From: Marchantia polymorpha subsp. ruderalis
Taxonomy: Eukaryota > Streptophyta > Marchantiopsida > Marchantiales > Marchantiaceae
Length of the DNA stretch: 64,000 nt
Direction of reading: 5' to 3'
Assembly (NCBI GenBank): GCA_037833965.1
Contig: AP031357.1
Span: forward strand, 19,116,001 to 19,180,000
In this document: positions 1 to 64,000 of the stretch, in pieces
Position numbering within the stretch: position 1 is the stretch's first letter
Layout: each line of letters opens with the position of its first letter
The notes under the pieces: generated by a model
Database searches by the model: none
What the model was told of the DNA's origin: nothing
What the model saw: the letters and a program-made list of their open reading frames with translations, nothing else
Translations under genes and position numbers: made by a program

Positions 1-1
1 A

Positions 2-3000
2 ACAGTTGGTCAGCTGATTGCCTTGAATCCAGCCATTCGGAAGGAGTTAAGAGGAGGTCTTAGCTCCACAAGGACCAAGAAGCGGAAATCTAAAGGGAAG
101 GCTCACATGACCAATGTGGGAGTTGGTGTGGTGGATGCGGCTGCTTCGGAGGTATGTACACATGCTTCAAAGATCGAAGTGAGGATCAATGGACATGATG
201 TATCAGATGTGTTGGTTGATGGTGAATCGGCTGTGAATGCCATGTCTGAGAGGTTGATGCAGAAGTTGGGTATGCAACCTTCTAGACCTTCTAGCATAAT
301 TGTTGGTATGGCCAACAAACAGAAGGTAAGACCACTGGGGGTGGTAGACAAAGTTGTGGTTAGTGTGAGGGGAGTGCAAACTTTGCTTTCCTTCCAAATT
401 CTCAAGGAAGCTAGCTACAACTTGCTGTTGGGACGTCCTTGGTTGAAGGCGGTAAGGACTACGGACCGATGGCACAAGGGCTATTTGAGGATAGGCCCAA
501 AGAACCATCGAGTTAAGGTTCCTTTGACGAGAGGAGGGGAATCCACCACTGACTCAGATAGACCAACTGACGAGTATTGGGAATCTGAGAGTGAAGAGAG
601 TGGTAGCTTTTCAGAAGTTGACACAGACATCTCAACTTCTGATCAAGAAACATCATCGGAGTACTCTTCTGATGATAATGTTCAAGTACAAGTCATTGCT
701 GCCATGGAGTTGTTGCCTAGACCTGGAGTGAAGAAAGATCCTGACAAAGTGGAGATGAGCGAAGAGGAGGTGTGTCGACGACTGTCCACTCTCAGGTTTG
801 GTCCCAAGGTTACCAAGGAGGAAAAGGCAAAGTTTCTGGATATATTTCGCAAATATATTCATGTTTTTGCCTTTAGTTACAAGGATCTTAAGCATGTGAC
901 GTTGGAGACTCATCGCATCGAGTTGGAGGAGAAAGCTCGTCCTATTCGGCAAAAGCAACGCCGAATAAATCCACCTACGGCTCTTGTGGTGAAGGAGGAG
1001 ATCGACAAGCTCAAGGAGGCTGGCTTCATCTACGAGGTAGAAAATTCTGAATGGATGTCTCCAATTGTGATAGTGAAGAAAAAGAATGGTAAGCTACGAG
1101 TGTGCGTAGATTACAAAAAGTTGAATGCTGTCACAAAGAAAGACTACTATCCCTTGCCTTTCATAGATGAGATTCTAGAGGAGGTTGCTGGCCATGAGTG
1201 GTATAGTTTTGGAGATGGTTATAGTGGCTATAACCAAATCCAAATTGCCTTAGAAGACCAACTCAAAACAACTTTTACCACTCCATGGGGAACCTTCGCT
1301 TTTAGAGTGATGCCGTTTGGTCTATGTAATGCTCCTGCCACTTTTCAAAGGTTCATGAATAGAGTATTTGAACCTTTCATTGGAAAGTTTGTAAGGGATT
1401 TCATAGATGATTTTTGCGTTTACGGGAGGAAAGCGGATCATTTCGATCATTTGATCAAAATACTTCAACGGCTGGAGGAAGCTAAGGCTTCACTCAATCC
1501 AGAAAAATGCATTTTTGGATGTGAGGAAGGCCTATTGTTGGGGCATATCATCTCCAAGAATGGTATAGCGGTGGATCCAGAGAAGGTGACACGGATCATG
1601 GAGTTACCTTTTCCGGCGACTTTAACCAAGTTGAGGCAATTCCTTGGTATGGTGGGGTACTATCGACGGTTCATCTTGTCCTTCTCCAACAAAGCTCATG
1701 CCTTGACGAATTACATGAAGAAGGGAGTGGAGTACGAACTCATTTTCAAGGATGAAGCTGCAAAGACGGCGTTCGAAGTTCTCAAGAAGGCGTTGGTGAC
1801 GGCTCCAATTTTGGCAAAACCGGATTGGGGTAAACCTTTCATTCTCTACACAGATGCATCAAATATTGCTGTAGGATGCACCTTGAGTCAATTAGATGAT
1901 GAAAAGCATGATCATCCAATTGCCTATGCTAGTAGACAAATGGTTCAAGCGGAGAAGAACTACTCAGTGACAGAGAGGGAGGCCTTAGCTGTAATCTTCT
2001 CACTTAAGAAGTTTCGACATTATTTGTTGGGTGGGAGATTCACTATAGTGACTGATCATAAGGCTTTGAAATACATTTTCAACAAGCCTAATGCTCAAGG
2101 GAGGATAGCTAGATGGAAGTTACTACTAGCAGAGTTTGATTATACCATTGAGGATAGACCTGGAAAGAAGCATGCTAATGCGGATTTGATGTCAAGAGCA
2201 TATGATGATGGAGGAGATCAGTCAGTAGATGACACCTTTCCGGATGAGGACTTGCTAGTCATGGACACGGTGACAACAGTACCGGAGGAGTACAAGGAAA
2301 TTTGGGATTTCATCTCTAGAGGAGAGTTTCCTCAAGGAATGCATCAAAGGGAGAAAAATGCATTAGTGAAGAGATGTCAACCTTATATGATCATGGAGAA
2401 GGTACTTTTTCATCAAGGAGCTGACGGACTTCTACGAAGGGCGGTTGGGAGAGGAGAGGCATTACAACTCATGAAGGAGTTTCATGATGGTGCAGTATCT
2501 GGAGGACATTTTGCGGGGAAGGTAACTGCCTTCAAAATTCTTGATGCTGGTTATCATTGGAAGGGTATTTTTAAGGATTGTGTGGAATATTGCAAAAGTT
2601 GTGATGTGTGTCAAGCTTTTGCTAAAAAGTCCATGAAAACCCCTCCTATGATTTCTGTACCAGTGTTAGGTCCTTTTGAAAAGTGGGGAATAGATTTTGT
2701 AGGTCCTTTGAATCTTACTCCTCGAGGGAATAAGTTCATTGTGATAGCTACAGATTATCTTACAAAGTGGGTAGAGGCAAGACCACTTAAATCTACTAAT
2801 GAGAAGGAGGTTGGTAGATTTTTGTATGAGAGAATCATTACTCGATTTGGTTGTCCATTGGAGTTAGTATCAGATAGAGGAGGAGAATTTGTGGGAAGTA
2901 TGATTCAAGCCATGTTGGAGCACTTTTCCATCAAGGCTCGAGTGACCACTTCCTACAAACCTAACGCTAACGGGTTGGCGGAGCGGACCAACTACACTTT

Positions 3001-3580
3001 GTGTATGATGTTGGCCAAGGATGCAGACATGGACGGGAGTAAACACAATTGGGACAAGAGGCTCCATGCGATCTTATGGGAGTATCGCACAACATGGAAG
3101 ACATCTACTGGATACTCACCTTTTCGGATGGTGTATGGAGTTGAGTCAAAACTTCCCATACAGTTTGACTTGACAACATTCACAACAATTCAGCAGAAGA
3201 TGAAGAAAGCGAATGGAGTGGAAGCTGTCAAGTCTCGCCAGCAACAGCTGATGGAGTTGGAGGAAGCTCGAGCTTTGGCCATGGTACGAGTGGAGCGTGC
3301 TCAACAGTTGCAGAAGAAGTATCACGACAAACAAAGTGGAAACCAGAACTTGAAGCCGTTCAAGGAAGGTGATTGGATGATGCTCTTTGATGCAATTAGA
3401 TACAAGAGAGCTAGGAAAAAGTTTCTTCCTAAGTATTTTGAACCTTTCATAGTTGAGAAGGTGTGGGGAAATTTCACTTATGACATCAAGGAGTTAGAAG
3501 GACGTCACTTCGATCGAGTCAACCACGACAAGTTGAAGTTATTCCATCGAAGATCAGATTCTTTCACTCCGAGGGCGTAG
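2..3580 (+). CDS. Ty3/gypsy family A pol polyprotein (5' end outside window)
   Basis: Retrotransposon polyprotein, uninterrupted and open from the window edge, so the true start and gag lie upstream. Residues below count from the TTG at 23. Order: retropepsin-like domain near 54-75, with LVDGES at the usual D-T/S/G-G catalytic site; reverse transcriptase about 300-480, with VCVDYKKLN, MPFGLCNAPATFQRFM and FIDDF in place of YxDD; RNase H from about 605 (YTDAS, TDHKALKY); integrase with an HHCC zinc finger at about 813-865 (ending CKSCDVC) and a DDE core (WGIDFVGP, VSDRGGEF, NGLAERTN). It ends shortly after a GPF-type module and has no chromodomain. The domain order PR-RT-RH-IN defines Ty3/gypsy. 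The DGES and FIDD variants resemble non-chromovirus plant lineages (Athila/Tat-like), which is my inference. The frame is intact, unlike its relative at 30.7-33.5 kb. Confidence 0.93.
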   Translation, partial: TVGQLIALNPAIRKELRGGLSSTRTKKRKSKGKAHMTNVGVGVVDAAASEVCTHASKIEVRINGHDVSDVLVDGESAVNAMSERLMQKLGMQPSRPSSIIVGMANKQKVRPLGVVDKVVVSVRGVQTLLSFQILKEASYNLLLGRPWLKAVRTTDRWHKGYLRIGPKNHRVKVPLTRGGESTTDSDRPTDEYWESESEESGSFSEVDTDISTSDQETSSEYSSDDNVQVQVIAAMELLPRPGVKKDPDKVEMSEEEVCRRLSTLRFGPKVTKEEKAKFLDIFRKYIHVFAFSYKDLKHVTLETHRIELEEKARPIRQKQRRINPPTALVVKEEIDKLKEAGFIYEVENSEWMSPIVIVKKKNGKLRVCVDYKKLNAVTKKDYYPLPFIDEILEEVAGHEWYSFGDGYSGYNQIQIALEDQLKTTFTTPWGTFAFRVMPFGLCNAPATFQRFMNRVFEPFIGKFVRDFIDDFCVYGRKADHFDHLIKILQRLEEAKASLNPEKCIFGCEEGLLLGHIISKNGIAVDPEKVTRIMELPFPATLTKLRQFLGMVGYYRRFILSFSNKAHALTNYMKKGVEYELIFKDEAAKTAFEVLKKALVTAPILAKPDWGKPFILYTDASNIAVGCTLSQLDDEKHDHPIAYASRQMVQAEKNYSVTEREALAVIFSLKKFRHYLLGGRFTIVTDHKALKYIFNKPNAQGRIARWKLLLAEFDYTIEDRPGKKHANADLMSRAYDDGGDQSVDDTFPDEDLLVMDTVTTVPEEYKEIWDFISRGEFPQGMHQREKNALVKRCQPYMIMEKVLFHQGADGLLRRAVGRGEALQLMKEFHDGAVSGGHFAGKVTAFKILDAGYHWKGIFKDCVEYCKSCDVCQAFAKKSMKTPPMISVPVLGPFEKWGIDFVGPLNLTPRGNKFIVIATDYLTKWVEARPLKSTNEKEVGRFLYERIITRFGCPLELVSDRGGEFVGSMIQAMLEHFSIKARVTTSYKPNANGLAERTNYTLCMMLAKDADMDGSKHNWDKRLHAILWEYRTTWKTSTGYSPFRMVYGVESKLPIQFDLTTFTTIQQKMKKANGVEAVKSRQQQLMELEEARALAMVRVERAQQLQKKYHDKQSGNQNLKPFKEGDWMMLFDAIRYKRARKKFLPKYFEPFIVEKVWGNFTYDIKELEGRHFDRVNHDKLKLFHRRSDSFTPRA

Positions 3581-3603
3581 TGAAATCTTAGTCCAGGGGT
3601 AAA

Positions 3604-4462
3604 TGTAAGACCGGGTGTTGCACATATGTACTAAGTCTTAGAAGTGGTCAAGGGAATAAAGATGATTAGCCAAGGCATAGCTAAGACTAGCTAGTTATGA
3701 CTAAACTAGTTAGTTACAACTAAGTTTATCTAGTCATGACTAAGTTTAGCTACAATGTCTATAGTTGGCGGAATAATTAGCGGAATTCTAGAAGAATGGA
3801 GTGAGCACTTCTATTTTGTCTTTTACAAGGAGTGAGCACTTCTATTTTGTCTTATACAAAAGTTCTAGATTCCAAGGGATTAGATATTTGACTAGAAGCT
3901 TGAATTTGATTGGTTTGACTAAATGTATGAAAGATGATTGGCTAGACTAAGTCTAATGTTGACTTAGTGGCTAGGAAGCTTGTAGAAGTTTAAAAGCTTC
4001 CAATGGCATGTCGCCACCTCAACCTTGGATTCCGGAAGCTTCTAGAAGGTTTAGGTAGGCCAATGGCATGTTGCCACGTAGAGAAGGTTAGTCAAACTTA
4101 CCTAGGTAAAAGTAAGTTAGGAGAAATTACCACATGTTACTATGGTAATTTCTCAAGTAGTATAAATAGAGAGGTAGAGTAGCACCTCTCAAGCAAGTTT
4201 GGAGAGTCATGTGTGAGGACTTGTTTCAGTAATGAAGGAGTGAAGTTTTTGAGTATCTTGGAGTATCGACGTGTGTTTGAGTTTATGTGAAGAGGGCGAT
4301 GTGAGGAGAGTTTGTGTGTGAGTTGGAGTGATACATGAGAGTGTGTGAGAGAAGGTGTTTGGGACAAGAGTGAGAGTATGAATCCTAGTCTTCTAGAACC
4401 ATGATGCGTTACCACAAAGCCATCAGAGGTAAACCTCAGTGAGAGTCAGCCCGGAGGTTGCA
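3604..4462 (+). repeat. 3' LTR of family A element
   Basis: Starts TGTAAGACC just after a purine-rich tract (aggggtaaa) and ends GGAGGTTGCA, giving TG...CA ends and 859 bp. It follows the pol stop by 23 bp. A TATA box (tataaata, 4161-4168) should drive transcription. U3 carries a 31-bp tandem duplication (3798-3828 and 3829-3859, one mismatch by eye) that is single in the related LTR at 33495-34286. The boundaries were set by comparison with that copy and with the fragment at 58494-58625. The 5' LTR is outside the window, so LTR divergence cannot be judged. Confidence 0.85.
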
Positions 4463-4933
4463 GTACGTATTCAGCAATTTATAATCCATGATCCCAATAC
4501 AAGATAGTCCAGAATATACTAGGAAATATAGAAAATGTAGAAGTAAGTTGTGGCTTAAAAATGGGAAGGTAAGCTGATCCGACATTCATTACTACGATTA
4601 AGAATAACTTAATACATTTGCATGGAATGTGCAATGCAAAAATATGACCAAAAAGCTTGTGCCAAAAGACAAGACAGTTGTTAAGTGATAAGTTGAAGAA
4701 CATTCTAAAATGTTAATGTCAATGGGTACCCATACCCATAGCACAATGGATGAGTATGGACTTAAACGCATGGGTGATTATGAGGGACCCAAGCTTTAAG
4801 ACAATTGAGTTAGAAGATTGTAGGGCGACTCGTTTTATAGTAGTCACTAGTGATAACTCTTGGATTGCACCACGCTAAGAATTATTAATAGCTAATCCGC
4901 ACATTGTATTGATTAGCTATTAATTGTCATGAG

Positions 4934-5008
4934 CTTTCTTCTTCTACTTTTCTTACTTTGTGCTTTTCTTCTTCTACTTTTCTTACTTTGTGCTTTTCTT
5001 ATTTTGTG
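4934..5008. repeat. 30-bp tandem repeat, about 2.5 copies
   Basis: A pyrimidine-rich unit (tttcttcttctacttttctt followed by actttgtgct) is repeated head to tail, the last copy partial. It is a local slippage-type repeat in the left part of the hAT region. Confidence 0.8.
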
Positions 5009-5109
5009 CTGAGTAGTTATTAATTTGATTTCAATGTGGCACATTGTGATGGTGATGAGCTATTAATAGCCTAGCGCAATCTAAGTTGGCATTATACTGG
5101 AGACATAAA

Positions 5110-5360
5110 ACCTAAAAAACATAGTGACACACTCACACTAGCCACCAACACAAGACACCAGTGTATAACGTGATTCACCCTCAAGAGGGTTACGTCTACC
5201 AGGAAATATCACTCTTGAGTATTACTCCAAGTCTGTAAAGAAGTACTGAATGTATAGATTAAAACCTAGGTATTTTAACCCAATCCAGGCGACCGTTCAA
5301 GCTGCATTTAGCTAAAACCTGAGTTTAATGCTTAACTACAGTTAACCTCAACATATCCTA
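5110..5360 (+). repeat. Single arm of fold-back family
   Basis: Similar to the left arm at 35460-35783 and, in reverse complement, to the right arm at 36128-36307. Shared landmarks are aacatagtgac, taacgtgattcaccctc, ccaggcgaccgt, catttagctaaaacc and aacctcaaca. Only one arm is present here, so this is a truncated copy. No coding capacity was seen. Confidence 0.65.
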
Positions 5361-5684
5361 GAGGGTCTAGGAAATAGTATTTGGATGAAAGTAAAGATTT
5401 TGTAAAGTAAAGCAGCTACGAGCAGATGCAGGCCACGACGTAACCGCAACAAATTGAACATGATCTAAAGAACAATGGGAGTATACGTGATTCACAAGCA
5501 GGTGAGCAAGAAGTGAGATGTTTGGGAAGCGTTTGACACAGTCCACGATCGCAGCAATGTAAATCTAGATTTTGTTGCTTCCAAGTACTGCAACAAAGTT
5601 TATAATTTCTAAACCAGCATATGTACGGCTAAGATCTCAAAGCACAAATGTCTTGTTCTCGCCTCCGAGGCAATCGCTACGAAG

Positions 5685-7356
5685 GTGTTTTTCAAGATGC
5701 TCATCGTTACAAAGCAAGAAAAAGATACGATGACGGCAGCAGAGATCAACTACTACTCGACCAACAGACATCTATTCGAATCTCTTAGCGGGTTGGACCT
5801 CAAGGCGCTTGACATCGGATCAAGTAGTACTGACCGGATTACAATCAACAAGTTGTTTACCAACCTGACGACGATTAGCCGTAACGTCAATTCACATGCT
5901 TTGAACGGCCGCGAGAAGCTCACCCTTGTTCTCGAGAAGCACTTGGATTCGGACTTGAACGTGATATGTAGTCTCGACTTGTGTACAAACTCAGTCAAGA
6001 AGAAATTGTACATGTTCATCATCATTCATTATATCAATGAGATGTTCAATCTATACCCGGCACGTTGCACATAAAGCGTGGTGAGAAAGCTAGTCACACG
6101 GCAAAGATGGTATTGAAGGAGGTCTAGTTGTGTTCAAGATAATGACGAAGATGTAGCAACAAATCATCATGATCTTGAATAGCGGTTTGAACTCTTGTGA
6201 CGTTCATAGCATCCCGTCCGCTTTTTATTGGCTTGTGTGTCTCGATCACAAGTTGGCGATCGTGTTAACGATTGTCATGAACAATGTGATCAAGATGAAG
6301 AATAGCATCAAGAGCAAACCGTTCTATCGGTACAAGGACGTATAGCAAATGATGCCGCTATGCATGTTGATCGATGCGTGCAAAAATCTGATCGAGTATT
6401 GCAAGCGTGCAAACTTGCAGAGTCAGCTTAGCAAGACGCTCAAGTTGGAAAACGTAACTCAATGAAACTCAGCTCCTCCGCTCCCTTCTAAGCATTGAGT
6501 AAATGTACGACGTGTTAGTGTTGCTCCTTCAAATGAAGGATAAGCTGAGCAAGCTCAATGACATTTTGCAGGTGCTACTCAAGGAACCAATTGCTTTTCT
6601 TTGCCCCTTCCAGCAGTCGACACTAGTGCTCGAGAAGTTTAAGCATCCGACTCTTCACAAGGTCGTGTGATGACATCATGTGATCTTGGTACACTTCCGG
6701 CTAGTCTTGAGCGATGTGGTGGATGAGGATGGCAACGTGACAACGGCCAAAGATCCGACTCGATCAACACAATCAAGTGCATCATGCTACCGCTCTTGTA
6801 TAGCAAGTTTGTCCTTCTTGATATCCACGTCATGGCGTTGTTGCTAGATCCGATCATGAAGTCATGTCTTGTCCGCCTTGATGTTGAGTGCAACCAAATT
6901 GAGTTGGCCAAGGATAAGCTCAAGGATGCAATGATCAAGTACGCGCACTTGGACATTTCGCCTGCACAATCACCGGTTAGAAAGAAGTCGCGCTTGTCGG
7001 TTTTGATGTACGATCAGATGCTCGAGTATGTCGATGAGTAAAACAACGTCCCTCCTGCTAAAGATCACGACGCTAACGCTGCACTCAACGCAAAAATCGA
7101 CAACGAGTACGATGGGTACATGAAGCACAATGTCATTGATGGAGTAACGAGTCAATGTGCTGATGGTGATGCTAGCAATGAGTTCCACGTTCTGTCATGG
7201 TGGAGGTGCAAGGACAAGGACGTGTTGCCGATACTGGAGCGAGTCATGCGGTCCATCCTGTGCATTCCGGCATCCAGCACCATGTCCGAGAACAACTTTT
7301 CGGACGACAAAAACATTCTAACCAAGAAGTACAATCGACTGAAGCCTGAACGGTAA
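5685..7356 (+). pseudogene. hAT transposase pseudogene
   Basis: Frames broken by several stops. The C-terminal piece (7192-7356) is a clear hATC dimerisation domain: it starts WWRCKD, then IPASSTMSENNFSDD and ILTKKYNRLKPER, matching the W-W...IPASS...SE..FS..G..LTKKRNRL pattern of Ac/hobo/Tam3 transposases. An upstream piece (6784-7041) has LLLDPIMKSCLVRL, like the conserved LDPR.K block. The first piece (5685-6074, 129 aa) has SLDLCTNSVKKKLYM-type sequence, expected near the catalytic core. In-frame stops near 6070, 6345 and 7040 make a working enzyme impossible. Confidence 0.8.
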
Positions 7357-7580
7357 ACAACATTATGTTACTACCCTCTACTCATGACATTTTCATGTAA
7401 TTGTTTACAATAAATCATTTTTAAAAAAAATATTTCAATTTATCTTAAGTAACTTTATTTTGGTGATGGACCGAGGGGTATAAGTTGGGTGGGTAATGTA
7501 TGTGGACAAGGTGATATGGGTGGGTCCAGGTCAGTTCAGGACTACGGGTAGGGTACAGTGCAGGACTGGGGTATCAATGC

Positions 7581-8908
7581 CATAGATTTCCCACTCCAAT
7601 TTTCACAATTCTTGCGTTGAGAATTGACTGTAGCTCGTTTTCGTCATTGAGGAGTATAATTAACACCTCGGGATATTCCTTTGGGTATCAATTGACATGG
7701 CTCTGGACCAATTGCTTCTAATACTATAGTAATACTTTCCACTTACCTTTCATTTCTCAAAATGGTTTGATTTCATTTTCTCTCTTTCGTTCCACATTTC
7801 AGGTTCGTGGATCTCGAACATGCAGTAGCCCCCTCTGCTGTCCACTAAATACCATACCCTACGTCAGTGGATATCTAGGCATCTAAAGACTTCATCAACT
7901 CTGTTCACTTGAAATTACAATCACGCGAACAAATCGGAGTCATTGTCAACCATAATGAATCAGTAATCCCTTACCGTGCTCGTGCGGATGATGAACAATA
8001 TCGAAGAGACTGTGCCAATATTCAGAAACTCTAAAGATTAATTGGCTGAGGGGAGTCAGCACTATTCAGACGATATAATCAGGAACATCGAGTTGTACTC
8101 AGTAGAAGGTATCTGAGGGTATTCAGGTTCCCATGCTTTCGTAGAGTTGAAATCTCGTATGCCTAGTTTCCGCTATTTCAGCCTTCTGTACTATACGTAA
8201 GGGAAGTGAACCATTTCCTAATTATCGTAAATGGTTCCATCTTTCCGATTTTATCACTTAAAAAACGGTATCTGATCCAATCCTGAAGCATTTCAGTAGA
8301 GTAGTCTGAGAAACGCAGGAAATACGACACGAGCCTGAGGTGTTTCTACATATTGAGTTGTTACTGAGTTTCATCTGCTGCCGAACCCAACAGACTCCGA
8401 TCAAAGCATGTAGTACGGTACAACACGAGTGCTCCACGTCTCTCGTTCCGGCATCCCACGATCTAAATTACGGCTTAAGAGAATTGACAAGGATGATATT
8501 GCACGAAAACAATCAACCTTGCGCTTATATTCAACACACCAATTACTTTCAGCTGGACCATCGGGTGCGCGGATCAGTTATATTCCGAGAAACAACCACT
8601 ATTCCCAAGGAAAATTGGTCGTACTTGCTGACAAGCATGAACAATTCGATAAAAGACATCCACGGCCAGAACAAGCATGGTGGGTATCAAGCAAGACAAC
8701 GGCATCTGCCACATACTCCTTCTGGGATATGCCTTTATTATTGCTCAGAAGTGACAAAAAATGCTAGGGAGAGACCTGACACAAGTATGTCAAGTATTGC
8801 ACTGGATTGCCACTCCACAATGAATGATTTTTTAAGGCCAGAGTACAGTAATTCACATAGTTCTAACCCCCGCACCTCCCTCTTCTACGTGTACTGGGAA
8901 ACCATGTT
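7581..8908. other. Intergenic, no gene seen
   Basis: Lies between the hAT relic and the stop codon of the ataxin-2-like gene. The part next to 8908 should hold that gene's 3' UTR. The 227-aa plus-strand frame that begins here lacks any family signature and runs into the antisense of the last ataxin exon. Confidence 0.5.
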
Positions 8909-11900
8909 CTACTGTTGTGCAAAACTCCCTGCTCCACCTTTCCCTCCCACCCTTATCCCATTGCCACCCCCAACACTGCCTCCACTCCCAGTTGGAGCCA
9001 CCATCCCTTGTGGAGATTGTTGAACCCCAGGCATTGATGTTGGGGCAAGCCCTCCAGGGGCTGGTTGTAGGGAGTTGTGTAGGTGGGATATCTGAGGTTG
9101 TGGGAGATGATGCTGGCCAGGTAAGTAAGGTGGTGCTCCACTGTAATGCATTTGGGGAATGCCTCCACCTGCATAGAAAATTGAAATGCAATTACAGTGG
9201 GTCCAAGCTGACTGTCTGCTTTTTGTCCGTAAAACATACTGAGAAATGCACATCGCTTGCATAAGCTGTGGATAATGGATGATGAAATTCACACTAACCA
9301 CGATGTTTTTGTTGTTGAGTTTGTTGAGAAGGTTGGGGAGGCAGTGGTCCTTGTGGAGGAGGAGGAACTGGCTGTCCCTGCATCATTCCCTGGGAGAAAG
9401 TCAATTGTATGTCATTAATCGCCTATCCAGATTAGAAAAAAAGCGTAGGAGTATGTGCGATAACACCAGCTTCAGCGAACGTCATATACTCAACAAGTTA
9501 ACCAGACGAGACACAAGTTCGCGGAGAGGATTACGTGAAAGACGAAACACAGTGGTCAACTGCCTCGGGGACTCAACACCTCTTTGAACCGGTAAAAGTT
9601 TTGCTATTACAAGTTCAGGCTCGAGCTACCACGCTAAGCTAATCTAGCTGTCTAAGTGAGCTACAAACAACCAACTTGACCAACACTAAGGCCTGCCAAA
9701 AATCTGCGTCACCTTATCAACCCTGAAACCCATATCTTCCTGTTTCAAGGAGAGAAGGTCCCGGTAATGATCTAAAGAAGCCAACCTGCGGATACTGTGG
9801 TATATACAAGAGTTGTCCAGAAGGATACAGCATCTGCTGGGGATACTGCACACAAACCACAGAGTATGGGATTAAGTCTCATGGATGTAGCGTAGTGCTA
9901 AGTACTTAGTAACAGGTGTAGTTGAGGTGTAATACAGACACAAAAACATCATTTTCGTATGGACTGGCCTGCAATTAAGTGAATGGATGACACTCACGTG
10001 TACAAAAAATCCAACCGCCAATCAGAGGACTGTGGTATGGGGCTATACAATATTTAAAATTTGGCATTGTTCCAAGGGACCACCAAGCACAAAAGAGGAA
10101 AATATAAATTGACAATAGGGTCTATAAACAAAGTTGGACACAATCACATGAAGAAGCTCAAACAAGCAACCTGACTTACGAGCTGGGCATTAGCGTGGAG
10201 GTAAGGTTGAGGTTGCATGGGATGCCCTTGCGGAGGATATCTCAGCTGTTGCTGTTGTCCATATGGGGGTCCGACTACCTGAAATTAAAAGTATCAGAAG
10301 GAGAGAAAGAAAAGTGGCAGGAAAATTTCAAGACTTCATCGTTCTGCATTGTGAGTAAATTGGTATCGGTGTACATAGACGTAAATGGCTTCAGAAAGTT
10401 AGACAAAGGATTTCTTTCACTATATGGACGTATCAAATGGTTCGTTCCTACAGACATATCTCATTCCTCTGGGCTTGTTCTCTGCATCTATCTTCTGATA
10501 TCACACATCATATTTTCCACATTCAATTACCTCAACGATAGTATTTATCAACATCTCCCAAACCAAACTATATCATTTTCGCTTGCCATAAGAAAAAAAT
10601 ACTGGCCTGTTGTTGCGAGTGCGGTGGCATCTTCATATTGGGTTGCCCAGGCAAGACAGGGGGACCCGTAGCACCTGGAACATAGCCACCAGGTGGTTGC
10701 ATGTACTGTGGAGAGCTTCCCACAGCAGCAGCAGCCATAGCGTTATTGTACTGAGTGTATTGAGAGGGCTGTCCAGGTTGCTGCATGTACTGTCCAACAT
10801 TCATGCCGACAGGCACACCTTGCATTGGTGTGACAGGTGGGAGGCCGGCATGCATGTACACAGGGCCCTGAATCATTGGTGACGCAGGCCTTGCCGTAAA
10901 ACTTGGTGTGAATGCCTTTGCATTAGGGTTCAGTTTGAACTCCTGCACAATCAAACATAAACGTCACAACACTGCCAACCCTAACAACTTTGTAGGTTCC
11001 CTTCATAATTACACGAACTTTTGACGCTGCACTTCTTGTGAGTTTTTCCCGACCTCGGGTGATACTTCAGATGCACCAAACAGTATGTTAATCCGCTATT
11101 GTCCGTCATTTAACAGTTGAGAAGATGTGAAAATTTGATTCTTTACACAGGAGTATTAGGCCAAATCACTATGCTCAAATGGCCATGTCCAGGTGAAGTG
11201 AGACGAATTACAACATATTTCTACTTAGCAAACTTGAATCAATCCTTAATACGAGCGCCGGGGATATGACGGAATAAGTAAAAGAGCACCACGGAATGTG
11301 AGTGAGAGACAACCAGAGACGAAGTAAACTAAATCATGAGGGAGTAGGTGAGTCAGTAGCAGCTCTCGAGTTACTAGCACGCACAGCTACCTCTCTCCAT
11401 TTTTCCAGTGACTAGGAATATTCACAAAGAAAGACGATGGATGGAAGCCTCAACAGTTGTCTAGTTAACACTCGACTGGATCAATCGATTGCATTGTATT
11501 TAAGAGTTAGACTCTATGAATTTTTTACTGTCTGGTCTAACTAACTAAAATTGAGCCCTCTACGTTTATACATCTAAGCTCCTTCAACTTCCCGTCTCAT
11601 TTGAAAGTTGACAAAACATTCGGCGCATCTTTCGTGTTCTCCACACAAGAATCCTCTCACTTTACCAAAATCTCTATGTATTCAGTAAAGGATAATTTAT
11701 CGCGAGGTTTATCACGACCTTAAGTTGCGATTCTCTCAATCTGGGTATCCACTATTGATACTCAAGATCAAGGTCTTCTTCAAATGTGCAACATTGTTTT
11801 CGGCAGTAACCCTTGAAGTAGCTCTTCCTCTTCTAATTTTGTGCCCTCTATACATACTTGAATTAACATAAGAAGGAAATGAATCGATGTGAGAGTACCT

Positions 11901-14900
11901 TTGCATTTGGATTTAACGAAGATTTCTTTGTACAAGGTGGTGCTCCGGATGCAACGGAGGAGACCGACGACGATGGTGAAACAGAAGGCGACACTCCGTG
12001 CGAAACCGGTACACTTGGCACGCTCAAGGGAGAGGGTGCACCGAAACTGGTACTGAGAGAAGAAGGCGCGGACAGCCCATTCGAAGATAAGGCTCCACTA
12101 GATTGACCAACGGCTGGCGTTGTCATGGGGGAAGCATCAAAAGAAGTACCGGCAGTTGCAGTCCCTTGTTTCGTAACAATTGACGGTAGAGTCGATGGGG
12201 TACCACTCAACTGACCGCCGAGGCCAACTGGAATCGGTAATGCTGAAGCCGGAGGAGCAGATGCTTGAGCTGCAGTTAAATGAACTGGAGAACCACTTGA
12301 AGGCAAACTGGACTTGGAATCGAGCGAGCCTAATGGCCTTGCTCCGCCATCTTGAGAACCATGCCTGCTTGAGTTGCTCACTGGGTCGCCAGAGGAAGCT
12401 TTGGCTGCGAATACAAGTCAGTCACGAAGTAAACACCTAATACTGAAAATTGAAGGTCATAATGACAACTGGCAACAAATCTAGTGGTTCTTAACAAGAA
12501 TGTCCTTCAAGATAGCAGGGCATAACAATCAAAGTCAACTTGATAAGAACTTACGGGCAGCCTTCGGTGAGCTAAGCTCGGAGTCCTTAATCTGGAACAC
12601 GAGGAGGCGGATCGTGTGGTGTCAGTCTAGAAAATTTGTGAATCCAATTCAGTCGGAAAAACAACCAATTGATTAAAGAGCTGAGAAGCTCTGGTTAAGA
12701 TAACAAAGTCACGAGGCGTAGACAGAATGTTGAACAAAACGAAAACATCTATTTTGATAGACCGAAAACGAAGAAAAAAGAAACATACAAAATCTAGAAG
12801 AAGAATTACGAGCCCAAAGCAGGCTTAGGCAGCAACGAGGCCACATAAATCGGCGAGGAATGACAGCAGAAAGTACAAATATCTCACTCTAAGGCTTTCG
12901 CTGAAATTCTTTAGCTCGTTGACTTGATCCTCCCTTTGCTTCTTACTTGTCTCCTTTTTCCTCAACGTTTCCTGAGTTTTGAACAACAGAAACTCCCTGC
13001 GAGAGTCCAAGTCGCCATGGAGCCTTAGAGAAGGCCCGGTCATCCCACCTTTCACGTCGTTAACAAGCTACAAATAGTTGCCTTCGACTTGAAATTCAAA
13101 TTACTCTAAACAAAAAGGAGGTGAATCGAAATCTTTACTGGACAGCCCTCGCGGCCTGATCAAGATGTTTGTATGCTAGAATAATAAAAGAAAGAGAAGT
13201 TGCAGTACTTGTACACGTCATCTGGTACTTGTGGACAGCTAGGGTCCAGATTAAGAGCTTGAATGCTTGCAGGATCACCGACGAGGGGTGAAGACAGCGG
13301 CGAGCCTCTCCCAACAGGGCTATGATATGGGGAACCTCCAGCCTGGACACAAATAACGCACAATAATCTTGTTAGACGCAGCAGTTCTAAAAAACTCATG
13401 CTTTCAGGTTAGATACCTTTCAACACCAACACACAAAAAATGGCTTGTCGCTATAGAGGGATCAGACTGTGGCTGTCCCTTCTTTCAGGACTTTCTCATC
13501 ACCATCTGTACTTCATAGAAACCAGACAGATTTTCTGAGAACCGAGTCCACGTCAGGCTGACCAGCACACCTGGTAATTCTCACCTCACAAGAAGAAGCA
13601 AGCGAGAAACTGCGAGACCGACATCGCACTGATTTACCAAGAAAGATTGCCCCCCGTCAGAGGCAACATAAAGTTGAGCCTCTGGTATCTAAGAATTCGT
13701 TGGTTCATCTAAGTCTTGTAGTAGATGCCAGCTCTACAAGCCAACAAAAATCCTCTTAGATCTGACTTTCTAGACAGAAGAGGGGAAATAGACAGGGATG
13801 GGAAAAAAAAGGTGGACGGGGTGCGAAGGGTGAAGGGAAAGAAAACCAAGCCTCTCTGAAGAAGGCTTTAAAACTCGGAGGGCTGGCCAAGCAGCCACAT
13901 CCCCAGTAATAAGGACTGGCTACCTTGCTAGAACGCTTGCTTTTGTCGCCAACCAGGAGTTGCCGTAGTCTCACATGCTCCCTGTGCGTGTCAGCCTGGC
14001 TATCAAGTACCGCCACCTCCCCCTTCTCTATTGACGTTGCCCTCCTTTCTCGCAATGGAAGCAATGGATCCTTTTGCGATGGCCCATTATTTGTCTGCCG
14101 AAAAGGAGTACAACATGTACATCTTTGCAGTTCTGGACCATGAAGACGTAAAGCAAAACGACTGACCTTCTATCAACAGAGCTAGCATCCAGAAAAACTC
14201 CCTAGATTTGCATTGATAACATACTTGCACCATGACAAGCTACGCAAAGATACGAGAAAACTACAACAGCGATCGACGAGAGAGCAAAGGCCACACAGAG
14301 ACTAGTCAACTCCAGCAGCTGCCAAGTTTGAAGGATTGAGGAAAGACTGTAAGACTGTAAGACTGCTCTCAGAAAACATGAAAAACCCTGTTTTTTGTCC
14401 ACACACCCAAGTACAGGCTATGACCGTTCGGTGCACCTCTACTCGGGTCGTTCGCGATATTCACAGAAAGCTGAAGGCATGTTCGATAAATCAGCTTCTT
14501 CACCAAGGCCAGACATAGATAACGTGGATATAAGCAGTAATTTAGGAATATCTATCGCAACGCCGGAAGCCCCCGTGTATGCCCATCAAGCATATCACAA
14601 GCAGCTTACCTGCGAATCTGCAGACGACGGCCGACTTGTTTTGCTTTCGGATTCACGAGTGATGGGTGTGCTTACAGAGCTGCCACTCGGGCTAGTTGAA
14701 GCACCTCCACTTCCACCGAAAGCGCTACCAAAAGTCTGTCCATTCTGGTCGTCGATGTGTCCATACTCGCCATCCTCGCCGACATCAAGCTTTGCTCCTC
14801 TGATGACTGATGAGAATTTACTCTCTTCGTCCATCGTTTCCAGCTCTGGTGCAATTCGTATTCCTCGTTCCTGTTGACCACACAATCAGATCAGGCTCAG

Positions 14901-16975
14901 TAACTAAATGTAAGGATTGAGATACAAGCGACCGTTAATCTTCAAGCCAAAATTTAAGTCACGAAGAAACCACAATGCCTGAAGTTGAGTACTGACCTCA
15001 GCTACATGGGGATTCCTGGTGGTTTGACCTTCAATTTCCCTCGCAATTCTCCAGGCCTCCCGTTCCCGTTCTCTCATTTGCGGGCCCCTCTCGAGCTTCG
15101 TTGTGTACAGCTCTTCGTTGAAAGTGGTCTCAACGCCAAACAAAGCCTTGTTTGTCTCAAACTGGTCCCAGTTTCTGAATATCGAGAAAGCAAAAGTGAA
15201 TGAAGAAGGTACCAAGGAGTTGATGTGTCTACGATAAGTCGGAGGAGCGACATTGAACACTGAAGAACGAGAGGACTGAAGCCGGTTGTACAGATGAATG
15301 ACGAACACTGACTAACAGGCAACCTGACGAACCACTCAAATATTAAAGAGGACGGTGAAGTTTGCTCAATCATACGTTCAAAGAACAATGACGTTATTAA
15401 CATCCGGGGGAAAGCTGGAACAACCAAACAAGGACGACTACAAGGTCCTCGCCATTAAGCAGATCCCAGAAGCAACCCCATCGCTACAAGGCAGTCGTGA
15501 TTCCCATGGAGAAAGACGGCACCTCGTGCTCATGTTTTCTTAGGAACTAAAGTGAAAATAATATGCAGTACATTGAATAGAAAAGATTCAAGAGACAGAG
15601 CAAGGTGATGTAGGTTAACAACTGAGGAGGCTACACCACCACTTTTCGACTAGTTTATGGCCACAACTCGGTCAAACGGAAGAAATCAGTCATAACATAA
15701 ATTATGTGTGCGATAAGGCCATGGTCCGGCACACAGCATCTCAGCATTGGCTTTATCCATCAGACTGAAAGGTGTCTTCAATCTGCCTTTATGCAAAACT
15801 GCAACGCTAAATAGATCAGTAGACAGCCAATCTGCCTAGGCGTGAAATTTAGGCCCAGAAGATGGACCCACTTATCATGCAAGCTTCAGTGCATTATCTC
15901 ACCTGTTCCAAGAGCTTTGGAAGGTGGACTCCAGGCCAAGATTCCTTGGCGCTTCGTCATCAGGCTTCCAAGGCTTCAACTCACGCTCCACCTCCCGCTG
16001 CCGACCTTGAGACAAAACAGCATCTGTGACAATCTCGGCCCTATTTTCCCGTGCCCGGCCGTTAGCTATAGCGTCACCAGTGAGAGAGACGTCCTGCAGA
16101 GAAGAGGTTTCGTTCGGAGTGAGTGACTGACTTCGGAAGTTCCAATAACCGGAAACCCGCCATATGCACAAATTAGATACACTGGAAACGATTGCACCTT
16201 AGCAATAATTTGCACAAAATCTTTCGCAGGGATAACCAGCGTCTTTTGGGGAGCTTTTCTCGCAGCCTCTTTCACTGCATCGCTTTTCCCGCCTTTGACG
16301 GTTCCATCCTTGATAAGCCGAGCCATCTTCAGGACAATACCTGTTTAAGAATGGAGGGGAAATATGAGTTAATGCTGAGGTCTCTGAAAAATCAGATAGG
16401 TAAACATAGACCAGTAGAAAGTCGTCCATATGACAACTGCCTCATCAATATAATGAAGAGAAAATCAGCCTACACTAAGAGCCATGCCCTGATCGTCCAA
16501 AAACTAGTAGCGTTTGATTCTTAGGCGGGTAATGATGCTAACCGAAATCTTTGTCCGTATTGGCGGTGTGGAAAATTCCTGAATAAAATGAACCATTTTT
16601 TACTTGAACCTCCACAGGTTGGCCAATGAGGCACATAGCCATGAAAAGCAAACGATCATGATGAGGCTTCTCGACACCTGCACCTCTCGGAAGGCTGGCA
16701 ACTCCCGTTTCTGCCCTTTCCCCTGAACTTCTAGTACTTCCACCAACGCTACCGCTGTTACTACTTATGCTGTTAAAGTGCCCGTGCCCGTGAGCTCCCG
16801 GGGACGCAGAGGGATTAGGTCCACTTCGCGAAGGACCTTGAGAGGAGGACCGCCAATTTTGAGAGTCTGACCGAAATCCAGCATCTGCCCGATTGTTACT
16901 TACATCCCTCTCTGGCCTACGTCGACCCACACCATTAGCAGCCGCCGGTCGCTGCTGCACCTGTGGTTGACTCAT
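8909..16975 (-). CDS. Ataxin-2 family RNA-binding protein (plant CID3/CID4 type)
   Basis: Fourteen coding exons, high to low coordinate: 16975-16543, 16340-16198, 16093-15903, 15174-14997, 14870-14610, 14094-13924, 13342-13217, 13067-12888, 12591-12555, 12404-11899, 10942-10603, 10274-10180, 9389-9299, 9168-8909. All junctions are GT...AG, the phases agree, and the total of 3012 nt gives 1003 aa. Domains: basic/Ser/Gly-rich N-terminus; SM-ATX fold about 106-192 ([20 protein letters not shown] ... [14 protein letters not shown]); LsmAD about 256-325 ([18 protein letters not shown] ... [10 protein letters not shown]); doubled PAM2 core at 737-755 (LNPNAK, then [13 protein letters not shown]); Pro/Gln-rich tail with QYMQQPGQ and QYMQPPGG. 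Family role: cytoplasmic mRNA regulation and stress granules, with PAM2 binding poly(A)-binding protein. The exon 12 acceptor is ambiguous: a second AG 4 nt upstream would need a GC donor in exon 11. Confidence 0.93.
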
Positions 16976-19660
16976 AGCTCACCACGCAACCCTACCACCT
17001 TTATTGGACTCGGTAAGAGCCAGCACGATGTCTCGATGCAACTTCGCAATGCAACCCTGGAAAATTTTAGGGGATACCAGCTGTGAGTTACAAGGTCACG
17101 GTCCGAGAGTTCAGCAGTTTTCCTCTACTCTGAAACAGCCCACATTCTTCAGAGAGACAATCCATGTTCCCTAGCCGCCTCCATGCTTCGAACAACCAAG
17201 CACCTGGAAACAGAGCAACCTATTCCAGCAAACTCTCGAGTCACCAGTAAACTCCGGGTTTCAACAGGTGAAATCGACTTACGTTCGTGCTGGTGAGCTC
17301 AAAGTCGGCTCAATTTAATTCCTGTATCCTTCGCTCAAAGTTCACGTACCGCGGCCGATCAGCCCCACAATACAGACAGTGCATCACCGCCTTGGGGCAT
17401 CACTCCAACCCTGTGTCTGACCTCATTTTACTCGGCAGGAACGACACAGCTCAAGACTGACTTTGTCCAAGGAAACCCCAACAGAGGCACTCGCAGTTGA
17501 GTCGTAAGTGCTCAAATAGGTTGGGCGCCACGATGAAGTTAATTAATGGTTATGTCAAATCCCTCCATTAGGGTATCGCAGTTCATACTGGCTGCATACT
17601 TAACAGCAGCGCCGGTCCGAACAAGAACGATACTTGCCGTTGCGAGGGGAAGAAATCCACAATACTACGACCAATTACTACCATTCCTCGTCCACATAGA
17701 CAGCTCAATGAAGATTAAGACATCAATCGCACCTGCAGAGTCGACGACTGTGCATGCGCTCCTTATTGATTCAATCCTTGGAGCCGCCTATGGGACACAT
17801 GTGCGGAGATCCGGAAAAGAAAGGAGTTATGGGTGGACAAAGGCACCCTCGGTGAAACAAAAAAACAGAGAGAAGATAGACAACGCACATATGGAGTAGA
17901 CGAATGGATTAGAAGGTGACGGAAACTCAAGGACCAAAGTCCACGCACGACAGCAAACCCGACGTTACAAAAGCCTCTACGAACACAACGGGCACAACTC
18001 ACCGACCGCAACCCTACCAAGTGCAACCCCGCCAAGCCACTGAGACGAGATAGCAACTTACTGCCCCGAGGGTGTGAAGAGAGAGATGACAAACTACAAT
18101 AAATCAAATGGTCCACGAAACTCGAGAGATCCGACACCCGAATCCATCGAAGAGCTCGCCAATCACACCATCAGTCCCGCAACGAACACGAAGAGAGGTG
18201 GAAAGTACGGAAAAAAAATCCTAACTCAGAAAGACAGGAACGGGAAAGAAAGGGAAAAAAAGTCCCAAAATTAAACCCCGAGGTCCTACGTTGGAGAGAA
18301 AAAGGGAAGAAAAATATGACGACTCAAGAGGACGAAACACACGAAAACTAACTACAGGACTGACGACCACCGCGCCGTGACACTGACAGAGGAATGGGGA
18401 GAGGAGAGAGGGGGGAAAGGGGAGAAAGATCGAGCAGAAAGGAAACCAAACAGAGCAACAACAGAGAAGAAGCCTCGTTCTTCTTCCTTCGTAGACGTCT
18501 CGACGAGACAGAGTGCAGCAAGGGACGAAGCGAGGGAAAGGCAATCAAACCCTTTCTTCCCTGGCGGACGAAGGCCAGCCCGAAAAGAAACCGGCTGACC
18601 GGCATCTCCCCATCGGGCGACGCCTCGACGGCCGCGATTGCTCCGCCCGCGGCGCCCACCGGCCAGCTCCCGCAGCGCCCACCGGCCACCGGCCGTACCC
18701 TGGCATAGCGGGACCGCCTTTTACCCACAATCGATGACGACATCCGACCTTCCCAGTAGAACAATTCTTATCACATTGTACCGACAACCCGCTCCTGACC
18801 GGCTCGCACCGCTCGACGCTCCCGATGAGCCCGCCTCACGAACGCGCGAGATTCCCCGCCCAGCCGGTGGTCCTCACCGGAACCCCTCCCGCTGGTCGCA
18901 TCCGGGTCGGGCTCCTCCTCGGACAGAGTCCGCGGTACAAGAACATGCCGTAGCCAGCATAGGCGTGCTCGGCAGCCAGCTCCGGAAGCCCGAGGCCCAG
19001 TTCGTATCGCTCCCTGTGCGCGCAGGCTCAAGATAAGAACACTGGCGCAGAATGTATGTTCGTGTTTATTTTGCTGTAGTTCGTCTTGGATCTTCCACCC
19101 AACCGCAACGAGATACAAGTATCGCTCGCGGGTCACGAGTCGACGTCCCTGGGACTTCATACATACTGTTGAAGATTCACTCACTCCACTCCTGGATCTT
19201 CTTCCTTCGTCTCCCTTCGTATTCCTCCCCTTGCCCTTCCCCTTCCCCATGCCTTTCACGTCACGTCTTGCTGCTGGTTAGATGAAGAATGTTTCGTGTG
19301 GAAGGGTGTGGCTGGCGTTAACGAGATCGCGGTCTCTGTAAAGGAACAGCCGCTTTCGTGTACTCCTCGAAGCTTGACTCTTCTTCTTCCTAGTTTTGTC
19401 TCACTCCACTTCAGTCATTTTCTCTCCTCTCCTCATCAGCCGTCTTTTGGAATCGCATGATTTTGTGCAGCATTGCGCTCATGTTCTTTCGATATTCAGG
19501 TGGATGTCGACCTTCCTTTTTTTCTACAGTCGTTCCCGAGACACAGAAGAACAAAGACTTGCAATTGTAGGAGGGAGCAACGTGTTCTGTGCATGAAGTT
19601 GTTCCTTCCGAAAGTAGCGAGAATTGGGAGATCTACAGAAAATACTTTATTTGTTTCCGC
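16976..19660 (-). promoter_or_regulatory. GC-rich leader/promoter region of the ataxin-2-like gene
   Basis: No convincing coding sequence. On the minus strand it has long pyrimidine tracts (about 18390-18500) typical of plant 5' leaders. It also has a CpG-rich core at 18600-19030 with repeated gcgcccaccggcca segments, as expected for a promoter or CpG-island-like zone. The leader probably contains at least one intron, but I could not fix it. The numerous 60-160 aa frames on both strands overlap one another and look like GC-driven chance frames. A divergent plus-strand transcript from about 19.1 kb is possible but unsupported. Confidence 0.45.
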
Positions 19661-20399
19661 GTGGTTCTTCTGAGGTAAATGAGTATAGGGAGAGTACTAT
19701 AGCTGCCATTAAATCAAAGGAGTAAACTAGTACTCGTCAGCTGGCAAAGCACGAGTGTGCCAGCCGACAAGTCAACTGAAGGCTCGGGTCTGTAGATATT
19801 ATTACCTTCTATTCCAGTCAACTTTTGGAAAATGAAAATGAAAATGAACTGTCACGACAAAAAACAAAAAACATAATCCGTTTAAATTTCATGGGATTAC
19901 CTTGGAACTTTACTGGGTTGTGTTGAGTATGACAAGTTAATGAGAAGAACCCATTCGATAATATCCCGCGAGCGACTATATGGGTTTCCACCACATTCGT
20001 TGGGCTTCATATACACTTCCCTATATGGGAAAATCCCGTGATATGTTTTATGGGTGATGAAGAAACATATAAGATATCTTGATATTATATACTGTAAATA
20101 TTATGGGTTAAGAAACATCATCTAAACAGGTTTTCATCTCTTGACAGAATAAGGGAAAGATATGTTTTTGTTGTTTTGAATGAAAATTAAAATTCTTCAT
20201 TTTCCCGTGATTTACGGGAGAATGTTGGGTAGAGCACCTTACTGTTAAATTAAAAACTTGTGGCAAATTATATACATCTATCATCTGGGTTGCGCTTGTC
20301 GATGCATCGCCATACACCTTACATCGCTAACATGCTACTCTCATACACATACATAGGACACGAGAGCGTATACACTCAAATGTATCACAACTCGTCCCC
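19661..20399. other. Intergenic AT-rich sequence
   Basis: No gene seen. It contains a short hairpin (gtcagctggca at 19737-19747 against tgccagccgac at 19759-19769). It probably also includes the 3' non-coding end of the minus-strand retroelement relic that follows. Confidence 0.4.
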
Positions 20400-23300
20400 C
20401 TAGCTGGCGGTCAGGTCCCTCTAGCTCCCAAGTAGCCATATCTACAATTACATGCTATACACCTTCATGGATGCGGGAACCAGTAGGCCACATGCTACGT
20501 CGCCCCATCGTTAGTCGTCTATCTGTAATTCATAACATGTGAAGATCAAGTTATCTATCTCTCCAAAGTACATCAAGGACAAACCTATCGTCCAACCGAA
20601 ACAACATCGATAGGTGGAGTCAGTCACGACGTGTGTCATCCCCTAGAACACCTATCACACACTAACATACGAGCCACTTGACCAGCTAACCCACATAGCC
20701 AGCACCTCAAGCCAGCACGTACGAATGCTAAGCTTGGATCCATAGTATCATACACGTTTGGGAGGTGACACGATGCACAATTGCGCACATGATCCTTCCA
20801 AACAACACCGGCACGATCCACCAACATGAGAACTCCAAAAGCTAACACCTCTCGCACTCGCAAGATAGTGCGTCCCACCGTCACATCCAATGTTGTCGGT
20901 GTAGTTTGTTATAGATGGACGTAGTCTCCCACATGGAATCTACAAATCGATGGTCGATAACCTCCTCCCCGGATGGTTGCGTACAGCAACGTATCTCTGT
21001 GTTGAGCAATCGCAAGATTCTCAAATGCCGCAGGCATAACTCTCCGAAAGAGCTCTACAAGTTAAAAACATACTCTCACCAACATGTTCGGGCCATCAAG
21101 GTTCAGCACATCGCTAGACTCACGACGAATTGATGTCGGCAAGTTTGGATCTCGGCCGTACAACAGAAAATATGATGAGAAGGAAGCCAAGTATGTTTGA
21201 TGACTGAACCGATATCCCATGGCCAACCATAGTAAATGAATATTCCAATTCCCAAGATGTCCCTTCTAAACGCTATATTTGCGCAACGCCTTCTTCACCG
21301 TATGTACAACACGATCAGCCAAACCATCTGCCTACGGATGATCTCGCGATGTGGTTCGATGATCAATCAGCGCCTTTTCACACAAGACCTAAAACTCACC
21401 CTAAAACTTTGTACCATGATCGGTCAACACCTAAGCTGGTGCACCAAAGTGACTAAGCATCATGTCAAGGAAGGCATACGTTGTTTCCTCACTCGCCTTG
21501 TCAAGTAATGCCACCAACTCAATCCACTTGAACAAATGCTCTATCATGATCAACACATACCGATGATGTCATACGGTCAAAGATAATGGTCCAGCAAAGT
21601 TCAAACTCCAACAATAACCCAACCACAACGACCAAAACAGTTCACAAATCAACCAGTATTACCTCCTTTATCAATCTTGATAGCTAATCAAGAGGATTTG
21701 AGGTTGAAAAGATCCTCAAGAAACAGATTTGAGGTCATAAGTATCCAAAGTTTGAGTTTGGATACCAAGTGAAGTGGGAACCAGCTAGAAATCTGGCTAA
21801 TGCACCGTTGATAGTTCAAGAATTTGAACGGATGTGCAACGAGGACGTTGCGTCTTAAAAGGAGGGAGGTTTGTAACCATCTTTAGTTAGTTAGAACTAA
21901 AGTAGAGATTATTCTAAATGTTGATATAGATACTTTAGCATGCACTAGTCATAGCTGCCACGTCAGCGATCTGCGCTCTTGATAGGTAGAGAGTAGGTGT
22001 GTTAGTTGATAGTGTTACATCAGCGATCCGTATGCTTGTTAGGTAAGGATTGAGTGTGTTAGTTGGGAGCGTCACGTCAGCAATCTGTGTGCTTGTTAGG
22101 GTGCTTGTCGGTGTGCTTGTTAGGAAGAACATGTGATCCCTCAAATCGGTATCTCTTCGCCGGCTAGAGAACACGATCTTGCTTCTTGGCACCCATTGTG
22201 CCTGGCACCATACAAGTCTGTAGGAACTCCAACACTAGGTCATCATCGTGAATATCACGTTGATTCGTAGCACCATCTTCAACCTCAAGATCTGAAAATT
22301 GACCATCCACTCCTTGACTAGAGCATGATGTCAAGTGATCCATCATACTAGAGTCTCCACGCAACAAACAAATGAAGTCAGATGCATGCCAACTAGATAT
22401 CATCTCCTCATCAACCTCATCATGTCATCTAGCCCCAGTGTCATCCTCCTAGCTAATGAACAGGTTCTGACTCAGATTGTCGGCATCCAAGCTTGCAACT
22501 ACAAATCTATGCACCATTTGAAATTCATACTCTTGTAAGATGAGAGCCCATAGTGCAAGCTCCCCTTTGAGCTTGACGGACTCCATTAACCACTTAAGCG
22601 GTTGGTGATCAATGACAAGGGTAAACTGTGTATCAAACAAGTAACACTTGAAGTGTGTCACAGCCCACAATGCTGCCAAACACTCTCCCTCGTACGAACT
22701 ATATCGCGACTCCACTGCATTGTTTGAACGACTAGCATACGCAATCACAAATTCCTTGCCTTCATCATCACGATGCGTCAACACCACTTCAAGTTTAAAC
22801 ATACTCCAATCAATGTGCAACTGGTTTGAACGACCTTTGATGGGTCTACTCAAGATGGGAGCGGCCATCAACCTAGCCTTGAGCTCAACAAAGGCTCTCT
22901 CTTGTTCATCTACCCATTGTCACTCCTGATCGGACTTCAACAACTAATTCAAAGGTTTGGCTATAGCGCCGAATCCCTTCACATATCTCCGGAAGTAGTT
23001 CGTCAAACCCATGAATGCACAAACTCTACTCACATCCGTTGGACTAGGGATGCATGCAATAGCCTTCACCTTTGCTTGATGAACTCCCAAACCACCCGGA
23101 TAGATCACATGACCCAAGTACTCAACGTTTTCTTGAAAAAACTTACACTTTTCCGAATATAACTGTAGACCATGAAACTTCAATCGCTCAAACACAATCT
23201 GCAAATGTATCTCCTGTTGTTCCACCATGTCGCTAAACATCAAAATATCATTAATGTAACATCTGGCAAAATCCAGCCCCGCTAGGATCGTGTCCATAAT

Positions 23301-23712
23301 TCTTTGAAACTCGGCCGGGCATTCTTCAACCCAAAGGGTAAGAATCGCCATTGATACAAACAATCCTTGCCGTGAGAATTTATGCCCCAAAATGTTGTCT
23401 TGGCCTTGTCCTCCTCTCGAATCGGCAAATCGGCCAATATCCAACCCGCAAATCCAAAGTATTGAAAATCTTCACATGTCCCATCACATTGAAGATCTCC
23501 TCAGGTGTAAGCATGGCATACTTATCGGACTTCGTTTGCCAATTGATAGGACAGTAGTCTCCACACATTTGCCTATCCGTGTAATTGTCATGTACATCCT
23601 TCTTCACTTACATGACCGTGGCAAATGCATACTCACCATGTGACAACTCCACAGCCTCCATTGGTCCCAACATCACCTTGGGTAATGGACAAGTAGTTTG
23701 GGTACCAATGAC
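20400..23712 (-). pseudogene. Ty3/gypsy pol relic with C-terminal PHD finger
   Basis: Reading from high to low coordinate: RT start near 23640-23380 (CGDYCPINWQTKSDKYAM, TPEEIFNVMGHVKIFNTLDL); RT thumb 23444-22944 (CPAEFQRIMD, YINDILMFSD in place of YxDD, EYLGHVIYPGG, FMGLTNYFRRYVKGF); RNase H 22871-22449 (YASRSNNAVESRYSSYEGEC, HQPLKWLM); linker 22403-22164 (DIHDDDLVLEFLQT); integrase core about 21600-21120 (YVLIMIEHLFKWIELVALLD, then DGLADR and YGRDPNLP); post-integrase region (GDYVHL, TILRVREVL, HVRNCASCHLPN); and a PHD finger at about 20704-20560 (CWLCG, MLVCDRCSRG, then degenerate H...C...C..C). Several stops sit where tryptophan is expected. A family-B fragment (21612-22125) is inserted between RNase H and integrase. 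Confidence 0.82.
21612..22125 (+). mobile_element. Fragment of family B: pol C-terminus plus partial LTR
   Basis: 21612-21858 matches the end of element B pol: a proline-rich linker, then a chromodomain fragment reading [11 protein letters not shown], a stop, and [24 protein letters not shown]. The polypurine tract (aaaaggagggaggt) follows. The LTR starts at 21872 (TGTAACCATC) and runs to about 22125, where it stops short of the TATA and R regions. The opposite orientation to its surroundings shows that it is an insertion within the minus-strand gypsy relic. Confidence 0.85.
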
Positions 23713-24342
23713 TGTAATGACAGATAAATACCAAAATGTAGCATAGTGGTAAAGATCCGATCCCTTGAGTACATAAACAACACAAAGAGTATCAAGTGTA
23801 ACGTATTTAATAGTCTATTGAGGAGTTTGAAATCTCAGGCCACTGTCACTCCCAAAAGTACTCTAGGTGTTCAACTCAAAGGACACGCAATGCAGCGTAA
23901 TACACACATCACTCTTGAAATTTTCAAATGTAGCATCACAAAGGTCGATTGCGACCTTCTCTTAGTATTCAGGGGGGAAAATTACCAAAGAGTACACTAA
24001 GGATCTGCACGCAACTACCAATTGCGAACTTGCTTAAAACCGGTATCTAGCCAATCGCTATTCAGAACATTCAAATTGGGCTACTACCTCGGATGCAGTA
24101 TCTTCGACAAACCAAAGTACCTCTTGCGCAGTGACAAAGTACTCAATAGACAGACGCGCGGAGAATGCAGACTTCAAAATTGAGAAAACTAAATTCAAAA
24201 AAACGTCCCTCAAAGGCATTGGCCGTAAACCCCTTTATTCCTAACTAACTCTGAGCTATCACTCACTCTGATGCAAGCTCCAAACAGGTCCTACATCCGC
24301 GGAGTCGGCGGTTGCCTTCCCGTCCAACTTGTGATTTAAACC
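23713..24342 (-). repeat. Coiled-coil family 3' region, copy R1
   Basis: Begins (plus strand) TGTAATGACAGATAAATACC, the same terminus as the copy at 27274. Shared landmarks are cagtctattgaggagtttga, actgtcactccca, gacacgcaatgcagcgtaat, attcaggggggaaa and tttattcctaacta. It continues without a break into a coiled-coil coding tail at 24343, so it is the 3' non-coding part of that unit. Diverged but recognisable along its length. Confidence 0.75.
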
Positions 24343-24479
24343 TTACATTTGCAAAACGACCGCCACTTCCAACTCCAAGTTCAACACCGCGTCGTGCGAA
24401 CTTGTAAGAAACGCATCCAACTTCTTGGCTAACCGGCGCTGCCCACTAGCACTACTCGCTATCATTGCATTCGCACGGC
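24343..24479 (-). pseudogene. Coiled-coil family protein, C-terminal tail only
   Basis: Encodes RRLAKKLDAFLTSSHDAVLN and LELEVAVVLQ, matching the ends of the copies at 25522 (KRLKAFLSRSRDAIANLEAE) and 27822 (KKLESYLTRSRDAVAKLEVK). Everything upstream is lost: at 24480 the next unit begins abruptly. It is a 5'-truncated copy. Confidence 0.7.
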
Positions 24480-24992
24480 TGTGATAACCAACCAATGCCA
24501 AATTGCAATATAACATCAAGGGATCGAACCCACAGGGACGGAAACAGCACACAGAGTACAAAGTGTCACGTTTTAACAGTCTATTGAGGAGTTTGAATTC
24601 TCAAACTTCTCGCACTCGCCAGAAATACTGCAGGTGTTCGACTCAGAGATAACTCAGAGGACACGCAATGCAACGTAGTATACCCAAACATACATCTGAG
24701 ACTGTAAATGCACAACTCAAAGCTCGATCAGAACCTCAACTTAAGATTCATGGAGGGGAAATTTCCCAAGAGTACACTCACAGAACCTGCAGGTAGCTAC
24801 CAAATCCGAATTTGCTTAAGCTTGTCACTAGCCAACTGCTAGTACAATACATTCGAGTTGGAACACCTACTTCGGATGCGATACCTTCGTCAAATCGAAG
24901 CCACTCTCACGCGATGAACAATGTACTCAACTCACAAAACGCGCACAGAATGCAGAAATCCGAACTAAGCAACTAATTTTGAGAAAAGAGCA
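24480..24992 (-). repeat. Coiled-coil family 3' region, copy R2 (no coding part)
   Basis: Starts TGTGATAACCAACCAATGCC, a diverged version of the R1/R4 terminus, and includes gggatcgaacccaca, aacagtctattgaggagttt and gaaatactgcaggtgttcga. It ends at about 24992, where the next unit starts, so it is truncated within the 3' non-coding part. Confidence 0.7.
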
Positions 24993-25521
24993 TGTGTTAC
25001 GTCTTAACAGTCTATTGACGAGTTTGAATTCTCATGCAACTGTCATTCCCAAAAGTACTGCGAAGGCTACCTCCGAAGGCACCTTGAGCAGCTTAACACA
25101 CTCTCACACTCAACCTGAACTCCACCAATCCTCACTCGGAAGTTAACAAAACTTCACTTTGGTATTCAGGGGGGAAATCCCGAAGGAATACAAACAGGGA
25201 AAATCATCCGAAGGTGTGAGTCCGAACTTGCTTAAGTCCTGACTAGCCTACGCTAGCTCAGAACGCTCGGACGAAGGCCTTCTACTATAGGATGTGGTAA
25301 CTTTGACAATGTATAACTCCTCTTGCGCCGTGACAGAACGAAAAACACAAACACGCAGAGAAAATGACTTCTTGAACTGAACTCCCGAAACTAGAAAATC
25401 CTCCAAGGCCAACGCCTTGGACTACTTTATACAATCTAAAGTCCTAACTAATTAACTCTACTCATCGACTATGCCTCTTATGAGTCGGCCGGCGACCCAC
25501 TAATTCCCTACCCGTCCACTT
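24993..25521 (-). repeat. Coiled-coil family 3' region, copy R3
   Basis: Starts part-way into the repeat (acgtcttaacagtctattga), so the terminal 85 bp or so is missing. It runs into the coding end at 25522. It differs from the other copies by a gcgaaggc-containing replacement at 25060-25090. It ends with ccaaggccaacgccttgg, a short palindrome shared with R4. Confidence 0.7.
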
Positions 25522-27273
25522 TTATGCTCGTCTACGCAGTCCGAGCTGCCTCAACACCTCAGTCAACTCCGCCTCGAGGTTCGCAATAGCATCCCGCGAC
25601 CTGGAGAGGAACGCCTTCAACCGTTTTGCCACCCGCCGCCAACTTCGTCCGTCGTCAGCCATCAAGGCAGTTGCGCGCATTTTGAGCTCACGCAACGTCA
25701 CCCTCTCCTGAATTGCAACCTCCCATTGAGCATAACCCCTTAGACAACGGCCAACCCGCGCAACTAATTCCTTCCACGTGCGATCTGCCGCGCGCCGGTT
25801 GTGGCCTTCAACCTCGGCCATCTGTAACTCCGCCGCCGCTCGCTGCGCTCTCAATTCTTTGCATTGCGACTGCAGTCTCCCCATCAATTCCTTGTCCATC
25901 CTCCTCGCAGTCTCGCTCTGCTCTAACTCTTGCGTATTCCGCACGAGCTCATCCGCCATATTGCGGGTTTGAATTTGCTCGACACTGAAGTCCGTCTGGA
26001 CCTTCGCACACATCTCATCAATTTCGCGCCGCGCATTTGCCACCATCTCATCTCGCAGCTTCAACGCCGCCTTTTGCAGTTTCCGGGCTAAGGCCCATTG
26101 ATCCTGCAGAAAGTTGTAGCGCTCCTCCAAGTTCCGGTACTTCTGGTCTTGGGCAATCAACTCAGGATTTGCCGCCACTTTGATCCGCGTCCGATGTCGG
26201 ATCAGCTCAATGTAGGATCCACCCTGATGAGGGTCCCCGTACTTGGCCGCCTTGCGGTCAAGGTACCGGGGTAACGGTACAACTTGCTCACACAGCACCC
26301 CGGTCTGCGTGCCTCGCACCGACTGCACTTCCTCTTCCTTCGAAAACGTGTCGTCTTCTGACTCCATGATTTCTGTTGTTGCCGATATCCTGGACGATTC
26401 TCTAGCACTGGGCCTCACAGCCTCCTCCGTTGCGGCCTCCACTCCATGCCCTGCTAACATCTCCAACGGGGTGGGAGAATCTATTCCTAGGGGAGCAGTC
26501 AAATCCTTCCACTCCGGCTCCGCCGAAGGCAGCTCGGTTGCTTTCTGCGCCGAAGGCACACGTGTCCCCGCATCCCTGCCTTCGGCAGTAGGGATGTTTG
26601 CTAAGGGTCTCAGCGCCAAAGGCGCCTCCTCCGAAGGCACCTTGAACAGCAGTTGCCGCGAAGGCTCCTGAGCCGAAGGCGCTTGGGCCGAAGGCGTGTC
26701 TTTGAACGGCACTTGCTCTGAAGCCAAGCACACCTCTTGCGTAGGCACTCTGGCCGTCGCCACCAGCCTATCTCTCTGGCCCGAAGGTCTACGTGCTTCC
26801 TCCGAAGGCACATGTGCCTTCGGCGCAGGGAGGTTAGTCGACCTCCCAAGAACTCATGTACTCCCATCTTCCTCCTCTTAGGAAGGCGATCCCCTCAAAA
26901 TCGCAGCACGTCCCGTATCCGGGCTGCTGCCCGCTGTCAAAATCAGCTAGCGTGCCTTCTACTTTGGTCAGGCTTGCTCATTGATCGCCCGACGCCTCGA
27001 TGGAACAGCGACCGATTCTCGCCGTCTCATCTCTTCCTCCTCACCCAATTTCCGCTTCTTGGGTGTCTGCGCACCCCAATGCTCTTCCTCGATTCTCAGT
27101 CGGCCCGGCGATGTGATTGCCGGCACTTCGTCGAGGTCCGTATCAACCTCGACATCCCTCACAAACTTCCACAGATTCATCCTCGACAGCAAGGGAAATT
27201 GTTTCTTCTCCTCCGCCGTCAGACTTCCCATCGACCGATAAAAATTTATCGAGAACGGGGAGAGGTGATTAAT
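25522..27273 (-). pseudogene. Coiled-coil family protein copy Y (429-aa open frame, 5'-truncated)
   Basis: Function unknown. From 27273 downward it reads INHLSPFSINFYRSMGSLTA, then EEKKQFPLL, an acidic/basic linker and KKRKLGEEEE (possible nuclear signal). After a stop the same frame continues as a 429-aa open stretch (26811-25522): a low-complexity Pro/Ser/Ala/Glu segment built on recurrent PSAE/PSEE units, PLPRYLDRKAAKYGD, LIRHRTRIK, then about 200 residues of heptad-rich coiled coil ending LRQLGLRRRA. The start at 27273 abuts the terminus of copy R4 exactly, so the N-terminal half is missing. I recall similar hypothetical proteins from Marchantia. Whether they are Gag-like proteins of a retroelement or domesticated genes is open. 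Confidence 0.6.
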
Positions 27274-27821
27274 TGTAATGACAGATAAATACCAAAATGG
27301 AGCATAATGGTAAAGATCCGATACCACGAGGACAGAAACAACACAAAGAGTACCAATTGTCACATTCTTAACAGTCTACTGAGGAGTTTGAATTCTCAGG
27401 CTACTGTCACTCCCAGAAATACTGCAGGTGTTTGACTCAGAGGACACGCAATGCAGCGTAATACACACAAACACACACCTGAAACAAGTAAATACAAAAC
27501 TCAGAGGTCGATCAGGACCTTAGCTTAAGATTCAGGGGGGAATTTGCCAAGAAGTGCACTTAGAGGACCTATAGCTAGCGGCCAATTACAAATTTGCTTA
27601 AATTCTGTCACTAGCCATACGTTATTTTAGAGCATTCGAATTGGGGCTCCTACTTCAAATGCGGTACCTTCGTCAAACCAAAGTCACTCTTACGCGGTGA
27701 ACAACACACTCAACTCACAAAACGCGTTGAGAATACAGAAGTCCGAATTGAGAAACTAAATTGAGAAAAGACCTCCAAGGCAAACGCCTTGGACTACTTT
27801 ATTCCTAACTACCAAAAACTG
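27274..27821 (-). repeat. Coiled-coil family 3' region, copy R4
   Basis: Begins TGTAATGACAGATAAATACC and is the best-preserved copy. It shares with R1 the segments agcataatggtaaagatccg, acacaaagagtacc and gacacgcaatgcagcgtaat. It continues into the stop codon of the coiled-coil frame at 27822. It sits between the 3' end of copy X and the abrupt 5' end of copy Y. Confidence 0.75.
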
Positions 27822-30387
27822 TCATCTGCTACGGTGCGAGCACCGAACGGGTACTACATCTTCAAAGTCGGCAGTTGCCGCTCCCTCTAACCTCCGCTCT
27901 AAACCTAATCTTTTCAAAACGCCTACTAATTTTACCTCTAACTTCGCTACCGCATCGCGCGATCTGGTAAGATACGATTCTAGCTTCTTGAACAACTGAC
28001 GGTGTCTTTGTCCGCTCCTCTTGATCAACTTGGCATCACGATGTTCAATTTCACGTAACCGAAGCCCGTTGTGAGATTCGATCTGCCACAACGCGTACCC
28101 GCGCAAACATTGCTCCACTCCCGCAGTTAAGGCTTCACGCGTCTCTTTTGATAACTGCCGATTTCTCCTTTCGGCCTCCGTCAATTTCGCTTCCACCTCG
28201 CATAACTGCTCTTCAGCCTGCGACCGTTGCGTCTTCAACTCACCACACTGAGTCTCCAATTCTCAATTAACTCCAGATCCGCAATCCACGTAGCTTTGTA
28301 CTCGTATAGCTTCTTCGTCTTTACCGCCAACTCGGTTTAGTACTCTCGCTTCGCTTCCTCCGCGGCAGCCTGTAACTCATCTATCTTTAAGGCCTCAGCG
28401 TCGTACGCAATTCTGCAGGCTTTCAATCTCTTCAGTAGGTCCATGCTGACGCACTTAGCTCTCTCCACATCCTCACGAAGACTGTCACCGGCTTGCTCCG
28501 CCTTTCGTCGCTTCTCAACTTCCTCAGTTAGCTTCCTCTGAAGTGCCTGGTACTTCGCTTCCGTCGGCTGACTTCTTCGTTCCTTAGCAACAACCTCAAC
28601 AGCCAGATCTCGCTTAATTCGCGTTCGATTGCGCAATATCTCAACGTAGGATTCACTGGGGTTACCCTCTGCGTACTTCTCCCGCTTCCGATCGAGGTAC
28701 TTGAGCAACGGTAGTACCTGCACACTCAACACATCGACGGTACCCAAGGCTGGCGATTGTGTCTACTCTGCTGAGGGTTCCTCAACCTTCTCCAATATGA
28801 TGGTGTCCGTGGAGGTCCAAGATGAGGTCAACTTCAGCGGTTCACTCTCGGCAGCTGCCACGGACTTTGTCCCGCCATCGCTAATTCTCGCTTTTCTCGT
28901 CCGCGCGCCTTTGTCCCGCGTCAATGTCTCAATGTGTTCATTAAATGCGAGCGACGAGCACCCGACTCCTAGGGTAATTCCCGCCGTCGCAACGGTCTCC
29001 CATGCGTGCGAATTGAAGGTGCCGCCATTCGAATTCTTTCCCGGTCGGCACTATCTTTTACATATCCGGTACTCTTCACCGCTTCGTGACCGTGAAGCTT
29101 CGATGTCCTCACGTACACCGGTTGAGTACCCTTCCCCCGAGTACCTGTCTGGGTACTCAAGTGAAATAGTTCTTCACCTGTCCTCATAGGTTTGGACCTC
29201 ACCGCCCTCATGAGAGCGGTGAGGTCAACGCAACGTTTGAGGTTCCTTCCAAAGTACTAATACTACCTCATCTACACCGTTACGTTGCTATTCTACTCTA
29301 ATCTAATTACTTCTACTCTCAAAGGTTAAAACCGACCGCAATTTCCCAACCTTCTATTCTAATTCCGAAAAAACGAAAAAACTGCCCTATCACATTAATC
29401 TATCCCCCCTTCTCCTCTCCTGCATGCTGACGCGTGGCCTTCCACAAAATGCGAGCCCAATGAATTAGTGTACCCGCCAGCGCCAGCTCCACAAATCCCA
29501 CTTGCCAAGATGTCATGTAGTAAGTCGTGTGTGGCTGCAAAATCTGAAGTATCGCCACCGCGACATTTCTCCGTTTCCGATCAACATAGTCACGGGTCTT
29601 ATACCCGTTCTTGCGCGAGCGGCGATTCTTGAAAATGTCGTCGAAGGTCAACTCCTCCTCTTTTGAGAGCTACACACTCTCGCTGTCAAACAAGAGGTCA
29701 CCCTCAGACCCCGCACATCTCCCCAAGACCTGCTCCCAATCACTAACCTGCCATCTCTCCGAATGCGGTCAATACCCTCTCGAATTCCGATCTTTCTCGC
29801 ACAGCCACTCCCGGACCATAGCCGGGCACACTCAATTTCATCATCACAAGAGGAAATCGAGCTTCACCGCTATCAATTCGTCTTAGAATGCCCGCAATCC
29901 AATTTGTGGCACCCGCAGTGGTACCATCCTCAATGGCACGGACTTGGCCATCGAATTCTTGCCAATTGCTGTGTGCTCCTACTATCATTGCGCGTTGATA
30001 GTTCGGGTAGACGCAAAATCGATAATGCGTGAGTGAGCTTCCCCTCTATCCATCAAGAATCGTCAAGTTTGACATTTGGACTTGGCAACGGGCCGCTTGA
30101 ATGATTTTCCAGTGATGATGTGTAACGGTCTGCTTCCCACGCGCGACTTCACGCTTCGCCGTCGCGCGGATTCCCACACTTGTACATTTGACATAATCAC
30201 GCCGATTTTCGCCGGAGTAAATCTTTTTCCGCGTACCGCCGAAGACACTAGCGACGACGGCCCTAGCGACGAAGGCGTTTCCTTCAGCCATTTCACTTCC
30301 GCCCGAAGACGCTTCCGTTGGAGGCGCTTGCCACGAAGGCACCTTGACAGCCTTCGCAGGAAACCCTTCCTCTCTAGCTACTGTCAT
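27822..30387 (-). pseudogene. Coiled-coil family protein copy X, near full length but broken
   Basis: The longest copy. A possible ATG at 30385-30387 gives MTVAREEGFPAKAV. Then follow, in successive frames: NWQEFDGQVRAIEDGTTAGA and VPGYGPGVAVRERSEFERVL (29988-29743); YVDRKRRNVAVAILQILQP and WARILWKATRQHA (29651-29400); a variable linker (about 29200-28750); LSVQVLPLLKYLDRK and ILRNRTRIK (28747-28337); a break (stop plus frameshift near 28260-28340); and a coiled coil ending ATADFEDVVPVR at 27822. The N-terminal half is mixed alpha/beta in look and the C-terminal half is coiled coil. No catalytic motif was recognised. Stops near 29390 and 28340 suggest a dead copy. Confidence 0.6.
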
Positions 30388-30579
30388 TTTCTTATTTGCT
30401 TCTTCTTGTGTACCGCTTCTTATCTACAGTTACTTCCACGGTACTTACTATTCCAAAAACGCTTTCTTTCCAAAAAAAAAACAAAAACTATACCACCACA
30501 ACGGCGCTCAAGATCTCATAACTGCAACCATTAATGTGTCTCGAACTGTCATAATACAAACTCTCACAAGCATCGGTTC

Positions 30580-30720
30580 ACCCTCACGATCAAGGCGTCA
30601 TTCGTCTGCTCTGATAACTGTCGATTCTTCTCTTCTGCCTCCAATAATCTTGTCTATATCTCACATAACTACTCCTTGGCGTGCGTCCGTTTAGACCTGA
30701 ACTCACTGCACTCATGGCGC
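30580..30720 (-). pseudogene. Coiled-coil family fragment V
   Basis: The plus strand of 30590-30712 aligns with 28130-28260 (shared ttttgataactgccgattt-like and cataactgctc-like blocks). It is therefore a short antisense piece of the coiled-coil region. It is cut on the right by the family-A relic that begins at about 30721. Confidence 0.55.
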
Positions 30721-33471
30721 GCAAATATATTCATATCATATCACTCACTGCACTTCGCAAATATATCTATTTCTTTGCCTTTAGTTACAAAGATTTGAAG
30801 CATGTGACACTCAAAACTCATCACATCCAGTTGGAGGAAAAAGTTGGTCCTATTAGGCAGAAGCAACGACAAATCAATCCTCCTACGACTATGGTGGTAA
30901 AGGAGGAGATTGACAAGCTGAGAAAGGCCGGCTTCATCTATGAGGTAGAAAATTTGGAATGGGTGTCTCCTATTGTGAAAAAAAAGAATGAAAACTACGT
31001 GTATATATAGATTGTAAGAAGTTGAATGCTATCACAAAGAAGTATTACTATCCTTTACCTTTTATAGATGAGATTTTAGAGTAGGTAACATGTCATGAGT
31101 GGTATAGTTTTAGAGATGATTATAGTGACTATAACCAAATCCAAATTGATTTGGAGGTTCAATTAAAAACTACCTTTATCACAACATGAGAAACTTTTGC
31201 CTTTGGAGTAATGTCATTTGATCTATGTAATGCTCTAGCCACTTTTCAAAGGTTCATGAATAGAATATTTGAACCTTTCATTGAAAAGTTTGTGAGATAT
31301 TTCATAGATGATTTTTGTGTGTACGGGAGGAAGAATTACCATTTTGATCAAAATATTCCAACGTTTGAAGTATTGCTTCAATTGCATAATCCTGAAAAAA
31401 TACATTTTTGGATGTGAGGAATGCTTATTGTGTGGCATTTCAAGGGGCACATCATTTCCAAGAATGGTATAGTTGTGGATCTAGAGAAGTTGACGAGTAT
31501 CATGGAGTTAAATTTTCCAGTGACGTTAACCAAATTGAGACAATTCCTTGGTATGGTGAGATATTATCGAAGGTTCATCTTGTACTTCTCCAACAAAGCT
31601 CATGTCTTGACGAATTACATGAAGAAAGGAACAAAATACGAGCTCATCTTCAATGATGAAGAGTCAAAGTTGGCGTTTGAGGCACTCAAGAAGTCATTGG
31701 TGGCGACTCCAATATTGACGAAACCTGATTGGGATAAATCTTTGTAAAGATGCATCAAATATTGTTGTAGAATGCACCTTGAGTCAATTTGATAATGAAA
31801 AGCATGATCATCCAATACCCTATGCAAGTAAACAAATGCAAGAAGCAGAGAAAAATCATTTAGTGACCGCAAGAGAGGCTTTAATTGTAATCTTTTCACT
31901 TAATAAATTTTGACACTATCTTTTGGGTGGAAAAATCACTATAGTGACTGATCATAATGCCTTGACATATATTTTCAACAAGCCTGATGGTGAGGAAAGG
32001 ATAGCTAGATGGAAACTACTACAAGCAGAGTTTGATTATATCATTGAGGATCATCCGGAAAGAAGCATGCTAATGAGGATTTGATGTCAAAAGCTTATGA
32101 TGAGGGAGGAGATCAATCGGTAAATGACACTTTTTTGAACAAAGATTTGTTGGGCATGGACACGGTAACATTGATACCAGAGGAGTAGAAGGAAATTTGG
32201 AAGTTCATTCTAAATGAAAGTTTGCTCAAGGTATGCATTCGAGAGATTGAAATACATTGGTAAAGAGATGTCAACCATATATGATCATGGAGAATGTGTT
32301 ATTTCATCAAGAAGCTGAGGGTCTTCTACGAAGAGCAATTGAAAGATGAGAATCATTGCAACTCATGAAGAAGTTTCACGAAGGTGGAGTGTGTGGAAGA
32401 CATTTTGAGGGGAAGGTAAATGCCTTCAAGATACTTGATGAGGGTTAACATTTGAAGGGTTTTTTCAAGATCGCGTGGAATTTTGCAAGAGTTGTGATGT
32501 TTGTCAAGCTTTTGCTAAAAAGTCCATGAAAACTACTCTTTTGATTTCAATGTTAGGTCCTTTTGAAAGATGGGGGATAAATTTTGTAGGTCCTTTGAAT
32601 CTTACTATTCGAGGAAATAAGTTCATTGTGATAGCTACATATCATCTTACCAAGTGAGTAGAGTCAATATCACTTAAATCTACCAATGAGAAATAGTTTG
32701 GTAGGTTTTGGTATGAGATAATCATAACCAGGTTTGATTTTTCTTTTGAGTTAGTGTCACATAGAGAAGTAGAGCTTGTGGGAGTTATGATAAAAGCAAT
32801 GTTAGATCAATTTTCCATCAAGTCTCGAGTGAACAATATCTACAAACCCAATGCTAATGGATTAGTAGAGCGGAACAACTACACTCTTTGTATGATGTTG
32901 GCTAAGGATACAAACATGGACATGAGCAAGCAAAATTGGAACAAGAGATTGCTAGCTATCTTGTGAAAGTATCTGACGACATGAAAAACATCTACCAAAT
33001 ATTCAGTTTTTTGGATAGAGTATGGAGTTAAATCAAAACTTCCTATACAGTTTGACTTGACTACTTTCATGACAATCCAACAAAGGTTGGATTGTCATGA
33101 ATGGAGAAGAAGTCATCAAGTCTAGCCATGATGGAGTGATGGAGTTGGAGTAAGCTCAAGCTCTAGCCATGGTACGAGTGGAGCGAGCTCAATATTTGTA
33201 GAAGAAATATGATGAAAAACAAAATGGAAATCACAACTTGAAGCCATTCAAAGAAGTTGATTGGGTGATGTTTTTTGATGCAATTAGATACAATAGAACT
33301 ACAAAAAATTTTCTTCCTAAATATTTTGGACCTGTCATAGTTGAGAAAGTGTGAGGAAACTTTACTTATGATATCAAGGAGTTAGAAGTACGTCACTTCG
33401 ATCGAGTCAACCACGACATGTTGAAGCTATTTCATCAAAGATCAGATTTTTTTCCCACTCCGAAAGCATAG
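30721..33471 (+). pseudogene. Ty3/gypsy family A pol, 5'-truncated and heavily mutated
   Basis: Collinear with the intact frame at about 835-3580: FFAFSYKDLKHVTLKTHHIQ matches FAFSYKDLKHVTLETHRIE, then RT (SFDLCNALATFQRFMNRIFE, YFIDDFCVYG), thumb (GHIISKNGIVVD, FLGMVRYYRRF), RNase H, integrase (CKSCDVCQAFAKKSMKT, FVGPLNLT) and the tail near HDMLKLFHQRSDFF. At least ten stops or frameshifts break it. Many are TGG-to-TGA changes or G-to-A and C-to-T transitions. gag, protease and the 5' LTR are absent: the left end starts just before RT, next to a partial duplication of gcaaatatattcat. Confidence 0.9.
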
Positions 33472-33494
33472 TGAGATCTTGATTTGAGGGTAAA

Positions 33495-34286
33495 TGTAAA
33501 ACTTGATGTGGTATGTGTGAAATAGAACTAGCCAAAAAAGTTAATCGTGGTTAGCTTAGTTATGACTAAATCTAGCTAATTATGACTAGTCTATCTAATT
33601 ATAACTAACTCTATCAAGCTATAACTATGTTTAGCTATAATCGCTATACTTGGCAGAATAACTAAAGAAGTTCTAGAAGATTTGAATGGACACTTCTATT
33701 TTGTCTTGTACAAAAGTCTAGATTTCAAAAAAAAAACCTTCTTACTTCATGTTTAGTTTTGATTGGTTTGATTAAGTAAGGACGACTTTATTGATTGGAC
33801 TAAGTCTAATGTTGACTTAGTGGCAAGTGGAGGTTCTAAAAGTTAAAAAGTCACAAATGGCATGTAGTCAGCTCAATCTAGAGATTAGTAAACATCTAAA
33901 AAGTTTAGGAAGCCAATGGCATGTTGTCACGTATTGATAACTAGTCAAAATTTCTATGGTTTATCTTTGTAAAAGTAAGTTAGATAAGAAATATCATTTG
34001 TTATTATAGTAAATTCTCAAGAAGTATATATAGAGAAGTAGTGAAAAGACTTTCAAGCAAGTTTGAAAAGTTCATGTGTTGAGACTTGTTTCATATATGA
34101 AAGAGTAACGATTTTCAATTTGTTAGAGTGTTGATATGTGTGTGAATCGGAGTGATACCCTGAAAGATTGTGTGAGAGTGTGTTTGGACTATAAGTATGA
34201 TGATGAATCCTAGTCTTCTAAAACCATAATGAGCTACCGCAAGCCATCTGAAATAAACCTGAATTAGAGTCGGCCATGAGGTTGTA
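33495..34286 (+). repeat. 3' LTR of the degenerate family A copy
   Basis: Starts TGTAAAACTTGATG after gagggtaaa and ends gaggttgta (TG...TA after decay). It is collinear with the LTR at 3604-4462: the outgroup of tagctagttatgact repeats, cacttctattttgtctt (single copy here), aatggcatgt and ctcaagaagtatatatagag. It is about 70 bp shorter through small deletions. Confidence 0.85.
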
Positions 34287-34317
34287 GTGCCTAGTATGAC
34301 ACATGTAGTGATCACAT

Positions 34318-35005
34318 CAAGTGATCTCTCGCATCTTCATGTTGACAGGGATAGGCTGATGAATCTTGATGTCAACCATACTCTCGCCGGTTAGTAAGCT
34401 TTGTTCCACCCTGAATGTAGAGGTTTGAAGCTTGATAACTCTCATGTCGACATGGCATTTGTCTCCAATCCGAAGTTCAACAATGTTTATAGTAACCAAC
34501 TTTCTGGCACACAAATTTGAAATGTAGGTGCCGTTTTTTGTGACCTTCGCGTGCTCTAATTGTATTTACTTCAAATCCTACAATGCTCTTTTGTCATTAC
34601 TCTCTTGCCACACTCCAACAACATCATTGATCACGAGCATTTTAATGATCATGATTTGCTTCACGAACACCGTTTGCCACACTCCAACGACGGCATTGAT
34701 CACAAGCATTTTAATGATCATGATTTGCTTCAAGAACGCCGTTAGATCAATCTCATGCTCGTCAATGTATGCAAAAACAAAGTAGACAAATGCCACCATA
34801 AGCAAGATCTTAATAAACATCTCGTCAAATTGCTCCATAACAAGTTTTCACATAGGCTTGACAGCCTCTTTCTAAAGCTTGTTCCATCCGTGAAGCTCGC
34901 GTTGCTTCTCCACAACACCCTTGTTCATGTCTTGCTTCAGATCTATTTAAAAATGCTCTAAACACTGAGCAGTAGTGCCCACGAAATAAAAGTTTCCTCC
35001 GCCAT
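34318..35005 (-). pseudogene. Fragment of ER-type Ca2+-ATPase (ECA, P2A) gene
   Basis: From the ATG at 35003-35005: MAEETFISWA, then in a shifted frame RTTAQCLEHF, VVEKQRELHGWNKL, MEQFDEMFIKILL (first membrane helix), INAVVGVWQ and ESNDKRAL (second helix and its end), KNGTYISNL, INIVELRIGDK, MRVIKLQTSTFRVEQ and LLTGESMV (actuator-domain TGES). This covers roughly the first 200 residues of P2A calcium pumps. The phosphorylation site and everything C-terminal are missing. There are several stops, at least one frameshift, and an in-frame 69-bp tandem duplication. It lies 32 bp from an LTR end and probably arrived by transposon capture or duplication, which is inference. Confidence 0.8.
34605..34742 (-). 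repeat. 69-bp tandem duplication inside the ECA fragment
   Basis: 34605-34673 and 34674-34742 are direct repeats differing at a few bases. Being 23 codons long, the duplication keeps frame and doubles the second transmembrane helix (each copy reads KQIMIIKMLVIN followed by VVGVWQ). Confidence 0.85.
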
Positions 35006-35459
35006 GATAGATTGTAGAATTTCTTCATAACCTCATGATATTTTTGTGAATCTTACATGGCCTATGACGCAACCCAAGGTGAAATTAAACCAAGAATCGA
35101 GGGCAACGGGATTCAGATCCAAACAAAGGCTTTGAAGTCGTGAACCTCTTTTCAGCTGGACTGTTGTTTTGTTTGAACTAACAAATTTGTATCCTTCGAT
35201 TCCACTCGGGTGGAGATTCTTTTGTGATAGAATCACTTATCCATTTGGAATGAAACTTAAGAACTCCATTAGATTTTTCTTTCAAATATTCCTTTTGAAA
35301 AACTATCGGTTCGTCTCAGCTAAAAACATCGTCGCAAAAAAACCTGTTGGATGTCTCGCACAACATTGTTATATAAATTTGTTTCAAAAAACAAATGACG
35401 GTCAACTGTCAACAATTAATAATCAAACATTTTGATTCAAACTTGAAAATATACTGTCA
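35006..35459. other. No gene seen
   Basis: May be the captured upstream region of the ECA fragment, since it directly precedes its ATG. No family signature in any frame. Confidence 0.35.
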
Positions 35460-35783
35460 TCACAGAACATAGTGACGTTTGTGAGTCACAAGCATCAAAC
35501 CAAACCCTCTTATACCAACTAACAAAGCTTGACATTAGATTCAAACTAAAGTCAACAGTATCATTACACAATCACAATGAAACACTACGATGTAACGTGG
35601 TTCATCACAAAGGTTACATTCTTGAGAAAAACACACACTGAGTATTAATCCAGGCCTGTGAAAAAGTATATGATGTATAGAGCGGAAGCCAGGGTATTTA
35701 ACCTCTAGTCTTAATCATTGTCATAGCTATATTTAGCTAGAATCCAAGGTTACTACTTTATTGTAATTAATCTCAACATTTTT
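35460..35783 (+). repeat. Left arm of fold-back element
   Basis: Contains aacatagtgacg, taacgtggttcatcac, ccagggtatttaacc, catagctatatttagctaga and aatctcaaca. It is the inverted counterpart of 36128-36307 plus 42375-42490. The AT-rich spacer 35784-36127 separates the arms and has no gene. Long diverged inverted arms with a non-coding spacer fit a fold-back or long-TIR non-autonomous element; the superfamily is unknown. Confidence 0.65.
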
Positions 35784-36127
35784 GTCATCTCTTGATACCA
35801 CTTTTTGTGAATTTATTTTTGACACTGTGATAATTTCTCATCTTTCATATTTTGACTCAATAATGCAAATTTCTCATAATTCAAATATGACATCTTGTAT
35901 TAGCAATGATATGATTACATCTCTTATTTTTACATCTATTATTGTATGTTTGGGTCATAACATATTTAATCAGTTGTTATACCCACACTTTGTTCACTTT
36001 TTACTACTCTTTATCATTATTTAATTGTCATTTTAAACTCAATACTAAAATCTAATATTAACTATATGTTTAACTTTTTTTCACTTACATCAATTTGTAT
36101 GAGTGTCTTATCATAATTTAAAATCAT

Positions 36128-36307
36128 TTCATATCATCTTTGTTGAGGTAAACTCCAGTGAAGTAGTAACCTTGAATCCTAGCTAAATATAGATAAGACG
36201 GTCGCCTGGACGAGGTATAAATATCTCGACTTCACATGTACAATAAGACTCTTTTTTAGAGTGAGAGACGTTAAGTAAAGGTGCTCATGTTTTTTATGGA
36301 CGTAGGC
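36128..36307 (-). repeat. Right arm of fold-back element, inner part
   Basis: Its reverse complement reads cctcgtccaggcgaccgtct, then tatatttagctaggattcaa and ggttactacttcactgg, matching the left arm and the solo arm at 5110-5360. The arm is cut at 36307 by the insertion of element B and resumes at 42375. Confidence 0.7.
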
Positions 36308-36727
36308 TGTAACCATCTTTAGTTAGTTAGAACTAAAGTAGAGGTTACTCTGAATATTGATGTAGATACTTTAGTGTGCACTAGTCATAGCTGCCACGTC
36401 AGCGATCCGCGCACTTGGTAGGTACAGAGTGGATGTGTTAGTTGACAGTGCCACGTCAGCAATCCGTGTGCTTGTAGCTAAGGATTGAGTGTGTTAGTTA
36501 GTGTGTTAGTTAGGTGCGCCACGTCAGCGATCCGTGTGCTTGTTAGGGTTATCCGCCACGTCATCCATCCACTATGAGAGGTATGGATGGTGGGGATTAG
36601 ATCTTATCACCTTGTACTTGTTGGTGAGAGCTATATAAGGGAGAGGATAACCATTGTTGGTATCTCTCATCTTCAGAGTTTACGTTTCTATCTTCGAGTG
36701 AACTTCTCTCTAAACCCTAGTGTTACA
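36308..36727 (+). repeat. 5' LTR of element B
   Basis: TGTAACCATC...AGTGTTACA. It contains four ACGT-core motifs in U3 and a TATA box (ctatataagg, 36631-36640). No difference from the 3' LTR was seen by eye over 420 bp. Confidence 0.97.
36393..36640 (+). promoter_or_regulatory. U3 enhancer-like repeats and TATA box of element B
   Basis: gccacgtcagc occurs at 36393-36403, 36450-36460 and 36518-36528, and gccacgtcat at 36555-36564. Each lies in a diverged tandem block with cgatccgtgtgcttg and gtgtgttagtt. Read on the other strand the core is TGACGTGGC, the type of site bound by plant bZIP factors (ABA, stress and unfolded-protein response classes). The TATA box lies 67 bp downstream of the last motif. 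Binding is inferred, not shown. Confidence 0.6.
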
Positions 36728-36728
36728 A

Positions 36729-36740
36729 TGGTATCAGAGC
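36729..36740 (+). other. Primer-binding site, initiator tRNA-Met
   Basis: TGGTATCAGAGC begins one base after the LTR end and is the standard complement of the 3' end of plant initiator tRNA-Met, used to prime minus-strand DNA. Confidence 0.93.
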
Positions 36741-36891
36741 GACCTTGCTCTTTCCTTGAGTGTGGATTACCCCTCATGGAATAGCAAGTGAGTGATGATG
36801 GAGTGTAGTCTTGAGAGTGTATAGAGGCTGGCAGAGGTCATTCATCTGCATGTAGAGAGAGGTGGAAGGGGGACATTGTGTTTTTGCAGAT

Positions 36892-37110
36892 ATGGACGGG
36901 ATTGACAGGAATCCAGTACCGCACTGGCCAATTCCTAACCTATTCGATATTCACCTTCGTTGCATGGAGAAACATCATTTTCGGATGTACCTTGTGGCTT
37001 GTTGGGGTGCAGATTTTATGACTAGAGTGATGGAGTCAAGAGTGCCACTGATTCTTCCAATAGTTACTTATGGAGAGACTTGGGATTGTACTATATACAT
37101 TCTATACTGA
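36892..37110 (+). CDS. Small leader frame 1 of element B (72 aa)
   Basis: ATG at 36892. It holds MDGIDRNPVPHWPIPNLFDI, then YLVACWGADFMTRVMESRVP. Its C-terminal half resembles the next frame (FLVACWG/DFM...VMESRVPLILP against FLVRNYGEEYYRAVIESPAP). No known domain. It lies between the primer-binding site and gag. Whether it is translated, acts as an upstream ORF, or is a relic is unknown. Confidence 0.4.
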   Translation: MDGIDRNPVPHWPIPNLFDIHLRCMEKHHFRMYLVACWGADFMTRVMESRVPLILPIVTYGETWDCTIYILY

Positions 37111-37324
37111 TTGTTTCATGGATTTGAATCGCGAACCACCTGTCCCGGTTCGATTCAGCACTTATGTAGAGATTAGAACAGTATATAGACAGAAGAGGAT
37201 ATGGAGAGATTTTCTTGTGAGGAATTATGGAGAGGAGTACTATAGAGCTGTGATAGAGTCACCTGCACCTTTTGTGACTCCTTTGTTGAGAGGTCACATA
37301 GTGATTATACTCACTTTGTATTAG
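37070..37324 (+). CDS. Small leader frame 2 of element B (84 aa)
   Basis: ATG at 37070, overlapping frame 1 by 41 nt in another frame and ending 17 bp before the gag ATG. It contains NREPPVPVRFSTYVEIRTVY and RDFLVRNYGEEYYRAVIESP. The resemblance to frame 1 points to an internal duplication. Unknown function; translation is not shown. Confidence 0.4.
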   Translation: MERLGIVLYTFYTDCFMDLNREPPVPVRFSTYVEIRTVYRQKRIWRDFLVRNYGEEYYRAVIESPAPFVTPLLRGHIVIILTLY

Positions 37325-37341
37325 AGGGAGTGTGAAAAAGC

Positions 37342-38505
37342 ATGGGAACATCAATTGATATGGGTGAGGTTCTCAATGCAATCATGGCAGAGATGAAGGA
37401 GTTGAGAAAAGCGATAGTAGATGGGCATACCAAGCAGCAAGCCATGGAAGATAAAATCTTTGCATTAGAGAGTGAGAAAGTAGAGAGAGAGAGAGTTGGA
37501 GAGATGGAAGTTGAACCTCAAGTTCAAGCTTCCCAAGTTCAGCCAGAACCAACTCCTATTGATGCAGCAGAGGCAAATAGGAGACGTCTTCAAGAGATTG
37601 AAGATCAAGCAAATCTTTTGCTTCGAATGGGAAAATCCTGTAAGGTGGAAGCTTACAAAGGGAGTAGAGCAATGGGAGTGTTAGAGGGATGGATTATGAG
37701 GATGAATATTCATTTATCCCATTTTCATGTTTCTGATTATATTGCAGGAATGTTCATGAGATCTTATCTTACGGATAAGGCTCTCACATGGTACACAACA
37801 TGGGAGAGAATGCTTTCAGAACGAGGTGCTACCATTTCGTGGAGTGGAATGCAGGAAGGACTTCTGCAAAATTTTCAAGCGGTGGATTCTCTTCAAACTG
37901 CAAGAATGAAGTTGTGGGATCTGAAGCAGAAAGGAGGTATTCATGAGTACATTGAAGAATTTCGTGATCTTCAAGTATCTATCATGGATATGAGTGGAGC
38001 TGAAGCCTTGGACGTGTTCAAACGAGGCTTGAAAGATCGAATTCGAAAGGAGGTGATGGTAAGCAATCCATCTACTGTGAATGAAGCAATCGCAATTGCT
38101 CAACGAATTTCAGGTGCTTTTGGTGTCACACACGGTGAGCCAGTGAGCAATTTTAGAGATCCATCTGGTCCAACACCGATGGAGTTGGGAAACCTTCGAC
38201 GTAGAGAAGGTTTTGCACCAACAAGAGGACCACCACCAAGATTTGGAGGTGAGATTAGGCGACCAGGAGTTCCAAATTTGCAAGAAGGTTATGCAAATAA
38301 TGGAATGGTTCGAGGAGGAGCTGGAGTTCGTGACAATCGCCAATGCTATGCATGTGGACGAATGGGCCACATAGCCAAGTTTTGTCGAGTTCGGCCGACA
38401 CAACAAGGAGGACGGCCCATGCAGCGACGACCGTTCAACAATATGGAGGGGATAGAGTATGAAGAGGTGGAGGAAGCAGTTTCGGGAAACGAAGATCACC
38501 AGTAA
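37342..38505 (+). CDS. Element B Gag (387 aa)
   Basis: Capsid/nucleocapsid precursor that would package element RNA in cytoplasmic particles. The N-terminus (about 1-75) is charged and coiled-coil-like ([20 protein letters not shown]). A capsid-type Retrotrans_gag region is at about 100-250 ([49 protein letters not shown]). A Gly/Arg/Pro-rich stretch leads to one CCHC zinc knuckle at about 335-348 ([14 protein letters not shown], nt 38344-38385). ATG at 37342. The last 43 nt overlap the pol frame and carry the slippery heptamer, so most product should be Gag, with a minority read into pol. No damage was seen. Confidence 0.95.
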
Positions 38506-41500
38506 TCTTGCCTCGCGGCCTTACTGGTTCTACAAAGCGAAGAAAAGGCGAGGTTGGAAGAAAGCAATGGTTGGGAGCTCATGGAAGGAGTAAGAAGCAA
38601 GCTCAACTCATTGTCACTGATGGTTTCATGGAAGGACACAAGGTGAGAGTTTTAATTGATCCTGGAGCAACTGAGAATTTTCTATCAAGGAGTGTTGCTA
38701 TGAAGTTAGGTTTGATGTTGATGAAGGACGTGAGTGAAGAAGTTGAATTGCCAAACGGGCAAACTGAAGTGATAGAAACACTACCACGGAGTGTAGAATT
38801 ATCCATAGGTAGATACAAGGAGAGCATTGAATGGAGAGTAATTCGTTTAGCTCGGTATGATGTCATCCTTGGAATGCCATGGATGGAACAATATAATCCG
38901 AAGGTAGATTGGAGAAGAAAAGTGATTACAAGTAGTGGATGGAAGATCTATGGAGATAGAATTAGATCTCAGAATAGGAATTTACCCCTCTTTGTGATGG
39001 GTACAGCATCCATTTCTAGAGATGATGTATGTTTCCTTGGACTTATAAGAGATATTGGGTCCACGGACAAACCTTACATCCCGGAGTCCTTGAACGACAT
39101 TTTTATGGAGTATAAAGATGTTTTTCCAGATGATCTACCTGCAGGATTACCACCAAAGAGGCGAGTTGATCACAAGATTGAGGTGATACCTGGAAGTACA
39201 CCAACTTGCAAAGCTCCATATCGTTTGGCTCCAAACGAATTGGAAGAATGCAAGGCTCAAGTGGAGGAGATGTTGAGCAAGGGATTCATTCAACCAAGTG
39301 TTTCACCTTATGGAGCTCCAGTACTCTTTGTGAAGAAGAAGGATGGATCCATGAGACTATGTATTGATTATCGCGGGTTGAATCAGCAAACGGTGAAAAA
39401 CAAATATCCATTACCTCGTATGGATGATTTGTTTGATCAACTTCAAGGAGCGAAGTACTTCACCAAGCTAGATTTGAGAAGCGGCTACAATCAAATTCGA
39501 ATTGCAGATGAAGATGTTCACAAGACAGCTTTTCGTACTAGGTATGGACACTTTGAGTATCTGGTGATGCCTTTTGGTCTCACTAATGCACCAGCTACAT
39601 TCATGGGATTGATGAACGATATCTTTCGCCCTTATCTAGATAAATCTGTCATTGTTTTTCTAGATGATATATTGGTGTATAGCAAAACTTTGAATGATCA
39701 TAGAAGTCATTTACGAGAGGTACTTCAAGTTTTAAGAGACAATCAATTGTATGCCAAAGCTTCAAAATGTGAATTTGGCAAGTCAGAAGTAGATTACTTG
39801 GGTCATAGAGTTACAGCTACAGGAATCCAAGTGATGAGTGAGAAGATAGATGCCATTCAGAATTGGATAGCACCTGAGGATCAAACTCAATTGAAGAGTT
39901 TTCTAGGGCTCACTGGATTCTATCGTAGATTTGTGAAAGGTTTTGCTCGACTAGCTCAGGCCTTGACTTCCATGTTAGGGAAAGGTCAAAAGTGGAGATG
40001 GGGAACAGCTCAAGAGTTAGCTTTTCAAGCATTGAAAGATGCTTTGTTACACGCACCTATTCTCAAGTGGTATGATCCTAACCGTTCTATCAAGTTGGCC
40101 ACTGACGCATCAGGTACAACAGTAGGTGGCATACTTCAACAAGAATGGGAGGATGGATGGCATCCAGTTGCTTTCTATTCTCGAAAGTTGGTGGCGGCGG
40201 AACAAAATTATCACACGACAGAACGGGAGGAGTTAGCTATCGTGTTGGCAACCAAACATTGGAAGCATTATTTGGGTGATAAGGAGTTTGTGGTGGAGAC
40301 TGATCATAAACCCTTGGTTTATTTGGAAACTCAGAAGGATCTGTCCAAACGACAAATTCGATGGGCAGAGTGGCGTCAACGCTTCAACATGAAGATTGTG
40401 TACGTGGAGGGAAAGAAGCAACTTGCAGATGCTCTCACACGCATGCCTTGTTTGAATCATGTTGCAGAAGTGAAAATTCAGGCGGATTGGTGGAGCAAGA
40501 TGTCACAAGCCACAAAGGAGGATGAAGAGATCACTCGAGCACTACAAACTGGAAAGGCAGAGAAATCTCGAGGTTTGGCGTTTTACAATCAGCGTATATG
40601 GATTCCACAAGATCAGGATTTGCGCACAATGATTTTGGCAGAAAGTCATGATACAGCCATTGCAGGTCATGTGGGAGTGGAGAAAACCGTGGAGAGTATA
40701 CAACGAGTGTACTATTGGCCCAAAATACGTGAGGATGTGGAGTCTTACGTTCGAAGTTGTGTTGCTTGTCAACAAAACAAGGCAAGTAATCAAAAACCAG
40801 CGGGTTTATTACAACCTCTTCCTATTCCCGAACAGCGGTGGGAACATGTCACCATGGATCTTGTATGTGAGTTACCAAGGACTTCGTTAGGACATGATTC
40901 AGTGGTGGTTTTTGTGGACAAATTGAGCAAGATGATTCACATCAGGCCAACCACAAAAACAGTAACAGCTCCACAACTAGCTCAATTGTATCTAGATGCA
41001 GTTTTTGTGAATCATGGCTTAAGCAAAGTGTTAATCACGGATAGAGGTACTCACTTCACTAGTTTATTTTGGAAAACTTTGTTTAGTTTTTTCAAAACAA
41101 AACTAGCAATGTCAACGGCCTATCACCCTCAAACTGATGGACAAACTGAGAGGGCAAATAGAACCATAGAGGATATGCTACGAGCATTCACATTAGAAGA
41201 GCAAGAAGAGTGGGACAACCTTTTGCCACTTGTGGAATTTGCATATAACAATTCTGTTAATGCATCCACAAAAGCGTCTCCATTTTTTCTTATGTATGGA
41301 GCTCATCCGATAACTCCTTCAAGTTTGATAAGACTTCCGAAAGGAGAGGAGTTTTCGACCAAAGTTGCAGCAGTCAACGAATTCGTGGAGCATATTCACC
41401 GAGGACTACATCAGGCCAAGGAGAAGTTGGTGATAGCTCAAAATCGGCAAAAGCAGCATGCCGATGCTCATCGTAGAGAAGTGATTTTTGAGGTTGGAGA

Positions 41501-41936
41501 TCATGTTTGGTTATCTACAACGAATTTGTCTCTTGTAGGAACATCAAAGTTAAACCCTAGGTTCATTGGTCCATTTTTGGTTTTGAAGCGTGTTGGTGAA
41601 GTGTCATACAAGTTGGAACTTCCGTCACATATGAAAATACATCCAGTATTTCATGTGTCACGATTGCGAAAACATGTACCACGACCAAAACAATTCACCA
41701 ACCAACCAGCACCACCTCCTCTTCCAACCTTGATAGCAGATCATGAGGAGTTTGAGGTAGAAAAGATACTCAAGAAACGTATTCGAGGTCATAAATATCC
41801 CAAAGTAGAGTATTTGATTCAATGGAAAGGCTATCCATCGTATGAATCAACTTGGGAACCAGCTAAAAATTTAGCAAATGCACCTTTGATAGTTCAGGAG
41901 TTTGAACGTATGTGCAACGAGGACGTTGCATCTTAA
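38463..41936 (+). CDS. Element B Pol: PR-RT-RH-IN-chromodomain
   Basis: The frame opens after a stop at 38460 and has no ATG near its start; the first useful in-frame ATG (about 38629) lies inside the protease. It is probably made as a Gag-Pol fusion. Protease: [12 protein letters not shown] (D-P-G-A where D-S/T-G is usual). [22 protein letters not shown] and FLDDILVYS. RNase H: LATDASGT and [10 protein letters not shown]. Integrase: HHCC zinc finger near 40645-40780 (ending CVACQQNK), then the acidic triad in [17 protein letters not shown] and [13 protein letters not shown] module: [20 protein letters not shown]. Chromodomain at 41748-41915: [38 protein letters not shown]. Chromodomains of this class bind methylated histone tails and steer integration. 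The frame is complete to the stop at 41934-41936. Confidence 0.96.
38484..38553 (+). other. -1 programmed ribosomal frameshift signal (slippery site plus pseudoknot)
   Basis: GGGAAAC at 38484-38490 is split G GGA AAC in the gag frame; slipping back one base gives GGG AAA in the pol frame, exactly the frame open from 38463. After a 7-nt spacer, ACCAGTAA (38498-38505) pairs with TTACTGGT (38521-38528) around a 15-nt loop. Within that loop CCTCGC (38511-38516) is complementary to GCGAGG (38548-38553), giving an H-type pseudoknot. The gag stop (38503-38505) lies within the first stem. This is the layout of viral -1 frameshift cassettes; GGGAAAC is a known efficient heptamer (used by luteo-/poleroviruses). 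The pairing was found by eye. Confidence 0.8.
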
Positions 41937-41947
41937 AAGGAGGGAGG
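41935..41947 (+). other. Polypurine tract of element B
   Basis: aaaaggagggagg overlaps the pol stop codon and ends two bases before the 3' LTR. It would prime plus-strand DNA. The same tract precedes the LTR fragment at 21872, and a decayed one precedes 57425. Confidence 0.9.
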
Positions 41948-41949
41948 TT

Positions 41950-42369
41950 TGTAACCATCTTTAGTTAGTTAGAACTAAAGTAGAGGTTACTCTGAATATT
42001 GATGTAGATACTTTAGTGTGCACTAGTCATAGCTGCCACGTCAGCGATCCGCGCACTTGGTAGGTACAGAGTGGATGTGTTAGTTGACAGTGCCACGTCA
42101 GCAATCCGTGTGCTTGTAGCTAAGGATTGAGTGTGTTAGTTAGTGTGTTAGTTAGGTGCGCCACGTCAGCGATCCGTGTGCTTGTTAGGGTTATCCGCCA
42201 CGTCATCCATCCACTATGAGAGGTATGGATGGTGGGGATTAGATCTTATCACCTTGTACTTGTTGGTGAGAGCTATATAAGGGAGAGGATAACCATTGTT
42301 GGTATCTCTCATCTTCAGAGTTTACGTTTCTATCTTCGAGTGAACTTCTCTCTAAACCCTAGTGTTACA
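41950..42369 (+). repeat. 3' LTR of element B
   Basis: 420 bp, TGTAACC...GTTACA, apparently identical to the 5' LTR, and followed directly by the target duplication taggc. Confidence 0.97.
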
Positions 42370-42374
42370 TAGGC

Positions 42375-42490
42375 CTAGTCCCAAAGTGAACCATGTTAAT
42401 TCTGTCTCATATGTTGGTGGTTTGACTCACGGGTTTTACCATCTTGTGTTGCCTGATGTTTTGAGAATGTTTCTTGTCACTGGCGTGTTT
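42375..42490 (-). repeat. Right arm of fold-back element, outer part
   Basis: The reverse complement (ccgtgagtcaaaccaccaac, then aacatggttcactttgggac) aligns with 5120-5190 and continues the arm that stops at 36307. Its outer end is uncertain. Confidence 0.55.
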
Positions 42491-45400
42491 TGATGTTACA
42501 ATCTTATCATCACTATTTATCATAATTTAGATTTTTTGAAGATCAATGATTATTTTCTCACTATATTCAACTTGATACAGTTTTTATCATATGCTTATTT
42601 GATAATCTCTTTTTTTCATTTAGAATTTCTAATTTATCTTCACTCAAAATTGCCTTGTGATAGTTTTTTATAACACTCCAAAAAAAATTAAAACATATAT
42701 TAATCATTTCTTTGTATTTATCACTAATTTATCATAATGTTCATTTGTTCTTACAAATATATATCTTATCAAAATGTTTAAGAAATTTGCCTAAGACTTA
42801 TCATTTAAAATTATTTTCTTGTAGTATTTCATCAACCCTTTGGATAACTTAGTACATGTTGCAATGCTGCAGTTTTATTCATTTTCACTTTTAGTTTCTA
42901 CTAAATTTAGCTTGTAATTATTATGCTATATCATTATATTTATAAAAAAATTAACAAGTATTAATCTAACATATAAAATTAACAGGTGTTGTTAAAACAA
43001 TCTGCAAAAAATTAATAATATTTAGAGATATTAACAAAATAAAAATAATTAACAAGATTTTCTCACAAATATACTAAAAATAATCAAAAATATATTTTGA
43101 CAAGTATCTTGAATCAAATTAACTTGATCATATATGAAGGTATTTCTTAAAGCTATGCAATTTTTATAATAGAATTTTTGTTGATTGCATATAGCTTCAC
43201 GTAGCTTTCTTATGAAAGCTTGTCTGATAAGTTTGTTAAGAGAATATTACTTGATAAATAAGGTAATTTTATAAATAAAATTTATGAACTTAGAAAATAA
43301 ACTTTAAAATAGATTATGTATTTTTCAATCTTATTGTTATCTTGTTGATACATATTTGAAATATTGATACAGATATACATATACAAAAAATATATTGTTT
43401 CATGAATTGAACAAACATATTTTTTATAAGTTGTTTGACAAGAATCTTTTAAAATATAACATATTCTTATTTTTGAAAAATATAACTCTTTTTTTGATTA
43501 CTTCAATCAACATTTGATTTATTTTTATAATAATATTCATTCTTAATTCAAACTTATACCAAATTTTATAGTTATTCAGTTTATTTTTGCATTAATTTTT
43601 AACCCAAATGCTCATAAAAATAAAAGAAAAGATGAATTTTTACTTTTTATTTCTCCTTTCTTTATAAGACTATAATCGTAATTCGTTAAAAACATTCCAA
43701 AGTTTTTTTTCATAAACTTGTAGTTGTAAAAATGACTATATATGTTTACAATAAATGTGCAACTATATCTAAGATCAGCTATCATTTTAGTTACTATCTT
43801 CTTCACATCTAAGTGATTTCTCTGTTCTATGCCAAAAGTTTTCATATCAATTTATCAAAGTAATAAATTGTTGCACTTAAAATTCACACATCATAACAAG
43901 ACCTATGTTAAGAATTTGTATGTTAAAAAAATATATAGAATGGCTATTAAAATATAAAAATTACGTTAAATTTTAATTCTTTTAAGAACAACTTCATCCC
44001 TTTTTGAAATTTTTTTATTTTGATTTTTGTATTACAATTATTTGGTTTACACAAAGACTTAAGTTATAAGTTTCAAGAATCTACATACAATATTTACTTG
44101 TTCTTAACATCTTAGACATATAAAAATTGTTAATAAAAATATTCGTCATACAAATTTTATTGCAATCTTGTTTGATTTGTATTGGAGTTCATAATTAAAT
44201 GTTAAGACTATATTTATGATTTACAAGGTTAAATGAGTTGGTAAATTTTCAAATAATCAACACTTTAACTTTAAAAGCATCAGCAATTTTCTTTCTAAAA
44301 ATTATAATTTTACTCTTGATTTGAAAAAACAAGAGTTTTTGTATACAATTCATCAGTTTGTTGCTAATTTGAGTAATGGTAAAATAAAATGTCATCATCA
44401 TATGATTAAATAATATCTTTTAAAATAATTTTGTTTCAAATCTGAGTCAAAAAATCATCACAATCAGTATGAAATTTTATTTCTGAAAATAAACAACTAA
44501 GAAAAAGGCAATTCTTGCTTATCTTTTAAATTTTGTTCATTTAAAGTTAACGAGATATTTTTAAGTACTCCTGGAAAGTATGTTTCGAAAAAAAATTTGG
44601 AATAGATTTTTTTTGTTGAAAAAATTCCCGAAAATTGATGCGTATGATATAAAAGCAAATAAGATATTCAAATTAAAATATTTTGCATTTGCAGTTATTC
44701 AATGAAATTTACATTTTCAAACATCTATGTGATATACACGATTTTGTTACATCCAATACATAAAACTTATGAGTGTTTGTAACTAACGTTCTGTTCGCCT
44801 AGTTTCAGGAGCAGAACATCGTGTATAATATCTGGAGCTGGAGATCGAATACTCTACACTCAGATTCTGGGATTTGGTCTTTTCCATCAATTGGTGTAGA
44901 TGATGCATTTTCAACACATTCAATGAAACTAAAGAAGTCTCATAGGGTACCGAAATTAGCTTTTTCTTTCACCACAGCTGCCAGAATAGAAGGCGCGAAG
45001 CGAGTGAATATTCGTTTCACATTTTAGCATGTTAGAATGTCTTGGAGAATAAGCTCCTATTCACAATAAAATCCATAAGAAAAGTTTACCATATTTTATT
45101 TGGTCGTTCATAGAGAACAATACTTATCTTATGGTGGTACTCTATATTGTAAGAAATTTCATGAAAATATTGCAAGTGTGATAGTATAAAGCCTTCTTCT
45201 TTACTAACAACCCTTTCGAAAGCTTGTCATTAAAAGTTCAAATCACCCTTGCTCAAATTCTGCTCAAATCATCCATCAATTTTTTTAGAAGAAGCCAGAG
45301 ATAGTTAAAGGCTTTCACTTAATTGGTTCATATATGAATATACTAGTAAGTAATATATTTTTATTGTCAAGATAAATCATCTCTGAACATCCTGAACACG

Positions 45401-47266
45401 TTCAATATCAAAGACATTCTCACATGTTAGTGATGAATAAAAAATTCAATTCTTAAAAAAAAAGCTTGTAACATATAGGTTCTCTGTTTCATAAGTTTAA
45501 CATGATTGATTTTCGTAATTCAAACTGTTATATTGTTTATAAAATAATAAATACGAATAAAAATAAAACTTAATAATAAAACCAGAGATGGGTTTCTAAT
45601 AAAATTATTGAAGTAATATTTTGATGCTATAATATATACGAAATTGTTTTTTTGAAAAATATCAAATATGTAAATACATTTGTAATTTATGAGCTAAAAA
45701 GATATGTGTTTTATTATATATTGTGAACTTTTTTAAAATATTCGTAAGTGACTATCAATTACTTAAAAAATTTAGATTATTACATTTGAGAGTATTCTAA
45801 AACTGAATTTAAAATATAATTGTATATTTTTTGAAATTTAATATTATTTTCTGCTATTTTGTGAAATAATAACAAATGTAGGACGTCTAAAGAATATAAA
45901 TTTAATGAACTTAACATAATAAATTTAGAGGTAGAACAAACATTCCAATAATTACATCGTGGATTTTGTTAATAAGAGTTATGTGTCACATAACTTACAA
46001 GTTTGATATTGATTATTATGTATGAACTATCTCTTATAATCTTATGATCAATATAATATTCTCAATAAATTCACCTATTTTGATTATTTTTTCTATATTT
46101 TAGGATATTCTTTAAGATTTAGAACTTCAAAATTATTTAAACAAAATCAATAAAATGTGATACAAACTTAACAAAGTAGCAATTTAAATTTTTTTCTTAC
46201 GGAATATTTTTTTTACCTCTAATAAAAAATTTTAAATTATAAATTGAAAATAATTATGAATTAACAAATTGGGCGAAATACGTTTACCAATTTATTTTTT
46301 TAAAAAAGTAAAAAATCTGTTATTGTAATTGGATTAAATCCTTTAAATTTGCGTGATTTTGCATGTGTTTCTAACTACTGAATTGTGATGTTAGAAATTT
46401 CTGCACTGAATCACAAAATGTCTTTCAATTTTTAATTGAGTAAAATATTTTTTGATAATCAATATAATTTAAGAATTTAAATTAATTAAAAACTTACATT
46501 TTTTTTCAAGTGTAAAAAAATTCAAATTGTGTGTTGACTAATTTTTATTATTATTGATTGATTCGTTTGTATTACAACTGGAAATATCAGACCTCAATTA
46601 AGTTAAAAATTAACTGATTTGATTAAGATAAAAATTTAAAAATTGTGCATAAATTTGAAACAAATCTCATAATTAGAATACTTTATTCTTATTTAGACCA
46701 ATAAGATGATTCATCTTGTTTGATGTAAAATTATTTTGAAAATCATACATACTAGTAATTGCATTTGAAATATTTGTTTCTAAACATTGGAGACATCCAA
46801 ACTATATCTTGTGTCACCAAAGATTGTAGTACATGTTTTGATGTTACAATGTCTATTCTTATCATAATCAATAAATATGAGGAAGACTTGAAATATTTCC
46901 TTATAATGCAAAGATATTAAATGAAGTAGTCAAAATAAAAGTATAATATATTTCTACATCAGTCATAGTTCAAATAACATAATTATTTACCTCAAAATTT
47001 TGTTAAATTTTATAAAAATGAAGTTTTATTTGCATTCAAACATGCACAACTTTTTTAAGTTAATACGCATTCACTTATTATTTTTAAAAAGAATATTGTA
47101 ATGTTTTCTTCAAATTATTTTAAATTATGTTCAGGTGTAGACGTGCATATCACTCTTAACATTACATACTCCTAATTAAATCATGATATATTCTAAACTA
47201 TCAATGTTAATATTAGGAAATTTATACATTATCATCAATAAGCAGAACCCTATACATATTAATCTA
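42491..47266. other. AT-rich non-coding region
   Basis: Nearly 4.8 kb of very AT-rich sequence with no coding frame of note; the longest frames (77 and 68 aa) look random. Probably old transposon-derived or heterochromatic spacer. No RNA gene was recognised. Confidence 0.6.
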
Positions 47267-47623
47267 GGGAGCCGCTAGTCACCATTCACTTTTTGCTATA
47301 CACCACTCAACCCCTACGCATTTTTCTCGCGCTCCGATTGGTTGGATTTAAAGCACTCTAAAAAATGAACACTAATAACGGCGGGCACAGAAGCGTTTGT
47401 GTTGATTATATTCAAAGTTTGTTGCTGCTTTTGTTGCGCACGAACACTGCAAAGCAACAGCTTTGACGTCACCGTCTTTGTTGTACCCGACTCGCTGGTA
47501 TGCAAAACAGTCACGATGTAGCTTTCATCAGCAAGGTGTGAATTTAGAGCCGCGCTGCTAGCCTTTAGACTAGCGCTTTTGAACGATTTGAAAATTGGAA
47601 GTGAGTGGTGACTAGAGGCTCCC
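47267..47623. mobile_element. hAT-type MITE, 357 bp
   Basis: Terminal inverted repeats GGGAGCCGCTAGTCACCATT on the left and GGGAGCCTCTAGTCACCACT on the right (reverse complement) agree at 18 of 20 positions and continue CACTT. The flanks TTAATCTA (47259-47266) and TTAATTTA (47624-47631) form an 8-bp target duplication with one difference, the hAT hallmark. The interior is GC-richer than its surroundings and non-coding. Confidence 0.8.
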
Positions 47624-47631
47624 TTAATTTA

Positions 47632-48299
47632 TACATATCTGTATCATTTACATTGAAAAAATCAAATATTATTTATTGATTAATTTGGACTAAGATTATT
47701 TTATAATAAAAATTTCTTCATTGAATTTTTTTTATCTTTGCATAGAATTCAGAATTCGATATGAGTGAATGTTTTCACAAAATGTCGAATATCTCTCATC
47801 GAACAAGTTCCTTTTATAGTTTTCCAAAATTATAGAAGAACAGAAAAATCGATAAGATCCTCGTTACCTTCGATCTCTTCAATTTTCCGAATGAAACATG
47901 TCAAGTTTGCATCTTTGTGGTGGCGGGAGGGTATATCAGCAGTACTTGATAGATAGTTCTATAAGCAGGGACGAATGCTCAAACCATAGCAAGTCATTTC
48001 TAAATCTAGCATTTCAAATCGAGAATTAAATCACGGGGAGTTAGAAGATTCGAACATCCGCTCGTTAGGGAGGGATTAGGAAACTCATCACTGGCTGCAT
48101 ATGTGTGGAATGTATTAAGAGATATAATGATTAGAGATATGTGAAAAAAAAAAAGAAAAAGGAAGGGAAGTGCTGCGGATAACGAATTTGGGAGTATATT
48201 AAACGTGAGGAAGACAAAAAGAAAACAGTGAAGTAATGCGCGACAAACCAGAGATGTGTGGAGCATGTGCCAAGTGTCCGAGATGATACAGACATGCTG
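47632..48299. other. Intergenic, no gene seen
   Basis: Distal upstream region of the SnRK1 gamma gene. It holds a purine run at 48145-48170 and no coding signature. Confidence 0.4.
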
Positions 48300-48500
48300 G
48301 AGGCTTACGAGGACGCCACGTCGCGCATCAGGCGTCGAAGCTTAGCAGACAGGCTTCTAAACTGAACACGTGCTCGGAGAGCGAGTGCCGCGCTCGCGGG
48401 AGCTGCGTAACTGGTCATCGTGGTCAAAGTAAAGGACCTCAACTACTGGAACCTCGCCACGTTTGCTTTGTATATAATTACCAGCTCGGTAATTCGCCCT
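48300..48500 (+). promoter_or_regulatory. Core promoter of the SnRK1 gamma gene
   Basis: A TATA box (tatataa, 48471-48477) precedes a CT-rich leader (tctctctccctctccctctc at about 48541) typical of plant 5' UTRs. Upstream are a palindromic G-box CACGTG (48367-48372) and a ccacgtcg ACGT element near 48316. G-box/ACGT elements are bZIP and bHLH sites, which would fit energy or ABA control of a SnRK1 subunit; that link is inferred. Confidence 0.6.
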
Positions 48501-50113
48501 CGTCGACTACGCAAGGCGCGGACACTCTCGTGAGTCCTCTTCTCTCTCCCTCTCCCTCTCTCTCAATAAACGACCGTCATCCGACGATCCGCGAGCTCCA
48601 CCTTGCGCCGTCTACAAAGTCAGTCGTTTCTTGCGAGATTTCATTGCGTTTGTCCTCGTGCTAATTTCGGTGTCCTCTCGAGCGTTTTTGGCCCATCCTC
48701 TCGCATAAATCGTCGGTTTCTCTACGTGTCTGCATTCGCGCGCTCTCGCTCTCGCTCTCGCTTGCTTTCTGAGGTGGGTGGATTCGGAGGCTGCTTTTTG
48801 GATCTTCATCCGAGTTGGAGTCTGTGTATGACCGATGTTAGTCTTTTTTCTTGATCCCGGCTTCGTTGCTTTTGAGTTGGGAAATGTCATGAATATTATC
48901 AGTATGCACACGAGTTGTAACGCGCGATTCAAAGGCCGCTATTCTCTTGTTACCGAACCCGTCGGTGCGACCATAGAGGATGCTGTAAGTGGTAGAGAGG
49001 GCGTCTTGAGTGCATCAGCTTTACCGCTAAAGAAATCAGGATCGATCTGGAGTAGCTGGTGTCGATAGCGGTAAGACCATTAATGCGAATCGCAAGTAAG
49101 AGGTGCAGGAATGGTATAGTTCAACCATCAGGACTTCTGATGTCTATGTACTATGTAGTCTCTGTTAGTGTCTTTATAGTTCTCTTGTAATCTACTTCAA
49201 GGTTCTTGAGTACTAAAGAAACGAATTCGTGATCTATTATGGCCTTTACTGCTGCAGTAGATGTATATGCCGTGAAGCGTTTGAGTTGCTCGAAGTTCGA
49301 CATTGACGACTGCCTGTAGAATAGACGCTCTTTCCGGTAGTAGATTCAACATCAGATCTTTCTCACTTAACATATGTGTGGTCGGATGTTTATTTTGGGA
49401 TCCTCTTATTCTTCCAGTCTATGTACTTCATTTGATGTTGATGTGGCGTGATCCTTGATTGTCAACATCTCGCTTAGCCGGATTCAAGTCCTCTTCCGTA
49501 TCTTTGTGCGATAGTATCGCCCAAAGATTTCTCATACCTTTCCCACAAAGATGAGGTGGTTCTCTCTCCAAAAGGTTGAGGTTTGAATAATGTTCTCGAT
49601 CTGCACTTAGAATTTGATTCTTGTTCTAACATGTGTTATCTATCTGCTCTAAGTCTGGGCGTGATGTGCCTACCATCCAGTCTGCTGTGTTGTTTGAAGG
49701 CTTGTTACGAAGTTGGGTGCAAGTTTCTCGGTGACTAGAGTTAACGTAGGTCAACAGAGGGGTGTTAGGGTCGTGCGGACATGGTTGGAAGTTTACGAAC
49801 GTATTTCAATCCGTAGAAATTAGCAAATTTTTCGTTGTCCGTCAATACCAGATCATGTATAATGCCTAGATTTTCTTTAGTAAGTCCAGGCGCAGTATTT
49901 ATGTATATCAGTAACGAGCTCCGACATGAGCTATGTTAGCACCGAGACGCATCTCATCATGTAGATCTTTTGATTGCGTAAAGTGTATACGCTCACACTT
50001 GTATAGTTTACTTCGAAATGTGTCAATTATAGTAGTTTTAATCGCGAACATTTCTTATGATAACCTGGTATTCATTGCCATTTCAGAAGAAAAGAAGGAA
50101 AGATTTTGAAGAC
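48501..50113 (+). other. 5' UTR with a probable 1.3-kb leader intron
   Basis: Leader exon about 48500-48773 ending ctgag, donor gtgggt at 48774, acceptor tgccatttcag ending at 50086, then 27 nt to the ATG. No coding exon was found between. Long leader introns are common in plant housekeeping genes. The donor choice is a best guess. Confidence 0.5.
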
Positions 50114-52618
50114 ATGACTACTCTTCAGGATACCGTTAAGGACAATCATAGTAGAGAGGAGCTCATGAAATTATGGGAGGAGCATGACAATTTCTTCGGA
50201 AAAGGAATCCCCCCAGGCGTGCAGGAGATTCTAAATAATGCTTTCTCTAAGGTGCCAGTTTCATCGTTTCCGGACCTTCCTTCGGGAGAAGGTAATGTCC
50301 CTCTTGGATGTTTATAACACACGCGCAAGAAAAAAGCAGGAGCTGCCCAAGTTGAGCTTCTCTGTACTATTATTGAAGACGAACTCTTCGCAACTCTTTG
50401 CTGGAATCAAATATCTTGTTCACTTTGTTTCAAGCTCAAATTCTTCTCCATACTCAGTAAATCTCTTGGATGTCTGCAGTTGTTGAAGTTTCTGCCGATG
50501 ACTCCATCGCGGATACAGTCAAAATTTTGTCCAAGAACCACATCATGTCTGCACCTGTGAGGAACCCAAATGCGGATAGTAATGATCCATGGTCTACTCG
50601 ATATATTGGTATGGTGGATTACCCCGCCGTGGTTCTCTGGGTACTGGAGCAAGCCGAACTCGCAGCGACGGCACTGGCTGCTGGAACTGCAGCTGCTGTC
50701 GGAGTTGGTGCTGGTGCAGCCGGAGCACTAGGGGCACTTGTACTGGGCATGACTGGCCCAGCTGCCATTGCAGGATTAGCAGCAGCAGCTGTGGGAGCTG
50801 CCATTGCAGGTATGTGACGAATGACAACAGAGTTTGAAAGAAAGAGAAACTAGGTTACACGTCTGGATGGCATGATAGCGCTCTCTGGAAGCAATCTCTC
50901 AAATGTAGTCCACTGGAGTTTAGCTTGATACTCAAGATTCATGCAAGGCTACTGAAGGCATTGCTGACTTATAGTTATCTGAAGTCTAAGGGCTTTTAAA
51001 AACTGTAGAATCCTTGAACGGGGGCGAATCAGGTGATGTGGGCTTATGAGTACATAGAACGTTTGCGTTGTCGCGTTATTTCGATTTTAAGCTCATCAGC
51101 ACGTGTGGGGTTTGTGACAGGTGGAGTGGCAGCAGAGAAAGGGGTTGGGAAAGATGCTCAAACAGCTGCCAACGCTCTTGGCGAAGATTTTTACAAAGTT
51201 ATTCTAGAAGAGGAGCCATTCAAATCGATAACGGTATGAGAATTTCACCTGTCTTAGCAAAGTTTTTTCATTCAGTGCTTGATAGAAGTTATCATCTTCC
51301 TTGGCTAACAGCGAAGCATACGCTTTTGCTTATATACTCTCCTTACAAGAAGAAGTTAGCTCATACCGTGGAAACTGTTTAGCATGCCGCCAGCTTATAT
51401 AGAACCTTGGTACTCTTGCACTGCAGGTGGAAGAAATTACCAATTCATACCGCTGGGCCCCGTTTCTCCCTATTCAACCGGATGACTCGATGCTAACTGT
51501 CCTTCTGCTCCTATCCAAGTTCAGACTCAGAAGCATACCTATCGTCGAAGCTGATAAACCGCGTGTGGAGAACGTTATCACGCAGTCAGCAGTTGTCAGA
51601 GGTCTTGCTCAATGTCACGGTCGTGATTGGTTTGACTGCATTGCAAACAAGACTCTTGCGCAGCTGGGACTTCCAAAAATGTCTGCAGATCAGGTAAATG
51701 TCCTCTCCTGGATTGGTAATAATTCTCACTTCAATGATCATCAATCGCAGGTTGTTATATACCTTGATCCTTGAATTTAACACGCAGTCGTTTCCGAAGT
51801 ATCTGATTATAAAGTATCGTTCAGATATACAACTTAACATAAGTTTCTACTAGTTCTGACTTTTACAAGGGATGTTAACTTCCAAAGTTGAGCTTGGCAG
51901 AACAGTCTCTAAAACGTACTTCTTTGGCAGGTGGTCTACGTGGAAGGTGATAAGCTCATTTTGGAAGCTTTTATATTAATGAGAGAGTCAGGAGTAGGAG
52001 GTTTACCTGTGGTTGAAGGTGCTGAGCGGAAAGTAGTCGGGAGTATCACAGTTCGAGACGTGCGGTATCTACTATTGAAGCCTCAAATTTTTGCGCGACG
52101 CAAGTAAGTAAAGAAAGATGCTATAAACATCAAGTTGCATATAATATGTACCATATATTCTGGTAGTTTTTTAGCACCGAGAAGTAACGACGCTAGAGTT
52201 GAGGCCATCAGTCTTCAGGAGAACTACTAGTTAGGAATCTTACCTTGAAGTTTAATCACACCATGACATGTCTATGATGTCAAAGTGACGTCTGTTGACG
52301 GACGGTGTTCTGCTTTCTTGCAGAGAGTTGACTGTCATGGACTTCATGAATATCGCGGACTCCTTGGGCAAGCAAGACGACAATACTGCAAAGTTCTTTC
52401 CGCCTCTCACATGCAAAACATCTGCTACCTTGATCGAGGTTATCAATTCGCTGGCTAGAGAAAATGCCCACCGTATTTACCTGGTTGACGATGGATCAAG
52501 TATTTCAGGTGTAATCAGTATCCGGGATATTATCTCATGCTTCGTCAGCGAACCAGAAGGATACTTTGAGAAATATTTTGGAGGCGCATTTCAGGATGCT
52601 ATCGAAGCAAAGAAGTGA
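50114..52618 (+). CDS. SnRK1 regulatory gamma subunit (KING1-like CBS-domain protein)
   Basis: Six coding exons: 50114-50291, 50480-50809, 51121-51233, 51427-51693, 51931-52103, 52324-52618; GT...AG throughout, phases agree, 1356 nt, 451 aa. Residues 1-59 are acidic/charged, with KVPVSSFPDLPSGE. CBS1 about 60-117 (HIMSAPVRNP, RYIGMVDYPAVVLWVL); CBS2 about 208-296 (YRWAPFLPIQPDDSMLTVLL, VENVITQSAVVRGLA); CBS3 about 297-354 (GVGGLPVVEG, VVGSITVRDVRYLL); CBS4 about 375-435 (HRIYLVDDGSSISGVISIRD), then EPEGYFEKYFGGAF. This matches the KING1 lineage of plant SNF1-related kinase gamma subunits, which bind nucleotides and scaffold the energy-sensing kinase. Odd: residues about 118-171 are an Ala/Gly-rich hydrophobic insertion. 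The start is the first ATG after the leader intron. Confidence 0.9.
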
Positions 52619-54975
52619 ATGTGTTTCATAGTCTCCTCCGGAATAAAGGTCGGTTGTAAAGCACTTCCTCGTTGTGCATAGGCTTGTATAGTCTTAGAAA
52701 GTGGTTTATTCTGCACCAAATTTGACCGCCATTGCGGAAGGCATTTTTGTCCAAACATACGACCGATTATGAGAGCCCATTTGTGTCAATATTGGCTCCT
52801 GACGTTTTCCCGAACGTTTCGGGCCCTCGACAATGGGTATAGAAGGATTGCACATGCCAGCATGTAGCGGAAGGTAGACTTGTCCTTGATAGAAAAGGCT
52901 TTGATACGTTAGTTCCTTGATGGTAACATTCACAGCAATGCATCATGGCCTACCGCAGATACAAAGCAGATTGTCTGCAGTGTAGATTTTCCGATGACAT
53001 TCACACCAGCAATTGATTTCAAAAATAAATTGCGAGAGAACGAAACAGATTTCAGGTACATTGTAAATTCATACAAAAAACTAAAAGTTTCATTCACTCA
53101 TGATAATTGGGAGATGACTACTTTTCCTTCTTGAAAAGTCTGAAAGACCTCCCATGTGTACGCTTTGTTTGCCGTTGATAAAAAAATTTGCACTTGCAAT
53201 TCGAATTCTGCTCGATAACAGTTCTTTCGAGGGTTTAACTTCCAACCAGATTTTCCTTTAGATTACTTTCTTTCCCTCTTAAAGTTCCTCCATATTAATT
53301 TAACAGTGGCGGCACTTCTCGTTCCTCGAAGAACATATTTTGAAAACTGGACTTGCCATTAATGTCAAACCTTAGAAACATAATCCTTATGCTGCTTTTG
53401 AGCCTGTGCAATTGAAAATGGAAAAAAGAAATTAGATGTAAATAATTTTATGAAATTCTCAAACAAAAATTCGGATCATAATATACAAACATATAATCCT
53501 CTACTTACTTCATTTGTGAGGCTGAACAGTGAAATTGGTCCAAAAATATGAAAACAAACGTTAGATGTTTTAAGCGAAAGAAAGTGAAACGACATGAGTT
53601 GTCAACAGGAAAAAGAGGTTGGGAAAGAAAACATGACCCGAGAGAAGTAGCACGCTGAAAACTTAGATGACGTTCAAATTCGGAACTTTCAGCTTAAAAA
53701 GTAAAATAAATTCAAATTGGATGACAAGACTGCAAAATATTGATTTCAATTTCTACCGCTACTGAACATAACCCCCTTGATCATTGACGATTCCTCCAAC
53801 AATCAGTTATCGCTAAAATCTCTTTTTGTCCTGTAATTCACCTCCAGCAGTTAAAAAGTTCAAAAAACTTCTTATCCATTAGAAAAGAGTTCACGGAGTA
53901 GACATGACCTTCCGATTTATACGCCAATCGTCAATCCTTCATAAGCTGTAGACTACTCACATTCCAACATTAGCCGCCAGAAAATTTGCATCAGGCGGCT
54001 AAGGTTGGAATGTGAAACCCCGTACAGCATACCACATACAACCTCCTGATAGATACAAGCAGACATTGTCCGAAGTAGCAAGTAAAACACATCCACCCAA
54101 ACCGGAAAACGTAGGCCACGATGTAAACGTAGGTAGTTTACTTGAATGACTCTTCACTATCTACCACAGGATCCACAATCACATAGCACTTCCAGAGACA
54201 TGCAGTTCCCCACGAGAAGTTTTCAGGTGAAGGAGGAAAACATTCTCGTCCTTAAAGACGGAGGATACATCGGATATCCAGTCTCAAGAAAAGATGGCGA
54301 ATGGGCCTTTGTCCAAAGTGCATTCAAGTTTTTACTTTCTTCATGACTTCCTTCACAACTGCTGATTCTCCTGACAAAAGACAAGTGTTTGATATTACAA
54401 GTTTACACGACGAATTCGTGTAACAAAAAATTGCAGAGCTGGAGACAGATAGAGATACCCAAACATCACTAACATGATTGGCATTGTTCCATGGAGGCCG
54501 ATCTATGAAAGCTGAACTAAATAGTCATAAGAATCTAGCTGCACCCTCCACTCTGACATTTTCTTCTAAATTTCTTCTTGCATCAGGCAGGTCCGTACTC
54601 TTTACAGAATCCGGAACTTCTTCAATCCTACATGAAAACGCGAATTCTCCAACGATGAACAGTTATCGAACAACAGAACAGGGTACATATCTGCCAGTTA
54701 CCAATCGATCGCAATGGAACTGAAGTAGGGCAACGGTCCGTGGCTTCGTGATAGACCTCTGATTAGCCACGGGAATCGAGCCAAATATCCACAGAAAACG
54801 GGAAAGTCCTACTCCCATCTGTTCGAGGTTTGCAACCAAGATGTCACGAAGTAGCATACACTAGAGATCCACCTCGTTCCAAGCTCGTCTCTGTGGCAAT
54901 TCATCCTAAATGTGTGTCTAGCTATAATTTGCTGGCTGCATCGCTTGCGAGCAAGTCACATACAATCATTTTACA
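52619..54975. other. Convergent intergenic region
   Basis: Holds the 3' UTR of the SnRK1 gamma gene and the 3' side of the serine palmitoyltransferase small-subunit gene, which face each other. No coding frame with a family signature; a 66-aa plus-strand frame at 54146 is unrecognised. A strong hairpin lies at 53958-54014. Confidence 0.5.
53958..54014. repeat. 21-bp inverted repeat (hairpin, 15-nt loop)
   Basis: cacattccaacattagccgc-c (53958-53978) is the reverse complement of 53994-54014 with one mismatch. The loop is agaaaatttgcatca. It lies between convergent genes. It could be a tiny MITE, a transcript hairpin or chance; the sequence alone cannot decide. Confidence 0.85.
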
Positions 54976-55323
54976 CTACCCAGCACCATTTACAATAATT
55001 GGCATCCGCCGAGCTGCCGGCCAGTCTCTAAAAGCCTTCGCCGACCATTCGAAACAGTGCATCGCGAAATCGGAACTGCTGTAGGCAACAAACCACAGCA
55101 GCAAAAGGACGAGCATATTAAAAAGGCAACGCTCCCACCAATCCAACATGTACAACCCGAATGTCACATTGTAGACGTATATCTTCGAATCCACCCAATG
55201 CCACGCTTTCTGCACTACCCCTCCTCTCACCGGAAGCCTAGCGGTCGCCCCAGCCGTTCCATTCTGCTGCTGCTGCTGCCGCCCGATCTGACTCCCCTGA
55301 CCGAACTTCCACCGGTTCCGCAT
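54976..55323 (-). CDS. Serine palmitoyltransferase small subunit (ssSPT)
   Basis: Single exon, 115 aa from the ATG at 55321-55323. The core at about 44-90 reads HWVDSKIYVYNVTFGLYMLD, then WWERCLFNMLVLLLLWFVAY, closely like plant ssSPT (W-V-x-R-K-I-Y...YNVTFGLYMLDWWER.LFN) with one membrane helix (LFNMLVLLLLWFVAY). Such subunits sit in the ER, bind the LCB1/LCB2 heterodimer and raise its activity in the first step of sphingolipid synthesis. Plant homologues I know are about 56-60 residues. This one carries an N-terminal Gln/Gly-rich extension (RQQQQQNGTAGATARLPVRG) and about 20 extra C-terminal residues. The upstream DNA is GC/CT-rich, as a promoter should be. A shorter form starting later is not possible, because no in-frame ATG lies between the two. 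Confidence 0.85.
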   Translation of the reverse strand: MRNRWKFGQGSQIGRQQQQQNGTAGATARLPVRGGVVQKAWHWVDSKIYVYNVTFGLYMLDWWERCLFNMLVLLLLWFVAYSSSDFAMHCFEWSAKAFRDWPAARRMPIIVNGAG

Positions 55324-57354
55324 CCTTCGACAAAACCCCAATGCCTAACAGTACATGCAGACCGTGCCAGCCCTCGAGCTCACTCTGCGCCCCGCCCCGC
55401 CCCTCCCCTCCCCTCCCTGCACTACAGGATCGATCTCGCCACACCGTTCGCTCCCTCGAGAATTTCGGCACGAGAAAATCCCTCTACTCCACCGGACGGT
55501 TTACTGGCACACACTGATTTCGAAAATTCTGTACCTCCCAGACGCAGCACTCGAAATCGCAACGAGTCGACGACGATCCAGAATTCGAGTCAGAGCATTC
55601 GATCGCCAAATTGTCCAGAAAAGCACGAGACGAAGGCCCGCCTGCTCGATCCCGAGTCCCAAGGGCCCTTCCAAGTCGCAATCCTGGGAAACAGCCCGCG
55701 GACGATGGAATTAGCCTTTAGGTCACTCACTCCGTAGGAATCATGATCCTCTACCCCTTCTGGCTGGCTCTCACTATCCGCCCGCCCGCCCGCACGCAAG
55801 ACAGCTTCGCTGCACTTTCCCGCAAACTCATCACGATCACGATCACGGCAAGCTCGCACTCCAAATTCCCGCATCCCTAGGAAGATACCAGATCGACGAC
55901 CCAGATCTATTCCGCTCGCATTTAAGTCCAGCTCTCACGTGCTGAGAATAAGACGGACGTCCGAGAGTATCCTGTCTCATCGGAGGAATTAATTGTTGTC
56001 CGGCATTCCGTCGCTCGTATACGGCAGGGCGTCTGGCGGTCGTCTGGCTAGAACGGGAGCCCTAGCTCTTCGTTTGCTGAGGGCGTGGAAGCTCACGGCA
56101 TTCCGGTTCTCACTCGCTTCTGAGTTTACTGCATCGATATGAGCTCTGGACGCCCTTTCTAACGCTGGAAGATGTGGGACATCTTTTGATCGTCCTCCTA
56201 CTTTATTCACATTTTTCTCTTTGACATGATCTGGCCTCAATTTAAGCGAGGCAATGTTTTTCTCTCGATGGCATTATAATCATCTCTAGCACCAATGGCC
56301 CATGGTCTTGAGAACTGTTTTTTTTTGGTCCCGATGTCTGATTCTATCTGCTTCTGTCATGATTCTGGCCAAGGTATTCTTGGACAAGCTTTATTCTCGC
56401 CCGATTGCCCAAGTTTCTATTCTGCCAATTCTACTCCCTGACGATTGGTACCGTATAAATTAAATCTTCTGCAGAATTCAAAATGTCTGTAATCTACACA
56501 CTTCAATGCACTTTTACTCTCTGCATAGACTTTCTTTGCTGGCTTCGACACCTCAGTATTTATGTCATGTTGTAAAGACCAATCCAACCTTTATATTTCT
56601 TCATTGTTTAATCAAGTCCATATTTTCGTTCTTTTATCCATGATTTGTAGATGAAAAGTCTTTATTTCTTTCAAGTACATTATATCCCGAATTATCACCA
56701 TATCTTCCACTCATGAGAAAAAAATTATTCAATTTCAGTATACTTGAGAATCTGTTGGAAACTAAGTGGCAATAATCACTCCATGTTCACTTTTCAACAC
56801 ATATCAAAATATTTGTAACTAGAATATCAAAAGTTCAATGATGTGAAGACAATGCACTTGTGATGTTTATATCAGATGATGTGTTATGATTATATGAACA
56901 AATGTATTATCTATATCAACTAGCTCCAATCATGTTACTATCCATGCACCTCATGTTTTTTCTCTGCTTTGCTTACATATAGTGTGCAATTTCATATGTT
57001 TATTTTGATTTTTCAGTTAAAATTGCAAGTGAATGTTTTATAGATTTTAACTCGTGTCTTTTGACTACTCAAGTTAGCTAGAATTTGATTAAGGTTTAGA
57101 TAATTCCAAATCTTGAAACTCTATAACACTTTCATTATATAAGAGAGCTAGCAGAAGCTATCTTATATCTTTAGACACCTCTTTGCATTCCTTAACAAAG
57201 CATGAAGTGTTTTTGTTGATGTAGTATTAGAGCTCAATCACATATCTTAAGAGTTCGTTATCCACCATCAGTACTTGTGCACTAACGATGTATAATCATA
57301 TTTTTTAGAGGTATCAAATACAATTCCATAAATAAACAAAATGATGGTTGAGTT
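55324..57354. other. ssSPT promoter/leader, then AT-rich spacer
   Basis: 55324-56260 is GC-rich with pyrimidine runs on the coding strand of ssSPT and no credible gene; the overlapping frames on both strands look compositional. 56261-57354 is AT-rich with nothing recognised. Confidence 0.45.
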
Positions 57355-57826
57355 CGCTACATGCAAAAATACATAATGTATTTCATGTGCAACGAGTACT
57401 TTGTGTCTTAAAAAGAGAGAGTTCTGTAACCATCTTTAGTTAGTTAGAACTAAGGTATGAATTATTCAAGATAAAGTTATAATTACTTTAGCATGTACCA
57501 GTCATAGTTGCCACAATCCGCGTGCTTGGTGGATAGAGAATACATTTGTTAGTTGACAGCACCACCCAGCAATCCATGTGCTTGCTAGGTAAGGATTGAG
57601 TGTGCTAGTTGAGAGTGACACTTCAACCATTAGTGTGTTTATTAGTGTTATCCGCCACGTCATCTATCCACTATGAGTGGAATGGATGGTAAGTATGAAT
57701 TACTATCTCCTTGTACTTGTTGGTATATGCTATATAAGGGAAAGTTTAATCATTCTTGGTATCTTTGATTTTCAGAATTTATATTTTCATATTTGAATAC
57801 GTTTCTCTTTAAATCTTGGTATTACA
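57355..57826 (+). mobile_element. Family B remnant: scrap of pol end plus old LTR
   Basis: 57365-57424 contains shuffled pieces of the pol C-terminus (aaaatacataatgtatttca; atgtgcaacgag; tcttaaaa) and a decayed polypurine tract. The LTR at 57425-57826 (TGTAACC...TTACA, 402 bp) is collinear with element B's LTR including the TATA region (gctatataaggg), but is clearly diverged and has lost most of the gccacgtcagc motifs. An old relative of the young copy. Confidence 0.88.
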
Positions 57827-57827
57827 A

Positions 57828-58794
57828 CCATGTGCACAATCCGTGTTTTGAGCATGGGAGCGTGATGGAAATCATAATGTTTAGAGTCAGATCATGATCA
57901 CTAAAGATCAAAACTAGCAAACGCGGCATTGCAACCGTCCAATATTGTAGCATCCACTGAAATAAAAACGTACGTCTCGTCGCTCAAAAGAACACATACA
58001 AAAAAAATTATCTAACCTTCTGCATTGATCTCAGCAACAATAGCCAAGTGCATCTTCTATTTGTTGAGCTGATATGATGTGTCAAGTACAACCATTTTGA
58101 CGTAAGTTTTGGCAGCACGTCTTCATGCTACCTCAATTTATAAAACATGATGGATTTTTCCATCATGCAATTTGATTTCATAAAAGAAATTTGCATCTAC
58201 AGTCTTTTTTTTAATCAAAATTTTGAGCATCGTCATGACATCTGTGGCAAGTGTTGTACGTGTAGATGTTGATAGGAAATTCCAAACATCTCTTGTCGTG
58301 TATCCAAGATCTGCGACAATGATTTTGCGCATATGTGAGAGAATTTTCATCTTATCTTTGACGTATGTCTTAACATTGTCGCAAAGTAGATAAAATTTCT
58401 TAGTGTGTGTATTGCAGGCCGTTGTGGGTAGGGTCGCTCTCTAAGTGTGATCTCAGCCGAACACACATAGTTCATTCTCTTCAAATTTTAACATCTAATA
58501 CCCGATGTTGTATGGTGAAATAATATTAATACTAGCCAAATAGTTGATCATGAGTATGCTAGATATGACTAACTCTAGCTAGTTATGACTAAGTCACCAA
58601 AGTGAGAGTCAGCTCGGAGGTTGCAAACCAACGGTTCGTTGCATGATGAAGTTCCGAATAATGAAGTCGTGTTGCGCAGCAAAGTCCTCGTAAGCTTTAC
58701 GTGCTGTTGTGTGCGTTGGAAATAATTCGCCGACTGGAAGTTCATACTGTTCCTGAGCAAGTACGGCGTTTACAACTTCCCAATCTTTTAGCAC
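57828..58794 (-). pseudogene. Mutator-like (MULE/FAR1-type) transposase relic
   Basis: Reading downward: LPVGELFPTHTTARKAYEDF and AAQHDFIIRNF (58794-58626), like the N-terminal FAR1/MULE DNA-binding region; after an LTR insert, KMKILSHMRKIIVADLGYTT, RDVWNFLST, VMTMLKILIKKKTVDANFFY, EIKLHDGKIHHVL (58350-58138); then in shifting frames KMVVLDTSYQLNK with a stop, AIVAEINAEG (first catalytic-Asp block, VVxxDTSYxxN) and FQWMLQY with SDHDLTLN (second block, T/S-D-x-D/Q). Stops and frameshifts throughout. It is cut off at 57827 by the family-B LTR, so the C-terminal third and the SWIM zinc finger are missing. Confidence 0.75.
58494..58625 (+). repeat. Internally deleted LTR fragment of family A
   Basis: Starts tctaatacccgatgttg (compare tgtaagaccgggtgttg at 3604), runs through the ctagctagttatgacta block, then jumps to agagtcagctcggaggttgca, the LTR end. 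About 700 bp of the middle is missing. It sits inside the MULE transposase relic and interrupts its frame. Confidence 0.8.
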
Positions 58795-60771
58795 ATTAAC
58801 TTTAATAAATCATTATGAATAATTTGTATTTGCAAAAATTTCCATGTGAACAATCTTTTACAATTTTAAAATCATACTAGGTGTAATTTAACATACTTTA
58901 ATAATTATACCAATATTAATTAATATTTCACAATTTTATTTTCATGTTTTCTTAAAAAATATTTTTTATTAATTTGCATTATTTTGTAATATTGAAATAA
59001 AATTAATATAGATGAAACTTATTGGACAGAATAATAAAAAAATTATGATTTATTTAAGAAATTCATTTGATACAAAAATCTAATTGCAAAAATGTCAAAA
59101 GTGTGTAGATTTTAATTATTTGAATTAAATTTATGATTTTATTTATATATTATTATTATTTTAAAAATTATTAAATTTTCAGAAAAGAGATAGTTAAAAA
59201 TTGATCGAATTTTTTTTTCAAAAAAAAGGTTAAATTTAAACAGTTTTTTAAAAATTTTAATTGAGAAGATTAAATTTTAACATTATTTCAATTTTAAAAA
59301 ATTAAAATTCATTAAAATTAAAATAATTAATTAATTAAATTTAAATATAATGTATGAAAAAATTTCTTATAAATATTTTAAAAATTAAAATATTTTTTAA
59401 TAAAATTTTAACCCATTTATTCGTAATATAACTTGGAAAATATATTTAGTATTTGAAAATGTTTTTATTTGACTTAAGACATTGATCACTCAAATATCAA
59501 TATTTTTTATAAGTATTAGATCTTTTTCTTGATTTTTTTTATAAGTAAAAACAACTGAGAACAGCAAATAGAAGTTCAAGTAACAATTAATTTTATTTTT
59601 TATTTAATTAAAAATTAATGCATCTTGGGTAAAATTTTCAATATTATGACTATTTATTTTCATATCTAAATTTATATGTTATTATAATATTTTTTTAAAG
59701 GTAAATGCACTTTTAGTGATAATGTATGAGAATCATGAAAGAAAATTTTGATGACTTAAAAACGACGGTATTATTCAACTTTGATGAGAAAAAACAAAAC
59801 AATATTTTGATAACTTGGAAATTTTTTATTTTTTATTTTAGATATACTACAATTATATTTCATGAAATTATTTCTGATATGGTGATCAATTGGAAAAAAA
59901 TGTGATGATTTTTATCACAGATTAGGTTCCTTCATTTTCCAGGAATAAATCTGTGATGCAAAAGAAAATTGTTTTCAGAGTATTGCTTTGTTATTTTATT
60001 AAAAAATCAGTCATAAGAAACTTTATAAAATCACAAAGCTTCTTACGACTGATTTTTTCGTAACATTATTTCTTCATGTGTTATTCTGCAATGGAAAAAC
60101 TTGAAAGTCAGTGAAAAGGCTTTAGATTTATTCTTAAATATTCCAACTCATCTCAGATTTCTCTGTACATTTTAAGCTATGTAGATTCATAAGTTATATC
60201 GATGTGTATATTATTTTGATTATAGACATGTAAAGAATTTACATTGTTTACACTTGATCTGAACGTGTCCTCTGTCTCAGAAAGGCTACGCAGTCGATAC
60301 ACTCCAATAGCGTGCATTCCTCTAAAGATAGATAAATGTACCCTTCGCCTGAAATCGAAACATCGTAGGTTGACTTTCGGGGAGCATCATTATTGCAGAC
60401 GTTGCCAACCTGTTTGTGGCCTGTTCACCTGCACCTGACGTGCTTCACTGACATAAAGCTACACAAATCTAAGCTCCGGAGCTCATTCCGGTAAAAGACA
60501 TTTCTTGTCTACTGTACCCTATTTTATTTACCATTTACCATTTGTACAGTACTCACAGAGATTTTGGTAGTTCATGTCTTCCGGGCCGTCTCATGAAGTC
60601 CAGTATGTAGTGCAAACTGGAAATACAGAAGTTCCACAGGCCAAGTATACAGACATTATCATACGGATATTACACAGGTCAATTATGCTGTGATTCGAGT
60701 CGAAGTCATGGAAGTTCAATACATCTGGGAGAGGCTCATTTAATTTTTGTAATAAAAAAATCAATGAACTA
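58795..60771. other. Extremely AT-rich non-coding region
   Basis: Mostly A/T runs with no coding frame. A tgatttttt/aaaaaatca inverted pair flanks 60004-60056 (aaaaaatcagtcataagaaa ... cttacgactgattttttc), a 20-bp-class hairpin that may be a small MITE-like relic. Nothing else recognised. Confidence 0.5.
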
Positions 60772-60865
60772 AATTGGTGTGTGCAGCCGAGTGGATACAG
60801 TTGCCACCGTGTACGTTGCAACAGGGAAAGGGGCCCGAGTTTGAGTCTTCAAGCTCCCAAAAGAA
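60772..60865 (+). mobile_element. Possible tRNA-derived SINE head
   Basis: gcagccgagtgg (near 60784) resembles a pol III A box (TRGCNNAGTGG). About 45 nt later gcccgagtttgagtcttc resembles a weak B box (GGTTCGANTCC). Between them gttgc...gcaac could form an anticodon-like stem. The A-box/B-box layout matches plant SINE heads. No target duplication or tail was identified, and the B box has two or more mismatches. Confidence 0.3.
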
Positions 60866-63154
60866 GCAGAATCTGATTGCAGTAAGGTGGGTGGGCTCTC
60901 CATGGTGCAAGAGGTGCATCGATCGAGCAGACATTGCATCTTCTTCTCCGCCGAGGGAGCCGCCGCGTGCACATCGATCACGCCACATATGCATTTTTCG
61001 CTTCCGGGCTCACTTTATTGAGTGAGCTTTGGGTCGAAATCTGCTCCTGCTCCAATCATTCTCTTCCCTTTCATTCATTGCGCCTGCTAAAGATGTCATT
61101 GTTTGCCTGTCGATGTGTTTTGATCATGTTTCTGCGCTGGCATGCATAGTCATGAGGTGCATGTACCACGGGACGTCGTCGATTAGAACCGCGTACGGCA
61201 AGAAATCTGTGACCAGTACATTGACAAAGTCCTTCTACATGGTAAGGCCGTCCTGCTTGATCGCTGTACTGTCCGCTCTTTCCCCAACTTGACTATTTGA
61301 TGTGTGTCCAATTTGCATACCAAAAGTTGACAATGAGAGCGTCATGCATGTTAATCATGCAGCGAACGCAATCGTGATTTAGACTCGTCAAGGACACAAA
61401 TTTGGGTCTTTTTACTCTCATGTGTGATATTAGTACATTGACGTACATGCATCTACTGGACGGAAGCTTCGAAATGGTACAACATGTGCAATTTAAAATT
61501 ACAATCCTTTGGTAAATCATCAGTTTAGGAAAGGTTGTTTTTGTAATATAAATGTTCCAATTATCTTGTCAATTACAATGCAACGCTTTCCTGAAAATTC
61601 TGTAAAATAAAGGAGAGAAATAATCATGAATAACTACACAGGAGTAATTCAAATCTCTTAAGATAAATACAAATAATTTGTATTAAATGTAGCTTTAAGT
61701 GTTTAAGAGCTAAATTTATTTTTAATGAATTTTATGAATAATATTTAAAAAATATATTATTTCATGAATCATGAACATAAAAATAAATTAATAATGATTT
61801 GTTTCTAATGATAAATCCAAATCAGATTACCTTACAAATTCTACATCATTGAAAAATGAACACTATAGGGGAAACTAGTGTGAATTTGCTCATTCAACAC
61901 TACTTTCAGACTATTTTCAATTGATCAAATCAAACCAAATTTATTTTTTTCGTTTTTTTTATTGATATTTCAAAATTTTTTTTGAAGATGTGCTTCAAAT
62001 TTTTTTGTGTGAACTTTTATTAATGATTAACTTTTAAGCTGGAAATATTGAGATTTCTAAGAGATGTAAAAAGTGACGAACTGTGCAGTATCCAAATGGT
62101 CGCCACAACAGGACAATAGGGACATCACGAACCGAGCCAGCCTGCGTAGCCAACCACGGTCGGCGACCCCCGGTAGTACAGTACGGCGTGAAGGAACACA
62201 GTAGCTCGACAGAGCCAGATCTCGTGCACGCAAGTATCTCCAGTTCGCAACGTCGTTCGTCGAACTCGGGCCATGTCTCGTCGCCCGTCGCGTCAGAGTG
62301 TGTGCTCGTCGGGACAGCCGTCTCCATTTGGCGACCGAATGGGTCGCGGTAGATCCACCATCGGCGGGCACCGACATGTGACGACGCAGGAGATCCCACG
62401 GCGCAGCCCCGGGATCTTTTGTGCAGCGATATTCTCTCGATGCCTGCCTCACTCCCTCGTTGCCACTCCGGATTTCTGGGCCCCGAGCTGGCATGAATGA
62501 ATCGCAGATGTGGATCATGCGCGTGGCTCGCACAAGTCCATGACAGTCGCATTTATGGAGCAGATCGCGATCCTCCCGAGTTCAATGTGACCGCGCGAGA
62601 GAGAGAAAGAGGGACCACCTGCTACATTCTCTCGAGAGCTCAGTCGATTCGACTATCGGCCGCCAGTTTCACGGGTGCTGATAACTTTCCGAGACAGCCA
62701 CCATCCAGGGACTCGTGAATCCTGGCCGTGGGGAGAGAAGAGCGAGAAGTAAAACTTTGTCCTCGCTCGGATTCTTGTCGAGCTACCTACGTACGTCCGG
62801 TAGCATCAAGGGGCACCCACCTGAAGTTGCTCGGAAAGGCCGCGATAGATGGATGGATTAGTTGACTGATAGATAGAGAGATTGATTCATTGATTGATTG
62901 ATTGATTGATTGTCCGAGGCCTCGGGACTGTTCTGCAGCGGCGTCTTTAGTGAATGCCATGAGTGCGCGAGCTCCAGATTGGGAGCTAGCGCACGGCATG
63001 CTTCGGGCGAATTGTGGATTCGGGATTAGCTCGTGACGAGCTTCTCGTCTCGCTCGGTAGTGCAGCAGTAGCGTCTTATCGCTGCCACCTGCGGCCTTCC
63101 GTGGTTTCTGACAGCCGGCGAGAAGCGAGGGGAGGGGAGGGGAGGGGAGGGGAA
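60866..63154. other. Intergenic; upstream region of the last gene
   Basis: 60866-62040 is mixed, with AT-rich parts and no gene. 62050-63150 is GC-rich and probably holds promoter and leader of the 63155 frame. It ends in a gggga tandem run (63129-63152) directly before the ATG. The 172-aa minus-strand frame at 62034-62552 lacks any family signature and looks compositional. Confidence 0.4.
62881..62912. repeat. GATT simple repeat
   Basis: Short microsatellite of gatt units (attgattcattgattgattg and on) in the upstream region of the 63155 gene. Confidence 0.9.
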
Positions 63155-63859
63155 ATGAACAAGACAAAAGACCAAGAAGAGCTTCAGACCTTCGGGTCGA
63201 ATTTCACGCCCAAGCGTCGGTCGCTGTTTCAGAGCAAGAGCTTCAATCCCGGAGGCATAGACCAAATGTTCGTATCCGTAAACAAGCCCCAGGTGCCCAA
63301 CAGGGAAGATTGGTCGCATTTGACCACCACGAGCACCGAGCAGAATTTCGGATCGCCTCTCGTCGCGCCCAAGAGAGTCACTTCTTCTCCTGCGGCCGAG
63401 AGCGCCACGAACCGCAGCGTTGTGAAGACGATGAAGGACGACGAGGAGAAGAATTCCACTCTCAAGCTCCGACTCGAGGCTATGACCTGGGCAGCTATGG
63501 CCAAAGATGCCACAATTCTCGCCCTCCAGCAGAGGTTGAAGGCTGCACTCCTCTCTCTCCAGAACGAACGAGACGCCAATGCCCAACTCAAGGTCGAGCT
63601 GGAGATGAGCGGAAAGGAAGTCAGACCGAAGCAGCAGCAGCAGCCGTCTGAGATGCAGAGGGAGGGCGACTCGCAACCACAGTCTGAGAAGGATGCAGCA
63701 TCTGCTCTGCAGCAGCAGCAGCTGGGGGAGGAGGAGGAGGACAGGGAACAAGAAGCCTCGGTTCTGGATTCCGACAAACAACTAAATCCATCGGAATTTC
63801 GATCATCTCTTGTTTTGGATTCGCAGCAACAGCGGCAAGCGTCGGGTTTCCCCATCTAG
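63155..63859 (+). CDS. Unrecognised coiled-coil protein, 234 aa
   Basis: Not assigned to a family. ATG at 63155 follows a long gggga purine run; an in-frame non-ATG extension to 63014 is possible but less likely. The N-terminus is basic and Ser/Phe-rich (SNFTPKRRSLFQSKSFNPGG). Residues about 95-155 form a heptad-rich coiled coil (EEKNSTLKLRLEAMTWAAMA, ILALQQRLKAALLSLQNERD). Then come Gln-rich runs (KQQQQPSE, LQQQQLGEEEEDREQ) and the end SLVLDSQQQRQASGFPI. No signal peptide or membrane segment. Codon quality and length suggest a real intronless gene. A scaffold or microtubule-associated role would be a guess. Confidence 0.6.
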   Translation: MNKTKDQEELQTFGSNFTPKRRSLFQSKSFNPGGIDQMFVSVNKPQVPNREDWSHLTTTSTEQNFGSPLVAPKRVTSSPAAESATNRSVVKTMKDDEEKNSTLKLRLEAMTWAAMAKDATILALQQRLKAALLSLQNERDANAQLKVELEMSGKEVRPKQQQQPSEMQREGDSQPQSEKDAASALQQQQLGEEEEDREQEASVLDSDKQLNPSEFRSSLVLDSQQQRQASGFPI

Positions 63860-64000
63860 CTTTCTATCTATCTAGCTCAGCTCGACCGAGGAATGTACAT
63901 GACGACCGATGTAAGCTCCGCCTTGGTGTGACAGAGACATGAGAACAGAGCCCACTGAAATTCGTTTACCCCCCTTTGAGAGCTTTCCCGTTGGCGAGCG
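63860..64000 (+). other. Downstream of the coiled-coil gene
   Basis: Probable 3' UTR start with a short tcta repeat; nothing else visible before the window ends. Confidence 0.4.

Follow-up and report, generated by a model that had tools for sequence, protein, structure and literature searches.

A probable programmed -1 frameshift cassette between gag and pol in a young chromovirus of Marchantia polymorpha

In retroviruses and plant RNA viruses, -1 frameshift signals combine a phased slippery heptamer, a spacer of 5-8 nt, an H-type pseudoknot and an overlap of gag and pol. Such signals are familiar from viruses and from the elements of animals and fungi, but have hardly been described in plant retrotransposons. 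The accessible passages of one review name G_GGA_AAC and U_UUA_AAC among the shiftiest heptamers on mammalian ribosomes, and relate that, in a survey from 2003, pol stood in the -1 frame in 28 of 51 animal elements, many of them with placed heptamers, and separate frames occurred in only two plant types, both with pol in +1 (PMC5009743). Green-plant elements have one ORF in most groups and two in some (PMC6317226, available parts). The prevalence of a single ORF leaves the excess of Gag over Pol in plant LTR elements largely unexplained. According to the available parts of a further paper, SM-Tcn1 of Selaginella is a chromovirus with two ORFs, gag and pol, and the Tcn1-like clade extends over fungi, mosses and lycophytes (PMC2864245).

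Here we describe an LTR retrotransposon within a window of 64,000 nt, the whole stretch of Marchantia polymorpha subsp. ruderalis DNA that was analyzed (contig AP031357.1; positions below are those of the window unless a contig or locus is named). Its gag/pol junction resembles the viral signals in its phased heptamer, spacer, predicted H-type pseudoknot and overlap, but differs from them in that it belongs to a plant LTR retrotransposon, in that the gag stop lies inside stem 1 and in that slippage is something we infer. The -1 position of its pol relative to gag is shared with those animal and fungal LTR retrotransposons that have a -1 pol, and sets it apart from the two plant types of the 2003 survey, with pol in +1 (PMC5009743, accessible passages). 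It also differs from the Sireviruses, plant Ty1/copia elements and thus of another superfamily, which are described, in the parts of the literature available, with pol in +1 and a hairpin instead of the predicted pseudoknot. Like SM-Tcn1, it is a chromovirus of a non-seed plant with two ORFs, whose sizes are similar in the two elements; the available parts of that description give no frame relation or recoding signal for SM-Tcn1, which moreover has no recognized primer site, whereas the element has a plant-type one (PMC2864245). The chromodomain is group-I-like, as in the Tcn1-like clade, and the likeness to Tcn1 is one of ORFs and chromodomain, our reverse transcriptase (RT) tree being confined to the window element, a diverged relative from the same genome (L036) and the contaminant loci described below. 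The domain order from protease to chromodomain is that of the angiosperm chromoviruses (Tekay, CRM, Reina, Galadriel), although the chromoviruses of Beta vulgaris are described, in the accessible parts of the source, with one continuous gag-pol ORF (PMC3605345). Within the open-licence literature, as covered by the titles, abstract starts and passages listed, we found no such signal described for a chromovirus, a moss, a liverwort or a plant retrotransposon, and as far as these searches reach a -1 frameshift signal is new there for a plant retrotransposon.

The element and its gag/pol junction

The element is made up of the following features.

36303..36307, no strand: target site duplication, left copy TAGGC (printed flanks)
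36308..36727, + strand: 5' LTR, 420 nt, identical to the 3' LTR (LTR comparison)
36729..36740, + strand: primer binding site TGGTATCAGAGC (element sequence)
37342..38505, + strand: gag, 387 aa counted from the first ATG (ORF)
37645-38106, + strand: capsid of gag (Pfam)
38338-38385, + strand: CCHC zinc knuckle of gag (Pfam, just below cut-off)
38503-38505, + strand: gag stop TAA (sequence reading)
38463..41936, + strand: pol frame, 1157 aa, with protease, RT, RNase H, integrase and chromodomain, -1 relative to gag (ORF, Pfam)
41751-41909, + strand: chromodomain of pol (Pfam)
41935..41947, + strand: polypurine tract, preceding the 3' LTR (element sequence)
41950..42369, + strand: 3' LTR, 420 nt (LTR comparison)
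42370..42374, no strand: target site duplication, right copy TAGGC (printed flanks)

The whole retrotransposon spans 36308-42369, with LTRs identical across 420 nt. Pfam matches exceeded the cut-off for the capsid, PR, RT, RH, Integrase_H2C2, SH3 and Chromo, and fell just below it for zf-CCHC (20.2 vs 20.8) and rve (28.1 vs 32.6). Since a Ty3-type capsid is combined with protease, RT, RNase H, integrase and chromodomain, in the order gag capsid, CCHC, PR-RT-RH-IN and C-terminal chromodomain between LTRs, we classify the element as a chromovirus. F, W and Y of its chromodomain align with the positions of the aromatic cage of HP1, as in group I chromodomains with such a cage. The primer site TGGTATCAGAGC is of the plant initiator-Met tRNA type. 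An earlier note on this DNA had called the element a young plant chromovirus, and the identical LTRs, the 5-bp target site duplication, the primer site and the domain order bear this out. Elsewhere in the window, two open frames have no Pfam match (25522-26853 on the - strand, 443 aa; 62990-63859 on the + strand, 289 aa).

The junction between gag and pol contains the following features.

38463..38505, + strand: gag/pol overlap, 43 nt (ORF reading)
38484..38490, + strand: slippery heptamer G GGA AAC in gag phase (sequence reading)
38491..38497, + strand: spacer, 7 nt (sequence reading)
38498..38505, + strand: stem 1, 5' arm ACCAGUAA, holding the gag stop UAA (pairing)
38511..38516, + strand: stem 2, 5' arm CCUCGC; 38510 can add a G-U pair (pairing)
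38521..38528, + strand: stem 1, 3' arm UUACUGGU (pairing)
38548..38553, + strand: stem 2, 3' arm GCGAGG; 38554 can add a G-U pair (pairing)

The earlier note's reading of these letters was confirmed throughout. The gag frame runs from stop to stop over 37336-38505 and pol, in -1 relative to it, overlaps it by the 43 nt described; pol has no ATG near its start, the first in its frame, found by eye, being at 38628, just before the protease. GGGAAAC stands in the exact phase (gag reads it as TCG GGA AAC, pol as GGG AAA CGA) and is the only X XXY YYZ within 38440-38640. After the 7-nt spacer, all eight pairs of stem 1 are Watson-Crick (ACCAGTAA, 38498-38505, with TTACTGGT, 38521-38528), and the gag stop is buried in its 5' arm. 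All six pairs of stem 2 can form as well (CCTCGC with GCGAGG, with a possible extra G38510-T38554 wobble), giving a predicted H-type pseudoknot with stems of 8 and 6-7 pairs.

The ATG at 38628 would suit a slippage-free route to Pol: splicing that spans the junction, internal initiation, or re-initiation past the gag stop. Splicing has parallels in plant elements: the available parts of two sources state that Ogre elements splice between their ORFs (PMC6317226) and that EVADE and BARE1 produce spliced Gag RNA (PMC12786077). Such a route gives no reason for a heptamer in phase or for the pseudoknot. Moreover, the Gag part of Gag-Pol is thought to carry Pol into particles, and free Pol would be without it. 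We therefore regard a slippage-free origin of Pol as very unlikely, and favor -1 slippage at the heptamer.

How readily the cassette could arise by chance was assessed for its two parts separately. Shuffling the overlap with dinucleotides preserved produced an in-phase heptamer (X XXY YYZ, with Y being A or T and Z not G) in 2.3% of cases. For the H-type pseudoknot, the stacking of the two helices was summed into one score; shuffling the 80 nt downstream in the same way matched the score of the element in 1 of 2000 cases, and none of 310 places in its own pol did so (0/300 and 0/207, respectively, in an earlier bulge-free run). Among the 653 slippery heptamers scored on both strands of the window, only the one at 38484 reaches -30 (0 of the other 652). 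Folding without pseudoknots revealed no unusual stability of the cassette stretch (z -0.70; 43 of 200 shuffles fold as well), and we rejected thermodynamic stability alone as support. Since the nested fold has a z of only -0.70, the distinctive feature of the cassette is its pairing pattern, while its overall stability is ordinary.

The nested minimum-energy form (-17.6 kcal/mol) is in fact another hairpin, with outer pairs from 8 nt past the heptamer and neither stem in register; taken alone, stem 1 yields -7.6 kcal/mol and stem 2 -9.4 kcal/mol. It would be conceivable that this simple hairpin, instead of the pseudoknot, stimulates -1 slippage at the heptamer. However, stem 1 is perfect and begins at the canonical distance, and the two-helix fold is possible in all three chromoviruses considered here and almost never in shuffles, so we judge a hairpin stimulator unlikely and prefer the pseudoknot.

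The junction across the family

We searched the genome (241 Mb, 9 contigs) for further copies; in DNA searches the best 40 candidates were scored, in protein and family searches up to 150, and copy counts are therefore lower bounds. With a 301-nt junction query, the best 40 of 580 candidates were scored and all were 100% identical, and with a protease query the best 150 of 2478 showed 98-100% identity. In at least 51 copies, gag and pol are each uninterrupted from stop to stop (389 and 1157 aa, respectively) and lie at a fixed 947-nt offset, a count obtained by joining stop-free gag rows of 389 aa (89 among the best 150) with stop-free pol rows of 1157 aa (68 among the best 150). With the two frames open and equally spaced in so many copies, the overlap is a state of the family and not one copy's recent indel.

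The earlier note had looked to other copies for an invariant heptamer and for compensatory changes in both stems. GGGAAAC is kept in 57 of the 62 family junctions read (30 of which had been fetched as identical copies) and changed in 5. Two-sided compensatory changes were absent from these 62 rows of a near-clonal family, in which a few one-sided changes keep a G-U pair. Departures from the window in heptamer, helices or by insertion were seen in 15 of 62 junctions, with at least one broken pair in 11. Most of the departing junctions belong to older copies, as expected for dead ones, but a broken pair also occurs in L073 and L085, which are 99% identical. Four rows (L067-L070) have in common a base that costs stem 2 one pair, and a weaker stem 2 may thus once have been present in a live sub-lineage. 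The family tree, from which L069 and L078 were excluded as too short, is star-like, with 3 of 28 inner branches well supported; hence, neither constraint nor covariation is demonstrable within the family, and we rejected within-family covariation as a test for so young and star-like a family.

In one copy, L091 (95% identical), gag and pol are joined in a single frame here, the junction being 2 nt shorter and the heptamer altered. The earlier note had taken a copy of this kind to mean that the overlap is a recent indel. When the best 40 of 501 candidates for the L091 junction were scored, 38 of the 39 others spanned 2 nt more and one spanned 1 nt more, and the 2-nt loss is private among 31 aligned rows, being absent from the other 30. 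We accordingly rejected L091 as an ancestral single-frame form, as none of the 39 other scored matches has its junction length and the loss looks private. It is likely a private change in an old copy, a polarity that is probable rather than proved because only 3 of 28 tree branches are well supported. L091 shows that fusion happens, yet the overlap is not thereby shown to be recent.

L091 nevertheless lends something to the view that the overlap is a fixed indel in a formerly one-frame element, with heptamer and helices coincidental and the copies mobilized in trans. So does L036, with gag-PR-RT in a single frame at 40% identity, and so do the descriptions of one ORF in Beta vulgaris chromoviruses and most plant LTR groups (PMC3605345, PMC6317226, available parts). 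The two long open frames kept at fixed spacing in at least 51 copies speak against it, since an untranslated pol would not be expected to stay open in a spreading lineage. Additionally, the old copies sampled (93-96% identity) have no indel in the overlap, the heptamer and the pseudoknot are each improbable by chance, and the same design stands in two diverged chromoviruses. A fixed indel is, in our view, very unlikely, and a functional overlap is the better account.

Apart from the junction, 53 of the 61 family copies inspected have IDPGAT as the protease active-site motif (window 38655-38672), and the remaining 8 differ at the P position; a proline at this place is unusual among retroviral-type proteases. 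On contig C3 (G000:C3:30250435-30273342), four family copies lie head to tail at 5635-nt spacing, followed by one in the opposite orientation, which suggests that the head-to-tail copies form a tandem array with common LTRs. A chromodomain match at C2:9044387, considered as a separate family, proved to be another old copy of the same family (L102).

Diverged chromoviruses and the proposed mechanism

Scanning bacterial and archaeal genome contigs revealed ten eukaryotic-looking chromovirus-like loci (L092-L101); the records holding them, filed as bacterial or archaeal, look like eukaryotic contamination. Two of the ten, L092 and L098, have separate gag and pol frames, with pol in -1 in both. 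L092 has an overlap of 43 nt, with T TTA AAC as the sole heptamer in the stretch shown, a 6-nt spacer, a stem 1 of 10 pairs with one bulge (GCUCACUAAG with CUUAGCUGAGC) and a stem 2 of 8 pairs (CAGGUGUA with UACACCUG). L098 has an overlap of 40 nt, with C CCA AAA as the sole heptamer in the stretch shown, a 5-nt spacer, a stem 1 of 10 pairs (GGCCUAGUGG with CUACUAGGUC) and a stem 2 of 7 pairs (GCGUCAG with CUGAUGC). In both, the gag stop lies within the 5' arm of stem 1. Their pseudoknots score about -30, which none of 2000 shuffles equalled in either case; a one-nucleotide bulge in stem 1 had been admitted to the search after L092 was read by eye, and a bulge-free search gives no L092 pseudoknot. 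A phased heptamer appeared in 1.2% (L092) and 4.0% (L098) of shuffled overlaps, and places in their own pol scored as well as the junction in 0 of 154 and 1 of 350 cases, respectively. The chromodomain exceeds the Pfam cut-off in both, and the gag match of L098 falls below it. RT identity to the window element is 64% for L092 and 47% for L098, and the helix letters, as printed, differ among the three, only the design being common.

The other contaminants showed no frame change or lacked part of the region: gag and pol share one open frame in L096, L097, L099, L100 and L101; L094 has one frame at the junction, with gag broken further upstream; L095 starts inside pol; and L093 has no gag match, so that its junction may be missing. 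As a control, we took the gag-to-protease stretch, with hand-set bounds, of eight loci without a frame change (L036, L093, L094, L096, L097, L099-L101, of which L093 may start downstream of its gag). None of the 11 slippery heptamers in it, 5 of them in phase, has a comparable pseudoknot (best score -17.6, off phase; best in phase -14.3).

Taken together, phase, rarity, copies and the two diverged chromoviruses support the claim of the earlier note that Gag-Pol is made by -1 slippage, and we hold it very probable that the junction of this young plant chromovirus acts as a programmed -1 ribosomal frameshift cassette. Our high confidence in -1 frameshifting is due mainly to the recurrence of the design in L092 and L098. 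Most ribosomes would read gag to the UAA in stem 1 and release Gag. A minority would be stalled by the H-type pseudoknot, if it forms as predicted, with GGA in the P site and AAC in the A site, and a tandem slip back by one base, from GGA AAC to GGG AAA, would let them read on in pol. The product would be Gag-Pol, and slippage could control the ratio of the two proteins, with much Gag and little Gag-Pol. The high-copy element thus offers a compact viral-type signal in a plant that is testable by reporter.

That three diverged chromoviruses share one design suggests a solution that is old or easily re-invented. Possibly, though we put this forward only tentatively and with more doubt than belief, -1 frameshift cassettes whose stem 1 holds the gag stop are ancient and recur in chromoviruses of different kingdoms, with the design preserved and the helix letters changing. 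If so, bryophyte elements would still use the cassette, and the single-frame chromoviruses of seed plants would have lost it and needed another route to excess Gag. An overlap of about 40 nt, a phased heptamer and a stop in stem 1 provide a search rule for other elements of non-seed plants, e.g., SM-Tcn1.

Other loci

L036, with no chromodomain seen in the piece read, was the only other chromovirus kin to surface in the searches of the source genome, and IMG/VR scans revealed no relative. Among the loci from a gag Pfam search (L031-L060), 29 of 30 were set aside as having no tblastn match to gag or pol, L036 alone having matched. In L092 (L092:1-5625), the end of pol is followed by an LTR-like stretch and then by gag and pol again, as in an assembly of a circle or a tandem. 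L041, L048-L050, L052 and L054-L060 represent another gag-bearing family of the source genome, with many similar copies and an open frame of 942-945 aa; four of its copies lie in tandem, 10,662 nt apart (G000:C6:10774136-10806418).
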